Of a DNA stretch of 64,000 nt, positions 1 through 64,000 are shown piece after piece. The translations under genes were made by a program, and so were the position numbers. This DNA is from Salinisphaera sp. T31B1 (GTDB lineage: Bacteria; Pseudomonadota; Gammaproteobacteria; Nevskiales; Salinisphaeraceae). Numbering within the stretch: position 1 is the first letter of the stretch; each line of letters opens with the position of its first letter. Below the pieces are notes generated by a model. It ran no database searches and was not told where the DNA came from. It saw only the letters and a program-made list of their open reading frames with translations. Location of the stretch: positions 310,001 through 374,000 of the forward strand of contig NZ_APNH01000003.1 in the NCBI RefSeq assembly GCF_040361275.1. Direction: 5' to 3'.

Positions 1-56
1 CCGGTATTCTGGGCGCCGATCACCGGCTACCGCCGGCCTTAACGAGGATGATGGCC

Positions 57-803
57 ATGGCCGCCGATACGGCGTCGCTCGAGCAGCTCAGCGCGACTTG
101 CAGTCATTGCTCGCTGCGCTATCTCTGCCTGCCCCACGGGCTCAGTGCCGATGACGTCGTGCGTCTGGAAACGCTGGTGGACACCGGAGCCACGATCGGC
201 ACCGATCGGTCGCTGTTCGAGCAGGGCGATGCTCAGCAGGCCCTCTACGCGATACGCGATGGCTCCATGAAGACCGTGGCGGTGGACGAGGACGGTCTCG
301 AACAGATTCTCGGTTTCTATTTTCCGGGCGATCTGCTCGGATTGGACGGGTTTGGCAATCAGCGGCATCAATGCACGGCGATCGCGCTCGAGGACAGCAC
401 GGTGTGTCGTATTCCGGTCGAGCGGCTCGGGCATCTGAGCGACGAATTGCCCAGCCTGCGGCATCAGCTCATGCGGTTGATGGGCCAGGCGCTGTCCGAT
501 GAAGAGCGGCTGCTGCTCACGCTCGGGCGAAAGAACGCCGAGGGTCGTATCGCCAGCCTGCTGCTGACCATGCGACGACGGCGCCAGCTGCGCGGGTTGC
601 CCGAGGGCGCGTTGCCGCTACCGATGAAGCGCATCGAACTGGCCAACTTCCTGTCGATGCGGCTGGAAACGGTCAGCCGGGTGCTGACCCGCCTGCAGCG
701 CGACGGCGTGATCCGGGTGTTGCCTGGGGCAATCGACATTCTGGATACGGCCATGTTGCGCACGCGGGCCGGCCAGGGCGCCTGGGCTGTCGACCAGGAC
801 TGA
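57..803 (+). CDS. fnr: FNR/ANR-type oxygen-sensing transcription regulator
   Basis: CRP/FNR-superfamily regulator that in relatives binds a [4Fe-4S] cluster and activates or represses anaerobic genes. Three N-terminal cysteines are spaced C-x2-C-x5-C (C15, C18, C24), and a fourth lies in the TVCRIP stretch (C117), as in E. coli FNR. A cyclic-nucleotide-type beta-roll follows, then a C-terminal helix-turn-helix whose recognition helix keeps E-x2-S-R (LETVSR), the residues that read TTGAT half-sites. I chose the ATG at 57 because GAGG at 44-47 is then about 9 bases upstream; ATGs at 48 and 51 are too close to it. It is monocistronic and convergent with the catC operon. The cluster ligands are all present, so oxygen sensing is likely; its targets are not visible here. 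Confidence 0.93.
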   Translation: MAADTASLEQLSATCSHCSLRYLCLPHGLSADDVVRLETLVDTGATIGTDRSLFEQGDAQQALYAIRDGSMKTVAVDEDGLEQILGFYFPGDLLGLDGFGNQRHQCTAIALEDSTVCRIPVERLGHLSDELPSLRHQLMRLMGQALSDEERLLLTLGRKNAEGRIASLLLTMRRRRQLRGLPEGALPLPMKRIELANFLSMRLETVSRVLTRLQRDGVIRVLPGAIDILDTAMLRTRAGQGAWAVDQD

Positions 804-875
804 TCGCGTCCCCTCGCTCACGGTGGCGCACCGACCGTCGGCGAACAACGCCGGCGGCCGGTATCCGTGGCCTGT

Positions 876-1166
876 CTAGCTATCGTCTTCGCGTATCGCC
901 GAGGGATGCCGGCACAGCGGTTTGACGCGGATGTCCATGTACGGGAACAGCGGCAGCCCCGATACGATTTCCTGAAGTTCGGCGTTGTCGGCGACGTCGA
1001 AGATACTCACGTTGGAGTAGCTGCCGGCCACCCGCCAGAGATGGCGCCATGTGCCGCTGTGCTGGAGTGCCTGGGAATAGGCTTTCTCGCGCGCCTTGAT
1101 CTCGTCGGCGCGTTCGGCCGGCAGGTCGTGCGGCAGGCGCACCGTCATCTCGACATGAAAGAGCAT
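876..1166 (-). CDS. catC: Muconolactone delta-isomerase
   Basis: Converts muconolactone to 3-oxoadipate enol-lactone in the catechol branch of the beta-ketoadipate pathway. The 96-residue product matches the family's usual length, and conserved blocks are visible: MLFHVEMTVRLPHDL at the N-terminus, RHLWRVAG in the middle and LPLFPYMDI near the C-terminus. The start at 1166 is preceded by AGGA on the minus strand; an ATG 14 codons upstream is less likely because it extends past the family N-terminus. It is the last gene of a probable three-gene minus-strand operon with a YciI-like protein and an AtoE-like transporter. No catA or catB is in the window, so the rest of the pathway must be elsewhere. 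Confidence 0.9.
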   Translation of the reverse strand: MLFHVEMTVRLPHDLPAERADEIKAREKAYSQALQHSGTWRHLWRVAGSYSNVSIFDVADNAELQEIVSGLPLFPYMDIRVKPLCRHPSAIREDDS

Positions 1167-1292
1167 GGGTCGTCCTTGGTTAAGATGGGCCGAGAGGGGC
1201 TCGGTCATGCGGGCTGTCTCGTCCGCAGCGATCGCCGTTGTGCGCGCACAGGCGGTTACGGGGGACGATTTCGTCGGGTGTGGAAATCGCGC

Positions 1293-1589
1293 CTAGAGTA
1301 CGTTGCGGCCGTCGACATAGGCCTTGCGCCAGCGCGTGATCACCACGCGCTCGAACAGCTCGGCCTGGTGGAACGGATCGGCTTCGATGAAGCGCTCGGC
1401 GGCCGCGCGCGTGTCGACATCGACCAGGTAGATGCCGCCCGATGCGATTTCGCCGGCATCGTCGAGCTTGGCGCCACAGGCGATCAGACGCTCGGCGTTG
1501 GCATCCAGATATGCCAGATGCACGTCGCGGGTGGACAGCCGCAGATCATGGTGATCGGGCTTGTCGTAGGTTTCGATGAGATAAGGCAT
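1293..1589 (-). CDS. YciI/YCII-related domain protein
   Basis: A 98-residue protein of the YCII family (dimeric alpha-beta fold related to muconolactone isomerase and ferredoxin-like barrels). Conserved features include the N-terminal beta strand MPYLIETYD, a central His (R..HLAYL), SGGIYLVDV and the ADPFHQAELFE segment typical of the family. Some relatives (TftG) act as dehydrochlorinases or lyases in aromatic degradation; most have no known reaction. It lies 22 bases after the AtoE-like transporter and 126 bases before catC, so a role in the same aromatic or lactone pathway is a reasonable inference. The exact reaction cannot be read from the sequence. Confidence 0.82.
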   Translation of the reverse strand: MPYLIETYDKPDHHDLRLSTRDVHLAYLDANAERLIACGAKLDDAGEIASGGIYLVDVDTRAAAERFIEADPFHQAELFERVVITRWRKAYVDGRNVL

Positions 1590-1611
1590 GCAGGGTGCTC
1601 CGAATGAATTC

Positions 1612-2958
1612 TCAGGTGCCGAGTGCGCCCCAGATGAGGACGGCGCTGGCGAAGATGATGCCGAGGTAGCCGAGAATGAGCACCATATAGCCCATCACGT
1701 CGCGCAGCCTGAGCCCCGATATCGCCAGCACGGGGATAATCCAGAACGGTTGGATCATGTTGGTCCACTGGTCGCCGATCTGCACGGCGAGTGCGGTGGC
1801 GGCATTCGATGCGCCCAGCGCTTGCGCCGCCTGCACCATCACCGGGCCCTGTACCGCCCATTGCCCGCCGCCCGAAGGCGCCAGCAGATTGATCAGCGCC
1901 CCGCTGATGAACGACCAGATCGGCAGCGTCGCGGCACTTGAGATGTCCACGAACAGGTTGGCGAAGGTGACTACCAGTCCGGAACCCACCAGTATGCCCA
2001 TGATGCCGGCATAGAACGGGTACTGAACGATGATGCCGGAAACGATCCGCACGCCGTCGTCCAGCGCGGCCAGATACCGGGCCGGAGACGCGAACAGCAG
2101 AATGCCCAGAAACACGAACAGGAAATTGACCGTGTTCAGGTTCAGCGTGCCCCCGTCAGCGAAATGCAGGCCGATGTAGATCAGACCGATCAGGCCGATG
2201 CCGATACCGACCACACGGCTGTGGTTGAGCCGGTCGGCGACCGTCCGCCTGCCGTGCTCGTCGTGACCGGCCGATGGGCGGGTGACGGTCGCCGGGTCGA
2301 TCTCGATGATCTCGTCGGCATTCTTCGGGTGCAGCAGCGCGTTGAACAGCGGCAGGGTAAGTACGATCAGCCCGCTGGTGATCAGAAGAACCGGCGAGAA
2401 GATCGTCTGGGTGAGCGGTACGAGGCCGATCTGGTCCTGCAGGAAATGGCCTTCGGTAGAGATCAGCAACGGTACGCTGCCGGACAGCCCGATCCCGTAC
2501 AGGCAGAAGCCGGAGTAAGCGGCTGCGATCACCAGCGGATAGTGCAGGCCACGCACCTTGACGGCCAGCTTCTGGGCGACCAGCGTGCCGATCACCAGGC
2601 CGAACCCCCAGTTCAGCCAGCTGCCGATGCTGCCCACGAGCGTGGCGACCACGATCGCCATGAACGGCGTGGACACGGTGGCCGCGATGCGATCCAGCAG
2701 GGCATCCACGAGCGGCGTACGCGCCAGGATATAGCCCGCCAGCAGAATCACCGTCATCTGCATACTGAAGGCGAGCAGATCCCAGAAGCCGTCGCCCCAG
2801 TAGCGCACGGCATCCAGCGGTGTCGTGCCTTCCACAGCGAGCGCCAGCGTCATGGTGAACACGGTGAGTATTACCGCGATGACGAGCGGATCGGGCAGGT
2901 AGCGGCTGATCAGCCGGGTGAAAAAGCTGGCTAATGTCTGCATGAGCGCTCGTTTCAA
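1612..2958 (-). CDS. atoE: AtoE-family short-chain fatty acid transporter
   Basis: Inner-membrane carrier of the short-chain fatty acid transporter family (AtoE, TIGR00366-like), 448 residues with many hydrophobic segments across its length. Recognisable stretches include the N-terminal FFTRLISRYLPDP, GSWLNWGFGLVIG and the C-terminal LAPSGGGQWAVQGP and GDQWTNMIQPFW motifs. E. coli AtoE imports acetoacetate and butyrate. It is first in the minus-strand operon with the YciI-like gene and catC, so here it may move a short organic acid made in, or feeding, the beta-ketoadipate route. A perfect inverted repeat sits 15 bases upstream of the start. A second ATG lies five codons in. The family call is firm and the substrate unknown. 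Confidence 0.88.
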   Translation of the reverse strand: MKRALMQTLASFFTRLISRYLPDPLVIAVILTVFTMTLALAVEGTTPLDAVRYWGDGFWDLLAFSMQMTVILLAGYILARTPLVDALLDRIAATVSTPFMAIVVATLVGSIGSWLNWGFGLVIGTLVAQKLAVKVRGLHYPLVIAAAYSGFCLYGIGLSGSVPLLISTEGHFLQDQIGLVPLTQTIFSPVLLITSGLIVLTLPLFNALLHPKNADEIIEIDPATVTRPSAGHDEHGRRTVADRLNHSRVVGIGIGLIGLIYIGLHFADGGTLNLNTVNFLFVFLGILLFASPARYLAALDDGVRIVSGIIVQYPFYAGIMGILVGSGLVVTFANLFVDISSAATLPIWSFISGALINLLAPSGGGQWAVQGPVMVQAAQALGASNAATALAVQIGDQWTNMIQPFWIIPVLAISGLRLRDVMGYMVLILGYLGIIFASAVLIWGALGT

Positions 2959-2972
2959 ACAGGTCTGGATTA

Positions 2973-2993
2973 TTGCGGAATTGTGTTCCGCAA
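2973..2993. promoter_or_regulatory. Palindromic operator candidate upstream of atoE operon
   Basis: Perfect 8-bp inverted repeat TTGCGGAA / TTCCGCAA with a 5-bp spacer, 15 bases upstream of the atoE start codon. Position and symmetry suggest a regulator binding site, and GGAA/TTCC arms resemble sites of some IclR-family regulators. No such regulator gene is adjacent. The rest of the 216-bp gap to miaB shows no gene. Confidence 0.5.
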
Positions 2994-3174
2994 ATAACGG
3001 GCGCGCATGTTTGTACTGCGTCGTGAAACAGGCAATACGACGTTCGTCTTATTGTGTTTCGTTTCGTTGTTCAAGGCGGGACGCGCAAGTGGTCGATGTC
3101 GGGCCGCCATGCGTGGACAGATCGGTTACACTAGAAGGCTTGTTTGAACCTGCCCGCCAGCGGGCCCGAGCGGC

Positions 3175-4554
3175 ATGACCAGCGCCACGCAACCGAAAGT
3201 CTTCGTCCAGACCTGGGGCTGCCAGATGAACGAGTACGACTCGGCCAAGATGGTCGAAGTGCTGCGCAAGCAGCGCGGCGCCGAGCGCGTGAACACGCCG
3301 GAAGAAGCCGACGTGATCCTGCTCAACACCTGTTCGATCCGCGAAAAGGCGGCCGAGAAGGTGTTTTCGCAGCTCGGGCGCTGGCGCGAACTCAAGCTCG
3401 AGCGGCCGGATCTGGTGATCGGCGTGGGCGGCTGTGTGGCCTCTCAGGAAGGCCATGCGATCCGCGAGCGCGCGCCGTTCGTGGATATGGTCTTCGGCCC
3501 GCAGACGCTGCACCGGCTGCCCGAAATGCTCGATGCCGTACAGGACAACGGCGCCGGCATCGTCGATATCGCCTTTCCCGAGATCGACAAGTTCGATCAC
3601 ATGCCGCCGGCGAAAGCCGAAGGCGCGACCGCGTTCGTATCGATCATGGAAGGCTGTTCGAAGTACTGCAGCTTCTGTGTCGTGCCCTACACCCGCGGCG
3701 AGGAGATCTCGCGCCCGTTCGACGACGTGATCCTGGAAGTCGCGGAGCTCGCGGAGCAGGGTGTGAAGGAAATCACGCTGCTGGGCCAGAACGTCAACGG
3801 CTATCGCGGGCCGATGGAAGACGGCTCGGTCTGCGATCTGGCGATGCTGGTGGAGTTCGTGGCCGAAATCGAGGGCATCGAGCGGATTCGCTATACCACC
3901 AGCCATCCGCTGGAATTTTCGGATGCGCTGATCGAGGCCTATGCCCGTGTGCCGAAGCTCGCCAACTATCTGCATCTGCCGGTGCAGTCCGGCTCGGACG
4001 CGGTGCTGGCACAGATGAAGCGCGGCTATACGGCCGATCATTTCCGTGAGCGCATCGCGAAACTGCGCGAAGTGCGTCCGGACATCAGCCTGTCGACCGA
4101 CATCATCGTCGGTCATCCGGGCGAGGGCGCTGAGGAGTTCGAGCAGACCATGCAGCTGGTCGAGGATATCGGCTTCGACGCCGCGTTTTCCTTCGTCTAC
4201 AGCAAGCGGCCCGGCACACCGGCGGCCGACATGATCGACGACACGCCGCGCGAGTTGAAGAAAGACCGCCTGGCGCGCCTGCAGGCCCGGATCGGCGAGT
4301 TCAATCGCCAGTACATGCAGTCCATGGTCGGCACGTCCCAGCGCGTGCTGGTCGAACGCGAATCCAAACGCGGCGGTGGCCAGATGGCCGGACGTACCGA
4401 TTCCAATCGCTGGGTCAATTTCGACGGCCATCCGCGCATGATCGGCCATTTCGTCGATATCGAGATTACCGAAGCGCTCGATAATTCGCTGCGCGGACGC
4501 GTGACGACGATCCACGAGACACCCGCCACTCCGGATCTGGCCTCGGTCGGCTGA
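3175..4554 (+). CDS. miaB: tRNA-2-methylthio-N6-dimethylallyladenosine synthase MiaB
   Basis: Radical-SAM methylthiotransferase that converts i6A37 to ms2i6A37 in tRNAs reading UNN codons. The 459-residue length is typical. The N-terminal UPF0004 domain carries the auxiliary-cluster cysteines C16 (TWGCQMN), C53 (NTCSIREKA) and C87 (GGCVASQ). The radical-SAM motif C-x3-C-x2-C is at C161, C165, C168 (CSKYCSFC), followed by the GQNVNGY block. A TRAM domain occupies the C-terminal third (QRVLVERES onward). It is the first gene of the conserved miaB-ybeZ-ybeY-ybeX-lnt run, with 23 bases to ybeZ. Confidence 0.97.
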
Positions 4555-4577
4555 TCCACGCACCTCGCCGAGGACAC

Positions 4578-5564
4578 TTGGTAGATTCCACCGTACGCAA
4601 GACACTCGAGCTCGAACCGCCGGACATGACCCGGCTCGCCCACCTGTGCGGGCCGCAGGACGGTCATCTCCGGCTGATCGAAAAGACACTCGACGTGGGT
4701 GTTCACAACCGCGGCCACCTGTTCCAGGTCGAGGGCAGCGCGCCGGCGGCTAGTGCGGCGATCGACGTGCTCAACGAACTGTATGCCGCGACCGCCGCCG
4801 GTGAGCTCACCGCCGATCGTGTCCATGTCGCCGCCCGCACCGCCGAGCGCGAACGGGACGCCGCCGCCGAGGATCGCGCGGTCGAGGACGTGGTCATCAA
4901 GACCCGCCTGGGGCTGGTGCGAGGCCGCGGGCCGAACCAGCGCCGATATCTGGCCAATCTGCGGTCCAACGACCTGAACTTCGGGATCGGGCCAGCGGGC
5001 ACCGGCAAGACCTATCTGGCCGTGGCCGCAGCGGTCGATGCGCTGGAAACCGAACGTGTACGCCGGCTGTTGCTGGTACGCCCGGCGGTCGAGGCCGGCG
5101 AGCGCCTAGGCTTTCTGCCGGGCGATCTGGCCCAGAAGATCGATCCCTATCTGCGCCCGCTCTACGACGCGCTCTACGAGATGCTCGGCTTCGACCGGGT
5201 CGGACGCCTGATCGAGCGCAACGTCATCGAGATCGCGCCGCTGGCCTATATGCGCGGTCGCACCCTTAACGAAGCCTTCATTATTCTCGACGAGGCACAG
5301 AACACCACTGTCGAGCAGATGAAGATGTTTCTCACCCGGATCGGTTTCGGCTCGACGGCCGTGGTCACCGGCGACATGACGCAGGTCGACCTGCCGGTGG
5401 CCAAGCGCTCCGGGCTGCGTCATGCGGTGCGTCTGCTGCACGGTATCGAAGGCATCAGCGTAACCAAGTTCGCAGCCCGCGATGTGGTCCGGCATCCGCT
5501 GGTCCAGCGTATCGTGCAGGCCTACGATCGCGAACACGGTGACGACGAGGACGGCGAGCGCTGA
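4578..5564 (+). CDS. ybeZ: PhoH-family ATPase YbeZ
   Basis: PhoH-like P-loop ATPase (328 residues) that in other bacteria works with YbeY in RNA metabolism. Walker A is GPAGTGKT at residues 138-145 and Walker B is the [10 protein letters not shown] stretch near residue 232. The N-terminal region ([12 protein letters not shown]) aligns with the start of E. coli YbeZ, supporting the TTG start at 4578 with AGGA just upstream; the spacing is short. An ATG at 4626 would remove conserved residues and lacks a ribosome-binding site. It is followed by ybeY after 31 bases, the usual order. Confidence 0.93.
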
Positions 5565-5595
5565 ACCGTATCAATCCGTTCGCACGGTGAGCCTG

Positions 5596-6072
5596 ATGGA
5601 ACTCGAGATCGATCTGGAAGCCGCCGAGGCGATCGGCCGCGTACCGGCGTATGTCCAAGTGGAAGGGCCGGCCCGGGCCGCGTTGGCTGCGGCCGGCTTC
5701 AGCCCTGGCGAGGCGGTGGTCGAGCTGTCGGTGCGGCTGGTCGACGAGTGCGAGTCGGCCGAACTCAACGGCGCCTGGCGAGACAAGCCCCGTGCCACCA
5801 ACGTCCTATCGTTCCCGGCCGAGGTATCGTTGCCCGGTCTGGCCGTGCTCGGCGACCTGGTGATCTGTTTGCCGGTGGTCGAACGCGAGGCGGCGGCGCA
5901 ATCCAAGCCGGCGCAGGCTCACTTCGTTCATATGATCGTCCATGGGGTGCTGCACTTGCTCGGCTACGATCATATCGGCGACGATGAGGCCGAGCATATG
6001 GAAGCGCTCGAGCGACGCATCATGACGACGCTCGGCTTTGATGATCCGTACAGCGAACGCGCGTCGGCCTGA
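5596..6072 (+). CDS. ybeY: Endoribonuclease YbeY
   Basis: Zinc-dependent single-strand endoribonuclease for 16S rRNA 3'-end maturation and ribosome quality control. The 158-residue product carries the family zinc motif H-x3-H-x5-H in [15 protein letters not shown] and the upstream block [10 protein letters not shown]. The ATG at 5596 is chosen because GGTGAG lies 5-9 bases upstream and the N-terminus ([14 protein letters not shown]) looks like the family. Longer versions in the same frame run into ybeZ. It belongs to the miaB-lnt operon. Confidence 0.94.
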
Positions 6073-6145
6073 GCAGGCCGATACGGCCGCGACGCCGTTA
6101 ACCAGACAACACGATCAGGGAGGACGCGGTCGCGGCCGCACACCA

Positions 6146-7006
6146 ATGAGCGACGAGGGCGAAAGCGAACAGGGACGAAGTAGCGGCGGGTGGCTGCGTC
6201 AGATCGGCAAGAGTCTGACGGGGCCGCCACGCGACCGGGACGAACTGGTGGCCGTGCTCACCGAGGCACAAGAGAACGAGCTGCTGGACGTCGACGCGCT
6301 GTGGATGATGCAGGGCGTACTCAAGGTCTCGGAACTGCAGGTGCGCGACATCATGATCCCGCGCTCGCAGATGGTGGTGGTCGAATCCGACGCCGACGCC
6401 GCCGAGATCCTGCCGATCGCGATCGAATCCGGCCATTCCCGTTTTCCCGTCATCGGCGAATCGCGCGATGAAGTGGTGGGTATCCTGTTGGCCAAGGACA
6501 TGCTCGCCCTGGCGGAGTCGGATCGCGATCGCGCCGATTTCGAACTGGGCGACGTGCTTCGGCCGGCGGTCTACGTCCCGGAATCCAAACGTGTGAACGT
6601 GCTGCTCAAGGAGTTCAAGGCCTCGCGCAACCATATGGCCGTGGTGGTCGATGAATACGGCGGCGTGGCCGGTCTGGTCACCATCGAAGACGCGCTCGAG
6701 CAGATCGTCGGCGATATCGATGACGAGTACGATCAGGCCGAAGGTGCATTCATCCTGCGCCAGGAGAAGAATCGCTTCCAGATTCGCAGCCTCACGCCAG
6801 TCGACGAATTCAACAAGTATTTCAACGCCGAGTTCTCCGACGAGGACTTCGACACCGTCGGTGGGCTGGTCGTGCACGAGTTCGGGCACATGCCCAAGCG
6901 CGGCGAAACCACGGTGATCGGCCGCTTCCAGTTCAATGTTCAGCGTGCCGACTCCCGCCGTATCCATCTGTTTCAGATGACGATCCTGCCCGAAGCGCCG
7001 GAATAG
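6146..7006 (+). CDS. ybeX: CorC/YbeX CBS-domain protein
   Basis: Cytoplasmic CorC/HlyC-type protein (286 residues) linked to Mg/Co efflux and, in recent E. coli work, to ribosome metabolism. It has a paired CBS module (roughly residues 70-190, including VRDIMIPRSQMVV and NHMAVVVDEYGG) followed by a CorC_HlyC transporter-associated domain. The N-terminal GGWLRQIGKSLTGPPRDRDEL segment is typical of YbeX. The start at 6146 gives the usual N-terminus, although no strong ribosome-binding site is within 10 bases. It sits between ybeY and lnt as in many gammaproteobacteria. Confidence 0.92.
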   Translation: MSDEGESEQGRSSGGWLRQIGKSLTGPPRDRDELVAVLTEAQENELLDVDALWMMQGVLKVSELQVRDIMIPRSQMVVVESDADAAEILPIAIESGHSRFPVIGESRDEVVGILLAKDMLALAESDRDRADFELGDVLRPAVYVPESKRVNVLLKEFKASRNHMAVVVDEYGGVAGLVTIEDALEQIVGDIDDEYDQAEGAFILRQEKNRFQIRSLTPVDEFNKYFNAEFSDEDFDTVGGLVVHEFGHMPKRGETTVIGRFQFNVQRADSRRIHLFQMTILPEAPE

Positions 7007-7148
7007 CGGGGATCGCGGCCCGGCCAGCGAACGGCCCCGAGCTGGCCCGGCGCGCATCGCAGCGTGCGGTGTCTTCCGGCCGCGCGCCATTCCGGGCATG
7101 ATGCGCGCACCCCGGGACTCATGTATCCGTCAGAAAGAGAGTGAACCG

Positions 7149-8657
7149 ATGAGGGCAGTGCGCGTTATCGGGCTGGATTTGTTGGCACCGGCCGTGTTGG
7201 GCGGTCTGGCCACGTTGGGTTTTGCCCCCTTCGGATACTACGGCCTGACCCTGATTGCGATCGTCGGGTTGATAGCGCTGTGGTGGCAGGCCGGCGCCCG
7301 ACGCGCGGCATGGCGCGGCTGGGTGTTCGGCCTGGCTCATTTCGGCACCGGTATCTACTGGACGTTCGTATCCACCTATTACTACGGGGGCGCGCCGCTG
7401 CCGATGGCCATCGGTCTGGTGTGCCTGCTCAGCGCCTATATGGCCGCCTATCCCATGCTGGTCGGCGCGTTCGCCGGTTTCACGCGCGGACTGCCGCGCA
7501 CGCTCTGGGCGTTGCTGTTGGTGCCCGGGGCCTGGCTGGCCGCGGAGCTGATGCGTAGCTGGGTGCTGACCGGTTTTCCCTGGTTGTCGCTGGGCTATTC
7601 GCTGATCGATGCGCCGCTGACCGCGCTGGCGCCGATCGGCGGCGTGTATTTCATGGGCGCACTGATGGTGGCGGCGGCCGGCATGGTGGTGTTGTTGTTT
7701 GCCGGCTCGCTGATCGGTCGTGCCGTATCGGTTGCGCTACTGGCCGCGGCGCCGTTCGCACTCTGGCTGCTGCCGCCTGCCAGCCAGTGGACCCGCCCGG
7801 CCGGCGAGCCGGTCAGCGTGGATGTGATCCAGGGCAATTTTCCGCAACAGGTCAAATGGGATCCGGATACCTTCGCGACCACGCTCACCCGCTATCGCAA
7901 CCTGACCGAGCGCAGCGACGCGGATCTGGTGCTCTGGCCCGAAGTGGCGATTCCTGCGCCAGCGAACCGCGTCCAATCCTATTTCGATGACATCGACGCC
8001 ATGGCCGCGAACCGCGGCCAGACCGTGCTGGCGGGCACCCTTGTCCACCAGGGCGACGACCAGCCCTACTACAACGCGGTGCTGGCGCTCGGCGCTGGAC
8101 ATGGACGTTACTACAAGCGTCATCTCGTGCCGTTCGGAGAGTATTTTCCGGTGCCGGATTTCGTCATGCACTGGCTCGACGGCATCAATATGCGGTACAG
8201 CAACTTCGGCTTCGGGGCCGAGGATCAGCCGCTGATCGAGGTCGACGGCGTCAAGATCGGGTTATCGATCTGCTTCGAGGACGCCTTCGGCTACGAGATC
8301 GCCAAGGCCCTGCCGGCTGCCGGCATTCTTGCCAACGTGACCAACGATGCCTGGTTTGCCGGCACCACGGCGGCCGATCAGCATCTGGAAATCGCACGCA
8401 TGCGGGCACTCGAGGCCGGCCGGCCCATGCTGCGTGCGGCCAATACCGGTATTTCCGCGGTGATCGATTTCGACGGCCGGGTACGCGAACGCACCGGCCA
8501 GTTCGAGATCGCCAATATTCAGACGCGGGTCCAGCCCAGGGCGGGACTGACCCCTTACATGCGCATCGGTGACTGGCCGCTGTGGACGGCCGGCTTCCTG
8601 CTCACCGGCGTGGGGCTGATCGCGGCTATCGCGCGTCGGCGCCGCGGCCGTGCCTGA
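7149..8657 (+). CDS. lnt: Apolipoprotein N-acyltransferase
   Basis: Inner-membrane enzyme that adds the third acyl chain to the N-terminal cysteine of lipoproteins. The 502-residue product has about seven hydrophobic segments in its first 220 residues, then a nitrilase domain with the Glu-Lys-Cys triad visible: E in LWPEVAIPAP, K in YYKRHLVPFGEY, C in GLSICFEDAFG. A further hydrophobic segment closes the C-terminus (WPLWTAGFLLTGVG). ATG 7149 starts directly before the first membrane segment and has GAGAG-type pairing upstream. It ends the miaB-lnt run, 142 bases after ybeX. Confidence 0.95.
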   Translation: MRAVRVIGLDLLAPAVLGGLATLGFAPFGYYGLTLIAIVGLIALWWQAGARRAAWRGWVFGLAHFGTGIYWTFVSTYYYGGAPLPMAIGLVCLLSAYMAAYPMLVGAFAGFTRGLPRTLWALLLVPGAWLAAELMRSWVLTGFPWLSLGYSLIDAPLTALAPIGGVYFMGALMVAAAGMVVLLFAGSLIGRAVSVALLAAAPFALWLLPPASQWTRPAGEPVSVDVIQGNFPQQVKWDPDTFATTLTRYRNLTERSDADLVLWPEVAIPAPANRVQSYFDDIDAMAANRGQTVLAGTLVHQGDDQPYYNAVLALGAGHGRYYKRHLVPFGEYFPVPDFVMHWLDGINMRYSNFGFGAEDQPLIEVDGVKIGLSICFEDAFGYEIAKALPAAGILANVTNDAWFAGTTAADQHLEIARMRALEAGRPMLRAANTGISAVIDFDGRVRERTGQFEIANIQTRVQPRAGLTPYMRIGDWPLWTAGFLLTGVGLIAAIARRRRGRA

Positions 8658-8728
8658 TCGGCCTGCCGATCGGCGCGCACGGCGTGCAACCTGTTCCGAC
8701 ACGCCCTAAACTAGCCGGCCCGATTTAA

Positions 8729-11188
<2,460 letters not shown>

Positions 11189-11195
11189 ACAACGC

Positions 11196-11765
11196 ATGAA
11201 CACGATTCCCACCCGTTTTCGTCGTCCCGGCCCGATCGGCCGCGCCCGGCTCGCGCTGGCCGGGGCCTGCATGCTCGTTCTGTCCGGCTGCGGTTTTCAT
11301 CTGCAGGGCGCGACGCCGTTGCCCGACGGTGTGGACTCGATGTACGTGAACTACAACGACGACTATCGGGTCGGGGATCCGCCCCTGGTCGAGACCCTGC
11401 AACAGCGGCTGCGGGAACAGGGGCTGCTGGGTCAGGTCGATGCACCCGCCCAGCTGGATATCCGGCGAATCGACAACCAGCAGCGCATCGTGTCCGTCAG
11501 CCCGCTCGACGGACGCGTGGCCGAGTACGAGCTGACCACACGCGTGGTGTTCGATTACACCGTCAACGGTGCCACGCAGCTGTCCAACGAAACGCTGTCG
11601 GTAACGCGTAACTACAGTTTCGACGACACCGAGCGTCTGGCAGCCGAAGCCGAACAGCGCGATCTGCTCACTCGTATGCACGAGGAGCTGGCCAACCTGA
11701 TCTTCACTCGTATCGGCACGGTGAACGATACGCTCGTGCCCGCCTCGGCCGACACCGCGTCCTGA
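11196..11765 (+). CDS. lptE: LPS-assembly lipoprotein LptE
   Basis: Outer-membrane lipoprotein that plugs the LptD barrel and helps deliver LPS to the cell surface. The 189-residue product starts with a lipoprotein signal peptide with lipobox LSGC (VLSGCGFHLQG); the GFHLQG after the cysteine is a family hallmark. ATG 11196 is 7 bases after leuS. holA (DNA polymerase III delta), the usual next gene, is absent here; a nitroreductase follows after 11 bases instead. Confidence 0.93.
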   Translation: MNTIPTRFRRPGPIGRARLALAGACMLVLSGCGFHLQGATPLPDGVDSMYVNYNDDYRVGDPPLVETLQQRLREQGLLGQVDAPAQLDIRRIDNQQRIVSVSPLDGRVAEYELTTRVVFDYTVNGATQLSNETLSVTRNYSFDDTERLAAEAEQRDLLTRMHEELANLIFTRIGTVNDTLVPASADTAS

Positions 11766-11776
11766 GCGATTCATCC

Positions 11777-12364
11777 ATGACCGATCGCGCCGCGCTCACG
11801 CCCAGTCCGATCCGTCCGGAAGTCGCCGGCGAGTTCCTGCGCGGGCGGCGCTCGGTCGATCAGTTCACCGCGGAAGTGCCCGACGAAGCGCTCGTGCGCG
11901 ACGCTGTCGAGGCGGCACGCTGGGCCCCGAATCATCATCTGACACAGCCTTGGCGGTTCTATCTGGTGGGGCCGCAGACCCGATCGGAAATCATCGAGCT
12001 CAATGCCCGGCTCGTGGCCGAGCGCAAGAACGCCGAAGTCGCCGACGCCAAGCGCCAGCGCTGGCAGGGCATGCCGGGCTGGTTGGCGGTGACCTGTGCG
12101 CAGAGTGACGATCCGATCACCGCGCGCGAGGATTTTGCGGCCTGTGCCTGTGCCATCCAGAACCTGACGCTGTATCTGCACAGCGCCGGTGTGGCCAGCA
12201 AGTGGATCAGTGGCGAAGTGACGCGGCATGCCGATCTGCCGCGTATATTGGCGTACGACGCCACGGTGGAATACTGTATCGGCATTGTCTGGTACGGCTA
12301 TCCGAAGCGGCGTCCGCGCAGTCAGCGAGCCCCGATCGACGGGATTATGTTGTCGCGCCCGTAA
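11777..12364 (+). CDS. Nitroreductase-family protein (YdjA-like)
   Basis: FMN-dependent nitroreductase-fold protein, 195 residues, the size of small YdjA-type members. Family features include an N-terminal RRSVDQF (FMN phosphate-contacting R-R-S), AARWAPNHHLTQPWRF (flavin-contacting segment), and a later GVASKWISGE and GIVWYGYP. These enzymes reduce nitro or other electron-poor substrates with NAD(P)H; the physiological substrate is usually unknown. It follows lptE by 11 bases and precedes the rplM promoter, so it is probably co-transcribed with leuS-lptE. Confidence 0.86.
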   Translation: MTDRAALTPSPIRPEVAGEFLRGRRSVDQFTAEVPDEALVRDAVEAARWAPNHHLTQPWRFYLVGPQTRSEIIELNARLVAERKNAEVADAKRQRWQGMPGWLAVTCAQSDDPITAREDFAACACAIQNLTLYLHSAGVASKWISGEVTRHADLPRILAYDATVEYCIGIVWYGYPKRRPRSQRAPIDGIMLSRP

Positions 12365-12391
12365 CCCGACGACATCGGCGCCAACCAGCCG

Positions 12392-12420
12392 TTGCAAATG
12401 CCGTCGCCCCACTATAGAAT
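12392..12420 (+). promoter_or_regulatory. Sigma-70 promoter candidate for rplM-rpsI
   Basis: TTGCAA (-35, 12392-12397) and TAGAAT (-10, 12415-12420) are separated by 17 bases. The sequence right after the -10 box is GC-rich (TGCGCGC), a discriminator type associated with stringent control of ribosomal genes. It fits transcription of rplM starting about 47 bases before its ATG. Confidence 0.55.
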
Positions 12421-12474
12421 TGCGCGCTTTCGCAGCCGCCCCGGTTGCAATCGCGTTGGCTCAGGTAAAGTGAA

Positions 12475-12903
12475 ATGAAGACGTTTTCTGCGAAGAAAGA
12501 CGAAATCGCTGCCGATTGGTACGTCGTCGATGCCGCCGACAAGACGCTCGGCCGTCTCGCCTCCGAGATCGCATTTCGTCTGCGCGGCAAGCACAAGCCC
12601 GAATATACCCCGAACCAGGATGTCGGCGATCATATCGTGGTCATCAACGCGTCGCAGGTTAAGGTCACCGGCAAGAAGCCGCAGCAGAAGCTCTATTACC
12701 GTTTCACCGGTTATGTCGGCAACATGAAGTCGATCACGCTGGAGAAACAGCTCAAGACCCATCCCGAGCGCGTCATCGAGCATGCCGTGAAGGGCATGCT
12801 GCCGAAGAACCCGCTGGGACGTCAGATGTATCGCAAGCTCCGGGTCTACTCGGGCGCCGAGCACCCGCATACCGCGCAGCAGCCGCAGACGCTGGAGATT
12901 TAA
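12475..12903 (+). CDS. rplM: 50S ribosomal protein L13
   Basis: Large-subunit ribosomal protein, 142 residues, the standard length. Recognisable blocks include the N-terminal [40 protein letters not shown] and [15 protein letters not shown]. It is followed by rpsI after 3 bases, the near-universal L13-S9 pair, and has its own promoter candidate upstream. Confidence 0.99.
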
Positions 12904-12906
12904 GAC

Positions 12907-13299
12907 ATGGCAACCGAAACTTCCTACGGCACCGGCCGCCGCAAGACCGCCACCGCGCGTGTCTTCATCAAGCCCGGCAGCGGCCAGATCACGGTCAACA
13001 AGAAGACGTTGGACGACTATTTCGGCCGGCCGACGTCGCGCATGATCGTGCGTCAGGCGCTGGAAGCCACCGATTCGACTGATCGTTTCGATATCAACGT
13101 CACCGTTCGCGGCGGTGGCCCGAACGGCCAGGCCGGCGCGATCCGCCACGGCCTGTCCCGTGCCCTGGTTGAATACGACGAAATGATGCGTGCGCCGTTG
13201 CGTGCGGCCGGCTTCATGACTCGCGACGCCCGTAAGGTCGAGCGCAAGAAGGTCGGCCTGCACAAGGCGCGCAAGTCGCCGCAGTACTCCAAGCGCTAA
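12907..13299 (+). CDS. rpsI: 30S ribosomal protein S9
   Basis: Small-subunit ribosomal protein whose C-terminal tail reaches the P-site tRNA. It has 130 residues with [13 protein letters not shown] at the N-terminus, [19 protein letters not shown] in the centre and the invariant basic end RKSPQYSKR. It is translationally linked with rplM. The stringent starvation genes sspAB that often follow rpsI are not here; a tRNA follows. Confidence 0.99.
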
Positions 13300-13311
13300 A
13301 GCTCTTGGCAA

Positions 13312-13344
13312 CAACCGGTCGTCGCCTGTCCCGGCGGCCGGTTG
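13312..13344 (+). terminator. Hairpin after rpsI, possible terminator or processing site
   Basis: Outer arms CAACCGG / CCGGTTG (7 bp) enclose a shorter CGCC / GGCG stem. It stands 12 bases after the rpsI stop and 11 before tRNA-Gln. There is no T-run, so it may be a processing or stability element rather than a true intrinsic terminator. Confidence 0.35.
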
Positions 13345-13355
13345 CAAGCGTTTGT

Positions 13356-13429
13356 TGGGGGATCGTCTAGTGGTAGGACTACGGACTCTGACTCCGTCAA
13401 CGGGGGTTCGAATCCCTCTCCCCCAGCCA
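13356..13429 (+). tRNA. tRNA-Gln (anticodon CUG)
   Basis: A 74-base cloverleaf with encoded CCA. The acceptor arms TGGGGGA (13356-13362) and TCCCCCA (13419-13425) pair over 7 bp; discriminator G is 13426 and CCA is 13427-13429. The anticodon stem ACGGA / TCCGT (13381-13385, 13393-13397) encloses loop CTCTGAC, giving anticodon CUG at 13388-13390. The T-arm carries GGTTCGAATCC. The U-A first pair of the acceptor stem is typical of glutamine tRNAs. Confidence 0.97.
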
Positions 13430-13510
13430 GCACTCAAAGCCCGCCGAATGGCGGGCTTTTTTATGGGTGCTGGCTGGAGGAGAGATCCTGGTTCGAACCC
13501 CTCGGTTCGA
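13425..13510 (+). repeat. 86-bp direct repeat, copy 1 (overlaps tRNA-Gln 3' end)
   Basis: Matches 13641-13726 at 85 of 86 positions. It begins inside the tRNA 3' end (AGCCA), contains a nested inverted repeat with a terminator, and ends with a T-arm-like GGTTCGAACCC followed by CTCGGTTCGA. The only difference (T at 13434 versus C at 13650) lies in the outer stem and leaves a G-U pair in RNA. Confidence 0.95.
13436..13462 (+). terminator. Intrinsic terminator of tRNA-Gln
   Basis: Stem GCCCGCC / GGCGGGC (7 bp) with loop GAAT, preceded by AAA and followed by six T. It is nested in longer arms (CCAGCACTCA / TGGGTGCTGG) whose first three bases are the CCA end of the tRNA. Confidence 0.9.
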
Positions 13511-13640
13511 CGAGCGAGCATTGCTCGCGAGACCCGGGGCGCGTAGCGCCACGGGCCCCGAAGGGGTGAGCGGCGCCAGCCGCGAATAATCCGTAAGCAA
13601 CCGCTCGTCCGACGGCTGTCGAAACCAAAGTAAGCTGACT

Positions 13641-13726
13641 AGCCAGCACCCAAAGCCCGCCGAATGGCGGGCTTTTTTATGGGTGCTGGCTGGAGGAGAG
13701 ATCCTGGTTCGAACCCCTCGGTTCGA
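13641..13726 (+). repeat. 86-bp direct repeat, copy 2
   Basis: Second copy of the element at 13425-13510, starting 216 bases further on. It keeps the tRNA-end-like AGCCA at its left edge although no tRNA body precedes it. The 130 bases between the copies hold short palindromes (GCGAGCATTGCTCGC) but no gene. Confidence 0.95.
13652..13678 (+). terminator. Intrinsic terminator in repeat copy 2
   Basis: Identical GCCCGCC-GAAT-GGCGGGC hairpin followed by six T. It would stop any transcription that passes the first terminator and insulates the downstream hydrolase gene. Confidence 0.85.
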
Positions 13727-13850
13727 GAACCGCGCTAGGCGCTTTCGCGGGCGCCCCGGGCAACTTGAATCGGCGTGGTTCAGGTTAGACTGCGCGCCTT
13801 TCGCTCGGCCGTATGAAATCGGCCGGTTTGTCATCGACGGGAGCGCTGTC

Positions 13851-14636
13851 ATGAAATTCATCGAAATCGACGGACGTCTGGTCTGTTATCGCGATCACGG
13901 CTCGACGGACGCCCCGGCTGTGTTGTTCGCCCATCCGCTGGGCATGTCGCAAGCGGTCTGGGATGAGGTCATCGACGGCCTCGACGGATCTTTTCGTACG
14001 GTGAGCTGGGATCTCCCCGGACACGGCGCTAGCGCATCGGTTGACACCAAGCTGACCGCCGCGCATCTGGCCAGCCAGGCGCTGTCGTTGGCGGACGCGT
14101 TGGCGGTCGACCGGTTTCATTTCGTGGGAACGTCGATCGGCGGCGTCATCGGCCAGCAGCTGCTTTGCCAGGCGCCGGGCCGCCTGAATAACGTAGTCCT
14201 CACCAATACCGGGCCGGTCATCGGCTCGCCGCAGGCGTGGGCCGAGCGGGCGACGGCGGTTCGTTCGCAAGGTCTGGCGGCGATGGCAGACTCGATCAGC
14301 GCGCGCTGGTTCGGTAAGGCGCTCGCCGTGCGCGAGCCGAGTGCCCGGCCGGGCTGGGCGCTGCAGCTGGCACATACCGATGCCGAAAGCTATGCCCGTT
14401 GCTGCGAACTGCTGGCCGAGGCGGATTTCCGCGGTCTTCTTGCCGGTCGTTCCGCTGGGCCGATACGGCTGGTGGCTGGCGACGAGGATGTCGCAACGCC
14501 GGTGTCGTCACTGGAGACGCTCGGCGATGAGCTCGGGGGCGCTCCGGTCGAGATGCTATCGGGCGTCGGCCACGTGCCTTCGGTGGAAGCTCCGGCCGCT
14601 CTGTGCGAACGGCTGCCCGGTTGGCTTGCCGTGTGA
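13851..14636 (+). CDS. Alpha/beta hydrolase, 3-oxoadipate enol-lactonase-like
   Basis: A 261-residue alpha/beta hydrolase resembling PcaD-type enol-lactonases. The oxyanion region is HPLGMSQAVWD, the nucleophile elbow is GTSIGG (Ser in FVGTSIGGVIGQ), the acid is probably D in AGDEDVATP, and the base is H in GVGHVPSVEAP. PcaD acts directly after CatC in the beta-ketoadipate pathway, and catC lies 12 kb upstream, but the two are not in one operon, so the substrate is uncertain. ATG 13851 is chosen because earlier in-frame residues derive from the repeat region and are not protein-like. A promoter-like TTGAAT...TTAGACT lies about 60-90 bases upstream. Confidence 0.82.
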   Translation: MKFIEIDGRLVCYRDHGSTDAPAVLFAHPLGMSQAVWDEVIDGLDGSFRTVSWDLPGHGASASVDTKLTAAHLASQALSLADALAVDRFHFVGTSIGGVIGQQLLCQAPGRLNNVVLTNTGPVIGSPQAWAERATAVRSQGLAAMADSISARWFGKALAVREPSARPGWALQLAHTDAESYARCCELLAEADFRGLLAGRSAGPIRLVAGDEDVATPVSSLETLGDELGGAPVEMLSGVGHVPSVEAPAALCERLPGWLAV

Positions 14637-14801
14637 TGGGCCGATAACGAGATCCAGCGACGATAAATACGGCTCTTGCCGGCTGCCGCCGGGGCAGAAT
14701 GGTCACCGCCGTCCGGCGGAGCGCGTGCCGCGGCTCGCGAACCGCCAGGGTGTATGGAATGAGCGGGAAGAGCGGCGTGAGCCAGCCTCGGCGTTGCCGT
14801 G

Positions 14802-14817
14802 TGGCCCGCTTTTTGCT
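14802..14817 (+). promoter_or_regulatory. Sigma-54 promoter candidate for nasT
   Basis: TGGCCCG-N4-TTGCT, with -24 GG at 14803-14804 and -12 GC at 14815-14816, exactly 10 bases between. Only one position of the TGGCACG...TTGC consensus is missed. Predicted start near 14828, about 30 bases before nasT. No clear NtrC site is seen upstream of this one. Confidence 0.55.
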
Positions 14818-14862
14818 GCTGAATACCCGTAGGCCTCACAGCCGATCGGGAGCGTCGTGATC

Positions 14863-15429
14863 ATGCGTGTATTGCTCGTGGATCGTCATTCAGCGCGTCT
14901 GGCCACGCTCGAACGGGTGATCGTGGCGGCCGGTTTCAATGTCGTGGCGGTATTGGGTGAAGACGCCGATCTCTATACGGCCGTGAATCGATATACCCCG
15001 GATGCCGTCATCGTCGGCGCCGATTCACCCTCGCGCGACGTGCTCGAGGATCTGTCCACGCTCGGCCAGCGCTATCCAAAACCCCTGCTCATGCTGGCAT
15101 CCCGGGACGACCGGGCACTGATGGCGCGGGCGACCGAGGCCGGTATCAGCGCCTACGTGATGGATGGCCTGTCCGCGGCACTGGTTCGATCGCTGGTGGA
15201 CGTGGCGATGCGCCAGTATCGCCAGATGGAGTCGCTCAAGCGCGAACTGGCCGAAACCCGTGAGACGCTTGCCGATCGCCAGGTGATCGATCGAGCGAAG
15301 TGCCTGCTGATGGAACATCGTGCAATGAGCGAAAAACAGGCCTATTCGCAGCTGCGCAAGAGCGCCATGGATCACGGTCTGCCCCTGCCCGAGATCGCTC
15401 GTCGGGTCATGGTCCGCGCGGCCGAGTGA
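14863..15429 (+). CDS. nasT: ANTAR-domain antiterminator NasT
   Basis: Response-regulator-like RNA-binding protein of 188 residues. The N-terminal pseudo-receiver (MRVLLVDRHSARLATLERVI) is followed by a coiled-coil and the C-terminal ANTAR domain (DRQVIDRAKCLLMEHRAMSEKQAYSQLRKSAMDH, with the conserved A-K-x-L-M and A-Y/A-x3-L-R-x2-A-M pattern; broken here only for description). In Paracoccus, Azotobacter and Pseudomonas, NasT binds two hairpins in the nas leader and prevents termination; NasS blocks it until nitrate or nitrite binds. GTG at 14857 is an alternative start. A sigma-54 promoter candidate lies upstream, and the predicted RNA target is in the next gap. Confidence 0.93.
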   Translation: MRVLLVDRHSARLATLERVIVAAGFNVVAVLGEDADLYTAVNRYTPDAVIVGADSPSRDVLEDLSTLGQRYPKPLLMLASRDDRALMARATEAGISAYVMDGLSAALVRSLVDVAMRQYRQMESLKRELAETRETLADRQVIDRAKCLLMEHRAMSEKQAYSQLRKSAMDHGLPLPEIARRVMVRAAE

Positions 15430-15443
15430 GGCGCCGGGCCGGC

Positions 15444-15478
15444 GCACGAAAACAGTGCGATGTGCAATCGACATGCAC
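15444..15478. promoter_or_regulatory. NtrC-type enhancer site candidates
   Basis: GCAC-N7-GTGC at 15444-15458 matches the NtrC consensus arrangement, and a second inverted repeat GTGCA-N7-TGCAC occupies 15462-15478. They lie about 140-170 bases upstream of the predicted start of the sigma-54 promoter at 15591, a usual enhancer distance. Confidence 0.5.
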
Positions 15479-15590
15479 TGCGGGCACGCGCTGAGCCGAA
15501 CAGGAACGCCCCGTATTGTCCGGCGCGACCTAAGCGTTCTGCCTGCTCGAGTGTGCCGTGTGCGGCCAATACTGGATAAGCGCTCCAAGC

Positions 15591-15606
15591 TGGCACGGAC
15601 GATGCA
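15591..15606 (+). promoter_or_regulatory. Sigma-54 promoter of the nasS operon
   Basis: TGGCACG-GACG-ATGCA. The -24 half is the exact consensus; the -12 half has TGC with GG and GC (15592-15593, 15604-15605) separated by the required 10 bases. Predicted start near 15617, which puts both leader hairpins and the terminator in the transcript. Confidence 0.72.
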
Positions 15607-15624
15607 ACACCATTGACGAAGGGC

Positions 15625-15689
15625 GTGGCCGGCGAACGATACGGCGGCCACTTTCCGGACAATCTGGTTTCCAGGGCAATGAAGCCCGG
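15625..15689 (+). promoter_or_regulatory. ANTAR (NasT) two-hairpin RNA target in nas leader
   Basis: Hairpin P1: GTGGCCG (15625-15631) pairs with CGGCCAC (15645-15651), one G-G mismatch, then C-G and G-C, closing a loop AACGATA. Hairpin P2: GGGC (15674-15677) pairs with GCCC (15684-15687), closing the hexaloop AATGAA. Both loops have A at position 1 and G at position 4, the hallmark of ANTAR targets. P1's loop is one base longer than the canonical six. P2's right arm is also the left arm of the terminator at 15682. Confidence 0.72.
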
Positions 15690-15730
15690 TACGCCACAGG
15701 CCGTCGGCCCGTGTGCGGCCGGGCTTTTTT
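15682..15730 (+). terminator. Leader attenuator terminator before nasS
   Basis: AAGCCCGG (15682-15689) pairs perfectly with CCGGGCTT (15719-15726), with further internal pairing (CAC.GGCC / GGCC.GTG) and a run of six T at 15725-15730. Its left arm includes the last two loop bases and the right arm of hairpin P2, so the two folds are mutually exclusive. Confidence 0.85.
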
Positions 15731-15775
15731 AATGCCTGTCATCCGGCAGGCGCCCCATCACTCAGGGACACGGCG

Positions 15776-17149
15776 ATGACCGCATGGCATGAGGTGAACT
15801 TCGGCCGCAAGGGACGCTATATCGGCCGTCCCCATGAACGCGACACGCTGCGACTCGGGTTCATCGCGTTGACCGATTGCGCGCCGTTGGTCGTCGCCCG
15901 CGAGGCCGGCTTCTTCGAGGCCGAAGGGCTGGGCGTGGCGCTGTCGCGGGAGTCGTCATGGGCGGCCATTCGCGACAAGGTCGCGCTCGGGATGCTCGAC
16001 GGCGCCCAGATGCTCGCCGGCATGCCGATCGCCTCGACGCTCGGGCTTGGCGCATCCCCGCATCCGATGGTCACCGCGCTCTCGCTCAGCCTCAACGGCA
16101 ATGCCATCACCGTGGCGTCGTCGTTGTTCGAGCGCATGCAGGCCGTCGACCCCGTGGCCATGGCTGCCCGCCCCTGTAGCGCGGCCGCGCTCAAGCGGAT
16201 CATCGACGCCGATCGCGCCGCCGGGCTGGAACCATTGACGTTCGCCATGGTGCACCCGGCCTCGATGCACAACTATCAGCTGCGCTATTGGCTGGCCTCC
16301 GCGGGGATCGACCCGGACCGGGATGTCCGGCTCATCGTGGTGCCGCCGGCGCGTATGGTCGCCAATCTGGCCGCGGGGCGTGTTGCCGGATACTGCGTCG
16401 GCGAGCCGTGGAATCAGATGGCGGTACGTGCCGGGTTGGGGCATGCGCTGATCACCGGCCACGAGATATGGAACAACGCGCCCGAAAAGGTGCTCGGCGT
16501 CAGCCATGACTGGGCACGGACGAACCCGCGTACCCATGGCGCTCTGATTCGTGCGCTGGTACGTGCCGGCCGCTGGCTGGACGACCCCGCCAATCGTCAG
16601 GACGCGGCCGATCTGCTCGCCGGCACCGAATATGTCGATGCGCCGGCCGACGTCATTCGCCGCACGCTGGGTGGCCGGTTCTGTTATCGCCCGGGTGCCG
16701 CGCCCCGGCCGGCGCCGGATTTCAACGTGTTCTATCGCCATGCGGCGACCTTCCCATGGCGTTCGCATGCGATGTGGCTGCTCAGCCAGATGATTCGCTG
16801 GGGCCAGATCGCCATGCCGCTGGATATTGCCGCCACGGCGGCCCGGGTATATCGGCCGGATATCTACCGCGAGGCAGTCGCCTGTCTCGGCCTGGCGGTG
16901 CCGACGGCCGATCACAAGCGTGAAGGCACACACCGCCAGCCCTGGACGCTGGCCAGCGCCGAGGCCGAGCCGATCGCGATGGGTGCCGACGCCTTCTTCG
17001 ACGGCCGGGTGTTCGACCCCGGCGACGTGCTGGCCTATCTGCGCAGCATCCCGGTCCATCGCCGGGGTGCGCGTGTGGCCGAACTGGCGCCACTCAATCC
17101 GATGTTCTCCACGCCGGCGCTCGGCCCGGCCCCTGTCTTCGAGGAGTAG
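15776..17149 (+). CDS. nasS: Nitrate/nitrite sensor NasS
   Basis: Periplasmic-binding-protein-fold protein related to NrtA/CmpA, 457 residues. It has no signal peptide: the N-terminus (MTAWHEVNFGRKGRY) is hydrophilic and leads straight into the binding fold (LRLGFIALTDCAPLVVAREAGFFEAEGL). That points to the cytoplasmic sensor NasS rather than an ABC-transporter component, and no ABC permease or ATPase gene is nearby. In characterised systems NasS sequesters NasT and releases it when nitrate or nitrite binds. It starts 46 bases after the attenuator T-run and is 5 bases upstream of the transporter gene. A longer start at 15713 would overlap the terminator and is rejected. Confidence 0.87.
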   Translation: MTAWHEVNFGRKGRYIGRPHERDTLRLGFIALTDCAPLVVAREAGFFEAEGLGVALSRESSWAAIRDKVALGMLDGAQMLAGMPIASTLGLGASPHPMVTALSLSLNGNAITVASSLFERMQAVDPVAMAARPCSAAALKRIIDADRAAGLEPLTFAMVHPASMHNYQLRYWLASAGIDPDRDVRLIVVPPARMVANLAAGRVAGYCVGEPWNQMAVRAGLGHALITGHEIWNNAPEKVLGVSHDWARTNPRTHGALIRALVRAGRWLDDPANRQDAADLLAGTEYVDAPADVIRRTLGGRFCYRPGAAPRPAPDFNVFYRHAATFPWRSHAMWLLSQMIRWGQIAMPLDIAATAARVYRPDIYREAVACLGLAVPTADHKREGTHRQPWTLASAEAEPIAMGADAFFDGRVFDPGDVLAYLRSIPVHRRGARVAELAPLNPMFSTPALGPAPVFEE

Positions 17150-17154
17150 TACCC

Positions 17155-18522
17155 ATGGAACTTGCCAATAAGGCCACCCGCATCCGCCTGTTCGACTTCA
17201 AGTCGGTACAAATGCGGGCCTTTCATATGAGCTGGGTGGCCTTTCACCTGTGTTTCTTCGGCTGGTTCGGTATCGCGCCGCTCATGGCCGTGGTGCGCGA
17301 GGATCTGAATCTCGACAAGTCGATGGTCGGCTCGACCATCATCGCCTCGGTGGCGATCACGGTGCTGGTGCGCCTGATCATCGGTCCGCTGTGCGACAAG
17401 TTCGGACCGCGCAAGACCTATTCGACGCTGCTGATTCTGGGCTCGATCCCGGTCATGTGTATCGGTTTTGCCGACAGCTTCGAGACGTTTCTGCTGGCGC
17501 GGCTGTGTATCGGCGCGATCGGTGCGTCGTTCGTGATCACCCAGTACCACACGTCGGTGATGTTCGCGCCCAATATCGTGGGCACGGCGAATGCCACCAC
17601 CGCAGGCTGGGGCAATCTCGGCGGCGGCACCACACAGATGGTCATGCCGCTGATCTTCACCGTCATCGTCTCGCTCGGGATCAACGAATTCCTGGGCTGG
17701 CGCCTGGCCATGGTGGTGCCCGGCATCCTGCTGTTCGTGCTCGGCCTGGCCTACTGGAAATTCACCCAGGACGCGCCGGACGGCAATTATTCCGACCTGC
17801 GCGCGGCCGGCAAGATTCCGCCGGCCGACCGCGAGAACGGCGGCATGGCCAGCTTCAAGAAGGCCGCGGCGGACTATCGCGTCTGGGCGTTGTTCGTGGT
17901 CTATGCCGGCTGTTTCGGCGTCGAGCTGACCATCAACAACGTCGCTGCCATCTATTTCTTCGACAACTTCGAGGTCGGCCTGGAAACGGCGGGCCTGATC
18001 GCCGGTCTGTTCGGCCTGATGAATATCTTCGCGCGCACCATGGGCGGCTTCTTCTCGGATCTGTCGGCGCGCTATATGGGCCTCACCGGCCGGGTGCGCT
18101 TTCTGTTCGCTGCCATGTTCATCGAGGGGATCGCCCTGGTGACGTTCTCGCAGATGGAGGTGCTGGCCACCGCCATCGCCACCATGATCGTGTTCAGCCT
18201 GTTCGTGCAGATGTCCGAGGGCGCGACCTTCGGGCTGGTGCCGTTCATGAACAAGAAGGCGCTCGGCGGGGTGAACGGCATCGTCGGTGCCGGCGGCAAC
18301 GCCGGGGCGGTGCTCGCCGGTTTTCTGTTCAAGAGCGAATCGCTGTCCTATGGCCAGGGGCTGATGTTTCTCGGCTGTGCGGTGATCGTGTGTTCGTTCT
18401 TCGCCTTCTTCGTGCGCTTTTCGCCCGAAGTACTGGCCGAGGAAAAGGCCGCCTTCGATACGGCTTCGTCCGGCGAGGACCCGATCAAGGCGCGTGGCGG
18501 CAACACGCCGGAACCGGCCTAG
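17155..18522 (+). CDS. narK: Nitrate/nitrite transporter, NarK/NasA family (MFS)
   Basis: Major-facilitator protein of the nitrate/nitrite porter family, 455 residues with about 12 hydrophobic segments. The nitrate signature GWGNLGGG (in ATTAGWGNLGGGTTQM) and the MFS motif between segments 2 and 3 (GPLCDKFGPRKTY) are intact; a second glycine-rich signature GAGGNAGAV occurs later. It imports nitrate for the assimilatory reductases that follow. It is 5 bases after nasS and 12 before the oxidoreductase gene, inside one operon. Confidence 0.94.
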   Translation: MELANKATRIRLFDFKSVQMRAFHMSWVAFHLCFFGWFGIAPLMAVVREDLNLDKSMVGSTIIASVAITVLVRLIIGPLCDKFGPRKTYSTLLILGSIPVMCIGFADSFETFLLARLCIGAIGASFVITQYHTSVMFAPNIVGTANATTAGWGNLGGGTTQMVMPLIFTVIVSLGINEFLGWRLAMVVPGILLFVLGLAYWKFTQDAPDGNYSDLRAAGKIPPADRENGGMASFKKAAADYRVWALFVVYAGCFGVELTINNVAAIYFFDNFEVGLETAGLIAGLFGLMNIFARTMGGFFSDLSARYMGLTGRVRFLFAAMFIEGIALVTFSQMEVLATAIATMIVFSLFVQMSEGATFGLVPFMNKKALGGVNGIVGAGGNAGAVLAGFLFKSESLSYGQGLMFLGCAVIVCSFFAFFVRFSPEVLAEEKAAFDTASSGEDPIKARGGNTPEPA

Positions 18523-18534
18523 TCGGAAACCAAC

Positions 18535-19800
18535 ATGAGCGAGAACACGCCACCGAAACTCGATCTGGTCGTGATCGGTAACGGCATGGCCGGGCTGCGC
18601 ACGCTCGAAGAGGTGCTCGATGCCGCGCCGGAGCGCTACAACGTGACCGTGTTCGGCGCCGAGCCGCATGTCAGCTACAACCGCATCATGCTTTCGCCCG
18701 TGTTGGCCGGCGACAAGGCCTTCGAGGAGATCGAGACCCACGGCCGCGACTGGTATGCCGGTCACGACATCGCCCTCCATACGGGCGAAGCCGTGGTGGA
18801 TATCGACCGGCGCCGGCGCATGGTCGTCTCGGACACCGGCCGCGAGATCGGCTACGACCGGCTGCTGCTGGCGACCGGTTCCACGCCGTTCATCCTGCCG
18901 GTGCCCGGGCACACGCTCGCAGGGGTGATCAGCTTTCGCGATATCGGCGATGTCCATCGCATGGTCGAGGCCAGCGAAAACGGTGGCCGGGCGGTCGTCA
19001 TCGGCGGCGGGCTGCTGGGCCTGGAAGCGGCCTACGGTCTGCACAAGCGCGGCATGGACGTGACCATCGTCCATCTCATGGACACGCTCATGGAACGCCA
19101 GCTCGATCCGGCAGCCGCCGAGCTGTTGCAGTATTCACTCGCCCAGCGTGGCCTGTCGTTTCGCATGGGCGCGAAAACGGCCGCCATTCTCGGCGACGAC
19201 GCAGGCCGGGTCGCGGGGCTGCGTTTCGACGATGCCGACGACTCCGAGATTGCCGCCGATCTCGTGGTGATGGCGGTAGGCATCCGCCCGAATGTGGATC
19301 TGGCGAAAAAAGCCGGTCTGCACTGCGAGAAGGGCATCGTCGTCAACGACACCATGCAGACCTACGATCCGCGGATCTATGCCGTGGGCGAATGCGTGGA
19401 GCATCGCCACTCGGTGTATGGCCTCGTCGCGCCGCTATGGGATCAGGCCAAGGTCTGTGCCAATCATCTGGCCTATCGCGGCCATACCCAGTACGAAGGC
19501 TCGGTGACCGCCACCCAGCTCAAGGTCACCGGCATCGATGTGTACTCGGCCGGCGATTTCTCGGCCGCCGAGGGCAGCGAGACCCTGATCTTTTCGGACG
19601 TGCGCCGCGGCGTCTACAAGCGCATCGTGCTGCGCGACGAGCGCGTGATCGGCGTGGTGCTTTATGGCGACACCCGCGACGGCGGCTGGTATTTCAAGCT
19701 CATGCGTGCGGGCACGAACGTCTCGGCGTTTCGCGATCAGCTGCTGTTCGGCCAGGTTTATGTGGCGCAGGACACGCCCGCCGCGGCGGAGGCGGCCTGA
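18535..19800 (+). CDS. NirB-like FAD/NAD(P)H oxidoreductase, nitrate reductase electron-transfer subunit
   Basis: Pyridine-nucleotide-disulphide oxidoreductase-type flavoprotein, 421 residues. It has an N-terminal FAD motif (VVIGNGMAGLRTLEEV), the NirB-type segment VSYNRIMLSPVLAGD, a second dinucleotide motif VVIGGGLLGLEAAYGL near residue 160, and an FAD-closing block IYAVGECVEHR. It corresponds to the first third of NirB and to the small NasC/NasB-type subunits of assimilatory nitrate reductase, but lacks a siroheme domain. It probably passes electrons from NAD(P)H to the catalytic subunit, whose start codon overlaps its stop (TGATG at 19798-19802). Confidence 0.88.
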   Translation: MSENTPPKLDLVVIGNGMAGLRTLEEVLDAAPERYNVTVFGAEPHVSYNRIMLSPVLAGDKAFEEIETHGRDWYAGHDIALHTGEAVVDIDRRRRMVVSDTGREIGYDRLLLATGSTPFILPVPGHTLAGVISFRDIGDVHRMVEASENGGRAVVIGGGLLGLEAAYGLHKRGMDVTIVHLMDTLMERQLDPAAAELLQYSLAQRGLSFRMGAKTAAILGDDAGRVAGLRFDDADDSEIAADLVVMAVGIRPNVDLAKKAGLHCEKGIVVNDTMQTYDPRIYAVGECVEHRHSVYGLVAPLWDQAKVCANHLAYRGHTQYEGSVTATQLKVTGIDVYSAGDFSAAEGSETLIFSDVRRGVYKRIVLRDERVIGVVLYGDTRDGGWYFKLMRAGTNVSAFRDQLLFGQVYVAQDTPAAAEAA

Positions 19801-22472
19801 TGACCGGCCTGACCACGCGTACCACCTGTCCGTATTGCGGCGTGGGCTGCGGCGTGAATGCTGTGGTCGAGAACGGCGCCGTGCGCGTGGCCGGCGACGC
19901 GGCGCATCCGTCCAATCTGGGCAGCCTGTGTTCCAAGGGCACGGCACTGGCCGACACGGTCGGCCTCGACGGGCGGCTGCTCCATCCGATGGTGGACGGC
20001 CGGCGTGCGAGCTGGGACAACGCGCTCGACGAGGTCGCGGCGCGCTTTGGCGAGATCATCGCTGAACACGGCCCCGACGCGGTGGCCTTCTATGTCTCCG
20101 GCCAGCTGCTCACCGAGGACTATTACGTCGCCAACAAGCTGATGAAGGGCTATATCGGCTCGGCGAATATCGATACCAACTCGCGGCTGTGTATGTCGTC
20201 GGCGGTGGCCGGCCACAAGCGCGCCTTCGGCGAGGACGTGGTGCCCGGCTGCTACGAGGATCTGGAACGCGCCGACCTTGTTGTTTTGGTCGGCTCGAAC
20301 ACGGCCTGGTGTCACCCGGTGGTCTACCAGCGCATCGTCGCCGCGCAGGAGAACGACCCCAACAAGAAACTCGTGGTGATCGATCCGCGCCGGACGGCCA
20401 CCGCCGAAGGCGCCGATCTGCATCTGCCGCTCGCGCCCGGGACCGACGTGCATCTGTTCAATGGCCTGCTGGGCTATCTGGCCGGGCAGGGGGTCAGCAG
20501 CGATCTGCCCGGTGCGCAGGAGGCTGTTGCCGAGGCCCGCGAGATCGGCGATATCGATGCAGTGGCCGAGGCCTGCGGCGTGGATGCCAGCACGGTAACA
20601 GCCTTTTTCGAGTTGTTTGCCCAGACCGAACGCACGGTCACCGTCTTTTCCCAGGGCGTGAACCAGTCCTCGGCCGGCACCGACAAGGTCAACGCCATTC
20701 TCAACTGCCATCTGCTGACCGACCGTATCGGCAAGCCCGGGGCCTGCCCGTTCTCGATCACCGGTCAGCCCAATGCCATGGGCGGGCGCGAGGTGGGTGG
20801 GCTGTCCAGCACGCTGGCCGCGCATATGGGCTTCGACGGCGCCGATCGTGTCCGGCGGTTCTGGGATTCGCCCGTGATCGCGCGCGAGCCCGGCCTGAAA
20901 GCGGTGGAACTGTTCGAGGCGATCGAGTCCGGCCAGGTCAAGGCGGTCTGGATCATGGCGACCAATCCGCTGGTGAGCCTGCCGCATGCCGATCGTGCCA
21001 AACGCGCACTTGAAGCCTGCGAGTTCGTGGCCGTGTCCGACTGCATGCGCCATACCGATACGGTCGATCGCGCGCATGTGCTGCTGCCGGCCGCGGCCTG
21101 GGGCGAAAAGAGCGGCACGGTCACCAATTCCGAACGCATCATTTCGCGCCAGCGCGCGTTCTTGCCCATGCCGGGCGCGGCGCGTGCGGACTGGGACATC
21201 ATCTGCGACGTCGCGCGCCGGATGGGCTTCGACGGTTTCGATTTCGACAGCCCGGCGGCGATCTTTCGTGAGCATGCGGCACTCACCGCGTTCGAAAACG
21301 ACGGCGAGCGTGTGCTCGATCTCGATGGCCTGAGCGATCTCGCCGACAGCGAATACGACACGCTCGAGCCGGTACGCTGGCCCGTGCATGCCACGCAGGC
21401 TCTGCGTGCCGCGGGTGCGATGCCGGTCGCACAGGACAGCCGGCGTCTATTCGCCGATGGCGTCTATCCCACATCGGATGGCCGGGCGCATCTGGTCGCG
21501 GTGACGCCACGCGGTCCGGCCAATGGGGTCAGCGATCAATGGCCACTGGCACTGAATACCGGGCGCATACGCGATCACTGGCACACGATGACGCGCACGG
21601 CCAAATCCGCGCGGCTGTCGGCCCATATTCCGGAGCCGTTCGTGGAAGTGCACTCGGATGACGCCCAAAGCTACGGCGTGAACGACGGTGCCATCGCGAC
21701 CGTATCGACCGCGCTGGGCGAGGCCCAGCTACGCGTGATCGTCACCGACGGTCAGCGCCAGGGCGCGCTGTTCGTACCCATGCACTGGAACGACCAGTTC
21801 GCCGCCCGCGCACGCGTCGGCGCGCTCGCCAATCCGGCCGTCTGTCCGATCTCGGGCGAGCCGGAGTTCAAGCACACGCCGGCGGCTATCGCGGCCTTTG
21901 ACGCGGCCTGGCATGGCTTCATTCTCGCCAGCCGGCCGCTGCTTCTGGCCGGCGAGGCGAGTATCGACTACTGGGTGAAGATTCCGGGCGAGCGCTTCTA
22001 TCGCTACGAGGTCGCAGGCCTGCATACCCCCGACGACTGGGCCGCGACCGTACGCGCCTGGATCGGCGTGGGCGAGCGCACGGCAGACTGGCTGGAAGCG
22101 GCGGATACGGCCGCCGGGCGTTACCGCGCCGCGCATATGGATGCCGGGCACGTCGAGGCCTGTGTGTTCATCGCTCCCGAGCCCGCCGCGCTACCCGATC
22201 GCAGCTGGCTTTCCAGCCTGTTCACCGGCGAGCCGGTCGACGAGGCCGAACGCGCGGGCCTGCTCGCGGGCCGCCCGGCCGACCCCGGTACAGACCCGGG
22301 CCCGCAGGTGTGCTCCTGCTTCGGCGTCGGTCGCAACACGATTGCGCGGGCGATCGATGCACACGGCCTGACCAGCGTGGCCGCGGTCGGCGACGCGCTC
22401 GATGCCGGCACCAACTGCGGCTCCTGCAAGCCCGAGATCGCCGCGCTGATAGAAGCGCAGGCGGGCGAATGA
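19800..22472 (+). CDS. nasA: Assimilatory nitrate reductase catalytic subunit
   Basis: Molybdopterin (bis-MGD) reductase that reduces nitrate to nitrite in the cytoplasm, 890 residues. The N-terminal [4Fe-4S] site has C10, C13, C17 (CPYCGVGC) and C44 (SLCSKG). The body has typical molybdopterin blocks (SSAVAGHKRAFGED, TGQPNAMGGREVGG, NTGRIRDHWHTMTR). The C-terminal 53 residues form a Bfd-like [2Fe-2S] domain with C838, C840, C873 and C876, as in Klebsiella NasA and NirB. ATG 19800 overlaps the preceding stop by one base; residues read further upstream in the same frame are out-of-frame translation of the flavoprotein gene. Confidence 0.95.
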   Translation: MTGLTTRTTCPYCGVGCGVNAVVENGAVRVAGDAAHPSNLGSLCSKGTALADTVGLDGRLLHPMVDGRRASWDNALDEVAARFGEIIAEHGPDAVAFYVSGQLLTEDYYVANKLMKGYIGSANIDTNSRLCMSSAVAGHKRAFGEDVVPGCYEDLERADLVVLVGSNTAWCHPVVYQRIVAAQENDPNKKLVVIDPRRTATAEGADLHLPLAPGTDVHLFNGLLGYLAGQGVSSDLPGAQEAVAEAREIGDIDAVAEACGVDASTVTAFFELFAQTERTVTVFSQGVNQSSAGTDKVNAILNCHLLTDRIGKPGACPFSITGQPNAMGGREVGGLSSTLAAHMGFDGADRVRRFWDSPVIAREPGLKAVELFEAIESGQVKAVWIMATNPLVSLPHADRAKRALEACEFVAVSDCMRHTDTVDRAHVLLPAAAWGEKSGTVTNSERIISRQRAFLPMPGAARADWDIICDVARRMGFDGFDFDSPAAIFREHAALTAFENDGERVLDLDGLSDLADSEYDTLEPVRWPVHATQALRAAGAMPVAQDSRRLFADGVYPTSDGRAHLVAVTPRGPANGVSDQWPLALNTGRIRDHWHTMTRTAKSARLSAHIPEPFVEVHSDDAQSYGVNDGAIATVSTALGEAQLRVIVTDGQRQGALFVPMHWNDQFAARARVGALANPAVCPISGEPEFKHTPAAIAAFDAAWHGFILASRPLLLAGEASIDYWVKIPGERFYRYEVAGLHTPDDWAATVRAWIGVGERTADWLEAADTAAGRYRAAHMDAGHVEACVFIAPEPAALPDRSWLSSLFTGEPVDEAERAGLLAGRPADPGTDPGPQVCSCFGVGRNTIARAIDAHGLTSVAAVGDALDAGTNCGSCKPEIAALIEAQAGE

Positions 22473-22521
22473 TTCATCCCGATTTCATCGACAACCGTTC
22501 GACCACACGGATCGACCCCTC

Positions 22522-24453
22522 ATGAGCACACAGGATTTCGACGAAGAACAGCAGCGCTATCTCAAGGGCGTGACCGCCGGGCTGCATATCGCCCGCGGCG
22601 TGCCCGGCATGACCGGACTGACCACCGGCAAGCGTCTGCGCCCCGACGATTTTCATTCCCAGGCGCGTATTCGGGCCCAGGCGATGGGCGGCGAGCTGAC
22701 CAGCCAGGAGGAGGCCAAGGCCGATCTCAACCCCAACGACATGTGGAACGAGATGGTGGCGCTGGCCAACCTGGGCGAGTATCCGAAAGGCGGCGACGTG
22801 TTCCTGATGAAGGGGCGCGGGTTGTTCTATGTCGCGCCCAATCAGGACAGCTACATGTGCCGGCTGCGCATGCCCGGCGGCATCTTCTCGTCGCATCAGT
22901 TTCGTGCCGTGGCCGACCTGGCCGAGGCCTACGGCGGCGGCTATACCCATGTCACCACGCGCGCCAATCTGCAGATTCGCGAGATCGGGCCGCGGGATTC
23001 GGTGAACGTGCTGATGGGCCTGCAGGACGTCGGCATCCTCAATCAAGGCAGCGGCGGGGACAACATCCGCAACATCACCGGCAGTCCGCTGGCCGGCATC
23101 GATCCGGACGAACTGATCGACGTCACGCCCTACTGCCGGGCGATGCACCACCATATCCTCAACCACCGCGAGCTCTACGGCCTGCCGCGCAAGTTCAATA
23201 TCGCCTTCGATGGCGGCGGGCGGATCAGCGCGCTGGAAGGCACCAACGACATCGGTTTTTCTGCCGTGCTGCCCAAGGCCGATGGACCGTTGCCGCGACG
23301 GCCGTACTTCCGCATGGGCCTGGGCGGCATCACCGGCCACAAGGACTTCGCCCGCGATACCGGCGTCATGCTCAAACCCGAGGAATGTGTTCCCGTCGCG
23401 CACGCGGTGCTGCACGTGTTTCTGGCCAACGGCGATCGCACCAGCCGCGACAAGGCGCGGCTGAAGTACGTGCTCGATCGCTGGGGCTTCGACAAGTTCA
23501 TGCGCGAGGTACAGAAAAAACTGCCGTTCACCCTGCGCCGCTACCCGCTGTCGCGTTGCGAGGCCCGGCACCCGGTGGACAAGGCCGGGCATGTGGGCAT
23601 CCACGATCAGGTCGACGACAAGCAGTATGTCGGTATCGTGCTGCCGGTCGGCCGGCTGACCGTCGACCAGATGCACGGTCTGGCCGATCTCGCCGATCGC
23701 CATGCCGACGCGAAGATGCGTACCACCGTCTGGCAGAACCTGGTGCTCGGTAATGTCGACCGATCCGCTATGGACGCGCTCGTGGCCGGCATCGAAAAGC
23801 TCGGCCTGCATGTGCACGCCAGTCCCGCGCGTACCGGCATGGTGGCCTGTACCGGCAGCTTCGGCTGCAAGTTCGCCAACGCCGAAACCAAGGCCAAGGC
23901 GCTCACGCTGGTCGATCATCTCGAGGACACGCTGGCGCTGGACGCGCCGCTCAATATCCATATGACCGGCTGCCCGAACTCCTGTGCCCAGCACTATGTC
24001 GGCGATATCGGGCTGCTCGGCGCGCGCGTGAGCGATCCCGACGCCGTCGACCCGGAAGAGGCCGATCAGGTCGATGGTTTCCATGTCTATATCGGCGGCG
24101 GCTACGAAGACGAGCAGGGCATCGCCCGCGAGCTGGCGACCGCCATTCCGGCCGTGCACCTGAACGCCTATCTGGAGAACCTGCTCGGGCTGTATCTCGA
24201 CGAGCGCAACGCCAGCGAGCGATTCGTGGCCTATGCCCGGCGCCAGGATATCGACGAGCTCAGGCAGCGGCTCGCCGAGCGCTCGGACAAAGCCGGGCAA
24301 GCCCAGCGCGAATCCGAAGAAAAAGCGTATTCCGAAGCCGAGGCCCGGGCCGATACGCCCGAACAGGCCAAGACCGAACGCGATGACGCGGCCACCGACG
24401 ATTACGACCGGTCGCCGGACGAGGCGGACGACGACGAGCAGAAAACGGCCTGA
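22522..24453 (+). CDS. Siroheme nitrite/sulfite reductase hemoprotein
   Basis: Siroheme/[4Fe-4S] six-electron reductase, 643 residues, probably reducing nitrite to ammonium given its place in the nas operon. The cluster-siroheme cysteines are C443 and C449 (C-x5-C, CTGSFGC) and C484 and C488 (C-x3-C, TGCPNSC). The duplicated ferredoxin-like half-domains are seen as THVTTRANLQIREI and the second GNVDRS region. After about residue 585 comes a hydrophilic, strongly acidic tail (many E, D, Q, A) absent from typical NirA or CysI proteins. A sulfite-reducing role cannot be excluded, since families overlap; the flavoprotein that follows is its likely electron donor. Confidence 0.9.
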   Translation: MSTQDFDEEQQRYLKGVTAGLHIARGVPGMTGLTTGKRLRPDDFHSQARIRAQAMGGELTSQEEAKADLNPNDMWNEMVALANLGEYPKGGDVFLMKGRGLFYVAPNQDSYMCRLRMPGGIFSSHQFRAVADLAEAYGGGYTHVTTRANLQIREIGPRDSVNVLMGLQDVGILNQGSGGDNIRNITGSPLAGIDPDELIDVTPYCRAMHHHILNHRELYGLPRKFNIAFDGGGRISALEGTNDIGFSAVLPKADGPLPRRPYFRMGLGGITGHKDFARDTGVMLKPEECVPVAHAVLHVFLANGDRTSRDKARLKYVLDRWGFDKFMREVQKKLPFTLRRYPLSRCEARHPVDKAGHVGIHDQVDDKQYVGIVLPVGRLTVDQMHGLADLADRHADAKMRTTVWQNLVLGNVDRSAMDALVAGIEKLGLHVHASPARTGMVACTGSFGCKFANAETKAKALTLVDHLEDTLALDAPLNIHMTGCPNSCAQHYVGDIGLLGARVSDPDAVDPEEADQVDGFHVYIGGGYEDEQGIARELATAIPAVHLNAYLENLLGLYLDERNASERFVAYARRQDIDELRQRLAERSDKAGQAQRESEEKAYSEAEARADTPEQAKTERDDAATDDYDRSPDEADDDEQKTA

Positions 24454-24514
24454 GCGACGCGTCGTTCAAGACGGTGATCCGCAGGAAAGCAAAAGCGCGA
24501 GCACGAGGTAACCC

Positions 24515-26080
24515 ATGCCCACACAAGTCGATCTGATTCCCGAGGACGCGCCGTTCGAGGCCGAGCAGCGCGAATGGCTCAACGGCCTGATTGCCGCACT
24601 CGCCGGTTGGGAAGGCTCGCTCGGCGGGGGCGATCAGGGCGGCGGCGAGGCCAAGGAGTCCTTTCCCTGGCACGACCCGGCCATGGAAATGGACGAGCGC
24701 ATGGAACTGGCCGAAGGCAAGCCGCACGAGCGCCAGCTGATGGCTGCCATGGCCCAGCTCGACTGTGGCCAGTGCGGCTATCTGTGCAAGACCTATGCAG
24801 AAGCCATCGCCTTCGAAGGCGAGGATCTCAACCGCTGCGTGCCGGGGGCCAAGGAAACCGAGCGCAAGCTCAAGGAGCTGGTTGCCGAGCATGACGCGGC
24901 CAACAGTGGCAGCGGCGAAGAAGAAAAGCCCAAGCCCGAGCCCAAGCCGAAGAAGAAGGCGCCGCTGGGCACGCGCGACAACCCCTACATGGCGAAGCTC
25001 AAGTCGAGCACGCCGCTCAATGCCGAAGGCTCGACCAAGGACACCCGCCACGTGGTGATCGATCTGGGCGATTCCGGTATCGAATACCAAGCCGGCGATT
25101 CGATGGGCATCTACCCGGAGAACGACCCGCGCACGGTCGATGCGATCCTGGCGGATATCGATGCCTCGGGTGGCGAGAAGGTGAAGGCCCCGGACGGCGA
25201 GAACAAGCTCCTGCGCCAAGTGCTGCTCAAGGACGTGGATATCACCAAGCCCAGCGACGAAGTCGTCTCCGTGCTGGCGGAATCCGCTACCGACGCCGAT
25301 GAAGCAGAGGATCTGCGCATGCTCGCCGAACGCGGCGTGGAAGAGGGCCAGACCCTGCTCGAGATCGTGCGCGTCTATCCGAGTGCGCGGCCCAAAGTGC
25401 AGGCGATGGTCGACGCGCTCGGCCCGTTGCAGCCGCGACTGTATTCGATCGCCTCGTCGTCGCGGGTCTATCCGAACGAGATTCATACCACCGTCGCCGT
25501 GGTGAAGACCGCGGTCTATGGCCGTGGCTACAAGGGCGTGGCGTCCACATTCCTTGCCAAGCGGCTGTCGCGCCACGGCGAAGTACCGTTGTATATCCAG
25601 CCTAGCCAGGAATTTCGTGTGTGCGCCGACCCCGATCATCCCGCGATCATGATCGGCCCGGGTACCGGCATCGCGCCGTTCATGGCCTTTCTGCAGGAAC
25701 GCGAGGCACGCGGCGATGCCGGCAGGAACTGGGTCTTTTTCGGCAACCCGGAATCGGCGAAAGACCATATCTACAAGGATCAGCTCGAGAAATGGCGCCA
25801 CGGCGGGCTGATCAGCCGGCTCACGCTCGCTTTCTCGCGCGATCAGCAGGACAAGGTCTATGTCCAGGACCGCATGCGCGAACAGGCACGCGAGTTCTGG
25901 GCCTGGTTGGAGGCGGGTGCCGTGATCTATATCTGCGGCGACGCCGAGCGCATGGCCAAGGACGTGGATACGGCGTTGCACGACATCGTCGCCGAGCAGG
26001 GCCGGCTGAGCGAAGCCGAAGCCAGGCGCTATGTGGAAACGCTGTCGTCCGAGCATCGCTACCTGCGCGACGTGTACTAG
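24515..26080 (+). CDS. Fe-S/FAD sulfite-reductase-type flavoprotein (donor to nitrite reductase)
   Basis: NADPH-linked flavoprotein of 521 residues related to the C-terminal FAD/NADPH half of CysJ. Instead of an FMN flavodoxin domain it has a small Fe-S module with C84, C87, C91 (CGQCGYLC) and C108 (RCVPG), then a Lys/Pro/Glu-rich linker at about residues 134-150. The FAD site RLYSIASS is at 308-315, the NADPH site GPGTGIAPF at 381-389, ICGD near 473-475, and the protein ends YLRDVY, as CysJ ends in a similar tyrosine. It is 61 bases after the hemoprotein, so it probably supplies electrons to nitrite reduction. Similar proteins are annotated as sulfite reductase alpha subunits, sometimes fused to nitrate reductase. 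Confidence 0.87.
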   Translation: MPTQVDLIPEDAPFEAEQREWLNGLIAALAGWEGSLGGGDQGGGEAKESFPWHDPAMEMDERMELAEGKPHERQLMAAMAQLDCGQCGYLCKTYAEAIAFEGEDLNRCVPGAKETERKLKELVAEHDAANSGSGEEEKPKPEPKPKKKAPLGTRDNPYMAKLKSSTPLNAEGSTKDTRHVVIDLGDSGIEYQAGDSMGIYPENDPRTVDAILADIDASGGEKVKAPDGENKLLRQVLLKDVDITKPSDEVVSVLAESATDADEAEDLRMLAERGVEEGQTLLEIVRVYPSARPKVQAMVDALGPLQPRLYSIASSSRVYPNEIHTTVAVVKTAVYGRGYKGVASTFLAKRLSRHGEVPLYIQPSQEFRVCADPDHPAIMIGPGTGIAPFMAFLQEREARGDAGRNWVFFGNPESAKDHIYKDQLEKWRHGGLISRLTLAFSRDQQDKVYVQDRMREQAREFWAWLEAGAVIYICGDAERMAKDVDTALHDIVAEQGRLSEAEARRYVETLSSEHRYLRDVY

Positions 26081-26204
26081 CTTTGTTCAGCGGCGTCCTG
26101 ATGGCTGCCGTGAAGGGCCTGCCTATAGGGCCAGGCCGGTCGGTCGTGCCGGCGGCCACCGGGGCGCGGCGATGATCGGCGCGGCGCGCATCGACCTGTT
26201 TCAG

Positions 26205-26981
26205 TCAGCGCTCATAGGCGATGGCCAGCCGCAGGGTATGGTCGGCCGCGGCATGGCCAAGGCCCCACAGCAGGCCCAACTGGAGATTCAGCGAAGCCTC
26301 GTCGTCGACCGGAATCGTGCCGAACAGTGCCGGGCCCAGACGATCGCCAGGCGCGTAGGCCGCGGTGGCGTCGTCGTCCTCTTCATCGGCGAATTCGCGC
26401 TCACCGAACCCCTGTACGCCGAACGCGATGCGCTTGCCGGCCGGCCAGCTCGCCTGCCACCCGTAGCTCAGGCCGATGTCCGGCGCACTCGTGATCGCGC
26501 GATCGACGAATACATTGGCGCGCAGCGTGAGCGTGCCCAGTCGACGTTCGAACACCGGGCCGACCACCAGCTCGTCGTCGGCGTCGTCCACGGTCGCGAT
26601 CTCGTAGGACAGGAACAGGCCCAGATCCACCCATGGGTTGCCGGCCGGCGTGAGCTGGAAGACGTTCTCGATCTGCACCTGCGCGAGTCGCGCCACGCTG
26701 TCGAAGCCGTCGACGATGACCGGAGAGACGCTCGCGCGCCAGAAACCGGTCGGGCTGTAGCCGAGCTCCAGCCGGTATTCGCGGGCATGATTGTCGCCGT
26801 GCCGGTTGCCATCCAGATGATAGTAGCGGGCTTCGAGCTCGGCCTCGCCGGCTTCGACCATGGGCGAGTAGATCTCGTCGTCCGGGCCGACGTCGGCGCC
26901 GCAGGTCGGACTCAAACACAGCAGTACGATCGACAGGACCGGCCAGGCGGCACGACCTGCGACAGAGCGCGTCCGGGACAT
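26205..26981 (-). CDS. Predicted outer-membrane beta-barrel protein, function unknown
   Basis: Secreted protein of 258 residues. It has an N-terminal signal peptide (basic start, hydrophobic VLSIVLLCL, probable cleavage after TCGA). The rest alternates polar and hydrophobic residues in a beta-strand pattern (AELEARYYHLDGN, REYRLELGYSP, LGLFLSYEIATV, LRLAIAYER at the very end), as in small outer-membrane barrels that fit no named family I can recognise. It ends with a terminal strand in YER rather than F. It is monocistronic, convergent with the nitrate operon (124 bases apart) and divergent from the M20 hydrolase gene. Confidence 0.7.
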   Translation of the reverse strand: MSRTRSVAGRAAWPVLSIVLLCLSPTCGADVGPDDEIYSPMVEAGEAELEARYYHLDGNRHGDNHAREYRLELGYSPTGFWRASVSPVIVDGFDSVARLAQVQIENVFQLTPAGNPWVDLGLFLSYEIATVDDADDELVVGPVFERRLGTLTLRANVFVDRAITSAPDIGLSYGWQASWPAGKRIAFGVQGFGEREFADEEDDDATAAYAPGDRLGPALFGTIPVDDEASLNLQLGLLWGLGHAAADHTLRLAIAYER

Positions 26982-27195
26982 TGGGGCGGCTTCCGGCCAG
27001 GGGGTGATGACACGATAGTGCCCGTGGCCCGGATGCCGGGCAACGGACAGCGCCCGAGCGGTCGCCGGACTGGCTGCGCGCTAGACGATGGTCGTAGATG
27101 CCGTCGCCTCTTCCGTCGAACCATGTATGCGACACTTATCGGCTGATTTGCCCGGGCCGGATCGCTCCATCGACGGCCCAACCTAACGAGGCGCC

Positions 27196-28410
27196 ATGAA
27201 CGCTACATCGCTCGATCGCGACCGGCTCGACCGGCTGGTCGAATTCCGCCACGACCTGCATCGCCACCCCGAACTGGGTTTCGAGGAGCGCGAGACCGCG
27301 CGCAAGGTCGCCGCGGAACTGGACGCGCTGGGCGTGGAATACGTCGACGGGCTCGGCGGCACCGGCATCGTGGCCTGGATCACCGGCCGCGGTGGCGATA
27401 GCGACGCCAGCGTCGGCCTGCGTGCGGATATGGACGCCCTGCCCATCGAGGAGAAAAGCGGCGTCGAGCATGCCTCGACACAGCCCGGGCGCATGCACGC
27501 CTGTGGCCACGACGGCCATACCAGCATGCTGCTGGGCGCGGTCGAATCGCTGAAGACGAACGACGATTTCGCCGGCACGGTGTATTTCGTCTTCCAGCCG
27601 GCCGAGGAGGGCGTGGGCGGCGCCAAGGCGATGATCGAGGACGGCGTGTTCGAGCGTTTCGACGTGCGCGAGATCTATGCCCTGCACAACTGGCCGGCCC
27701 TGCCCATCGGCCAGTACGGGCTGATCGCTGGCCCGATCATGGCCGGCGGCGACCGGGTGGATATCACGATTCACGGCCGCGGCGGCCACGGCGGGCTGAA
27801 CCCGCACGGCTGTATCGACCCGATCCGGATCGCGGCCGAACTGGTGCACAAGGCGCATACCATCGTCTCGCGCGAGGTCGATCCGCTGCGCCCCGCGGTG
27901 TTGAGCATCTGTGCCATGCAGGGCGGCGACCTGAACGGGTTTGCCGTGATTCCCGATGCCGCCCGGCTCTGCGGCACGATCCGCGCGCTGGACGACGCCA
28001 CCCGCGAGGTTGTGCGCTCGGGCCTGCGCCGGCTGTGCGCGAGCCTGGAGCAGTACTACGACGCGACCATCGAGCTGTCCATCGAGGACAAGTTCGGCGT
28101 GACCTACAACGACCCCGGCGCGACCGAAACCGCGCGCGAGGCGATCGCCCGGTGTTTCGGCGCCGATACGCTGGCCGCCGACTACCCGCCGTGCATGGGC
28201 GGCGAGGACTTTTCCTACATGCTCGCCGAGCGCCCGGGCGCTTATATCCATGTCGGCTCGGGCGACGGTGAGCACAGCCGCGGTCTGCACCATCCGGAAT
28301 ACGACTTCAACGACCGGATCATGGCCGACGGTATCCGTCTGCTGGCCGAACTGGCACAGGATTCGCTGGCCAAACAGGCCTCAGGCGACACGGAGCGGCG
28401 CTCGGCCTGA
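27196..28410 (+). CDS. M20-family amidohydrolase (hippurate/N-acyl-amino-acid hydrolase type)
   Basis: Metal-dependent amidohydrolase of the M20D group, 404 residues. The metal-binding motif HACGHDGHTSM is at residues 101-111, the catalytic PAEEG is in VFQPAEEGVGGAKAM, and later ligands are in YPPCMGGEDFSY and GLHHPEYDFND. Relatives cleave N-acyl amino acids, hippurate or indole-acetyl amino acids. A DUF3311-type small membrane protein and a sodium:solute symporter follow, so it may act on a substrate imported by that symporter. Confidence 0.9.
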   Translation: MNATSLDRDRLDRLVEFRHDLHRHPELGFEERETARKVAAELDALGVEYVDGLGGTGIVAWITGRGGDSDASVGLRADMDALPIEEKSGVEHASTQPGRMHACGHDGHTSMLLGAVESLKTNDDFAGTVYFVFQPAEEGVGGAKAMIEDGVFERFDVREIYALHNWPALPIGQYGLIAGPIMAGGDRVDITIHGRGGHGGLNPHGCIDPIRIAAELVHKAHTIVSREVDPLRPAVLSICAMQGGDLNGFAVIPDAARLCGTIRALDDATREVVRSGLRRLCASLEQYYDATIELSIEDKFGVTYNDPGATETAREAIARCFGADTLAADYPPCMGGEDFSYMLAERPGAYIHVGSGDGEHSRGLHHPEYDFNDRIMADGIRLLAELAQDSLAKQASGDTERRSA

Positions 28411-28455
28411 GCGGCCCGCCGCCATGACATCGGTTTCCAACCCGGGAGAACGCCC

Positions 28456-28680
28456 ATGACCGCCGGACGTACGAGACACGTCACTCGCGCATATGTTCTG
28501 TTCGTAGTGGCGATGTTCCTGCTCATGCTCTTTCCGCTCTACGGCATCGCCAATCGCGTGTTTCCGCTCGTGCTCGGCCTGCCGTTCGGGCTGTTCTGGG
28601 TCGTGCTGCTGGAAGTGATCGCCTTCGTCGTTCTGTGCGGCTTCTATCGCTATGAATACGGTCAGCGGGGTCGCTCATGA
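28456..28680 (+). CDS. DUF3311-type small membrane protein, symporter partner
   Basis: A 74-residue protein with two predicted membrane helices (VLFVVAMFLLMLFPLYGIAN and FGLFWVVLLEVIAFVVLCG). Small proteins of this type (DUF3311) are routinely encoded directly before sodium:solute symporters and may stabilise them; the role is not established. Its stop overlaps the symporter start (ATGA, 28677-28680), implying translational coupling. Confidence 0.82.
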   Translation: MTAGRTRHVTRAYVLFVVAMFLLMLFPLYGIANRVFPLVLGLPFGLFWVVLLEVIAFVVLCGFYRYEYGQRGRS

Positions 28681-30140
28681 GCAACTGGGAATTCGCACTC
28701 GGCGCGATGCTGGTCTATCTCGTGCTCGCCTTCGTGATCGGCCTGATGGCCGGGCGCAAGCGCTCGTTCTGGTCGGTATCCGAATACGCGGTAGCCGACC
28801 GCGGGCTCGGGCTGATCGTGATCTGGTTCATGATGGGCGGCACCGTGTTCAGCGCCTTTTCCTTCCTCGGCGGGCCGGGGATGGCGTTTTCCAAGGGCGC
28901 GGCGTCGTATTTCGTGCCGGCCTATATCGCTCTCGGCATCCTGCCCTGGTATGTGCTCGGGCCGAAGGTCGGGCGCATCGGGGCACGCAAGAACTTCTTC
29001 ACCCTCGGCGATTTCCTGGGCGATCGCTACCAGTCGCGCGCGTTGACCGTGCTGGTGGGCGTGATTTCGGTGCTGGCCTTCATCCAGTACCTCACGCTCC
29101 AGATCAAGGGCATGGCGTTCATCTTCAATATCCTCACCGACGGCGCGATCCCGTACTGGTTCGGCGCACTGCTGGCCTACGGCATCGTGGTCACCTACGT
29201 GGCGACCTCGGGCGTACGCGGCGCGGCCTGGAGTGATGTGCTGCAGGGTGCGCTGATGCTGATCGTGGCCTGGACCGTGGGCTACTACCTGGTCTACACG
29301 CTGCAGGGCAGTCCCACCGAAATGTTCACCGCCATCGCCGAGGCCAAACCCGGCTTTCTGACCATCGGCGGCGAGGGCTCGCAGATGTCGGCGATGGCCT
29401 ATTCGAGCGTGATTCTGGTTTCGGCGCTGGGTTTTCTGATGTGGCCGCATCTGTTCACCAAGTCCTATACGACCACCGAAAAACGCATCAAGATCACCAC
29501 CATGGCGTTTCCGCTGTTCGGCATCTTTCTGGTGCCGGTACTGTTCGTGGGCTTTGCCGCCATCGGCGTGGTTGCCCCGGACGCGCTGGAAAGCTCCGAT
29601 CAGATCCTGCCGTATCTGGTGACCCACAATCTGGGCGCGAACGGCTGGCTGTACGGGCTGATCGGCGCAGGCGCGCTGGCCGCGGCGATGTCGTCGTCGG
29701 ATGCGATCACCCACGGCGGCTCGGTGTCGCTCGGGCGCGACGTGATCCTGCCGTTCAAGCCGGACATGAGCGAACGCAGCCAGGTCTGGATCATGCGGAT
29801 CGCCGTGGTCGCGATCGGGGCCGCAGCCTACTGGCTGTCGATCTTCGGGGCTGCCGGCATCATCGCGCTGCTGGTCGGTGCCTATGGCTCGATCGCGCAG
29901 TTCGTGCCGGCGGTCTATGGCGCGCTGATCTGGCGTCGCGGCACCAAGAGCGGCGCGATCGCCGGCCTGATCGTGGGCATCGGCGTGAACTACTACTACC
30001 AGATCGTCGCGTCTTCGACGCCGCTGGATATCAACGCCGGGATCATGGGCCTGCTGTGCAATATCGTGGTGTTCGTGGCGGTCAGCCTGGCGACCCGGCC
30101 GGTATCCACTGAACTGGCCGAGGAGTACGCCAACGCCTGA
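28677..30140 (+). CDS. Sodium:solute symporter (SSS family)
   Basis: Inner-membrane symporter of 487 residues with about 13 hydrophobic segments. Family features include the N-terminal FWSVSEYAVADRGLG, the QYLTLQIKGMAF segment and the sodium-site region AAAMSSSDAITHGGSV. It starts within the stop of the small membrane protein and follows an M20 amidohydrolase. A plausible role is sodium-driven uptake of the amide or carboxylate the hydrolase processes; the substrate cannot be read from the sequence. Confidence 0.9.
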   Translation: MSNWEFALGAMLVYLVLAFVIGLMAGRKRSFWSVSEYAVADRGLGLIVIWFMMGGTVFSAFSFLGGPGMAFSKGAASYFVPAYIALGILPWYVLGPKVGRIGARKNFFTLGDFLGDRYQSRALTVLVGVISVLAFIQYLTLQIKGMAFIFNILTDGAIPYWFGALLAYGIVVTYVATSGVRGAAWSDVLQGALMLIVAWTVGYYLVYTLQGSPTEMFTAIAEAKPGFLTIGGEGSQMSAMAYSSVILVSALGFLMWPHLFTKSYTTTEKRIKITTMAFPLFGIFLVPVLFVGFAAIGVVAPDALESSDQILPYLVTHNLGANGWLYGLIGAGALAAAMSSSDAITHGGSVSLGRDVILPFKPDMSERSQVWIMRIAVVAIGAAAYWLSIFGAAGIIALLVGAYGSIAQFVPAVYGALIWRRGTKSGAIAGLIVGIGVNYYYQIVASSTPLDINAGIMGLLCNIVVFVAVSLATRPVSTELAEEYANA

Positions 30141-30147
30141 GCCGGCC

Positions 30148-31023
30148 TCAGAGCCGGCGCAGCGCCGCGACCAACTTGTCCAGCGCAGGGCCCGGGTAGC
30201 CGATCAGCACGAGCGCCCGGGTGCTGCGGGCGCGGGCCGCGATCACCCGCAGCCGGCCGCCGGCGACCTGGACCACATGAGAGCCGCCGGGCCGCCCGGC
30301 GGCCTCGACCAGGCCCTTGGCCCGGACCAGCGTGGCGGACGCGTTGGTGAGCAGCTCTTCGAGTGCGGCGAGATCCACCGGTCCGGTCAGTTCCACACTT
30401 TCGGTGACCAGCCGCCCGCGGGCCGGCCCGGCGGCCGGGGCGGACAGCGCCGGTGAGTCCGGCGCTTCGCCGGGCTCGATCGTTCGGGTGGCGGTGGCAT
30501 TGAGCCGTTCCAGATGCTGCAGGACCTCGGCACGCGCGGCGTCGTCGAGCCATTCGAGCCGGTTGATCCGCAGATGCCCGACCTCGCGGATCTGGGCACG
30601 CACGATATCGGCGATCGCATCGTCGCCGATATGGCGTTCGAAGCCGGCGGCGTCGACCAGCGTCTCCGCGTGTTCGAGCCGGTAGCCGCGTGCCGCGCCG
30701 AACAGCTGTATGAGCGGGCGCGGCCGGGCCACGCCGCTGGCTTCCAGCACCAGATGTTCGGGCGGCTGCGGCCAGTCTCGAATCTCGCGCAGCTGGGCGG
30801 ACAGATCGCCCGCGATGCCGCAACAGGCACAGCCGTTGGACAGCCGCAGGATATGGTCTTCGCGCGATTCGATCAGCTCGGCGTCGATATTGATACGGCC
30901 GAAATCGTTGACCAGGAACAGGGCGTTGACGAGTTCGCCGGCGGCGATCAGCGTGTTGATCCGGGTGGTCTTGCCCGCCCCCAGAAACCCGCAGAGCAGG
31001 GTGGTGGGAATCATCGTGTCCAC
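30148..31023 (-). CDS. CobW/COG0523-family GTPase (metallochaperone type)
   Basis: G3E GTPase of 291 residues. The P-loop GFLGAGKTT is at 12-20, the metal-binding C-x-C-C motif (CACC) at 65-68, followed by a switch-like LEASGVARP and a C-terminal CobW-C domain. It lacks the His-rich loop seen in some zinc chaperones and is shorter than many. Relatives insert Zn, Co or Fe into client enzymes. It is 13 bases downstream of an amidohydrolase gene on the same strand, so that enzyme is the obvious client candidate. No Zur site was recognised. Confidence 0.88.
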   Translation of the reverse strand: MDTMIPTTLLCGFLGAGKTTRINTLIAAGELVNALFLVNDFGRINIDAELIESREDHILRLSNGCACCGIAGDLSAQLREIRDWPQPPEHLVLEASGVARPRPLIQLFGAARGYRLEHAETLVDAAGFERHIGDDAIADIVRAQIREVGHLRINRLEWLDDAARAEVLQHLERLNATATRTIEPGEAPDSPALSAPAAGPARGRLVTESVELTGPVDLAALEELLTNASATLVRAKGLVEAAGRPGGSHVVQVAGGRLRVIAARARSTRALVLIGYPGPALDKLVAALRRL

Positions 31024-31036
31024 GTCCCCGCCCGGA

Positions 31037-32659
31037 TCAGCTGCCGCCGGTGGGCCGGCCGGAGAGCAGCGTGTCGTGGACGCCGATGTCCTTGAGCGGC
31101 CTGTCGCTTGTCAGCGGGTCGTCGTCGAGCACGGTGATGTCGGCGAGCTTGCCCGGCTCGAGGCTGCCGATCCGGTCGTCCATGCGCAGGGTATAGGCCG
31201 CGCCCAGGGTGATGGCTTCCAGCGCGCGCGCCCGGCTGATCTGTTCGGCCTCGCCCAGCGTCACGCCGCCGGCGGTCTGGCGCGTGGTCGCACACCAGGC
31301 GGTGAACAGCGGCGAGATCGGTGTGACCGGCGCATCGCAGTGGATGCCGAAGACGATGCCCAGGCGCTCGGCGCTGGCCGCCGGTTCCAGGCGCTGACAA
31401 CGATCGAAGCCGAGTGTCTTGGTCAGATGGATATCGCCCCAGTAATAGATATGGTTGGCGAAGATGTTCAGACAGGCGCCCAGGCGTTCTACACGGCGAA
31501 GCTGGTCCTGGCGGATGAGCTGGACGTGCTGCAGCGTGTGGCGATGATCCGGGCGTGGCCACATCGCCAGGGCCTCGTCGAGCGCATCCAGGATCACGTT
31601 CACGGCTTCGTCGCCGTTGGTATGCACGTGCAGGTGCAGCCCGGCCTGATGATAGTGGCCGACCATGTCGTGAAACGTCTCCGGCGGGGCGTTCCAGACG
31701 CCGTTGTCCGGGCCGGTGAGATAGCCTGGCCACTGCAGGCGCGCGGTGAAGTTCTGGATCGCACCGTCGGTGACGAGCTTGACCAGGCCGAACTGCAGGC
31801 GCTCGTGATTGTAGGCGAGCGCCTGTTGCACCCGTTCGCTGCCGGCCTGCGGCTCCCAGGCCAGGGCATTCAGCGCCGGCACCAGCCGGACCGGAAAATC
31901 CTCGGCGGCGGTGGCTTCGCGCAGGGCCGCGATGGCGGCATCGCTCATCGGGTTGAGCAGGTCGGTGATCGTGGTCACCCCCTCGCGGCGGGCGGCCTGA
32001 GCATAGCGATTGAGCGCGCCGGTATCGGACGCACCCTCGAAGATGTCGAATTCGAGTGCATCGAATACCGGATGCATGGCCGCGAATTCCTCGACCACGC
32101 CGCTGGGCCGGCCGTCGTCGCCGCGCTTGATGCCTTCCATGTCCAGGTCGTGGAGGTTCGCTCGGGCGATGGTCGCGCTGTTGACGAACATCACGTGCAG
32201 GCTGGCATGGATGACGACGATGGGGCGGGTCTCGCTGACCGCATCCAGCAGCCGGCGGTCGATGATCGCGTCATCGAAATAGACCGGGTCCAGCCCCCAG
32301 GCGACGAGCGGGGCCTCGCTATCGCCCTGGGAGACGTGTTCTGCAAGCCGGTCCTGGACCGCCTCGGGCGATTTCAGCCCCGGCCATAGCCGGCCTTCCG
32401 GGTCGCGGCGATCGAAATAACCCAGATAGAGATGGTTCCAGACCGAGCCTTCCAGCGCATGGCTATGGCCCTCGACGAAACCGGGTACGAGCACCTTGTC
32501 GGCATAGCGGTCGTCGATCCGAACGTCGCCGAACCGGCGTATCTCGTCGATCGGTCCCACGCCGAGCACGCGACCGTCGCGCACCGCCACGCATTCGCCG
32601 GCCGGCTGCGAGGGGTTCATCGTATGCACGGTACGGGCGGTATAGACGGTGATGGTCAT
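31037..32659 (-). CDS. Amidohydrolase 3 family metal-dependent hydrolase
   Basis: A 540-residue protein of the YtcJ/NfdA-like amidohydrolase group. It has an N-terminal composite beta domain (TVYTARTVHTMNP, GRVLGVGP), a VPGFVEGHSHALEG metal motif, a later LHLHVHTNGDEAVN with two or more metal-binding His, and the C-terminal block LEPGKLADITVLDDDPL. Such enzymes hydrolyse amides, formamides or cyclic amides; the substrate is unknown. It is probably co-transcribed with the CobW-like GTPase downstream. Confidence 0.87.
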   Translation of the reverse strand: MTITVYTARTVHTMNPSQPAGECVAVRDGRVLGVGPIDEIRRFGDVRIDDRYADKVLVPGFVEGHSHALEGSVWNHLYLGYFDRRDPEGRLWPGLKSPEAVQDRLAEHVSQGDSEAPLVAWGLDPVYFDDAIIDRRLLDAVSETRPIVVIHASLHVMFVNSATIARANLHDLDMEGIKRGDDGRPSGVVEEFAAMHPVFDALEFDIFEGASDTGALNRYAQAARREGVTTITDLLNPMSDAAIAALREATAAEDFPVRLVPALNALAWEPQAGSERVQQALAYNHERLQFGLVKLVTDGAIQNFTARLQWPGYLTGPDNGVWNAPPETFHDMVGHYHQAGLHLHVHTNGDEAVNVILDALDEALAMWPRPDHRHTLQHVQLIRQDQLRRVERLGACLNIFANHIYYWGDIHLTKTLGFDRCQRLEPAASAERLGIVFGIHCDAPVTPISPLFTAWCATTRQTAGGVTLGEAEQISRARALEAITLGAAYTLRMDDRIGSLEPGKLADITVLDDDPLTSDRPLKDIGVHDTLLSGRPTGGS

Positions 32660-32788
32660 CGCGATCGGACTCTCGGGTCGACGAGTTGGAACATGCCAAC
32701 ATAGTGAGCCGGCGCCGATCGGACAAGCAGGAGTCGCGGTGCACCCGATCGCCTGACCGGGCGGGCGCGATGCCTCGGGTCGGCCGGG

Positions 32789-33622
32789 TCAGACGTTCAG
32801 GCGCGCATCGTCCCAGACCGGGGCTACGCCCGAGGGCAGATCGCGCAGCCGCCCGAGGCCCAGCCAGAATTGTTCGGGGGCATGAAAATCCGAGCCGACC
32901 GAGCCGAGCAAGCCATGCTCGCGGGCATGGGCGGCGGCGGTGATTTCCTGGCTGCGTTCGGTGGTGCCGGTACAGATCTCGAGCGCGTGGCCGCCGGCGT
33001 CCGCGAAGGCGGCGACCGCGCGCCGGCGCCAGGCTGCGGAAAAGCCATAGCCGAACGGATGGGCCAGCACCGCGATGCCGCCCGCGCCGTGGATCCAGCC
33101 GATCGCGTCGTCCAGCCCGGCCCACTGGATGCTGCGATGGCCGGGTTTGCCCGGCCTGAGATAACGCTTGAACGCCTGATTCATATCCTTGCACAAGCCG
33201 TCCTCGACCAGCAGGCGTGCGAAATGCGGGCGGGCGATCTGGCCGCCGTCGGCCAGCCGGCAGGCACGCTCGTACCCGTCGTCGAGGCCGAGGCGTGACA
33301 GCTTCTGCGCGATCGCGCGGGCGCGATGGTCGCGGGCCTGCTGCAGCTCGGCCAGCCCTGCCGACAGGCCCGGGTCGTCGGCATCGAAACCCAGGCCGAC
33401 GACATGCAGGGTGCGCTTTTGCCAGGTCACCGAGATCTCGACGCCGGCGATCAGGCGGACGTCCACACGGTCGGCGACGTCGCGGGCCTCGGCCAGGCCG
33501 GCCGTGGTGTCGTGGTCGGTCAGCGCCAGGCGTCGTACACCGGCCTGCGCGGCGCGTGCCACGACCTCGCCCGGGCGCAAGCGGCCGTCCGAGGCGGTCG
33601 AATGACAGTGCAGGTCGATCAC
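32789..33622 (-). CDS. PHP-domain phosphoesterase (RNase AM/TrpH type)
   Basis: Metal-dependent phosphoesterase of 277 residues, normal for the YciV/TrpH group. It starts MIDLHCHSTASDG (metal His and Asp), then LALTDHDTTAG, LIAGVEISVTW, and a late block VGSDFHAPEQFW. Characterised relatives hydrolyse 3',5'-nucleotide bisphosphates and trim 5' ends of ribosomal RNAs. It is divergent from the cardiolipin synthase gene with 70 bases between starts. The usual neighbour yciO is not present. Confidence 0.9.
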   Translation of the reverse strand: MIDLHCHSTASDGRLRPGEVVARAAQAGVRRLALTDHDTTAGLAEARDVADRVDVRLIAGVEISVTWQKRTLHVVGLGFDADDPGLSAGLAELQQARDHRARAIAQKLSRLGLDDGYERACRLADGGQIARPHFARLLVEDGLCKDMNQAFKRYLRPGKPGHRSIQWAGLDDAIGWIHGAGGIAVLAHPFGYGFSAAWRRRAVAAFADAGGHALEICTGTTERSQEITAAAHAREHGLLGSVGSDFHAPEQFWLGLGRLRDLPSGVAPVWDDARLNV

Positions 33623-33692
33623 GGTTGCAGGCGCACCGGGCCGCGGGACGATATGCTGTGCTTCATCACGACAGGGTAACGATTTTCCGGGT

Positions 33693-35135
33693 ATGTCGAT
33701 GGCTCATTTCGGTTTTCTGCCCGCCTGGCTGCTGGGCGCGCACCTCATCGTCGAACTGTTGCTGATTGGGCGCGTGCTGTTGCGCCCGTATCGCGATCCG
33801 TCGGCACGGGTGGCGTGGCTGGTGGTGCTGGTCGCTCTGCCGGTGGTAGGGATCGCGCTGTATCTGCTGTTCGGCGAGACGAGCATCGGCCGTCGTTATA
33901 TCGCCCGCCGGCGCGAGATCCTGTCGCGTCTGCCGGCGCCCGATACGCTCACGCCCACGGTGCGAACCGCGCCGCGCGTGTCCCATCTGTTCGACATGGG
34001 AGCCTCGATCAACGGCTATCGGCCCTGTGGCGGCAATGCGTTCGTCTTTCCCGACGGCGCCGATGCCACGATCGATGCGCTGGTCGCCGATATCGATGCC
34101 GCGACCGAGCATGTGCATCTGCTGTTCTATATCTGGCTGACCGACCACAACGGCCTGCGCGTGGTCGAGGCGATATGCCGGGCCGCCACACGGGGCGTGA
34201 CCTGCCGCGTGCTGGTCGATGCGGTCGGCTCGCGCGGGTTGATCAAGTCGCCGCATTGGCAGGCAATGACGCAGGCCGGGGCCCACACCGTGGTCGCGCT
34301 GCCGGTGGGCAACCCGGCGTTTCACGTGTTCTTCGGCCGGCTGGACCTGCGCAACCATCGCAAGATCGTGGTCATCGATCACGGCATTACCTACACGGGC
34401 AGCCAGAACTGTGCCGACGCCGCGTTCGCGATCAAGGCGCGTTTCGCGCCCTGGGTGGACACCATGATGCGTTTCGAGGGGCCGATCGCGCGGCAGAACC
34501 AGCATCTGTTCGTCACCGACTGGATGACCTATTCGGATGAAGATTGTGCCGAACTGCTCGTCGCCCCACCCATACCGACCCCCGGCGGGGTGGTGGCCCA
34601 GGCCATCGGCACGGGCCCGACCGAGCGTTATTCGGCGGCACCGGAGCTGATCTGCTGTCCGCTCCATGCGGCACGCCGCCAGCTGATCGTGACCACGCCG
34701 TACTTCGTGCCCGACGACGCGCTGCTGCAGTCGCTGTGTTCGGCGGCCTATCGCGGCATCGATATACGCATCGTGTTTCCGGCGCGCAATGATTCCCGCA
34801 TCGTGGCCGCGGCCAGCCGCAGCTATTACCACGACCTGCTGGTCGCGGGTGTGCGCATATTCGAATACCGCCCCGGGCTGCTGCATGCCAAGACGCTGAC
34901 CGTCGACGACGACATTACGCTCATCGGCTCGACCAACCTGGACCGCCGCAGCTTCGATCTGAACTATGAGAACAACCTCTTGCTGCACTCGGTACAGGTC
35001 ACCGCGGCGGTCCGTGAACGCCAGCTGCGATTCATCGCCGATTCGCAGCCGGTGACGCTGGCCGAGGTTGAGTCGGTCGGTCGCGGACGCCGAGCCTGGC
35101 GCAACGCACTGGCGATGCTGGGGCCGGTACTCTGA
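33693..35135 (+). CDS. cls: Cardiolipin synthase
   Basis: Phospholipase-D-superfamily membrane enzyme (480 residues) that makes cardiolipin from phosphatidylglycerol or PG plus PE. Two hydrophobic N-terminal segments (LPAWLLGAHLIVELLLIGRV; VAWLVVLVALPVVGIALYLL) are followed by two HKD motifs: H-x-K-x4-D in RNHRKIVVIDHG and in LLHAKTLTVDDD, each with a downstream GS(Q/T)N. The final segment LNYENNLLLHS matches the family. It is monocistronic and ends at a 9-bp hairpin facing the aldo/keto reductase. Confidence 0.94.
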   Translation: MSMAHFGFLPAWLLGAHLIVELLLIGRVLLRPYRDPSARVAWLVVLVALPVVGIALYLLFGETSIGRRYIARRREILSRLPAPDTLTPTVRTAPRVSHLFDMGASINGYRPCGGNAFVFPDGADATIDALVADIDAATEHVHLLFYIWLTDHNGLRVVEAICRAATRGVTCRVLVDAVGSRGLIKSPHWQAMTQAGAHTVVALPVGNPAFHVFFGRLDLRNHRKIVVIDHGITYTGSQNCADAAFAIKARFAPWVDTMMRFEGPIARQNQHLFVTDWMTYSDEDCAELLVAPPIPTPGGVVAQAIGTGPTERYSAAPELICCPLHAARRQLIVTTPYFVPDDALLQSLCSAAYRGIDIRIVFPARNDSRIVAAASRSYYHDLLVAGVRIFEYRPGLLHAKTLTVDDDITLIGSTNLDRRSFDLNYENNLLLHSVQVTAAVRERQLRFIADSQPVTLAEVESVGRGRRAWRNALAMLGPVL

Positions 35136-35139
35136 ATCG

Positions 35140-35161
35140 ACGGGCCGCGTCTGCGGCCCGT
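35140..35161. terminator. Hairpin between convergent genes
   Basis: ACGGGCCGC / GCGGCCCGT, a 9-bp perfect stem with loop GTCT, four bases after the cls stop. There is no T-run; it may slow polymerase from both directions. Confidence 0.45.
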
Positions 35162-35192
35162 AGAAGCCGGGCGTAGCGGCCGGCTTCGCCGA

Positions 35193-36245
35193 TCAGTCGT
35201 CGTGCCAGGCGTGCAGTACGCGATCCGCCTCACCGAAACGATCGCTGGCGTTGTCGTGCTGATGCCAGTACGGGTAGATCAGCTCCGGCCGGCTGACCTT
35301 CTCGATCGCCGCGATCTCGTCGGTGCTCAGCGTCAGTTCCGCCGAGGCCAGGTTGTCGGCCAGCTGATCGGCCTTGCGCGCGCCGATCACCGCCGTCGAT
35401 ACGCCCGGGCGATGCGTGATCCAAGCCAGGGCGACCTGGGCGGCGGATACGCCGTGGGCCTCGCCGACCTCCACCAGCGTTTCGATGATGTCGAACAGCC
35501 GGGTTTCGTTCGAGATCGGCGGTTCGTTCCAGCCGTCGGCGAACCGGGTGCCTTCGGGCTGCTCCCGATCACGCCGGTACTTGCCCGACAGCAGGCCGCC
35601 GGCCAACGGGCTCCAGATCATCGTGCCCAGGCCGGCGTCCACGGCCGCGGGCATGAGTTCGTACTCGGCTTCGCGTGCCTGCGGCGTGTAGTGGATCTGC
35701 TGGCTGATCGGCTTGATGAAGCCCTCGCGCTCGCACACCGCCATGACCTTCATCGCATGCCAGGCCGAGAAGTTGGAGATGCCGTAATAGCGGATCTTGC
35801 CGTGCCGCACCAGCGTATCGAAGGTCTCGAGCGTCTCCTCGAGCGGCGTCATGCCATCCCACATGTGCATCTGGTAGAGATCGATGTAGTCGGTATCCAG
35901 CCGCTTGAGGCTGGCCTCGACCTGCTGGCGGATATGGGCACGCGACAGCCCGCCGTCATTGGCCCCGTCGCCCATGGGGAAACGCACCTTGGTGGCGACC
36001 AGCACGTCCCGGCGCTTCTTGCCCAGCGCCTTGCCGAGGATCTTCTCGGAGGCGCCGGCCGAATACATGTTGGCGGTATCGAAGATGTTGACGCCGGCAT
36101 CGATCGCCTGATCGACCAGCCGGGCGGCGCCCTTGATATCGGTGTTGCCCACCTTCGACATCGCGCCTTCGCCGCCGAAGGTCATGGTGCCGAGCGTGAG
36201 TTGCGAGATTCTGAGGCCGGAGCGGCCAAGCGGACGGTACTGCAT
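35193..36245 (-). CDS. Aldo/keto reductase
   Basis: NADPH-dependent (beta/alpha)8 oxidoreductase, 350 residues. The start MQYRPLGRSGLRISQLTLGTM is typical; the catalytic tetrad is visible as D in FDTANMYS, Y in the same block, K in VLVATKVRFP and H in YQMHMWDG. The NADPH-contacting C-terminal region includes VIGARKADQLADNL. An upstream in-frame ATG at 36326 adds 27 unrelated residues and is rejected. It is divergent from the PHA-synthase-like gene. The physiological substrate is unknown. Confidence 0.91.
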   Translation of the reverse strand: MQYRPLGRSGLRISQLTLGTMTFGGEGAMSKVGNTDIKGAARLVDQAIDAGVNIFDTANMYSAGASEKILGKALGKKRRDVLVATKVRFPMGDGANDGGLSRAHIRQQVEASLKRLDTDYIDLYQMHMWDGMTPLEETLETFDTLVRHGKIRYYGISNFSAWHAMKVMAVCEREGFIKPISQQIHYTPQAREAEYELMPAAVDAGLGTMIWSPLAGGLLSGKYRRDREQPEGTRFADGWNEPPISNETRLFDIIETLVEVGEAHGVSAAQVALAWITHRPGVSTAVIGARKADQLADNLASAELTLSTDEIAAIEKVSRPELIYPYWHQHDNASDRFGEADRVLHAWHDD

Positions 36246-36401
36246 GGAAGTCGTTCCGTGGTTCGATAGTGACCGAACGATTGGTGCGTTGGCCCGATTG
36301 TTCAAACCGTGGATCGGTGACGGCAAACACCCTGGCGCCGTGAATCCATCGACTCGTCTATACTGTCAGTGTTCAATGTCAGAGTCAGGGGAGTTCGAAT
36401 C

Positions 36402-37514
36402 GTGTCCGTACCGCTTGCCGAGGCGCGTGTCCAGTTGGGCAGCCATATCGATCGTGCCCGCCGACAGGCCGAGCATGCCCGTCGCCATCTGTTCGATCGC
36501 GCGTCGTTGAGCCAGGCCGGTCAGACGCCGTTCGAAACGGTGTGGTCCGATGGCGCCATGCATCTGCGCTACTACCCGCCGCTGGGTGAGGTGACACAGC
36601 CGCCGCGCACGCCGCTGGTGCTGGTGCCGCCGCTCGCGGTGAACATGCTCGTCTACGATCTCTTTCCCCACCGCAGCCTGGTGCGCTATCTGCGCACGCG
36701 CGGATTCGAACTCTATCTGATCGACTGGGGCCGGCCATCGCGTGCCCAGAACGCACGCAATCTGGCGGGTTATTTTGCTCAGCTGTTGCCGCAGATGCTC
36801 GACCGCGTACGGGCGCGCACGGGCTGCAAGCGGTTGAACCTGCATGGCTGGAGCCTGGGCGGGCTGTTCGTGCTGTGCCAGGCCGCACTCGCGGCCGACG
36901 ATGAAATCGCCAATCTGGTCGTCGTCGGTGCGCCGGTGGATTACCACGACAATGGGGTGCTGGGCGAGCGCTATCGCTGGCTCAGCCGGCATGCCGGACG
37001 TCTTCACGAGCTCACGGGCCTGAGCGCAGCGCAGTTGCCGTCCGCCGTGCTGCGTTCACCCGGCTGGGTCAATTCGCTGGCGTTCAAGCTGACCACTCCC
37101 ATGGCCAGCCTGCGCAGCTATGGGCGGCTGTTGCGCAACCTGCATGACGACGAGTACGTGCGGTCGCATGCCACCCATGCCGCCTTTCTGAACGGTATGG
37201 TCGCCTATCCGGGCGGCGTTGTGGCCGACTTCATCGACTATCTGTGGGTGGATAACGTAATGGCCGACGGTCGTCTGCCCATGGCGGATACCCAGGCGAC
37301 CCTGGCCGACGTGCGGGCGCCGATTCTCAATATCACCGGTCAAGACGATCTCATCGTCACCCCCCGGTGCAGTCAGGCAATGGCCGATCTGGTCGGTGCT
37401 GCGGATATCACCTGCAAGGTCGAGCCAGGCGGACATGTGAGTATCGTCTCCGGCGAGCAGGCCGCGCGCCAAAGCTGGCCCGCGATCGCCGACTGGCTGA
37501 TCGCCCGCGATTGA
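36402..37514 (+). CDS. PHA-synthase-like alpha/beta hydrolase with Ser nucleophile
   Basis: A 370-residue protein resembling PhaC polyester synthases. It has VLVPPLAVNMLVYDLFP, FELYLIDWGRPSR (the PhaC Y-L-(I/V)-D-W-G block), the nucleophile elbow GWSLGG, an acid in NITGQDDLIVTP and H in EPGGHVSIVSG. True PHA synthases carry Cys in G-x-C-x-G; here it is Ser, so it may be a hydrolase, depolymerase or an altered acyltransferase. GTG at 36402 is preferred because AGGGGAG ends 8 bases upstream; an ATG at 36369 has no ribosome-binding site. No phaB or phasin genes are nearby. Confidence 0.8.
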   Translation: MSVPLAEARVQLGSHIDRARRQAEHARRHLFDRASLSQAGQTPFETVWSDGAMHLRYYPPLGEVTQPPRTPLVLVPPLAVNMLVYDLFPHRSLVRYLRTRGFELYLIDWGRPSRAQNARNLAGYFAQLLPQMLDRVRARTGCKRLNLHGWSLGGLFVLCQAALAADDEIANLVVVGAPVDYHDNGVLGERYRWLSRHAGRLHELTGLSAAQLPSAVLRSPGWVNSLAFKLTTPMASLRSYGRLLRNLHDDEYVRSHATHAAFLNGMVAYPGGVVADFIDYLWVDNVMADGRLPMADTQATLADVRAPILNITGQDDLIVTPRCSQAMADLVGAADITCKVEPGGHVSIVSGEQAARQSWPAIADWLIARD

Positions 37515-37521
37515 TGCCGGC

Positions 37522-38415
37522 TCACAGCAGTCCGGCGATGCGTCCAGCCAGGAAATCGAGGAACAGTTCGATCCGCAGCGACAGCGCCGTGTTGCGGTAA
37601 TAGACGGCATGGATCGCCTGCCGCCGATCTTCGATACGGTCGCTCAGTACCGGCTGCAGCCGGCCGTCGGCGACCAGCTCGCGGGTCACATAGTCGGCCA
37701 TGCTGGCGATGCCTTCGCCGGCCAGCGCCAGCGCGATCAGGGTGCTCGCACTGGAGGCGGAAACGCTCGGCGTGATCCGCAGATCGCGCCCCTGCGCACC
37801 GCGTAGCGGCCAGGCGTTGAGATGCGGCATCTGATTGAAGCCGAGCAGTGAATGCTCGTCCAGATCGGCCGCCGACTGCGGGATGCCGTGGCGGGCCAGG
37901 TAGGCCGGGCTCGCGACCAAGCGCAGACGGGTATGACCGAGTGGGCGCGCGTGCAGCGTGGAATCCTCAAGCGTGCCGATCCGGATCGCGACATCGGTAT
38001 GTTGTTCTAGCAGATCGATGAACCGGTCGTGGGTATCCAGCGCCAAGGTGATCTGCGGGTAGCGGGCACGAAACGCCCCGATCTGCGGCACGATCACCGA
38101 CTGCATGAACGTCGGCGCCGCGTTGATACGCAGCGTGCCGGCTGGCTGTGCGCGGCGTAGCGCCATGGCCTGTTCGGCATCGTCTGCGGCGTCGAGCAGG
38201 GCGCGCGCATGCGGCAGCAGTTCGCGGCCTTCTTCGGTGAGTTTCACCCGGCGGGTCGTGCGGGCGAGCAGGGTGGTGCCCAGCTTGTCTTCCAGCCGGG
38301 CGAGCCCTCGGCTGACACCGGATACGGTCTGGCCGAGCCGTTCGGCTGCTGCGGTGATCGAGCCACTGTCGACGACCGCGACGAAGACCTGATGTTCTGC
38401 CAGCGTCGTTTTCAT
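37522..38415 (-). CDS. LysR-family transcription regulator
   Basis: A 297-residue LTTR. The N-terminal winged helix (TTLAEHQVFVAVVDSGSITAAA...) precedes a linker helix and the periplasmic-binding-like effector domain (TLRINAAPTFMQSVIVPQI, LALAGEGIASMADYV). It is divergent from mdaB with a short intergenic region carrying a T-N11-A type inverted repeat, the classic arrangement for control of the neighbour and itself. It probably activates the quinone reductase gene in response to a quinone or oxidant, by analogy with similar pairs. Confidence 0.92.
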   Translation of the reverse strand: MKTTLAEHQVFVAVVDSGSITAAAERLGQTVSGVSRGLARLEDKLGTTLLARTTRRVKLTEEGRELLPHARALLDAADDAEQAMALRRAQPAGTLRINAAPTFMQSVIVPQIGAFRARYPQITLALDTHDRFIDLLEQHTDVAIRIGTLEDSTLHARPLGHTRLRLVASPAYLARHGIPQSAADLDEHSLLGFNQMPHLNAWPLRGAQGRDLRITPSVSASSASTLIALALAGEGIASMADYVTRELVADGRLQPVLSDRIEDRRQAIHAVYYRNTALSLRIELFLDFLAGRIAGLL

Positions 38416-38417
38416 TG

Positions 38418-38432
38418 TTGATTGCCAGTCAA
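38418..38432. promoter_or_regulatory. LysR-type operator candidate
   Basis: TTGA-N7-TCAA inverted repeat containing T-N11-A, three bases from the LysR start codon and about 94 bases from mdaB. Its location in the divergent gap supports binding by the adjacent regulator. Confidence 0.5.
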
Positions 38433-38525
38433 TAATGATTTGCAGTTTATCCCGTTTCGAGCAGGGCGCGGACGCGCCAGACTGCGTGTCGTTTCATCCT
38501 TCGCACTGTTTTCGAGACCTCTGCC

Positions 38526-39134
38526 ATGAATATCCTTCTGCTCAACGGGCAGCGCCCGTTCGCCCATTCCAGCGGCCGGCTCAACACCACGCTGCACGAC
38601 ACTGCGATCGAGGCACTCACGACCCTCGACCACGATCTGCGTACCACCGATATCGACGCCGGCTACGACGTGGCGGCGGAAGTGGAAAAATTCCTCTGGG
38701 CCGATGCAATCGTCTACCAGATGCCCGGCTGGTGGATGGGCACGCCCTGGATCGTCAAGCGTTATCTTGACGAAGTGCTTACCGAAGGCCATGGCAGCCT
38801 GTATGCCAGCGACGGCCGCAGCAGCCGCGATCCGGACCGTCATTACGGCACCGGCGGCCTGCTGCAGGGGCGTCGCTACATGCTGTCGCTGACCTGGAAC
38901 GCGCCTCAGGCCGCCTTCGACCGGCCGGATGAATTCTTCGAGGGCCGCGGCGTGGACGGCGTCTATTTCCCGTTCCACAAGTCGCAGGAATTTCTCGGCC
39001 TCGAAGCGATGCCGACCTTTCTGGCCACGGACGTGATGAAGGCGCCGTCGGTCGATGCCCAACGGGCGCGCTATCGCGAGCATCTGGTCAGCGTCTTCGG
39101 CCAGGCCGAGACCAACGCCGCCATGTCGGCCTAG
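38526..39134 (+). CDS. mdaB: NADPH quinone reductase MdaB
   Basis: Flavodoxin-fold FAD/NADPH quinone oxidoreductase of the modulator-of-drug-activity-B type, 202 residues. Recognisable parts are MNILLLNGQRPFAHSSGRLN, YQMPGWWMGTPWIVKRYLDE (FAD pocket), GTGGLLQGRRYMLSLTWNAP and FPFHKSQEFLG. It reduces quinones by two electrons and protects against quinone or oxidant stress. It is transcribed away from a LysR gene, which is the usual partner. Confidence 0.93.
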   Translation: MNILLLNGQRPFAHSSGRLNTTLHDTAIEALTTLDHDLRTTDIDAGYDVAAEVEKFLWADAIVYQMPGWWMGTPWIVKRYLDEVLTEGHGSLYASDGRSSRDPDRHYGTGGLLQGRRYMLSLTWNAPQAAFDRPDEFFEGRGVDGVYFPFHKSQEFLGLEAMPTFLATDVMKAPSVDAQRARYREHLVSVFGQAETNAAMSA

Positions 39135-39248
39135 CCCAGCCGCTTGTGCTGCACAACGCGCGGTTTTCGGTAGTCGCCCGCAAGTAGCCGCCGCTACACT
39201 CGGGCAAACGAAAACAACGCGTGTCGATAGCGCGATGAGGGGCAGGGC

Positions 39249-40907
39249 ATGGTGGAAAAAGCGGACAGTATCGTTGTAGGCGCGGGCCTGGCAGGGTTGG
39301 TTGCCGCCGCGGAACTGGCCGATGCGGGCAAGTCGGTGATCATCGTCGAACAGGAAGGCGAGAACTCGGTCGGCGGCCAGGCGTTCTGGTCGCTCGGCGG
39401 GTTGTTCATGATCGATACGCCCGAGCAGCGGCGTATGCGTATCAAGGACAGTCCGGAGCTGGCGCTCTCCGACTGGCTCGGTTCGGCCGGTTTCGACCGG
39501 CCCGAGGATTACTGGCCGCGCAAGGTCGCCGAGGCCTTCATCGAGTTCTCCGCCGGCGAGATGCGGCCCTGGTTGTACGAGCAGGGCATGCGCTGGTTTC
39601 CGGTCGTGGGCTGGGCCGAACGCGGCGGCTCGCTGGCCAGCGGCCACGGCAATTCGGTGCCGCGTTTTCATCTGACCTGGGGCACCGGCCCGGGCACGGT
39701 CGCGCCCTTCGAGCGGCGCGTACGCAAGCATATGGACGCCGGGCGGATCACCCTCAAATGCCGGCACCAGGTCAGCCGCCTGGTCATGACCGACGGGGCG
39801 GCCACCGGCGTGGCCGGCGAGGTGCTGGCGCCGAGCACGGTCGAACGCGGCCAGCAATCCAGCCGCGATGTGGACGGCGAATTCGAGTTCGCGGCCGGGG
39901 CGGTGCTGGTCACGGCCGGCGGCATCGGCGGCAACCACGAGCGCGTGCGTGCGAACTGGCCGTCCGAGCGTCTGGGCGCCGCACCCGCGCACATGATCTC
40001 GGGCGTGCCGCATCACGTGGACGGGCGCATGCTCGATATCAGCCATGAGGCCGGTGCTGCGATCATCAACAGCGATCGCATGTGGCACTACACCGAAGGC
40101 ATCAAGAACTGGCACCCGATCTGGCCGATGCACGGCATCCGCATCATTCCAGGCCCGTCGTCGCTGTGGTTCGATGCCACCGGCCGGCGTCTGCCCGCGC
40201 CGTGTCTGCCCGGTTTCGACACGCTCTCGACGCTGCGCGAGATTCTGGCCACGGGCCATGACTACTCCTGGTTCGTGCTCACCCAGAAGATCATCGAAAA
40301 GGAATTCGCGCTGTCCGGCTCCGAGCAGAATCCGGACATGACGTCGCAGCAATGGCGGAAGGTGCTCAAGAGCCGGCTGTCCAAGGGCGCACCGCCGCCG
40401 GTCGAGGCGTTCAAGCAGCACGGCGAGGATTTCATCGTGGCCGACGATATCGGCGAACTGGTGGCGGGCATGAACCGGCTGGCCGGCAACGAGCTGATCG
40501 ACCGCGCCGCGCTGGAGACCCAGATCGTGGCCCGCGATGCCCAGATCGACAACGCCTATTCCAAGGACGCCCAAGTCACGGCCATCCACGGTGCGCGGCG
40601 CTATATCGGCGACAAGCTGTTCCGCACGGCGTCCCCGCACAAGATGCTCGACCCGGCCAACGGGCCGCTGATCGCGGTCCGGCTGCATATCCTCACCCGC
40701 AAGACGCTGGGCGGGCTGCATACCAATCTGGACGGGCAGGTGCTCGACGCCGCCGGCGAGCCCATTGCCGGGCTCTATGCAGCGGGCGAGGTGGCCGGCT
40801 TCGGCGGCGGCGGCTACCACGGCTATAACGCGCTGGAAGGCACGTTTCTGGGCGGCTGCATCTTCTCGGGGCGTTGCGCGGGCCGGCACGCGGCCGCCCA
40901 TCTCTAG
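39249..40907 (+). CDS. FAD-binding dehydrogenase (COG3573/KstD-like)
   Basis: FAD-dependent oxidoreductase of 552 residues. It has an N-terminal dinucleotide motif ([20 protein letters not shown]), a flavin-closing C-terminus ([20 protein letters not shown] and [13 protein letters not shown]), and middle regions like KstD/fumarate-reductase-type flavoproteins. The group is often annotated only as FAD-binding dehydrogenase; the substrate is unknown. It starts after GAGGGG in the leader. Its stop overlaps the convergent RlpA-like gene by 4 bases (CTAG). Confidence 0.88.
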
Positions 40908-41302
40908 CGCGAGCGGATACGCAACTCCACCGGTGCGACGCCGTCGGCCACCATGCCCAGGCGTTCGGCCGCCGCGCGAGACAGATCGATGATCCGGCCG
41001 CGGGTATAGGGACCGCGATCGTTGATACGCACGGTCACCCTGCGATCGTTGTCGAGGTTGGTCACCTGCACCCGCGTGCCCAGTGGCAGGGTGCGATGGG
41101 CAGCCGTCAGCGCGCGCGAATCGAAGCGTTCGCCGCTGGCCGTGCGGCGGCCATCGAACGAGGCGGCATAGTAGGCCGCCTCGCCGCGCTGATAGACCCG
41201 CTCGCCTGACGATGCCGGTCCACCGCTGCCGGGGGCCGCGGCACAGCCGGCGAGAGTCAGTATTAGCAACCACAGGATCAACAAGCGGAAATCGACAGGC
41301 AT
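40904..41302 (-). CDS. RlpA-like septal-ring lipoprotein (DPBB domain)
   Basis: Small lipoprotein of 132 residues. The signal peptide ends in lipobox LAGC (Cys 20), followed by a double-psi beta-barrel domain with [32 protein letters not shown] and [18 protein letters not shown], the RlpA signature. RlpA proteins are lytic transglycosylases acting on denuded glycan at the septum. It lacks a C-terminal SPOR domain, so septal targeting is uncertain. The start at 41302 is chosen for the signal peptide; a longer start to 41437 is unlikely. Confidence 0.87.
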
Positions 41303-41682
41303 ACGAAAGGTCTCGTGAATCGGCGCCGGGCAAAGGCGATGCGTGCCGTCGAATAATCTAAGGCTTTTTCCTGCGACGGCGCGAGCATGGCCTGCACGGG
41401 ATGGGCCCGGCCGGACGCGCGTACTGATACGGGTCATGGCGGACGCGGTATATCATCCGCACATCACCCCCGGTGGCTGCCCCGGGGTCCAAACCGACGA
41501 TGCGCGTCCGGCGCTGCGGCGGCCGGCCGCGCCCTGCCGATGGCGAGCGTGCACGATTTTTGCTGTGGTATGCGCAACCGGCCGGGTTCTTGCTTGTCAG
41601 GGCTCTGGCAGCAGGCAGCGTCGAAATGCCGCGACAGAACGGCAGGGTTTTCTCCCCGCGCGGGAGATGGTGCAAGGTGCGT
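41303..41682. other. Divergent intergenic region, rlpA-like / HAD
   Basis: 380 bases without a convincing gene. It should hold promoters for both divergent genes. A 6-bp hairpin CCCCGG-N8-CCGGGG (41468-41487) is visible; no recognised operator or RNA gene was found. Confidence 0.6.
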
Positions 41683-42339
41683 ATGAGATACAAGGTTCTT
41701 CTTTTCGATCTGGATGGCACGCTGACCGATCCGCGTGAGGGCATCACGCGTTGTGTGCAACATGCTTTGGCCTGTCAGCAGATCGATGAGCCGGATCGCT
41801 CGAAACTCGACTGCTTCATTGGACCACCGCTCAAGCAGTCGTTCATCGACTGGTATGGCATGGAGGGCAACGCCGCCGATCGGGCGGTGGCGGACTATCG
41901 AGAACGTTTCGGGGAGATCGGCATGTTCGAGAACACCCTCTATGCCGGCATCGTCGAACTGCTGACCGGGCTCAAGCGAAGCGGACGCCAGCTGTTCGTG
42001 GCGACCTCCAAGCCATGGTTCTACGCCCGCCAGATCATCACTCATTTCGGACTGGACGAGTTCTTCGGCCGGGTCTACGGCAGCGAGCTCGACGGCACAC
42101 GCGTGGAAAAACACGCACTGATCGCCCATATCCTGCGCGAAGAGCGCATCGAAGCCGGGCATGCGCTGATGATCGGCGATCGCCGCTATGATCTGATCGG
42201 CGCGCGCCACAACGGCGTGGCCGCGGCAGCGGTCGGCTACGGCTACGGCAGCCGCGACGAACTGATGGCCGAACAGCCGGATCATTATTTCGCCACTCTG
42301 GCCGAACTGGACGAAGCACTACGCGCCTGTCGCGTCTGA
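41683..42339 (+). CDS. HAD-superfamily phosphatase (Gph/YjjG-like)
   Basis: HAD hydrolase of 218 residues. Motif I is LLFDLDGTLTDP (nucleophile D), motif II VATSKPWF (S/T), motif III K in RVEKHALIAHIL, motif IV MIGDRRYDLIGA. A helical C1 cap lies between motifs I and II (HALACQQIDEPDR...IGPPLKQSF). The group includes phosphoglycolate phosphatases and 5'-nucleotidases; substrate not determined. ATG 41683 is preceded by AAGG at 41674; in-frame upstream sequence does not resemble protein. Confidence 0.87.
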   Translation: MRYKVLLFDLDGTLTDPREGITRCVQHALACQQIDEPDRSKLDCFIGPPLKQSFIDWYGMEGNAADRAVADYRERFGEIGMFENTLYAGIVELLTGLKRSGRQLFVATSKPWFYARQIITHFGLDEFFGRVYGSELDGTRVEKHALIAHILREERIEAGHALMIGDRRYDLIGARHNGVAAAAVGYGYGSRDELMAEQPDHYFATLAELDEALRACRV

Positions 42340-42409
42340 GACACTGGTGCCATACGCGGGCGTACTGCGGTAATCTCTATCGCCATCACCCGCCGGCCCG
42401 TTATTCGCC

Positions 42410-43231
42410 ATGACCGATTCCGATTCGCGTACACCCCTGTCCGAGCTGCTGGCCTCGATGAGCGCCGACGGCGATGCCGTTCGTGTACATATTCCCGATG
42501 ACTGGCTGCAGGGCCGTGCGGTCTACGGAGGGCTGTCGGCCGCGTTATGCCTGCAGGCCACGCTCGAGGGGCTCGGCGACGATCTGCCGCCGCTGCGCTC
42601 GGTGCAGTTGAGCTTCATCGGCCCGGCCGGCAGCGATGTTCGGCTGTCGCCCGAGATCGTGCGTCAGGGCAAGTCGACCACGTTCGTGACCGTGGACATG
42701 AGTAGCGACGACAAGCTCGCCGTACGCGCCACGCTCTGCTTCGCCCGGGCGCGGTCGTCGCATCTGTCGATCGTGGATTGTCCGGCGCCCGTGGTGGCGG
42801 GCGTGGCCGACTGTGCCGACTTCTTCCGCGACGCCGAGGGCCGCAACCAGGGCCCGAATTTCGCCCAGCACTTCAACAGCCGGTTTGCCGGCGGCGCGTT
42901 GCCTGCCAGCGGCGCGCAAGACCCGTCGTTCACGGTGTGGATGCAGCACAAGGACAGTGCATCACGAGCGTCGCTGGTCGGGCTCGTGGCTTTGGCGGAT
43001 GCGCTGCCGCCAGCCGCCATGGCCTGTTTCGCCGAACGGGCGCCGATCAGCACCATGACCTGGATGTTCGACGTGCTCGACGACACGCCGCACACCGACG
43101 ATGGCTGGTGGCTGAGCCGGAGCGTCGCCGAATCGACCGCCGACGGCTATTCCTCGCAGGCGATGACGGTATGGAATAGCGCGGGACAACCGGTCATCGT
43201 CGGTCGTCAGAACGTCGCGATCTTCTACTAG
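42410..43231 (+). CDS. TesB-like acyl-CoA thioesterase
   Basis: Double hot-dog thioesterase-family protein, 273 residues. The first half contains DWLQGRAVYGGLSAALCLQA (G-G-x2-A segment), PPLRSVQLSFIGPAG and ATLCFARAR; the second half has ISTMTWMFDVLDDTP and WWLSRSVAESTADGYSSQ with the catalytic-type Asp/Ser/Gln set. It fits the acyl-CoA thioesterase-like group (PF13622) that hydrolyses acyl-CoA. It starts 70 bases after the HAD gene and could be co-transcribed with it. Confidence 0.85.
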   Translation: MTDSDSRTPLSELLASMSADGDAVRVHIPDDWLQGRAVYGGLSAALCLQATLEGLGDDLPPLRSVQLSFIGPAGSDVRLSPEIVRQGKSTTFVTVDMSSDDKLAVRATLCFARARSSHLSIVDCPAPVVAGVADCADFFRDAEGRNQGPNFAQHFNSRFAGGALPASGAQDPSFTVWMQHKDSASRASLVGLVALADALPPAAMACFAERAPISTMTWMFDVLDDTPHTDDGWWLSRSVAESTADGYSSQAMTVWNSAGQPVIVGRQNVAIFY

Positions 43232-43564
43232 AACCCGCCGATATCGGGCGAGAGACGGCCGCAGGGATGCGGCCGGCCGCGCCCGCGGCCCTCGACGCGC
43301 GCCGCCGGGGCGTGACGGTGGACAGCGGTGACGACGCCGACCGGCGCACTTGTGGTTGGCGCTGTGCCATGAAATCGAACCGGCCCCGGGCCGGTAGGCC
43401 ACCACCGCCCGTTGGAACGCGGGTCAGCCCTGCCCAGGCTGACCCACAGGACCGGATGAATCCCCCAGCGGCCGCAGGCAGCCTCTTGTCCGGGGTAAGT
43501 CGTCGGCCCGCCGCAACCGAGGTTCAGCCCCACGACCGCTCGCCGTGTTGACGTGCCTGAATAT
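43232..43564. other. Intergenic region with strong hairpins before TonB receptor
   Basis: No convincing gene. GGCCGCA-GGGA-TGCGGCC at 43257-43274 may be a terminator for the thioesterase gene, although T-less. A 9-bp perfect stem GGGTCAGCC / GGCTGACCC with a 7-base loop occupies 43421-43445. I looked for cobalamin-riboswitch features and did not find a consistent fold. Confidence 0.5.
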
Positions 43565-43583
43565 CTAAATGATAATCGTTCGT
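43565..43583. promoter_or_regulatory. Fur box candidate
   Basis: AT-rich AATGATAATC core followed by GTT, matching 12 of 19 positions of the GATAATGATAATCATTATC consensus with the centre intact. It lies about 75-95 bases before the TonB receptor start, where iron-regulated promoters are expected. Confidence 0.65.
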
Positions 43584-43657
43584 ATTAGCAAAACGATATC
43601 GTCTGTGCGTCGGTCGGTTCACCGGCGGCAGACGATGCAACACCAAAAGGGGGCACA

Positions 43658-45877
43658 GTGGATAGACGGGTTTCTGGGGATGCGCAAACCGAGCGAGCCA
43701 CCGGCCGGGTGGGCGGCGCGTGGGTGACCGGGCTACTGGTCGCCGCGGGCCTCGGTCATGCAGGGCAGACGCTGGCCCAGGCGGATCAACCCGCGCAGCG
43801 TCTGGCGCCGCTGGTAGTCAGCGGCTCTGGTATCGCCGGCGCCGACGAGCCCACCCAGGGCTACGTCGTGGATTCCAGTCAGGGGGCTACCAAGACCGAT
43901 ACCCCACTGATCCGCACGCCGCAGACCGTCGATGTGGTCACGCGCGACCAGATCGAGGACCAGGGCGCGCTGACCGTCAACAACGCGCTGCGGTATACGC
44001 CGGGCGTGTTCACGGGGCTCGCCGGATCGTCGTCCCGTCAGACCACGGTGTCGTTGCGCGGCTTTCCCGGTGGCGATGTCAACAACACGTTCCTCGACGG
44101 TCTGCGTCTGGCCAACGACGCCGGGGCCTATTCCAATATTCAGATCGATCCCTTCTTTCTTGAACGCATCGACGTCGTCAAGGGCCCCAGCTCCGTGCTT
44201 TACGGTCGTGCCCAGCCGGGCGGTCTCGTGAACTTCGTCACCAAGAAACCGCAGGCCGAGCAGCAGGGGCTCGTCCGCTTCTACGGGGGCAGTTTCGATA
44301 CCTTCGGCGGCGGCTTCGATGTCACCGGCGCGCTGCCCGACGCCGCGCTCGGCAGCTATCGCGTGGTGGCCAGCGCCGAGACCTCCGACACCCAGTACGA
44401 CGTGGTCAAAAGCGAACGCTATACGATCATGCCCGAGGTCAGCCTCAATCTGGCCGAAGACACGACGCTGCTGCTGCAGGCCTACATACAGCGCGAGCCC
44501 GACGGCGGCTTCCACGGCTCGGTGCCCTATGACCTGAGCGTCAGCAGCTCGCGTTTCGGACGGACGGTCGATGATGAATGGGTCGATACCTCGGAAGACT
44601 TCGAAAAGTTCGACCGCGATACCGAGATCTTCTCCTATCAGCTCACCCACCAGGTCAGCGACGACGTCACGCTGCGCTCGAAGGCCCAGTACACCGAGGT
44701 CGACGTGGACCTGGAGCAGGTCTATCAGAATGGTTTCACCGGCAATGGCGCCGAGCTGCTGCGCTATGCCACGGCGGCCAGAGAACATCTGAAGGGTTTT
44801 GCCGTCGACAACAACGCCCGGTTCGATTTCGCGACCGGCGCGATCGACCATACGGTGCTGACAGGCTTCGATTTCCAACGGCGTGAGAACCGTGTCCGCT
44901 ATGGCGGCGCAGCCGCCACGAACCTGGACCCGTTCAACCCCGATTACGACAACGCGGTCAGCGGTGATGCCGTGTTCGCTCCGGCCGATATCCGCCAGAC
45001 GCGCCAGATCGGGCTTTATCTGCAGGACCAGCTGGAATGGAATCGCTGGAATCTGGTGCTTGGCGGGCGTCAGGACTATCTCAAGCGTGAATACACCATC
45101 GGCGGCAACCAGTCACGGGTACAGCGCAGCGACGATGCCTTCTCCGGCCGTGCGGCATTGCTCTACCAGTCGGCGTTCGGGCTGTCGCCGTATATCTCCT
45201 ACAGCGAGGCCTTCAATCCGAGCGCGTATTCGCCGGCATCGGGCACCGGGCAGATCTCGGAGCCGGTGGATAGCGATCAGGTCGAGGTCGGTCTCAAGTA
45301 CCAGCCGCCCGGCCTGGATGCGCTGTTCACGCTCGCGCTCTACGACCTGAACCAGAATAACGTCCAGCAGCGTACCGGCGTCACCCCGGTCGTATTCACC
45401 AGCATCGGCGATGTCCAGTCGCAGGGCGTGGAACTCTCCGGCCGGGCCAATCTCACCGACAGGCTGCACGTGATCGCCTCCTACAGCCATAGCGAGGTCG
45501 AGTACCAGGACGATGTCACCAGCGACGGGCTGGACGTGCGGGCAGGCAACACCTTCGTGCGCACACCGGACGATCTCGCCTCGGCGTGGGTGTCCTACGA
45601 CCTGCCACGCGGTATCAACGCCGGCGCGGGCGTGCGCTATGTCGGCAGCAGCTATGCCGACAGCGCCAACACCCGGGAGGTACCCGATTACACCCTCGCC
45701 GATGCATCGGTGAGCTTCGAACTCGGCGAATTCGTGAGCGCGCTCGACGACACCACGCTGCGGATCAACGCCAACAATCTGTTCGACAAGGAGTATGTCG
45801 AAGCCTGCTTCAGCGAGATCAACTGCTATTACGGCCAGGCGCGCACGATCACCGCGACGGTCGACTACCGCTTCTAG
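43658..45877 (+). CDS. TonB-dependent siderophore receptor (FhuA/FoxA type)
   Basis: Outer-membrane ferric-siderophore receptor, 739 residues. A cleavable signal (hydrophobic VTGLLVAAGLG, ending TLAQA) precedes a TonB-box-like APLVVSG, a plug domain (TRDQIEDQGALTVNNALRY, VLYGRAQPGGLVNFVTKKP) and a 22-strand barrel ending in aromatic F (TVDYRF). GTG 43658 follows AAGGGGG. With a Fur box upstream and a siderophore operon 108 bases downstream, it probably takes up the hydroxamate siderophore made there. A CFSEINCYY pair of cysteines near the end could form a disulphide, as in FhuA-like receptors. Confidence 0.93.
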   Translation: MDRRVSGDAQTERATGRVGGAWVTGLLVAAGLGHAGQTLAQADQPAQRLAPLVVSGSGIAGADEPTQGYVVDSSQGATKTDTPLIRTPQTVDVVTRDQIEDQGALTVNNALRYTPGVFTGLAGSSSRQTTVSLRGFPGGDVNNTFLDGLRLANDAGAYSNIQIDPFFLERIDVVKGPSSVLYGRAQPGGLVNFVTKKPQAEQQGLVRFYGGSFDTFGGGFDVTGALPDAALGSYRVVASAETSDTQYDVVKSERYTIMPEVSLNLAEDTTLLLQAYIQREPDGGFHGSVPYDLSVSSSRFGRTVDDEWVDTSEDFEKFDRDTEIFSYQLTHQVSDDVTLRSKAQYTEVDVDLEQVYQNGFTGNGAELLRYATAAREHLKGFAVDNNARFDFATGAIDHTVLTGFDFQRRENRVRYGGAAATNLDPFNPDYDNAVSGDAVFAPADIRQTRQIGLYLQDQLEWNRWNLVLGGRQDYLKREYTIGGNQSRVQRSDDAFSGRAALLYQSAFGLSPYISYSEAFNPSAYSPASGTGQISEPVDSDQVEVGLKYQPPGLDALFTLALYDLNQNNVQQRTGVTPVVFTSIGDVQSQGVELSGRANLTDRLHVIASYSHSEVEYQDDVTSDGLDVRAGNTFVRTPDDLASAWVSYDLPRGINAGAGVRYVGSSYADSANTREVPDYTLADASVSFELGEFVSALDDTTLRINANNLFDKEYVEACFSEINCYYGQARTITATVDYRF

Positions 45878-45985
45878 CCGCCGATAGCGGTCCGGTCGCC
45901 GGCCGGGCCGGTCACGAGGGGACAGCGCCCGGGCACCTGCGGCACGGGTTCAATCACGCACGCCGACTCGAAGGAGAACACGCGC

Positions 45986-47602
45986 ATGCACGACACCCTC
46001 GACCCGCGACCGACCCCATCGGCCGAGCCCGGCGCTCGGCCGGGCCTGTTGTTCGATAGCGCAAGCCTGAATGACTACCGCGCCGCGATGGAGTCGGCCG
46101 TTGCCACGGCGAGCCAGGCGATGGCCGCCGCCGAGCGCGTGTTCAGCGGCGTCGCCCCACAGAAGCTGGCACCCACGTTCGCCGGGATCGATCTCGATGA
46201 CGGCGGCCAGGGCTTAACGGCTGCACTCGCCGAGCTCGGGCCGCTGTATCTCGACCACGCGGTGTATTTCCACCACCGGCGCTATGTTGCGCACCTGAAC
46301 TGTCCGATCACCACGAGTTCGCTGGCTGCCGAGGCCGTGGCGTCGGCGCTGAACACCTCGATGGATACCTGGGATCAGAGCGGCGGGGCGACGTTCATCG
46401 AGCAGACGCTCATCGCCTGGACGGCCACGCGTGCCGGCCTGGGCGAGCGCGCTGACGGCATCTTCACCAGCGGTGGCACGCAATCCAATCTGATGGCCAT
46501 GCTGCTGGCCCGTGAGCATTGCTGCGCCGCGCGCCATGGCCCCGGTTGGGTACAGCGTCACGGGTTGCCGCCCGAGGCCTCGCGATTCCGAATATTCGCG
46601 TCCGAAGTCGGTCACTTCAGCATTCGCAAGGCAGCCGCACTGCTGGGTCTGGGCCACGAAGCCGTGGTCCCGGTGTCCGTCGACGCCGGCTGGCGGATGG
46701 ATAGCGACGCGCTGGCGGCGGCGATCGACGCCTCACGGGCAGCGGGTGAGTGCCCGATTGCTGTGGTGGCCACCTTCGGCAGTACCGATTTCGGCAGCCT
46801 CGATGATGTCCGCGCGACCGCGGCGATCTGTCGGGCCCATGGGTTATGGTTGCATGTCGATGCCGCCTATGGCGGCGGATTGCTGGTCTCACCGAGCCGA
46901 CGGCATGAATGCCGCGCACTGTCGGAAGCCGACTCGGTCACCGTCGATTACCACAAATCGTTCTTCCAGCCGGTGGCGTGTAGCGCGCTGATCGTGGCCG
47001 ATGGGCGCGGGCTGGCACATGTGACGCACCATTCGGATTATCTCAACCCGCGCGAAGCCGCCGAGGCCGGTACGCCGGATCAGGTGAACAAGAGCCTGCA
47101 GACCACCCGCCGCTTCGATGCGCTCAAGCTCTGGCTGACCCTGCGCGCGGATGGCGCAGACGCGATCGGCCGTGCGTTCGACCAGACCCTGTCGCTGGCG
47201 CGGGCGACTTATCGCCTCATGCTCGCCGAGCCGCGCTTCGAGCTGCTGCATCGGCCCGCGCTCGGCACGATCGTGTTTCGTTTCCGGCCGTGGATGACCG
47301 TGGCCAGCGAACGGCTGGACGCACTCAACGATGCGATCCGCACCGAGTTGGCCCGTCGGGGCGAAGTGATGATAGCCGCCACCCGTGTCTACGGACGCCG
47401 CTATCTGAAATTCACGCTGCTCAACCCGGCCACCGGGCTCGACGACATGGCCGAGATCCTGGCTCTCATCGTCGCGGCCGGCGAGCGCCTGGCCGAGGGC
47501 CTGCACGGGCAGACGCCGGCAGGGACATGCCACTCGCCCGTGCTCGCCCAGCCGCCGCAGTCCACCACGGCGCATGGAGAGGGTGGGCGTCGTCATGGCT
47601 GA
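45986..47602 (+). CDS. PLP-dependent diamine-forming decarboxylase (DesA-like)
   Basis: Group II pyridoxal-phosphate decarboxylase, 538 residues. It has the PLP-contacting HVDAAYGGG block and active-site Lys 324 in VDYHKSFFQP. The HTS-type segment FTSGGTQSNLMAMLLA binds the cofactor phosphate. Relatives act on lysine, ornithine, diaminobutyrate or aromatic amino acids. Being first in an operon with an N-hydroxylase, an acyltransferase and an IucA/IucC-type synthetase, it most likely makes cadaverine or putrescine for a hydroxamate siderophore. It starts after AAGGAG and overlaps the next gene by 8 bases. Confidence 0.88.
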   Translation: MHDTLDPRPTPSAEPGARPGLLFDSASLNDYRAAMESAVATASQAMAAAERVFSGVAPQKLAPTFAGIDLDDGGQGLTAALAELGPLYLDHAVYFHHRRYVAHLNCPITTSSLAAEAVASALNTSMDTWDQSGGATFIEQTLIAWTATRAGLGERADGIFTSGGTQSNLMAMLLAREHCCAARHGPGWVQRHGLPPEASRFRIFASEVGHFSIRKAAALLGLGHEAVVPVSVDAGWRMDSDALAAAIDASRAAGECPIAVVATFGSTDFGSLDDVRATAAICRAHGLWLHVDAAYGGGLLVSPSRRHECRALSEADSVTVDYHKSFFQPVACSALIVADGRGLAHVTHHSDYLNPREAAEAGTPDQVNKSLQTTRRFDALKLWLTLRADGADAIGRAFDQTLSLARATYRLMLAEPRFELLHRPALGTIVFRFRPWMTVASERLDALNDAIRTELARRGEVMIAATRVYGRRYLKFTLLNPATGLDDMAEILALIVAAGERLAEGLHGQTPAGTCHSPVLAQPPQSTTAHGEGGRRHG

Positions 47603-48920
47603 GCCTATCCACGACCTGCTCGGCGTGGGCATCGGCCCGTTCAATCTAGGCCTGGCCTGTCTGGCCGAGCCGCTGGACGATCTGGACACGATCTTCGTCG
47701 ACGAGAACCCCGCTTTCGATTGGCATCCTGGGCTGCTGATCGAAGGCGCGACATTGCAGACCCCGTTTCTGGCCGATCTCGTGACCTTGGCCGACCCGAC
47801 CAGCCCCTACAGCTTTCTCAACTATCTCAAGCAGACGGGGCGGCTGTATGCCTTCTATATTCGGGAAAGTTTTTCCATGCTGCGGGCCGAATACAATCGT
47901 TATTGCCGCTGGGTCTGCGAGCGATTGCCGTCGTTGGTGTTCGATGCCCGTGTGACCGATATCGAATACGACGGCCGCTTCGGCTGCTACCGGGTGCGCG
48001 TCGAACACCCGGTCGGCGGTGGGCGATCACTGTACCGCGCGCGCCGCCTGGTGCTGGGCAGCGGCCCGGCGCGGTCCGTGCCCGAGTGCTGTCGTGGTCT
48101 TGACGGGCCGGTATTTCACGCCGCGGATTATCTGTCCCACCGCGACGCGCTCGCCGAGGTGGAATCGATCACCCTCGTCGGCAGCGGCCAGAGTGCCGCC
48201 GAGATCTTCCACGACCGGTTGAATCTGGCCGGGCCAGACCAGCGTCTGGACTGGTTCACGCGCTCGCCCCGGTTTTTCGCCATGGCCTACGACAAGCTCA
48301 CGCTGGAGCTGACCTCGCCGGAGTACATCGATTATTTCCACGGGCTGGACGAACACTCCCGTCGTCGGCTGCGCGACTCTCACAAGTCCCTCTACAAGGG
48401 CATTTCCGAGGATCTGTCGAACGCCATCTTCGATCGGCTGTATGAAAAGGATGTCCACGGCACCGCCAACGTTGGCCTGCAGGCCAACGCCGAACTGAGT
48501 GCGGCCACGCGTGACCCGGTCAGCGGCTGCTACGAACTGTCGTTCGAGCAGACAGAGCAGCGCCTGCGATTCCGGCATCGCAGCCAGGCGCTGATTCTGG
48601 CAACCGGCTTTGCCCAACGCGTGCCCGACTATCTGCGATCGATCGTGGATCGGATCTGCTGGGACGACCGCGGCCGATTCGCGGTCAGCCGCGATTATCG
48701 GATCGATCATGGCGCGGCGGCCGTGTTCGTTCAGAACGCTGAACTGCACACGCACGGCTTTTCGGCGTCTGATCTGGGCATGGCCTGCTATCGAAACGCC
48801 GTGATCCTGCAGGCCGTGACCGGCGTGGCGCATTACCCGATCGAACGCCGTATCGCCTTTCAGCATTTCGATGCCCATGCACACGTGGCACAACCTGCCA
48901 ACGGTCGCAGCCGCGCCTGA
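47595..48920 (+). CDS. Lysine/ornithine/diamine N-monooxygenase (DesB/IucD/AlcA family)
   Basis: FAD- and NADPH-dependent N-hydroxylase, 441 residues. The N-terminal FAD motif GVGIGPFNLGLACL is at about residues 10-23, with LQTPFLADLVTLADPTSPYSF nearby (given in part here: residues 50-70), an NADPH motif LVGSGQSAAE, and the C-terminal ATGF block (LILATGFAQRVP). It hydroxylates the primary amine of cadaverine, putrescine or lysine before acylation. ATG 47595 is preferred over 47574 because GAGGGTG lies about 9 bases upstream. Overlap with the decarboxylase gene suggests translational coupling. Confidence 0.9.
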   Translation: MAEPIHDLLGVGIGPFNLGLACLAEPLDDLDTIFVDENPAFDWHPGLLIEGATLQTPFLADLVTLADPTSPYSFLNYLKQTGRLYAFYIRESFSMLRAEYNRYCRWVCERLPSLVFDARVTDIEYDGRFGCYRVRVEHPVGGGRSLYRARRLVLGSGPARSVPECCRGLDGPVFHAADYLSHRDALAEVESITLVGSGQSAAEIFHDRLNLAGPDQRLDWFTRSPRFFAMAYDKLTLELTSPEYIDYFHGLDEHSRRRLRDSHKSLYKGISEDLSNAIFDRLYEKDVHGTANVGLQANAELSAATRDPVSGCYELSFEQTEQRLRFRHRSQALILATGFAQRVPDYLRSIVDRICWDDRGRFAVSRDYRIDHGAAAVFVQNAELHTHGFSASDLGMACYRNAVILQAVTGVAHYPIERRIAFQHFDAHAHVAQPANGRSRA

Positions 48921-48955
48921 CTGCGGCAGCCGGTACGTTTCATTTCGGAGTTTCA

Positions 48956-49576
48956 ATGACCGAGACGACCCTGCGTTTTCGCCGCGATGTACCAGCGGTC
49001 GGCGAATTGTGTATCCGTCCGTTGTGTCTCGCCGCACATGCGGCCTGCGTGCATCACTGGCTTGCGAGCGATCACGCGCGTTTCTGGGGCATGCAAAGCC
49101 TGAACGCGGCTGCGGTGGCGTCTTATCTCGCCGATATCGAGACATCGGCCACCCGCGCCGGACTGGTCGGGCTGCACCAGGGCTCGCCCGCGTTTTATAT
49201 CGAGACCTACGACCCGGCCGCCGAGCCACCGCTGGCCCGTGTTCATGAGGCTGCGCGCGGCGATCGCGGCATGCATATCCTGATTGCGCCGCCGTCACGG
49301 CCGATCCACGGCTTCACCTGGGCCGTGTTCGCGCTGACCATGGACTATCTGTTTGCCGATCCCCGCGTCGAGCGTGTGGTCGTGGAGCCGGATATCGCCA
49401 ACCGCGGCATCCATGCGCTCAATCGACGGGCAGGCTTTGTCTACCATCGGCAGATCGAGCTGCCCGACAAGACGGCATGGCTGGCGACCTGTACGCGCGA
49501 GGCCCACGCACGCGCCATGAAGCAACTCGACCCCGCAATGGCACGGCTGGCCGCGCGCCATGAGGCCAGCGCATGA
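48956..49576 (+). CDS. Siderophore N-acyltransferase, GNAT (DesC/AlcB/IucB type)
   Basis: GNAT-fold acyltransferase of 206 residues that would acylate the hydroxylamine made by the preceding enzyme with an acyl group from CoA (succinyl or acetyl). Family markers include the N-terminal IRPLCLAAH, HHWLASDHARFWGM, GMHILIAPPSRPIHGFT and the C-terminal EPDIANRGIHALNRRAGF followed by K-x-A-WLATC. It starts 35 bases after the monooxygenase gene; its stop overlaps the synthetase start by 4 bases (ATGA). Confidence 0.88.
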   Translation: MTETTLRFRRDVPAVGELCIRPLCLAAHAACVHHWLASDHARFWGMQSLNAAAVASYLADIETSATRAGLVGLHQGSPAFYIETYDPAAEPPLARVHEAARGDRGMHILIAPPSRPIHGFTWAVFALTMDYLFADPRVERVVVEPDIANRGIHALNRRAGFVYHRQIELPDKTAWLATCTREAHARAMKQLDPAMARLAARHEASA

Positions 49577-51390
49577 CCGGCCTGGCGCAGACTCCGAGCG
49601 AACGCGCAGTCGACAGGCTCGATGGCCCGAACTGGGCAGCAGCCAACGCCGCGCTGATCGCCAAGACGCTGTCGGAATTCGCCCACGAACGGCTGATCGT
49701 ACCCGTACCCGACAGCCACGAAGAGTGTCTCGACGACAACCGATCGCACGCCTGGCGAGTCGTGGCCGACGACCCGGCCGTGGTCTACCGGTTCGTGGCG
49801 CGACGCTTCTGGCTGGACCATTGGCATATCGAGCCGGCCACCATCGGCAAGGTGGTCGCCGGCGCACCCGCGCCGCTGGACGCGGCAGCACTGTTCATCG
49901 AATGCCGGGCACAGTTGGGGCTGTCCGAGACGGTGCTGGCGCTGTATCTGGAAGAGATCGCCAGCACGCTGTATTCAGCCTGCTACAAGCGCCGCGCCGG
50001 GCCGCTCGCGGCCGCGGCGTTCGTGGATGCGGACTTCCAGCAAATCGAGGCCGCGATGACCGAGGGCCATCCGGCGTTCGTGGCCAACAATGGCCGTATC
50101 GGCTTCGACAGCATGGACTATCGCGCCTATGCCCCCGAAGCGGCTGCGCCGATCCGGCTGATCTGGATTGCGGTACACACCAGCCGTGCGGCGTTCTCGG
50201 TCGGGGCCGGACGCACGGTCGAGAGCCATCTCGACAGCGAGCTCGATGCCGAGACACGGGCCGAGTTCCGCCGCCGCCTGGTCGAGGCGAACCTGGCGCC
50301 AGACGATTACCACTTCATGCCGGTGCATCCCTGGCAATGGCACAACAAGCTGGTGTTCGCCTTTGCCGGCGAGATCGCGAGCCGGTATCTGGTGTATCTG
50401 GGCTTTGCCCCGGACGGCTATCAGGCCCAGCAATCGATCCGCACGCTGTTCAATCGCGATACGCCGACGCGCTGCTACGTGAAGATGAGCCTGTCGATTC
50501 TCAACATGGGCTTCACCCGCGGCTTGTCGCCGTACTACATGGCGGGTACGCCGGCGATCTGCGACTGGGTGGACGGTCTCGTGCGTGGCGATGCCTATCT
50601 GTGCCAAACCGGCTTTTCGATCCTGCGGGAAGTCGCGGCCATCGGCTACCGGCATCCGCTGTTCGAGGCCGCCGCCGCCCGCACCGACGGCGCCAACAAG
50701 ATGCTGTCCGCGCTCTGGCGCGAGTCGCCGCTGGCTGGCCTGGGCAAGGGCGAGCGCCTGATGACCATGGCCGCGCTGCTGCATAGCGACTACGACGGCC
50801 GATCGGTGGTCGGTGCGCTCATCGACGCATCGGGCCGCTCGATCGACGACTGGCTGTCGGCCTATCTCGACGCCTATCTGCGCCCGATCCTGCATTGTTT
50901 CTATGCGCACGAGCTGGTGTTCATGCCGCACGGGGAGAACCTCATCCTCGTGCTCGACGCTCACGTGCCCGTACGGGCGATCATGAAGGACATCGCCGAG
51001 GAGATCGCGGTCATGAACCCGGCGGCGGATCTGCCGCCCGAAGTGGCGCGCATCGCGGTCGAGGTGCCCGAAGAGCTGAAGATACTGAGTCTGTTCACCG
51101 ATCTGTTCGATCTGATCTTCCGATATCTGGCCGCGATCCTGGCAATCGAGCGCGATTATCCGCAGAACGCTTTCTGGCAACGGGTCGCCGATTGTGTCCA
51201 TGCCTACCAGGCGGCGCATCCGCAATACGCCGACCGTTTTGCACGCTACGATCTGTTCGCCGAGGATTTCGCTCGCTCCTGTGTGAACCGGCTGCAACTG
51301 CGCGACAACCGTCAGATGATCGACCTGTCCGATCCGGCCGGTCATCTTCAGCTGGCCGGACGTCTGATCAACCCGATCGCCGGGCGCTGA
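49573..51390 (+). CDS. NRPS-independent siderophore synthetase (DesD/AlcC-like, IucA/IucC family)
   Basis: ATP-dependent synthetase (605 residues) that condenses N-hydroxy-N-acyl diamines into linear or macrocyclic hydroxamates. The ATP site is visible as HPAFVANNGRIGF (H..K/N..R type) and the substrate block HFMPVHPWQWHNKL; KMSLSILNMGFTRGLSPYYM (20 residues) matches the DesD/AlcC group rather than aerobactin-type IucA. The ferric reductase-like FhuF domain extends in the C-terminal part (HELVFMPHGENLILVLD). It completes a decarboxylase-hydroxylase-acyltransferase-synthetase set. The product could be bisucaberin, putrebactin, alcaligin or desferrioxamine type; the sequence does not decide. 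Confidence 0.92.
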   Translation: MTGLAQTPSERAVDRLDGPNWAAANAALIAKTLSEFAHERLIVPVPDSHEECLDDNRSHAWRVVADDPAVVYRFVARRFWLDHWHIEPATIGKVVAGAPAPLDAAALFIECRAQLGLSETVLALYLEEIASTLYSACYKRRAGPLAAAAFVDADFQQIEAAMTEGHPAFVANNGRIGFDSMDYRAYAPEAAAPIRLIWIAVHTSRAAFSVGAGRTVESHLDSELDAETRAEFRRRLVEANLAPDDYHFMPVHPWQWHNKLVFAFAGEIASRYLVYLGFAPDGYQAQQSIRTLFNRDTPTRCYVKMSLSILNMGFTRGLSPYYMAGTPAICDWVDGLVRGDAYLCQTGFSILREVAAIGYRHPLFEAAAARTDGANKMLSALWRESPLAGLGKGERLMTMAALLHSDYDGRSVVGALIDASGRSIDDWLSAYLDAYLRPILHCFYAHELVFMPHGENLILVLDAHVPVRAIMKDIAEEIAVMNPAADLPPEVARIAVEVPEELKILSLFTDLFDLIFRYLAAILAIERDYPQNAFWQRVADCVHAYQAAHPQYADRFARYDLFAEDFARSCVNRLQLRDNRQMIDLSDPAGHLQLAGRLINPIAGR

Positions 51391-51597
51391 GTCGGCTCAG
51401 CCAGGCCGGTCGTGCCGGGCTCGGTGCGGGGCAGTGCGCCGCGGCGCCGCCCGCTTGTCTTGTTGGAGCGCGCGGCCCATACGGTTAAGCTTTAGCGTTG
51501 TTCGCGCGGCGACGGGCTGCCCCGGTGCCGGTCGAATCCGCAGTCTGCCCATTGAAAATGTGCACACGCCGGTCGGTCGGCGTCAGGATGAAAGCTC

Positions 51598-52779
51598 ATG
51601 ACACAGCAAGGCCTCGAATATCGTCTGCGCCAGCAATCGCTGGTCTCCGAACTCGGCCTGTATGCCCTCAATAACCGCGACTTCGCCGATCTGGCCCAAC
51701 AGGCGACGCGGATCGCCGCCGAAGGCGTCTGTTCGGGCATGGCCAAGGTATTGCGCTATCGACCGGACAAGCACGATTTTCTGGTCTTTGCCGGTGTGGG
51801 CTGGCGCCAGGGCGTGGTCGGCCATGCCACGGTGGGGGCCGCGCTGGATTCGCCGGCTGGATATGCACTGCAAACCGGCGAGCCGGTGATCAGCAACCAT
51901 CTGGACGACGAGACACGTTTTCGTACCCCGGATCTGCTCGCCGAACACGGCGTGACGCGTGCCATCAACGTGGTCATTCAGGCCACCGGCGAGCCGTTCG
52001 GTGTACTCGAAGCCGACGCGCCATCCGACGGAACCTTCGACAAAGACGACGTCGACTTCCTGCAATCGCTGGCGCATGTGCTTGCCTCCGGCATCGAGCG
52101 TGGCCGCGTGGAAGTCGAACTCGAGACCGCCCTCCAGGAGAAAGACCAGCTCATCGGCGAGAAGGAAACACTGCTCGACGAGCTCAATCATCGGGTCAAG
52201 AACAACCTGCAGGTGGTCAGCAATCTGCTCGCCATGGAAATCTCGCGCCTCGACGACGTCGAAGCCAAGGCCCGATTCCGTTCCGTGGGTAACCGTGTAG
52301 CCACGCTCGGTCGGATCTACAACCACCTTTATCAGGCCGGCGAAGCGCGTGATATCGAGTTCGGTGGCTATCTGCGCGAACTGTGCGCCAATCTGGATAT
52401 CTTTTATCGCAACGACGACCAGCCGGTGCGCGTGTATGCGGAAGTCGAACCGGTGTTCGTCGATCTCGACCGTGCCATCCCGCTGGCACTCATGATCAAC
52501 GAGCTCATTGCCAACAGCGCCCGGCACGCATTCCCCGCGCATCGACAGGGCAAGGTTCAGGTCACGCTCGCCAGCGCCGGCGACGATATCGTGGTGACCG
52601 TCGCCGACCGCGGGCAGGGGATCGGCCACGATACGGCGCCCGGGGTTGGCCGCGAACTCGTCGATACGCTGGCCGAACAGCTGGGCGCGCGTATCGAAGT
52701 CCGCGAGACGGCCGGCACCACATTCGTCATTCGAATTTCCGAACAGGCATTGCAGGCCGAGGCGAGAAAGACGGCCTGA
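51598..52779 (+). CDS. GAF-HisKA_2 sensor histidine kinase
   Basis: Soluble sensor kinase of 393 residues with no membrane segment. A GAF domain covers about residues 20-165 (AEGVCSGMAKVLRYR, GYALQTGEPVISNHL, PFGVLEADAPS). A short coiled-coil leads to the HisKA_2 phosphoacceptor block LLDELNHRVKNNLQV with H198, and a HATPase domain follows (LMINELIANSARHAFP, DRGQGIGHD). HisKA_2/HWE kinases often signal to general stress or motility outputs. There is no response regulator next to it, so it is an orphan here; the ligand is unknown. Confidence 0.9.
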   Translation: MTQQGLEYRLRQQSLVSELGLYALNNRDFADLAQQATRIAAEGVCSGMAKVLRYRPDKHDFLVFAGVGWRQGVVGHATVGAALDSPAGYALQTGEPVISNHLDDETRFRTPDLLAEHGVTRAINVVIQATGEPFGVLEADAPSDGTFDKDDVDFLQSLAHVLASGIERGRVEVELETALQEKDQLIGEKETLLDELNHRVKNNLQVVSNLLAMEISRLDDVEAKARFRSVGNRVATLGRIYNHLYQAGEARDIEFGGYLRELCANLDIFYRNDDQPVRVYAEVEPVFVDLDRAIPLALMINELIANSARHAFPAHRQGKVQVTLASAGDDIVVTVADRGQGIGHDTAPGVGRELVDTLAEQLGARIEVRETAGTTFVIRISEQALQAEARKTA

Positions 52780-53137
52780 GAGGGGACGCTGCACGGCGCC
52801 AGCGCGCGTTGCCGCGCTACGCGGTACGGCGTGTAGGCCGTCGTGGATCGCCCGAACCTCATTCTGTTGCGCCGTAGCGCGGGTCAAAGACCAACGGGCA
52901 GCGTCACGCCTGACGCGCGCGGCGGAATTATGACGTCCGACGAGAGTCTAAGTCCAGGTTACCGGCATCGGGCGCGCGAACAGAAACCGCCGCAGTCGCC
53001 ACCGCTGAACGGTCGATCCCGGTGCAGATCACGGGCTCTTTCGCATTCGGGGCAGCGCGTGTAACGATCGTTTCGAGTTCGTCCACCGCAGGCCTCGCCT
53101 GTCTGTGATACACGATGGATAGCGAGGAAGGCGTGCG
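52780..53137. other. Intergenic region, kinase / sulfotransferase
   Basis: 358 bases with short out-of-register readings only, none with family resemblance. GAGGAAGG at its right end is the ribosome-binding site of the sulfotransferase. No RNA gene, operator or terminator was recognised. Confidence 0.6.
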
Positions 53138-54079
53138 ATGAAGTATCTCTTCGTGGTGGGCTGCCCGCGTAGCGGCACGACCTGGCTGCAGATGTTGCTC
53201 GCCCAGCATCCGGCGATCGCCACGGCACAGGAAACCCATTTGTTCAACGGCTATCTGTCGGAGCTGCGTACGCTGTGGGCACGCCATGCCGACGATCCAC
53301 GCGGTATCGGCCTGCAGGCGGTCTACACCGAGTCGGCTTTCGATGCGCTGTGTGCCGATATCGCCGCACGCGCACTCGACCAGATTGCCGGAATGCGTCC
53401 TGAAGCCCAATGCGTACTCGAGAAAACGCCGGCGCATGTACGCCATGTAGGGACCATCGCACAGCTGCTGCCGGGTGCGTACTTCGTTCACCTCGTACGC
53501 GATCCACGCGCGGTCACTGCTTCGCTGACCACGGTGGGCCGCTCGTGGGGCGCCCACTGGGCCGCGCCCGACTGTGCCGAGAACGCTCGACGATGGGTGG
53601 CCGATGTGGCTGCCGGCCGCGCGATTGCCGGACTGACCGACCGGTGTCTGGAACTGCGCTACGAGGATCTCGCCGGCGCCGACGGCCCACAGGCGCTGGG
53701 CCGTATCGTTGATTGGCTCGGGCTCGACCGACCGCCTGGGTTCGAGGCCGACGCATTCGACCGGTGCCGGATCGACCGGCTGCGGGAGGGCAGCGCCGAC
53801 GTACGTGCACCCCAGGTGATCGCCAACGATCCCGCAGGCTTCTATGGCCCGGGCGCGTCGACCGACGCGGCCAGTCGTCTGACACGGCGCGAACTGCGAT
53901 CGGTGGAATATATCTGTGGCCCGCTCATGGACGCCCTCGGCTATACGCGCTCCAGCGGAGTGAGCCCCCGCAAGCCGGCGACGCTGCGTCTACAGCGTTA
54001 TGTCGACGGTCTGGAATGGCGTCTCCAGCATTGGCAGAAGCGGCTTTTCCGATCTTTGCGCCATCGCATACGTCACTAA
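53138..54079 (+). CDS. Sulfotransferase-family protein
   Basis: PAPS-dependent sulfotransferase-fold protein, 313 residues. The 5'-phosphosulfate loop is VVGCPRSGTTWLQMLL at residues 6-21, and the 3'-phosphate block is VHLVRDPRAVTASL (R-D-P-R-x2-x2-S). A basic C-terminal stretch (RLQRYVDGLEWRLQHW) follows. Such enzymes sulfate sugars, lipids or proteins; the acceptor is unknown. It is convergent with the PEP-CTERM gene, which suggests, but does not show, a surface-polysaccharide context. Confidence 0.85.
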   Translation: MKYLFVVGCPRSGTTWLQMLLAQHPAIATAQETHLFNGYLSELRTLWARHADDPRGIGLQAVYTESAFDALCADIAARALDQIAGMRPEAQCVLEKTPAHVRHVGTIAQLLPGAYFVHLVRDPRAVTASLTTVGRSWGAHWAAPDCAENARRWVADVAAGRAIAGLTDRCLELRYEDLAGADGPQALGRIVDWLGLDRPPGFEADAFDRCRIDRLREGSADVRAPQVIANDPAGFYGPGASTDAASRLTRRELRSVEYICGPLMDALGYTRSSGVSPRKPATLRLQRYVDGLEWRLQHWQKRLFRSLRHRIRH

Positions 54080-54163
54080 TCGGCCGTTCGTCGTCGCCGT
54101 GTCCCTGCGTGTACAGGTATTGGCCGCACAGGGCGGGTTGTATGGCCAAGCCGTGGCGAAAGA

Positions 54164-54192
54164 GCGGTTCCAGCCGTGCTGGGCGGAACCGC
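54164..54192. terminator. Hairpin between convergent sulfotransferase and PEP-CTERM genes
   Basis: GCGGTTCC / GGAACCGC 8-bp stem with an inner AGC/GCT pairing, midway between two gene ends. Possible bidirectional terminator, although no T-run follows. Confidence 0.4.
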
Positions 54193-54243
54193 CCGACGCC
54201 ATCTGATTTCACGATTCCGGCTGGCCAGCACGCCGGTCGAAGG

Positions 54244-55140
54244 TCATGCCAGATGCCGGCGCCGTTTCATTGCGAGCCGAATCGCCACCAGCCCCGCGCC
54301 GAACAGTATGAAGCCGGACGGTTCGGGCACGCCGGTCGACGGCGGTTCCGGATTGGTCACCGAGCCGCCCCCGGAACCAATGCCGACCGCGTTGCCGTTC
54401 GAGTTGGTGAACAGGGTCGTCAGCCCGCCAAGGCCGCCGGTCCACGTACCGTGGAACGGGCCGGCGCTCAGATCGCTGTTGGTCAGCCCCGGGAACGCGG
54501 ATTGGCCGTCCGCAGTCAGGAACAAGCCCTGATCCTGGAAGGTGTTGAAGGTAAGACCCGGTAGCAGGGTGCCGAGCCAGCCGTATTGGCCGCCGGTATC
54601 TTCGGCCAAGCTGTGCAGGGCACCGCCGTTGCCCAGGAAGTTGTCGAGAACTGTTGCGTTGGTGTTCACCACCGCCAGTTCGTCGGTCGAAATGCCTCCA
54701 GTGACGTTGCTACTGCCGGAATCGATCTGGATGATGCCGGTGTTATTGATGTTATAGGTGCCGGTGCCGTCGAAAAACGCGGCGATGTCTATCGCGCCGT
54801 TTATGTTCACCCAGTTCCATCCCATACCTGACAGCCCCGACAGGCTGAAAGATGAGAAGGCCGCGTTATAGGCCTGGGTCGATTGATTGCTACCCAGATT
54901 GACTACCGTCATCTGGCTGTTGGTCACGCCCGGTGCCAGAGTTTCCAGCACGCGCTGCATGTAAAGCCAGCCGTCCTGATTCGCCGTGCCGTCGCTGAAG
55001 CCGTGATCGTCCGCGTCGGTCAGGTCGAGAATGAAAGGGCCGGCGATGGCCGATTGCGATAGCGCCGCGGCAGCGATGCCCGTGAGAAGAAGCCCTGCCA
55101 GATATCTTTTTCTGAGCGACTCGAATTTGAGACTGGTCAT
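54244..55140 (-). CDS. PEP-CTERM-sorted exported protein
   Basis: Exported protein of 298 residues. It has an N-terminal signal peptide (RKRYLAGLLLTGIAAAALS, cleaved near AIAG), a low-charge body rich in G, N, S, T (e.g. GTYNINNTGIIQIDSG), and a C-terminal PEP-CTERM signal: VPEPSG, a hydrophobic segment FILFGAGLVAIRLAM, then KRRRHLA. This signal is processed by exosortase (EpsH-type) and such proteins usually accompany exopolysaccharide systems. No exosortase gene is in the window. The body resembles no domain I recognise. It is preceded by an unusually long, AT-richer gap. Confidence 0.87.
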   Translation of the reverse strand: MTSLKFESLRKRYLAGLLLTGIAAAALSQSAIAGPFILDLTDADDHGFSDGTANQDGWLYMQRVLETLAPGVTNSQMTVVNLGSNQSTQAYNAAFSSFSLSGLSGMGWNWVNINGAIDIAAFFDGTGTYNINNTGIIQIDSGSSNVTGGISTDELAVVNTNATVLDNFLGNGGALHSLAEDTGGQYGWLGTLLPGLTFNTFQDQGLFLTADGQSAFPGLTNSDLSAGPFHGTWTGGLGGLTTLFTNSNGNAVGIGSGGGSVTNPEPPSTGVPEPSGFILFGAGLVAIRLAMKRRRHLA

Positions 55141-55974
55141 GGTCGTTTCCTCGTATCGATGCTTGCATTGTGAAGCCCAAACGCCGTGCTTCGTGATGCG
55201 CGGGCGGCGTCGAGGCCTTTCTCAACAAGAAACGGGCCAGCAGAAACCAAGGTGATGAAACAGGTCGATTTTAGCGGTCGCAGTACCATCCAAGGCCGAA
55301 AGATTTTAATAAAGTGTAATAAGACTCGACAAATCGTGATTTGTCGACTTCAATGTGGGAAAATTCTACCAAATAGAGGATATCCGTGGCATTTTGGTCG
55401 ATGCAATCATGTGTTGACTAAATAAATGGGTCGCAGCGTATTTAATGCACAAATTAAGTTCGCGGCATTTATATGGATAACGTAATATCGGGCCGCATTT
55501 AATAAACCCCGCGCGGTTCGGATCATTCGCAGCAAACGGTCGGATCGGCCGGCCAACTCTTTGAAGCGCGGAGAAATACCGGGCGTCTGTTTGCGTCGTG
55601 ATCGCGCGCGTCCAGGTTCGTCTGCCGGGGCCCTGAATACGGTCGGTCGGCCGATGCATCCGGCCGGACGCCTGCCGAGCGTGCGGCGATCGGCAAGCGC
55701 GAACATCAGTTATCCGCGCCACCCGGCGCAAATCGAGCGATCCAGGGCTTTGGATGGTCCCGTCCGGGCCGACGCGGACAGTGTTCATTTATCCGACATC
55801 CGGTACTGGTTTCTCGACGCCAGGCGGCAGTGCACATGGTCGATGAAACCGAGGTCGCGGCTGTCCAGGGCAAAGGCGTCGTATCGAATCGGCCCGGTCG
55901 TTGTGCGGGCCGGTGCTTCCGCTGCCCGTGGTGGCCGCCTCGGCCAGTTTGCCGTGCCGAGAAGCTGTCGGACT
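55141..55974. other. Long AT-rich intergenic region upstream of PEP-CTERM gene
   Basis: 834 bases without a supportable gene. The 55250-55510 part is clearly more AT-rich than its surroundings and carries a 20-bp palindrome (55327) and runs such as TTTTAATAAAGTGTAATAA. Weak sigma-54-like spacing (GG-N10-GC on the minus strand, 55165-55179) lies just before the PEP-CTERM start but has poor consensus. It may be regulatory or laterally derived DNA. Confidence 0.6.
55327..55346. promoter_or_regulatory. Palindrome CGACAAATC-GT-GATTTGTCG
   Basis: Perfect 9-bp arms with a 2-bp spacer, about 190 bases upstream of the PEP-CTERM start. The spacer is too small for a stable RNA loop, so a dimeric protein operator is more likely. 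The regulator is unknown. Confidence 0.55.
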
Positions 55975-56847
55975 CTACGCGCGCGAACCGGCGGTGGCCG
56001 TGGCGACCCCCAGCGCAGCCACCACCATGCCGGTTATCTGTAGTGCGTCGAGCGTTTCGTCGAAAAGCAGATATGCGAAAACAGCCACCACCGGCGGCAC
56101 GAGGTAGAACAGCGAGGCAACACTCGCCACTGAGCCGCGCCGGATCATGAACAGTAGCAGCGAGATCGCGCCAACCGAGAGGCCAAAGACCGACCACAGC
56201 AGGCCGACCCACGATTGCCAGACCATCTCGAACCGGCCGGCTTCGGTGGATAGCGCGATGGGAATGGTGATCGCGGCCGCGCCGATGAACTGGGTGGCAG
56301 CGCCGGTGCGGATATCGGCGGCGGCGCCAATATGTTTCTGCCAGATGGTGCCCAGGGTGATACCGAGCATCGCCGCGACGCTGGCGACCAGCGGGCCGGC
56401 CGACACGGCCAGTGTGCCCATTTGCAGCTGGGGCCCGAGTACCATCAGGGCGCCGGCAAAGCCCAGCACGATGCCGACCCATTTGCGCGATCCCACGGTT
56501 TCGCCGAGCAACGGAAAAGCGAGCAGGGCCGTGAGCAGCGGCTGCAGACCCACGATTAGTGCCGCGATACCCGCGGGCAGGCCGTGGCGCACGGACCAGA
56601 ACACGCCGCCGAGATAGACGCCCTGGAGCAGCACCCCGGCGAGCAGCGCGTTGGCCCAGGCACGAGCGCCCTGCGGCCAGGGTGCACCTTGGCTGATCGC
56701 GATCACCATGAACGCGGCCGCGCTCAGAACGTAGCGATAAGACAGGAACGTCAGCGGATCGGCATAGGGCGCGACCAGGCGGGCCGCAATGAAGCCGGTC
56801 GACCATAGGCCGACGAAGACCAGCGGGAGCATGCGTTCGAAGTTCAT
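55975..56847 (-). CDS. EamA/DMT-family transporter
   Basis: Drug/metabolite-transporter superfamily membrane protein, 290 residues, with ten predicted helices arranged as two EamA repeats (VGLWSTGFIAARLVAPYADPL; the second begins near LGITLGTIWQKHIG). Substrates of such carriers are often amino acids or metabolites exported from the cell. A longer in-frame start at 57021 overlaps the dienelactone-hydrolase gene and is rejected; ATG 56847 leads straight into the first helix. Confidence 0.88.
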   Translation of the reverse strand: MNFERMLPLVFVGLWSTGFIAARLVAPYADPLTFLSYRYVLSAAAFMVIAISQGAPWPQGARAWANALLAGVLLQGVYLGGVFWSVRHGLPAGIAALIVGLQPLLTALLAFPLLGETVGSRKWVGIVLGFAGALMVLGPQLQMGTLAVSAGPLVASVAAMLGITLGTIWQKHIGAAADIRTGAATQFIGAAAITIPIALSTEAGRFEMVWQSWVGLLWSVFGLSVGAISLLLFMIRRGSVASVASLFYLVPPVVAVFAYLLFDETLDALQITGMVVAALGVATATAGSRA

Positions 56848-56896
56848 CGCCGCCTCATTGTGCGCGCGCACCGCGCGCGCAGGGGCCGTGTACGAA

Positions 56897-58147
56897 TCAA
56901 TGAGCGTCTGCGCTGGTGGCCCAGTTGGCCATGAGATCGTTGCTGGGCTGTTCCTTGTCCAGCAGCTTGCGGGCCGTCTCGATACCGGCGATCGGCAGAT
57001 CGGCGGGGTCGAGCTTGCCAATCTGGACCAGTAGCGAGGCCTGATCCCAATAGATGTGTTCGTTATAGAGCTTGTCGCCGCGAAAGGTCACGATCGCCAC
57101 GAACGGAATCTCCACGTATCGGCCGGTGGGTTCGATCCCCGGGAGCAGCCAGTCGATCTCGCAGTCGTGGGTGAAACAGAGCACGAATTCGTCGACCATG
57201 CGGTCGACGCCGACCGTGCGCGAGATCGGCTTCATCTGAAGATCGGCCGGGTTCTTCGGAATGAAGTGGTGCTTGTAGAAGCGCTTGAGCGCGGTGTAGC
57301 CCGTGCCGCCTGTCATGGTCGGCACGTGGTTCACGTAAGGCTCGGCGACCATGGTCTGCATGGTCGCATCCACGTCGCGGGCGGCGAACTCGAGCTCGAA
57401 ATGGTGATCGGCCAGACCGGCCAGGTCATAGTGCGGGCCAAGCGCGGCGCGCAGCACGGCCAGCGTGCGAGTATGCGCCAGACGGGCTGCGCCCGGGTTG
57501 TAATGATCGTTGCCCCAGCGGTTGAAGGCATGATCGGCGTTGTCGTAGACGAACACTTGGACATCGTTGCGATCGGCAAAAACCGACCGGATGCTGTCGA
57601 TCGTCGCGGGCGGTGAGAATCGATCGAGCCCACCGAAATGAAGCGCCATCGGGCAGCGAACCTGTCCGGCCAGGTCGAGCGCCTCGTCGATGCTCACCCC
57701 GTAATAGCCGACGACGGCATCGACGTCGCAACGCGCGGCCGCCAGGTAGGCGAGCTTGCCGCCGAGACAGAAACCGACCACGCCCACGTCGCCTTTGCCT
57801 GGCGCGCTGGCGACCTCGGGCAGGGCACGTGCGGCGCGCACGGTTGCGCCGATATCGGCGACCGCTCGCTCGATGTCGAGGCGCTCGAAGTAATCGTAAG
57901 CCTGTTCGAAATCCGCCGGCTCGTAGCCCAGTTCGATGCCAGGACCGAACGGATGAAACAGATCCGGCGCGATCGCGACATAGCCTTCCTCGGCATAGAA
58001 GTCGCAGACCTCGCGGATATGCCGATTCACGCCGAAGATTTCCTGGAGCACGATCACCGCCGGGCCCGTGCCGGCTGCGGGCAGGGCGCAGTAAGCCGAA
58101 AAACGAACGCCGTCGTCGGTCTCGATGGTGATCATGTCGGCGCTCAT
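56897..58147 (-). CDS. Dienelactone hydrolase fused to a SnoaL/NTF2-like domain
   Basis: A 416-residue two-domain protein. Residues 1 to about 235 form a dienelactone hydrolase with EIFGVNRHIREV, the nucleophile elbow GFCLGG (Cys), and H in DNADHAFNRWGND. From about residue 250 a second region (FAARDVDATMQTMVAEPYVNH..., FVAIVTFRGDKLYNEHIYWD) looks like a SnoaL/NTF2-type fold, known both as a catalytic and as a binding domain. Dienelactone hydrolases act in chlorocatechol and protoanemonin-type degradation. It follows nothing in operon upstream; the DMT carrier is 49 bases downstream on the same strand. Confidence 0.86.
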   Translation of the reverse strand: MSADMITIETDDGVRFSAYCALPAAGTGPAVIVLQEIFGVNRHIREVCDFYAEEGYVAIAPDLFHPFGPGIELGYEPADFEQAYDYFERLDIERAVADIGATVRAARALPEVASAPGKGDVGVVGFCLGGKLAYLAAARCDVDAVVGYYGVSIDEALDLAGQVRCPMALHFGGLDRFSPPATIDSIRSVFADRNDVQVFVYDNADHAFNRWGNDHYNPGAARLAHTRTLAVLRAALGPHYDLAGLADHHFELEFAARDVDATMQTMVAEPYVNHVPTMTGGTGYTALKRFYKHHFIPKNPADLQMKPISRTVGVDRMVDEFVLCFTHDCEIDWLLPGIEPTGRYVEIPFVAIVTFRGDKLYNEHIYWDQASLLVQIGKLDPADLPIAGIETARKLLDKEQPSNDLMANWATSADAH

Positions 58148-58261
58148 GTGCAGTCTCTTGGCTTATACAACGGCGTCGCATTATCGGGGGGCGAGCAAGA
58201 CGGTGCAAAGACGTTTCGCCGGTTGCCCTACGTGCGCGCCCGGTCGATAGAGACAAAATGC

Positions 58262-58298
58262 TATCATTTGATCGATAAAAATAATAATATGATCATAT
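58262..58298. promoter_or_regulatory. AT-rich palindromic operator candidate of RES/Xre module
   Basis: A 12-bp perfect palindrome ATATGATCATAT (58287-58298) and a second partial repeat TATC...GATA (58262-58277) lie in a markedly AT-rich stretch just before the antitoxin gene. This is typical of autoregulated toxin-antitoxin promoters. Confidence 0.5.
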
Positions 58299-58321
58299 GA
58301 GCAAAACCAACGCGTCTTGTC

Positions 58322-58747
58322 ATGGCCCCACAGACCGCTGAGCAACTGAATCCGCGTCCGGATATTCACGATGCGCAGCTGCGCCAGCGCATGAGCCCCG
58401 GCGCGTTGCGGACGTGGTTCGCGATTGCGGTTCAGTGGGGGTTGACCGATATCCAGGCCGCACGGCTGCTCGGCACGCCCACGAGTACCTATCGCCGCTG
58501 GAAGCGCGCGCCCGACGTTACTCTCGATGTCGGCCAGATCGAGCGCCTGTCGCTGCTGCTCGGGATCTACAAGAGCCTGGAGATGCTGCTGACGCGCGCG
58601 GACGCGGCGGATGGCTGGATCAAGCAGCCGAATTCGAATCCGTTGTTCGGCGGCGCCCGCCCGCTGGATCGCATGCTGGCCGGGCATACCGAGGATCTGG
58701 CCGTGGTGCGCCGGCATCTGGACGCCGAGCGCGGCGGCTGGGCGTGA
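58322..58747 (+). CDS. Xre/MbcA/ParS-type antitoxin
   Basis: A 141-residue antitoxin of the Xre-MbcA-ParS family. The N-terminal helical DNA-binding part contains WGLTDIQAARLLGTPTSTYRRW; the C-terminal half carries the toxin-binding MbcA/ParS region (LSLLLGIYKSLEMLL, WIKQPNSNPLFGGARPLDRML). It neutralises the RES toxin encoded next and probably represses their shared promoter. The stop overlaps the toxin start by 4 bases (GTGA). No strong ribosome-binding site precedes its ATG. Confidence 0.9.
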   Translation: MAPQTAEQLNPRPDIHDAQLRQRMSPGALRTWFAIAVQWGLTDIQAARLLGTPTSTYRRWKRAPDVTLDVGQIERLSLLLGIYKSLEMLLTRADAADGWIKQPNSNPLFGGARPLDRMLAGHTEDLAVVRRHLDAERGGWA

Positions 58748-59457
58748 GCGCGCCCGGTGACGCCGTGTTTCCCTTGGCCCGGGTGCGTTGGCGGCCGTCC
58801 TATCGCATCGTGCCATCGCGTTTTCCGCCGCGCGGATTGTTCGACCGCGTCGCCGACCCGGCCGATCTGGATGCGGCGCTGGCGGTTGAGTCGTTGACCA
58901 ACGACCGGTTGCGCGACGAGGCGGGCGATCTGTCGCTGGTGGCGGCCGAAGACCGCATGGCCGGGCCGGGGGCAACGCCGGTGATGGCGGCTTTCACCCA
59001 TCTCAACCCGGCGGGTTCGCGTTTTTCCGACGGCACGTACGGGGTGTTCTATGCGGCGGCCAGCCAGGCCACGGCAGTACGGGAGACGGTCTATCATCGT
59101 GAACGGTTCATGGCCGACAGCGCCCAGCCGCCGATGACGCTGGAGATGCGGGTCTATCACGTGGACGTTGCCGGTGACCTCCGGGATCTGCGCGGCCAGC
59201 CCGCGGCAGCCGCGCCCCTGCTGGCCGCCGACAACTATCGCGCCGCGCAGGCTTTCGGTGGTGCCGAACGCGCTGCCGGCGGCAACGGTATCGTCTATCC
59301 GAGCGTGCGGGATATCGCCGGCGAATGCGTGGCGGTGTTCCGTCCGCGCGTGCTGTCGCCGGCGCTGCAGGGCCGGCATTTCGGCTACGTGTGGGACGGC
59401 GCCCAGATCACCGACGTGGTCACCCTCGGCGAGAGCGGAATCACGCCGCACGCCTGA
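58744..59457 (+). CDS. RES-domain NAD+-degrading toxin
   Basis: RES-family toxin of 237 residues. The R, E and S that name the family are visible in RFSDGTYGVFYAAASQATAV followed by RETVYH, and in IVYPSVRD; the fold resembles ADP-ribosyltransferases and characterised members (MbcT, RES-Xre) cleave NAD+. GTG 58744 overlaps the antitoxin stop. Reading further upstream in this frame gives antisense-like residues inside the antitoxin gene and is rejected. Confidence 0.9.
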   Translation: MSAPGDAVFPLARVRWRPSYRIVPSRFPPRGLFDRVADPADLDAALAVESLTNDRLRDEAGDLSLVAAEDRMAGPGATPVMAAFTHLNPAGSRFSDGTYGVFYAAASQATAVRETVYHRERFMADSAQPPMTLEMRVYHVDVAGDLRDLRGQPAAAAPLLAADNYRAAQAFGGAERAAGGNGIVYPSVRDIAGECVAVFRPRVLSPALQGRHFGYVWDGAQITDVVTLGESGITPHA

Positions 59458-59557
59458 GACAACGACGAACGCCGCAAGCCTGCGACAATTTGCCCTATCG
59501 GCGTAAATACCGGACGCGACTAGAATTTCGGGCACCGCTTGCTTGCCCGTCGTTCGC

Positions 59558-61762
59558 ATGTCCGTTCGTTCGTCCTGCTGCGCGCTGCGCCGCCTCTTGC
59601 CGGCCGCTGCCGCGGCCCTGTTCACGGTCGCCGATATGGCGGCCGCCCAGACGGCGCTGGAGCCATCACGCGCTTCGGTTGGCACGCTCGAAGCGCTAAC
59701 GGTCGAAGGCACGGCGGTCGTGCCCGCGATCGCCGGCGAGACCGAAGTCAGCAACCGGCTGAATCTCGCGCCCGAGGAATCGCCCGCGACCGTGGATACG
59801 ATCACCCGCGAGACCATCGAACGACGTGGCTTGCGTACGTTCACCGAAGCTGCGCGTACGTTGCCCGGCGTGACTGCGGGCAATATTCCGGGTTCGCCGG
59901 CATCGCTGTCGATGCGGGGCTTTCCGCGCGGCAACGTCAGTTATCTGTTCGACGGCATGCGCGCCGCGGATTCGGAGCTGGTCGCCCGCGATTTCGACAC
60001 CTTCAACTTCGAACGGATCGAAATACTCAAAGGCCCGGCGTCCGTGCTGCACGGCGACGGCGGGCTGGCGGGCTCGGTCAATTTCGTGACCAAAAAGCCG
60101 TCGCTGGCGGCCAACAGCGCCGAGGGTCTGGCGAGTATCGGGCGTTTCAACACGCTGCGAGCCGGCATCGGCGGCAACCGTGTGCTCTCGGACCGGGTAG
60201 CCGTTCGAGCGGACCTGTCGCACAGCCGCTCCGACGGCTTCATCGACGACAACGATTCGCGCACCACGCAGCTGACCACCGGCGTGCTGTTCGAGGCCAG
60301 CGACCGGCTGTCGCTGTCGGCGTCCTACGATTATTTCCGCGACAACTATGCGGCGTCCTATTACGGCGCGCCGCTGGTGGCCCGCGCCGCGGCGCGCGAT
60401 CCGTCGGGGATTGTGAACGCGCCGGGCGATCGGGTCATCGACGCCGCCGAGCGCCACACCAACTACAACCCGCTGAATGCGGTGATGGAATCGGAAAGCC
60501 ACTGGCTGCGCACGCGCGCGGCCTACACCATCAGCGACGCCTGGGAGGCGATCAACGAGCTGTCCTACTACACCGCCGATCGCAACTGGGTGGAGACCGA
60601 CAGCTATACCTACAACGACGCGACCGGTCTGCTGGACCGCTCGACCGGGCGTATCGCTCACAATCAGGACTTCGTCAGCGAACGGGCCTATGCGCATTTC
60701 GACGGCGACCTGCTCGGGCTGCGCAATCGTTTCACGGTGGGCGGCGAGTACAAGCACACGACGTTCAGCACGCCGCGGCGTTTCGGCACGGCCACGTCGG
60801 TCGCCGTGCACGACCCGGACCGCGGTCATGTGCCAGGCGACAGCGCGGCGAATTTCGCTACCCGGGTCGATTACGACAGTCGGGTCGATACCGTCGGCGC
60901 GTTTGTCGAGAACGCGCTCAATCTTACCGATGACGTCATCCTGGTCGCCGGTCTGCGCTACGAGCATATCGATCTGGATCGGCGCATCGACGATCTGGCC
61001 GCCGATACCAGCGAGCGCTTTGGCCGCTCGTTCGATCCGGTGTCGTGGCGCGTCGGCGCGGTCTATGAGCTGTCCGACGACGACCAGCTCTATGCGCAGT
61101 TCAACCACGCCGTCTCGCCGGTGACCAACTTCGTGCTGTCGAACATGGCGCGTGCGCAATTCGATCTGTCCGAGGGCGACGCAATCGAGATCGGTATGCG
61201 CAATCGCTTCTGGGCCAACCGCGCCACGCTGACCACGTCGCTCTATCAGATCAAGCAGAACGATATTTTGACCCGCGACCCGAACGACCCGCAGCAGACC
61301 TTGCAGGGCGGGCGCCTGCAATCGCGAGGCGTGGAAGTCGCCCTCGGACTCGATGTCACCGATCGCTGGCGCGTGGATGCCAACCTGGCCGTGCTCGACG
61401 CCGAGTACGCCGATCTGGTCGATGGCAACGGGCAGAATCTGTCCGGCAACACGCCGATCAACGTGCCCGAACGGGTGGCGAACCTGGCCACCTACTACAC
61501 GCTGGCACGGCTGCCGTTCACCCTCGGTGCGGACGTCCAGCACGCCGGCGCGTTCTATACCGACCAGACCAATACCATCGAGGTGGACGGGCATACGATC
61601 TTCGGCGCCTCGGTGAGCACACCGGTGGCCGGCGGCACGCTGACCCTGCGCGGGCGCAACCTAGCCAACGAACTTTACGGCGAGTGGTCCGGCTACAGTT
61701 CGAGCCAGATCTATATCGGGGCACCGCGCAGCGTGGAGCTGGCCTGGACGGGCGAGTTTTGA
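59558..61762 (+). CDS. TonB-dependent siderophore receptor, second copy
   Basis: Outer-membrane receptor of 734 residues. Signal peptide ends MAAAQ; a TonB-box-like EALTVEG precedes the plug (ETIERRGLRTFTEAARTLPG, VLHGDGGLAGSVNFVTKKPS) and a beta-barrel ending in aromatic F (LAWTGEF). It differs clearly from the first receptor. Its stop overlaps the PepSY gene start (TTGA), so the pair is one unit for import and probable intracellular release of iron or another metal from a chelate. I do not see a Fur box upstream, although a TAGAAT-like -10 lies 36 bases before ATG 59558. Confidence 0.9.
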   Translation: MSVRSSCCALRRLLPAAAAALFTVADMAAAQTALEPSRASVGTLEALTVEGTAVVPAIAGETEVSNRLNLAPEESPATVDTITRETIERRGLRTFTEAARTLPGVTAGNIPGSPASLSMRGFPRGNVSYLFDGMRAADSELVARDFDTFNFERIEILKGPASVLHGDGGLAGSVNFVTKKPSLAANSAEGLASIGRFNTLRAGIGGNRVLSDRVAVRADLSHSRSDGFIDDNDSRTTQLTTGVLFEASDRLSLSASYDYFRDNYAASYYGAPLVARAAARDPSGIVNAPGDRVIDAAERHTNYNPLNAVMESESHWLRTRAAYTISDAWEAINELSYYTADRNWVETDSYTYNDATGLLDRSTGRIAHNQDFVSERAYAHFDGDLLGLRNRFTVGGEYKHTTFSTPRRFGTATSVAVHDPDRGHVPGDSAANFATRVDYDSRVDTVGAFVENALNLTDDVILVAGLRYEHIDLDRRIDDLAADTSERFGRSFDPVSWRVGAVYELSDDDQLYAQFNHAVSPVTNFVLSNMARAQFDLSEGDAIEIGMRNRFWANRATLTTSLYQIKQNDILTRDPNDPQQTLQGGRLQSRGVEVALGLDVTDRWRVDANLAVLDAEYADLVDGNGQNLSGNTPINVPERVANLATYYTLARLPFTLGADVQHAGAFYTDQTNTIEVDGHTIFGASVSTPVAGGTLTLRGRNLANELYGEWSGYSSSQIYIGAPRSVELAWTGEF

Positions 61763-63192
61763 GCACGGCCGCCACGCCGGCTCCTGCGCTATCGGCGTCG
61801 CCGGCGGCGCGCCCGGCCGGGCGCTGGTATGCCACGGTCTGGCGCTGGCATTTCTATGCCGGCCTTGCGGTCGCGCCGTTTCTGCTGATCCTGGCGGTGA
61901 CCGGGGCGATTTATCTGTTCAACACCGAGCTCAACGACGCGATCTACCCGGATCTGATGTTCGTCGACAACGCCGGTACCCAGGCGGTGGCGGCCAGCCG
62001 CTGGGTGGCCAGCGCCGAAGCCGCCTATCCCGGCGGTCGGGTCACCCGGGTCAACATGCCGAGCGCGCCCGGGCGCAGTGCCATGTTGTTCGTCACCCCG
62101 GCCGAGGGCGCACCGCGGCGGGTATTCGTGGATCCGGCGAGCGCCACCGTGCTGGGCTCGTTCGTTTACGAGCGCACGCTGGTTGGCCTGGCCGATACGA
62201 TCCATGGCTCGCTCATGCTCGGCTGGGTCGGCGATGCCATTGTCGAGATCGCGGCCTGCTGGGCGGTGATTCTGATCGTGACCGGGCTGTATCTGTGGTG
62301 GCCGCGCCGTAACGGCCGCGGCGGCGTGTGGTATCCGCGGCTGCGCCTGCGTGGGCGACGCCTGTGGCGCGATATGCACGCGGTGACCGGCCTCTATGTC
62401 GCCGCATTCGTGCTGTTTCTGGTGTTCACCGGCCTGCCCTGGGCCGGCGTCTGGGGCGGCCAGCTGCTCGATCCGGCCATCCGTACGTTGGGGCTGGGCT
62501 ACTCCGGCGCGCGCACGCCGCCGGTCTCGGCGCCGGCCGCGCAGCCCGAAGCCGACCCGCCGGCCACCGCCGCCGAACAGGGCCGGGGCAGCCCCTGGGC
62601 ACTGGAGAGCGTCGCCCCGCCGGCCTCCGGCGGGCATGCCCATCACGGCATGAGCGCAGGCGCCGCCGATACCGTATTGCCCGCGCCGGATATCGGCGTG
62701 GACCGGGCCCGCCGCGTCGTCGCCGAACAGGGCCTGGCGGCCGACTACTGGCTGATGCTGCCGGCCGGCGCACGCGGCGTCTATACCGCCCAGACCTATC
62801 CGGACCGACCGCAGGGCCAGCGCACGTTGTATATCGATCGATACAGCGGCGCGGTACTGCGCGATGTGGGTTTTGCCCAGTACGGGCCGGTCGGCCAGGT
62901 CGTCGAGCTCGGCGTGGCGCTGCACATGGGCAACTATTTCGGGCTGATCAATCAGCTGGTGATGCTGGCGACCTGTCTGGCGATCGTGATGCTCGTGATC
63001 ACCGGCATCGTGATGTGGTGGCGCCGACGGCCGGCCGGCGGGCTCGGCGCACCGCCGCGCAAAGCGCCACTGCGTACGCGGTATCTCGGTGCGATCGTGA
63101 TCGCGATGATCGGGCTGTTTCCGCTGGCCGGCGCCAGCCTGGTATTGGTGTTGATCGCCGATCGGGCGCTATTGCGCTGGCAGGCCTCCTAG
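61759..63192 (+). CDS. PepSY-associated inner-membrane protein
   Basis: A 477-residue membrane protein of the PepSY-TM family with about four hydrophobic segments: WRWHFYAGLAVAPFLLILAV near the N-terminus, a middle pair, and VIAMIGLFPLAGASLVLVLI at the C-terminus. A long periplasmic part follows with several His (GGHAHHGM). Members next to TonB receptors often help reduce or process ferric siderophores. TTG 61759 overlaps the receptor stop, which implies coupling. A more distant start would run inside the receptor gene and is rejected. Confidence 0.85.
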   Translation: MSTAATPAPALSASPAARPAGRWYATVWRWHFYAGLAVAPFLLILAVTGAIYLFNTELNDAIYPDLMFVDNAGTQAVAASRWVASAEAAYPGGRVTRVNMPSAPGRSAMLFVTPAEGAPRRVFVDPASATVLGSFVYERTLVGLADTIHGSLMLGWVGDAIVEIAACWAVILIVTGLYLWWPRRNGRGGVWYPRLRLRGRRLWRDMHAVTGLYVAAFVLFLVFTGLPWAGVWGGQLLDPAIRTLGLGYSGARTPPVSAPAAQPEADPPATAAEQGRGSPWALESVAPPASGGHAHHGMSAGAADTVLPAPDIGVDRARRVVAEQGLAADYWLMLPAGARGVYTAQTYPDRPQGQRTLYIDRYSGAVLRDVGFAQYGPVGQVVELGVALHMGNYFGLINQLVMLATCLAIVMLVITGIVMWWRRRPAGGLGAPPRKAPLRTRYLGAIVIAMIGLFPLAGASLVLVLIADRALLRWQAS

Positions 63193-63360
63193 GCGGGCCA
63201 TGCGGATCGCGCCCGGGCCAGCTCCGGGCTATCGGCACCGCGGCCCGCTTCGGCCTGGCGGGCCACGCGATCCATGGCTGCTTGCGCGAGGCTCTGATCG
63301 GCGGCTCGGTCGGTTCAGGCCAACGCGGGTCCGAACACGGCAGGTGCCGCAGGCCTTGGC

Positions 63361-64000
63361 CTAGGACCGGCCGGCGCGTCGGCGTTCGGCAAGCGCGATA
63401 CCGCCCAGCACGAGGGTCAGCGCCGCGACGTGGAACAGATGCAGTGTTTCGCCCAGCAGGGCGACCGACAGCAGCGTGCCGAAGATCGGGATCAGGTTGA
63501 TGAACACGCCGGCGCGATTGGCGCCGATGAGCTCGTTGCTGCGGATGAAACAGGTCTGTGCGATCAGCCCCGGCACGAGCGCGGCGAACAGCACGACCGC
63601 CCAGCCGCGGATGTCCGGGACGATGGCGGTGCCGGCAGTGAACTCCCAGGCCGCGAGCGGCAGCGAGCCGAGCCAGGCGGCCAGGGAGATCACGGTGATG
63701 AAGCTCAGCCAGTGCAGCCGGGGCTTGGCGCGCAACGCTGCCGTATAACCGCCGTAGCACAGGATCGCCACCAGCATGAGCGCATCGCCCCGGTTCAGAT
63801 CCAGGGCCAGCAGGCGTGCCGGCTGGCCGGCAGAGACGATCAACGCCACGCCGGCCACGGTCAGCAGGAAGCCGAGCATCTGACGGGTGGTCACGCGCTG
63901 GCGCAGGACCAGAAAATTGAGCGCGAAGATCACGCCCGGCATGCCGGCCTGTTCAATGACCACGTTGATCGCGCTGGTGTGATTGAGTGCGCTGTAGAGT
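63361..64000 (-). CDS. EamA/DMT-family transporter, 5' end beyond window
   Basis: C-terminal about 210 residues of an EamA-type membrane carrier with at least six hydrophobic segments (e.g. VIFALNFLVLRQRVTTRQM, VLFAALVPGLIAQTCFIRS, VAALTLVLGGIALAERR). The reading frame stays open to the window edge and is protein-like there (LYSALNHTSAINVV), so the start lies further along. It is convergent with the PepSY gene with 168 bases between. Confidence 0.88.
   Translation of the reverse strand, partial: LYSALNHTSAINVVIEQAGMPGVIFALNFLVLRQRVTTRQMLGFLLTVAGVALIVSAGQPARLLALDLNRGDALMLVAILCYGGYTAALRAKPRLHWLSFITVISLAAWLGSLPLAAWEFTAGTAIVPDIRGWAVVLFAALVPGLIAQTCFIRSNELIGANRAGVFINLIPIFGTLLSVALLGETLHLFHVAALTLVLGGIALAERRRAGRS

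Follow-up and report, generated by a model that had tools for sequence, protein, structure and literature searches.

The locus described here lies in a window of 64,000 nucleotides (the whole stretch of DNA that was analysed) from Salinisphaera sp. T31B1, and all the protein-coding genes named in this paragraph are on its plus strand. The gene nasT (14863..15429, with the start placed at the second possible codon) encodes a receiver-like domain and an ANTAR domain; the latter was matched by PF03861 with 65.7 bits and the former by Response_reg with 26.1 bits, below the cut-off of 30.2. It is followed by a gap of 346 nt (15430-15775), which contains two hairpins, P1 and P2, and an intrinsic terminator. 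The first gene behind this leader is nasS (15776..17149), coding for an NrtA-like putative nitrate sensor (NMT1_2, 299 bits; NrtC, CmpC, and NrtA chains were also matched); its product resembles the regulatory domain of NrtC as well as NrtA, and by eye the N-terminus is without a signal-like start. Then come a NarK-family nitrate/nitrite transporter (17155..18522; TIGR00886, 302 bits, below the cut-off of 311.7), a stand-alone FAD reductase whose family matches liken it to the N-terminal portion of NirB (18535..19800), a molybdopterin oxidoreductase with a C-terminal BFD [2Fe-2S] domain (19800..22472), a NirA-family nitrite/sulfite reductase (22522..24453; PRK09567, above the cut-off), and a CysJ-like flavoprotein reductase (24515..26080; PRK06214, above the cut-off). 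The best NCBIfam matches of the molybdopterin oxidoreductase (FdhA, NasC) were below their cut-offs, and from the operon context its product is taken as the putative assimilatory nitrate reductase (nasA). The genes of 15776-26080, nasS through the CysJ-like gene, are tightly packed (no gap exceeds 61 nt), and between 15400 and 27200 no plus-strand terminator-like site followed by at least 5 consecutive T was found besides that of the leader. The NirB-like FAD reductase, the BFD-bearing molybdopterin reductase, and the NirA-type and CysJ-like reductases (18535-26080) form an unusual set for one operon. Upstream of the locus, at 13485-13730 behind a tRNA gene (13356-13426), GATCCTGGTTCGAACCCCTCGGTTCGA is present twice (near 13484 and 13700) and resembles a tRNA 3′ end.

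NasT and the putative promoters

A search of the genome found nasT to be its sole ANTAR match. In its receiver-like domain the motif VIVGADSP carries a glycine at what we take, by motif and from the general anatomy of receivers, to be the position of the phosphorylated aspartate, and several more distant NasT proteins have LIDVDSP there. The acceptor appears to be lost in all nine genus sequences aligned (VIVGADSP or similar), as would suit a protein controlled by NasS and not by a kinase. It was also possible to find a single convincing ANTAR target in the genome, the leader itself, with an E value of 1e-7 in a model search that scored 150 of 8,495 first-look candidates, so that a weaker second target could have been missed. 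The next candidate (C1:230043, E 0.06) looked, on inspection by eye, like a simple GC terminator, and it was discarded.

Two sites on the plus strand resemble −24/−12 promoters of sigma54, judged by what we take to be its consensus. One (TGGCCCGCTTTTTGCT, 14802..14817) lies before nasT, has 1 mismatch, and has a counterpart at the matching place in 8/10 genus loci; the other (TGGCACGGACGATGCA, 15591..15606) precedes the leader, is found at the matching place in all 10, and would place the transcription start near 15617. The 64 kb hold three such matches while 1.7 are expected, so a match is not significant alone. At 15443..15459, with no strand assigned, there is a palindrome, CGCACGAAAACAGTGCG, of the pattern [TC]GCAC-N7-GTGC[AG], presumably an NtrC-like site by its resemblance to the consensus. 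Eight of the 10 genus leaders have this pattern, at 102-148 nt before the sigma54-like site, and the other two (L010, L011) do not. Both rpoN and ntrC are encoded in the genome.

P2, the overlapping terminator, and their conservation

P2 (GGGC-AATGAA-GCCC, 15674..15687, plus strand) was identified from the sequence, by RNAfold, and by comparison within the genus. Its hexaloop AATGAA has A at position 1, G at position 4, and a C:G closing pair, that is, the canonical ANTAR loop, and its stem can gain CC/GG past one bulged A. The 31-nt piece around it is mildly stable (z −1.47; 15/200 shuffles as stable). The intrinsic terminator occupies 15681..15730 on the same strand, with a left arm that overlaps the right arm of P2 and the end of its loop: AAGCCCGG (15682-15689) pairs with CCGGGCTT (15719-15726). 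The original prediction placed six T behind the right arm; there are six T in total (15725-15730), but only four follow CCGGGCTT, since the first two sit inside that arm. In RNAfold the piece 15678-15735 formed the terminator with −33.9 kcal/mol (z −4.91; 0/200 shuffles as stable), and for the RNA from 15617 to 15735 the fold was again that of the terminator, with P1 left intact (−58.1 kcal/mol; z −3.09; 1/200). When the RNA was ended at 15700, without the right arm of the terminator, the fold comprised P1, P2, and a small hairpin between them. The predicted reuse of the P2 right arm by the terminator is thus borne out, and the two folds are mutually exclusive; the coordinates given beforehand for P1, P2, and the terminator were all correct, as was the presence of A1 and G4 in both loops (AACGATA and AATGAA).

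Mutually exclusive structures are also what a small-molecule riboswitch or another attenuator working without a protein would have. Such a device is very improbable here, considering that the conserved features are those of an ANTAR target, that an ANTAR gene adjoins the leader, and that Rfam gave no match to the leader at the gathering threshold, or in 15400-15800 with E values up to 5.

The overlap of a hexaloop with a terminator is not rare per se: with other loop letters the scan returned three further entries, none of which exceeds the minimum of 7 terminator pairs and two of which overlap. With A1/G4 and a stem of at least 4 pairs there was one entry in the whole window, with 10 terminator pairs. 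Shuffling the 346-nt gap (plus strand) gave an A1/G4 hexaloop with terminator in 0/20,000 cases, and dinucleotide shuffles of the whole window on both strands gave at least one such site in 3/20, 3/200, and 12/400 cases (three runs). Along 1.29 Mb, comprising the window and the nas loci, the hexaloops overlapping a terminator were A1/G4 in 70 cases, G1/G4 in 19, and any other motif in at most 6. These 70 sites were drawn from the window, L032-L071, and L075-L154 after removal of exact 50-nt repeats; L001-L031 and L072-L074 are omitted, being overlapping or from another search, and a few, such as L148, one of the pair in L141, and a site in L048 that is the P1 of the adjacent one, are probably false. 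Taken by itself, P2 is weak evidence, and the case rests on the combination of features and on their conservation.

Among the Salinisphaera genomes examined, nasT was found in that of the window and in 9 of 13 others. All ten have the same order, namely, nasT, sigma54-like site, leader, terminator, and nasS, and in all ten leaders, which were first located by gene order, P2 keeps A1, G4, the C:G closing pair, and the overlapping terminator. A P2-plus-terminator RNA model found one target per genome in 10 of the 14 genus genomes and none in the four without a nasT match; this co-occurrence is partly trivial, because nasT and the leader form one locus. The identity of NasT to that of the window is 78-81% in L003-L006, 76% in L007 and L008, 67% in L010, and 65% in L009, and path lengths in the tree rank them in the same order; S. 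shabanensis E1L3A has the same locus as well (L075). Two observations concern nasT copies elsewhere. In L040 (3942-4503, genome G084) two overlapping fragments, each in its own frame, make up the nasT match, with the leader and a nasS-like gene remaining. In L153 (3950-7859) S. orenii MK-B5 carries another nasT, a distant one (42%). The genes that follow it, judged by eye on their translations, encode an NrtA-like protein with a Tat-like start, a cyanase-like protein, and a FocA/NirC-like transporter, and no leader turned up in L153 in the P2 scan.

In the folding and covariation check that had been proposed, the folds and the conservation of P2 and the terminator stood, while covariation was thin. 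In the genus alignment all 40 cells of P2 are paired (12.5-55% when the partners are slid), with three invariant pairs and a fourth that is A-U, G-C, or G-U, the one pair of P2 changed on both sides, and a score reached in 37/500 shuffles. For the genus terminator 98.8% of cells are paired and zero pairs are changed on both sides, so it yields no covariation. In a wider set of 24 distinct rows from the order, 97.9% of the terminator cells are paired, compared with 28-54% when partners are slid by 1-3 columns; the alignment rows (25) were picked from the 70 sites by a scan requiring both stems and at least 7 terminator pairs, and the pairing percentages of the order rows for P2 and the terminator are therefore partly built in. 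In the terminator of these 24 rows 38 cells are changed on both sides versus 16.0 in shuffles, and the covariation is 0.609 versus 0.280, neither reached in any of 500 shuffles. Two stricter counts for the terminator did not exceed the shuffles, with 4 versus 3.6 pairs changed on both sides and 12 versus 11.9 further pair types (reached by 327 and 371 of 500), and neither did the same two counts for P2 (316/500 twice). The loop letters are better evidence than the pairing and covariation counts.

Taking into account that a strong terminator stands on the same strand about 250-300 nt behind nasT, it could simply be the 3′ end of nasT, with the operon controlled by sigma54 and NtrC only and the loops coincidental. 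We consider this very improbable, though slightly less so than the riboswitch, since a sigma54-like site lies between nasT and the terminator in all 10 genus leaders, A1/G4 is strongly favoured over other loop letters at terminators, and none of the 20,000 gap shuffles produced the arrangement.

The P1 hairpin and the linker

P1 (15625..15651, plus strand) was defined from the sequence, RNAfold, and the comparison of sites. Its outer stem consists of seven pairs (15625-15631 with 15645-15651), followed by a G.G mismatch (15632/15644) and the inner pairs C15633-G15643 and G15634-C15642, so that a seven-base loop, AACGATA (15635-15641), is closed by G:C. RNAfold returned exactly this hairpin with −17.9 kcal/mol (z −3.17; 1/200 shuffles as stable). 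P1 aside, the 90 nt upstream of P2 contain no A1/G4 hexaloop with at least 3 pairs.

By comparison with the 70 P2-plus-terminator sites, this form is atypical. An A1/G4 hexaloop with a stem of at least 4 pairs lies upstream of 46 of them (the next motifs, 15), and the closing pair of these 46 comparable hairpins is C:G in 41, T:G in 3, G:C in 1, and G:T in 1, the sole G:C case being S. shabanensis. Among C:G-closed hexaloops upstream of the 70 sites A1/G4 is strongly enriched (42 sites; next motif, 5), while among the G:C-closed ones it falls outside the six commonest motifs. A seven-base A1/G4 loop as a generally accepted form of P1 was also considered and rejected, given that AG is not the leading motif of seven-base loops among the 70 sites, with 9 sites versus 17 for CG.

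The four nearest relatives of the window by NasT identity (L003-L006) depart as well. No P1 was found in L003; S. shabanensis (L004) has an AACGAT hexaloop closed by G:C, in whose minimum-energy fold A1 pairs with U6 to leave a four-base loop; and L005 and L006 have a seven-base loop, ATCGTGA, closed by G:C on four pairs. The window loop begins with the six bases AACGAT and so looks like the S. shabanensis loop with one A added. In the remaining five leaders of the genus P1 has an A1/G4 hexaloop closed by C:G, namely, AATGGC (L007, L008, L011), AACGGG (L009), and AACGAC (L010). Conservation of the loops in relatives, raised beforehand as a check, was therefore found for P2 in all ten leaders and only in part for P1, which is canonical in five.

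The seven-base loop of P1 had been described as a small departure from the canonical six. It is not small: the closing pair is G:C too, A1/G4 is enriched with C:G closing and not with G:C, and in EutV replacing the bases of the two closing pairs of P1 so that they still paired disrupted induction (PMC3369931). According to the same source, changing A1 or G4 of either loop reduced induction by EutV, as did deleting P1, with which induction was lost. NasR selects A1/G4 hexaloops with C:G closing (PMC7496416), and in Paracoccus the upstream hairpin HI is essential, being needed for growth on nitrate, while mutation of HII hardly altered expression with nitrate (PMC5424462). In the light of these results, the P1 of the window would be either tolerated in an altered form or relaxed.

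The P1-P2 linker is 22 nt long (15652-15673), with 43 nt from loop to loop. In the eut leaders of E. faecalis linkers measure 5-12 nt, and one of 14 nt failed for EutV (PMC3369931); the linker here is outside that range. Across the 46 P1-bearing sites the linker varies from 3 to 66 nt, and the Paracoccus hairpins, 137 and 91 bp before nasA, are 46 bp apart (PMC5424462), from which it seems that the short-linker rule does not hold for NasT leaders and that a short linker is probably not a defining trait of them. Several loci from the order (L045, L046, L048, L050, L057) have at least 2 ANTAR-like targets near nas genes, and one class of these targets combines a short linker with a GGAT/GTCC stem of P2 that is closed by T:G.

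Within the linker, ACAAT (15659..15663, plus strand; consensus ACAAY) forms the tip of a small hairpin predicted at 15655-15667. ACAAY is kept in 10/10 genus leaders, with ACAA ending 7-11 nt before P2, and it is also present in some leaders of other genera (L044, L064, L070, L071); it occurs in 15 of the 70 linkers compared with 3.3 expected from shuffled linkers (maximum of 10 in 2,000).

These data bear on whether P2 is used as usual while P1 is no longer canonical, having been altered or relaxed or replaced by another second element, for example ACAAY. We regard this as possible but on balance doubtful. The window and its four nearest relatives have no canonical P1, the other five leaders do, and all ten keep P2 and ACAAY, as this reading would have it. 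On the other side, A1 and G4 are retained in the P1 of four of the five departing leaders; EutV needs P1 (PMC3369931) and HI is the essential hairpin of Paracoccus (PMC5424462); and in the NasT tree the five are not resolved as a clade of their own, for which reason the P1 change as a property of a single NasT clade was set aside. Somewhat less probable still is the fuller version, in which P1 would have drifted or been lost in this species, S. shabanensis, and the nearest relatives with P2 fixed, NasT would use P2 and some other contact such as ACAAY, and the antagonist would lie behind its own antiterminator.

The proposed switch and comparison with known systems

The explanation that we favour is that the leader of the Salinisphaera nas operon is a NasT-controlled antitermination switch, to which we assign a probability of about 90%. 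It is favoured by the absence of the arrangement in 20,000 gap shuffles, its conservation in 10/10 genus leaders, the preference for A1/G4 loops, and the coexistence of a lone ANTAR gene with a lone convincing target. In this respect the original prediction, a NasT-type leader before nasS and a packed nas operon, agrees with what was found, namely, P2 and terminator in all ten leaders, nasT adjoining, and a single ANTAR gene.

In the proposed mechanism, when nitrogen is scarce, NtrC and sigma54 would start transcription near 15617, as judged from their putative sites. Without free NasT, the segment 15681-15730 would fold as the terminator and transcription would stop before nasS. Nitrate or nitrite would free NasT from NasS. 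In Paracoccus the NasS-NasT complex comes apart with nitrate, leaving NasT free for the nasA leader RNA, to which it binds (PMC3795266). Free NasT would then hold P2, and probably also P1, so that the right arm of P2 would be unavailable to the terminator and the polymerase could read through into nasS-narK-FAD reductase-nasA-nirA-cysJ. Because nasS, the gene of the NasT antagonist, is the first behind the switch, read-through would also make more inhibitor, and this order is likely to provide negative feedback.

The position of nasS was compared over nas loci of relatives (80 of 588 relatives kept), with gene order alone read for the plasmid of Paracoccus sp. AK26. Within 79 named loci (L076-L154; the order loci L041-L071 are excluded) a leader was detected on the nasT strand in 28, and by eye it stood before the first NrtA/NasS-like gene in 10 and after it in 18, in a scan that overlooks leaders and takes account of no such gene after the first. 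Of the N-termini read for eight of those 10 (all except L129 and L151), only that of L085, a Chromatiales MAG, belongs to a signal-less NasS; in L131 a signal-less NasS is present further downstream. A leader directly before nasS is not unique to the genus, as L085 has the same order, yet nasS behind its own switch is rare among the nasT loci examined outside Salinisphaera.

By titles and the beginnings of abstracts, we found in the literature searched no account of a Salinisphaera NasT or of a leader between nasT and nasS. If P1 works normally, the leader would be an ordinary new member of the NasT leaders. The genus nevertheless offers a series of ten NasT leaders in which P1 is canonical in five, P2 is canonical throughout, and the NasT proteins are closely related, which makes it testable whether both ANTAR hairpins must be canonical.

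Altogether, this is a known system in a modest variant, which differs in the form of P1 and in the position of nasS. The closest likeness is to NasS-NasT of Paracoccus denitrificans, with a NasT of receiver-like and ANTAR domains, a signal-less NrtA-like NasS, leader hairpins, and, as predicted here, Ntr control (PMC3795266, PMC5424462). In Paracoccus nasS is cotranscribed with nasT and is followed by the leader and then nasA (PMC5424462), while here the leader lies between nasT and nasS. The eut leaders of Enterococcus faecalis EutV share the A1/G4 hexaloop of P2 overlapping the terminator and the upstream P1, and differ from the window in its seven-base loop and G:C pair of P1, its linker of 22 versus 5-12 nt, and a receiver apparently without the phosphorylated aspartate (PMC3369931). 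With NasR and the nasF leader of Klebsiella the proposed switch has in common the nitrate-controlled ANTAR antitermination of assimilatory genes, and A1/G4 loops with C:G closing in selected RNAs; NasR senses nitrate by its own NIT domain, whereas here a separate NasS is expected to do so (PMC3369936, PMC7496416). AmiC-AmiR of Pseudomonas aeruginosa (amiECBRS) likewise combines a ligand-binding antagonist with an ANTAR protein whose pseudo-receiver is not phosphorylated, and has the antagonist gene in the antiterminated operon, amiC lying behind the AmiR-controlled leader by the operon order as named; it serves amide catabolism, and amiR is inside the operon, while Salinisphaera nasT is upstream of the leader (PMC3369936). 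By this analogy, the logic that we propose for nasS, an antagonist behind the leader that it controls, would not be new.
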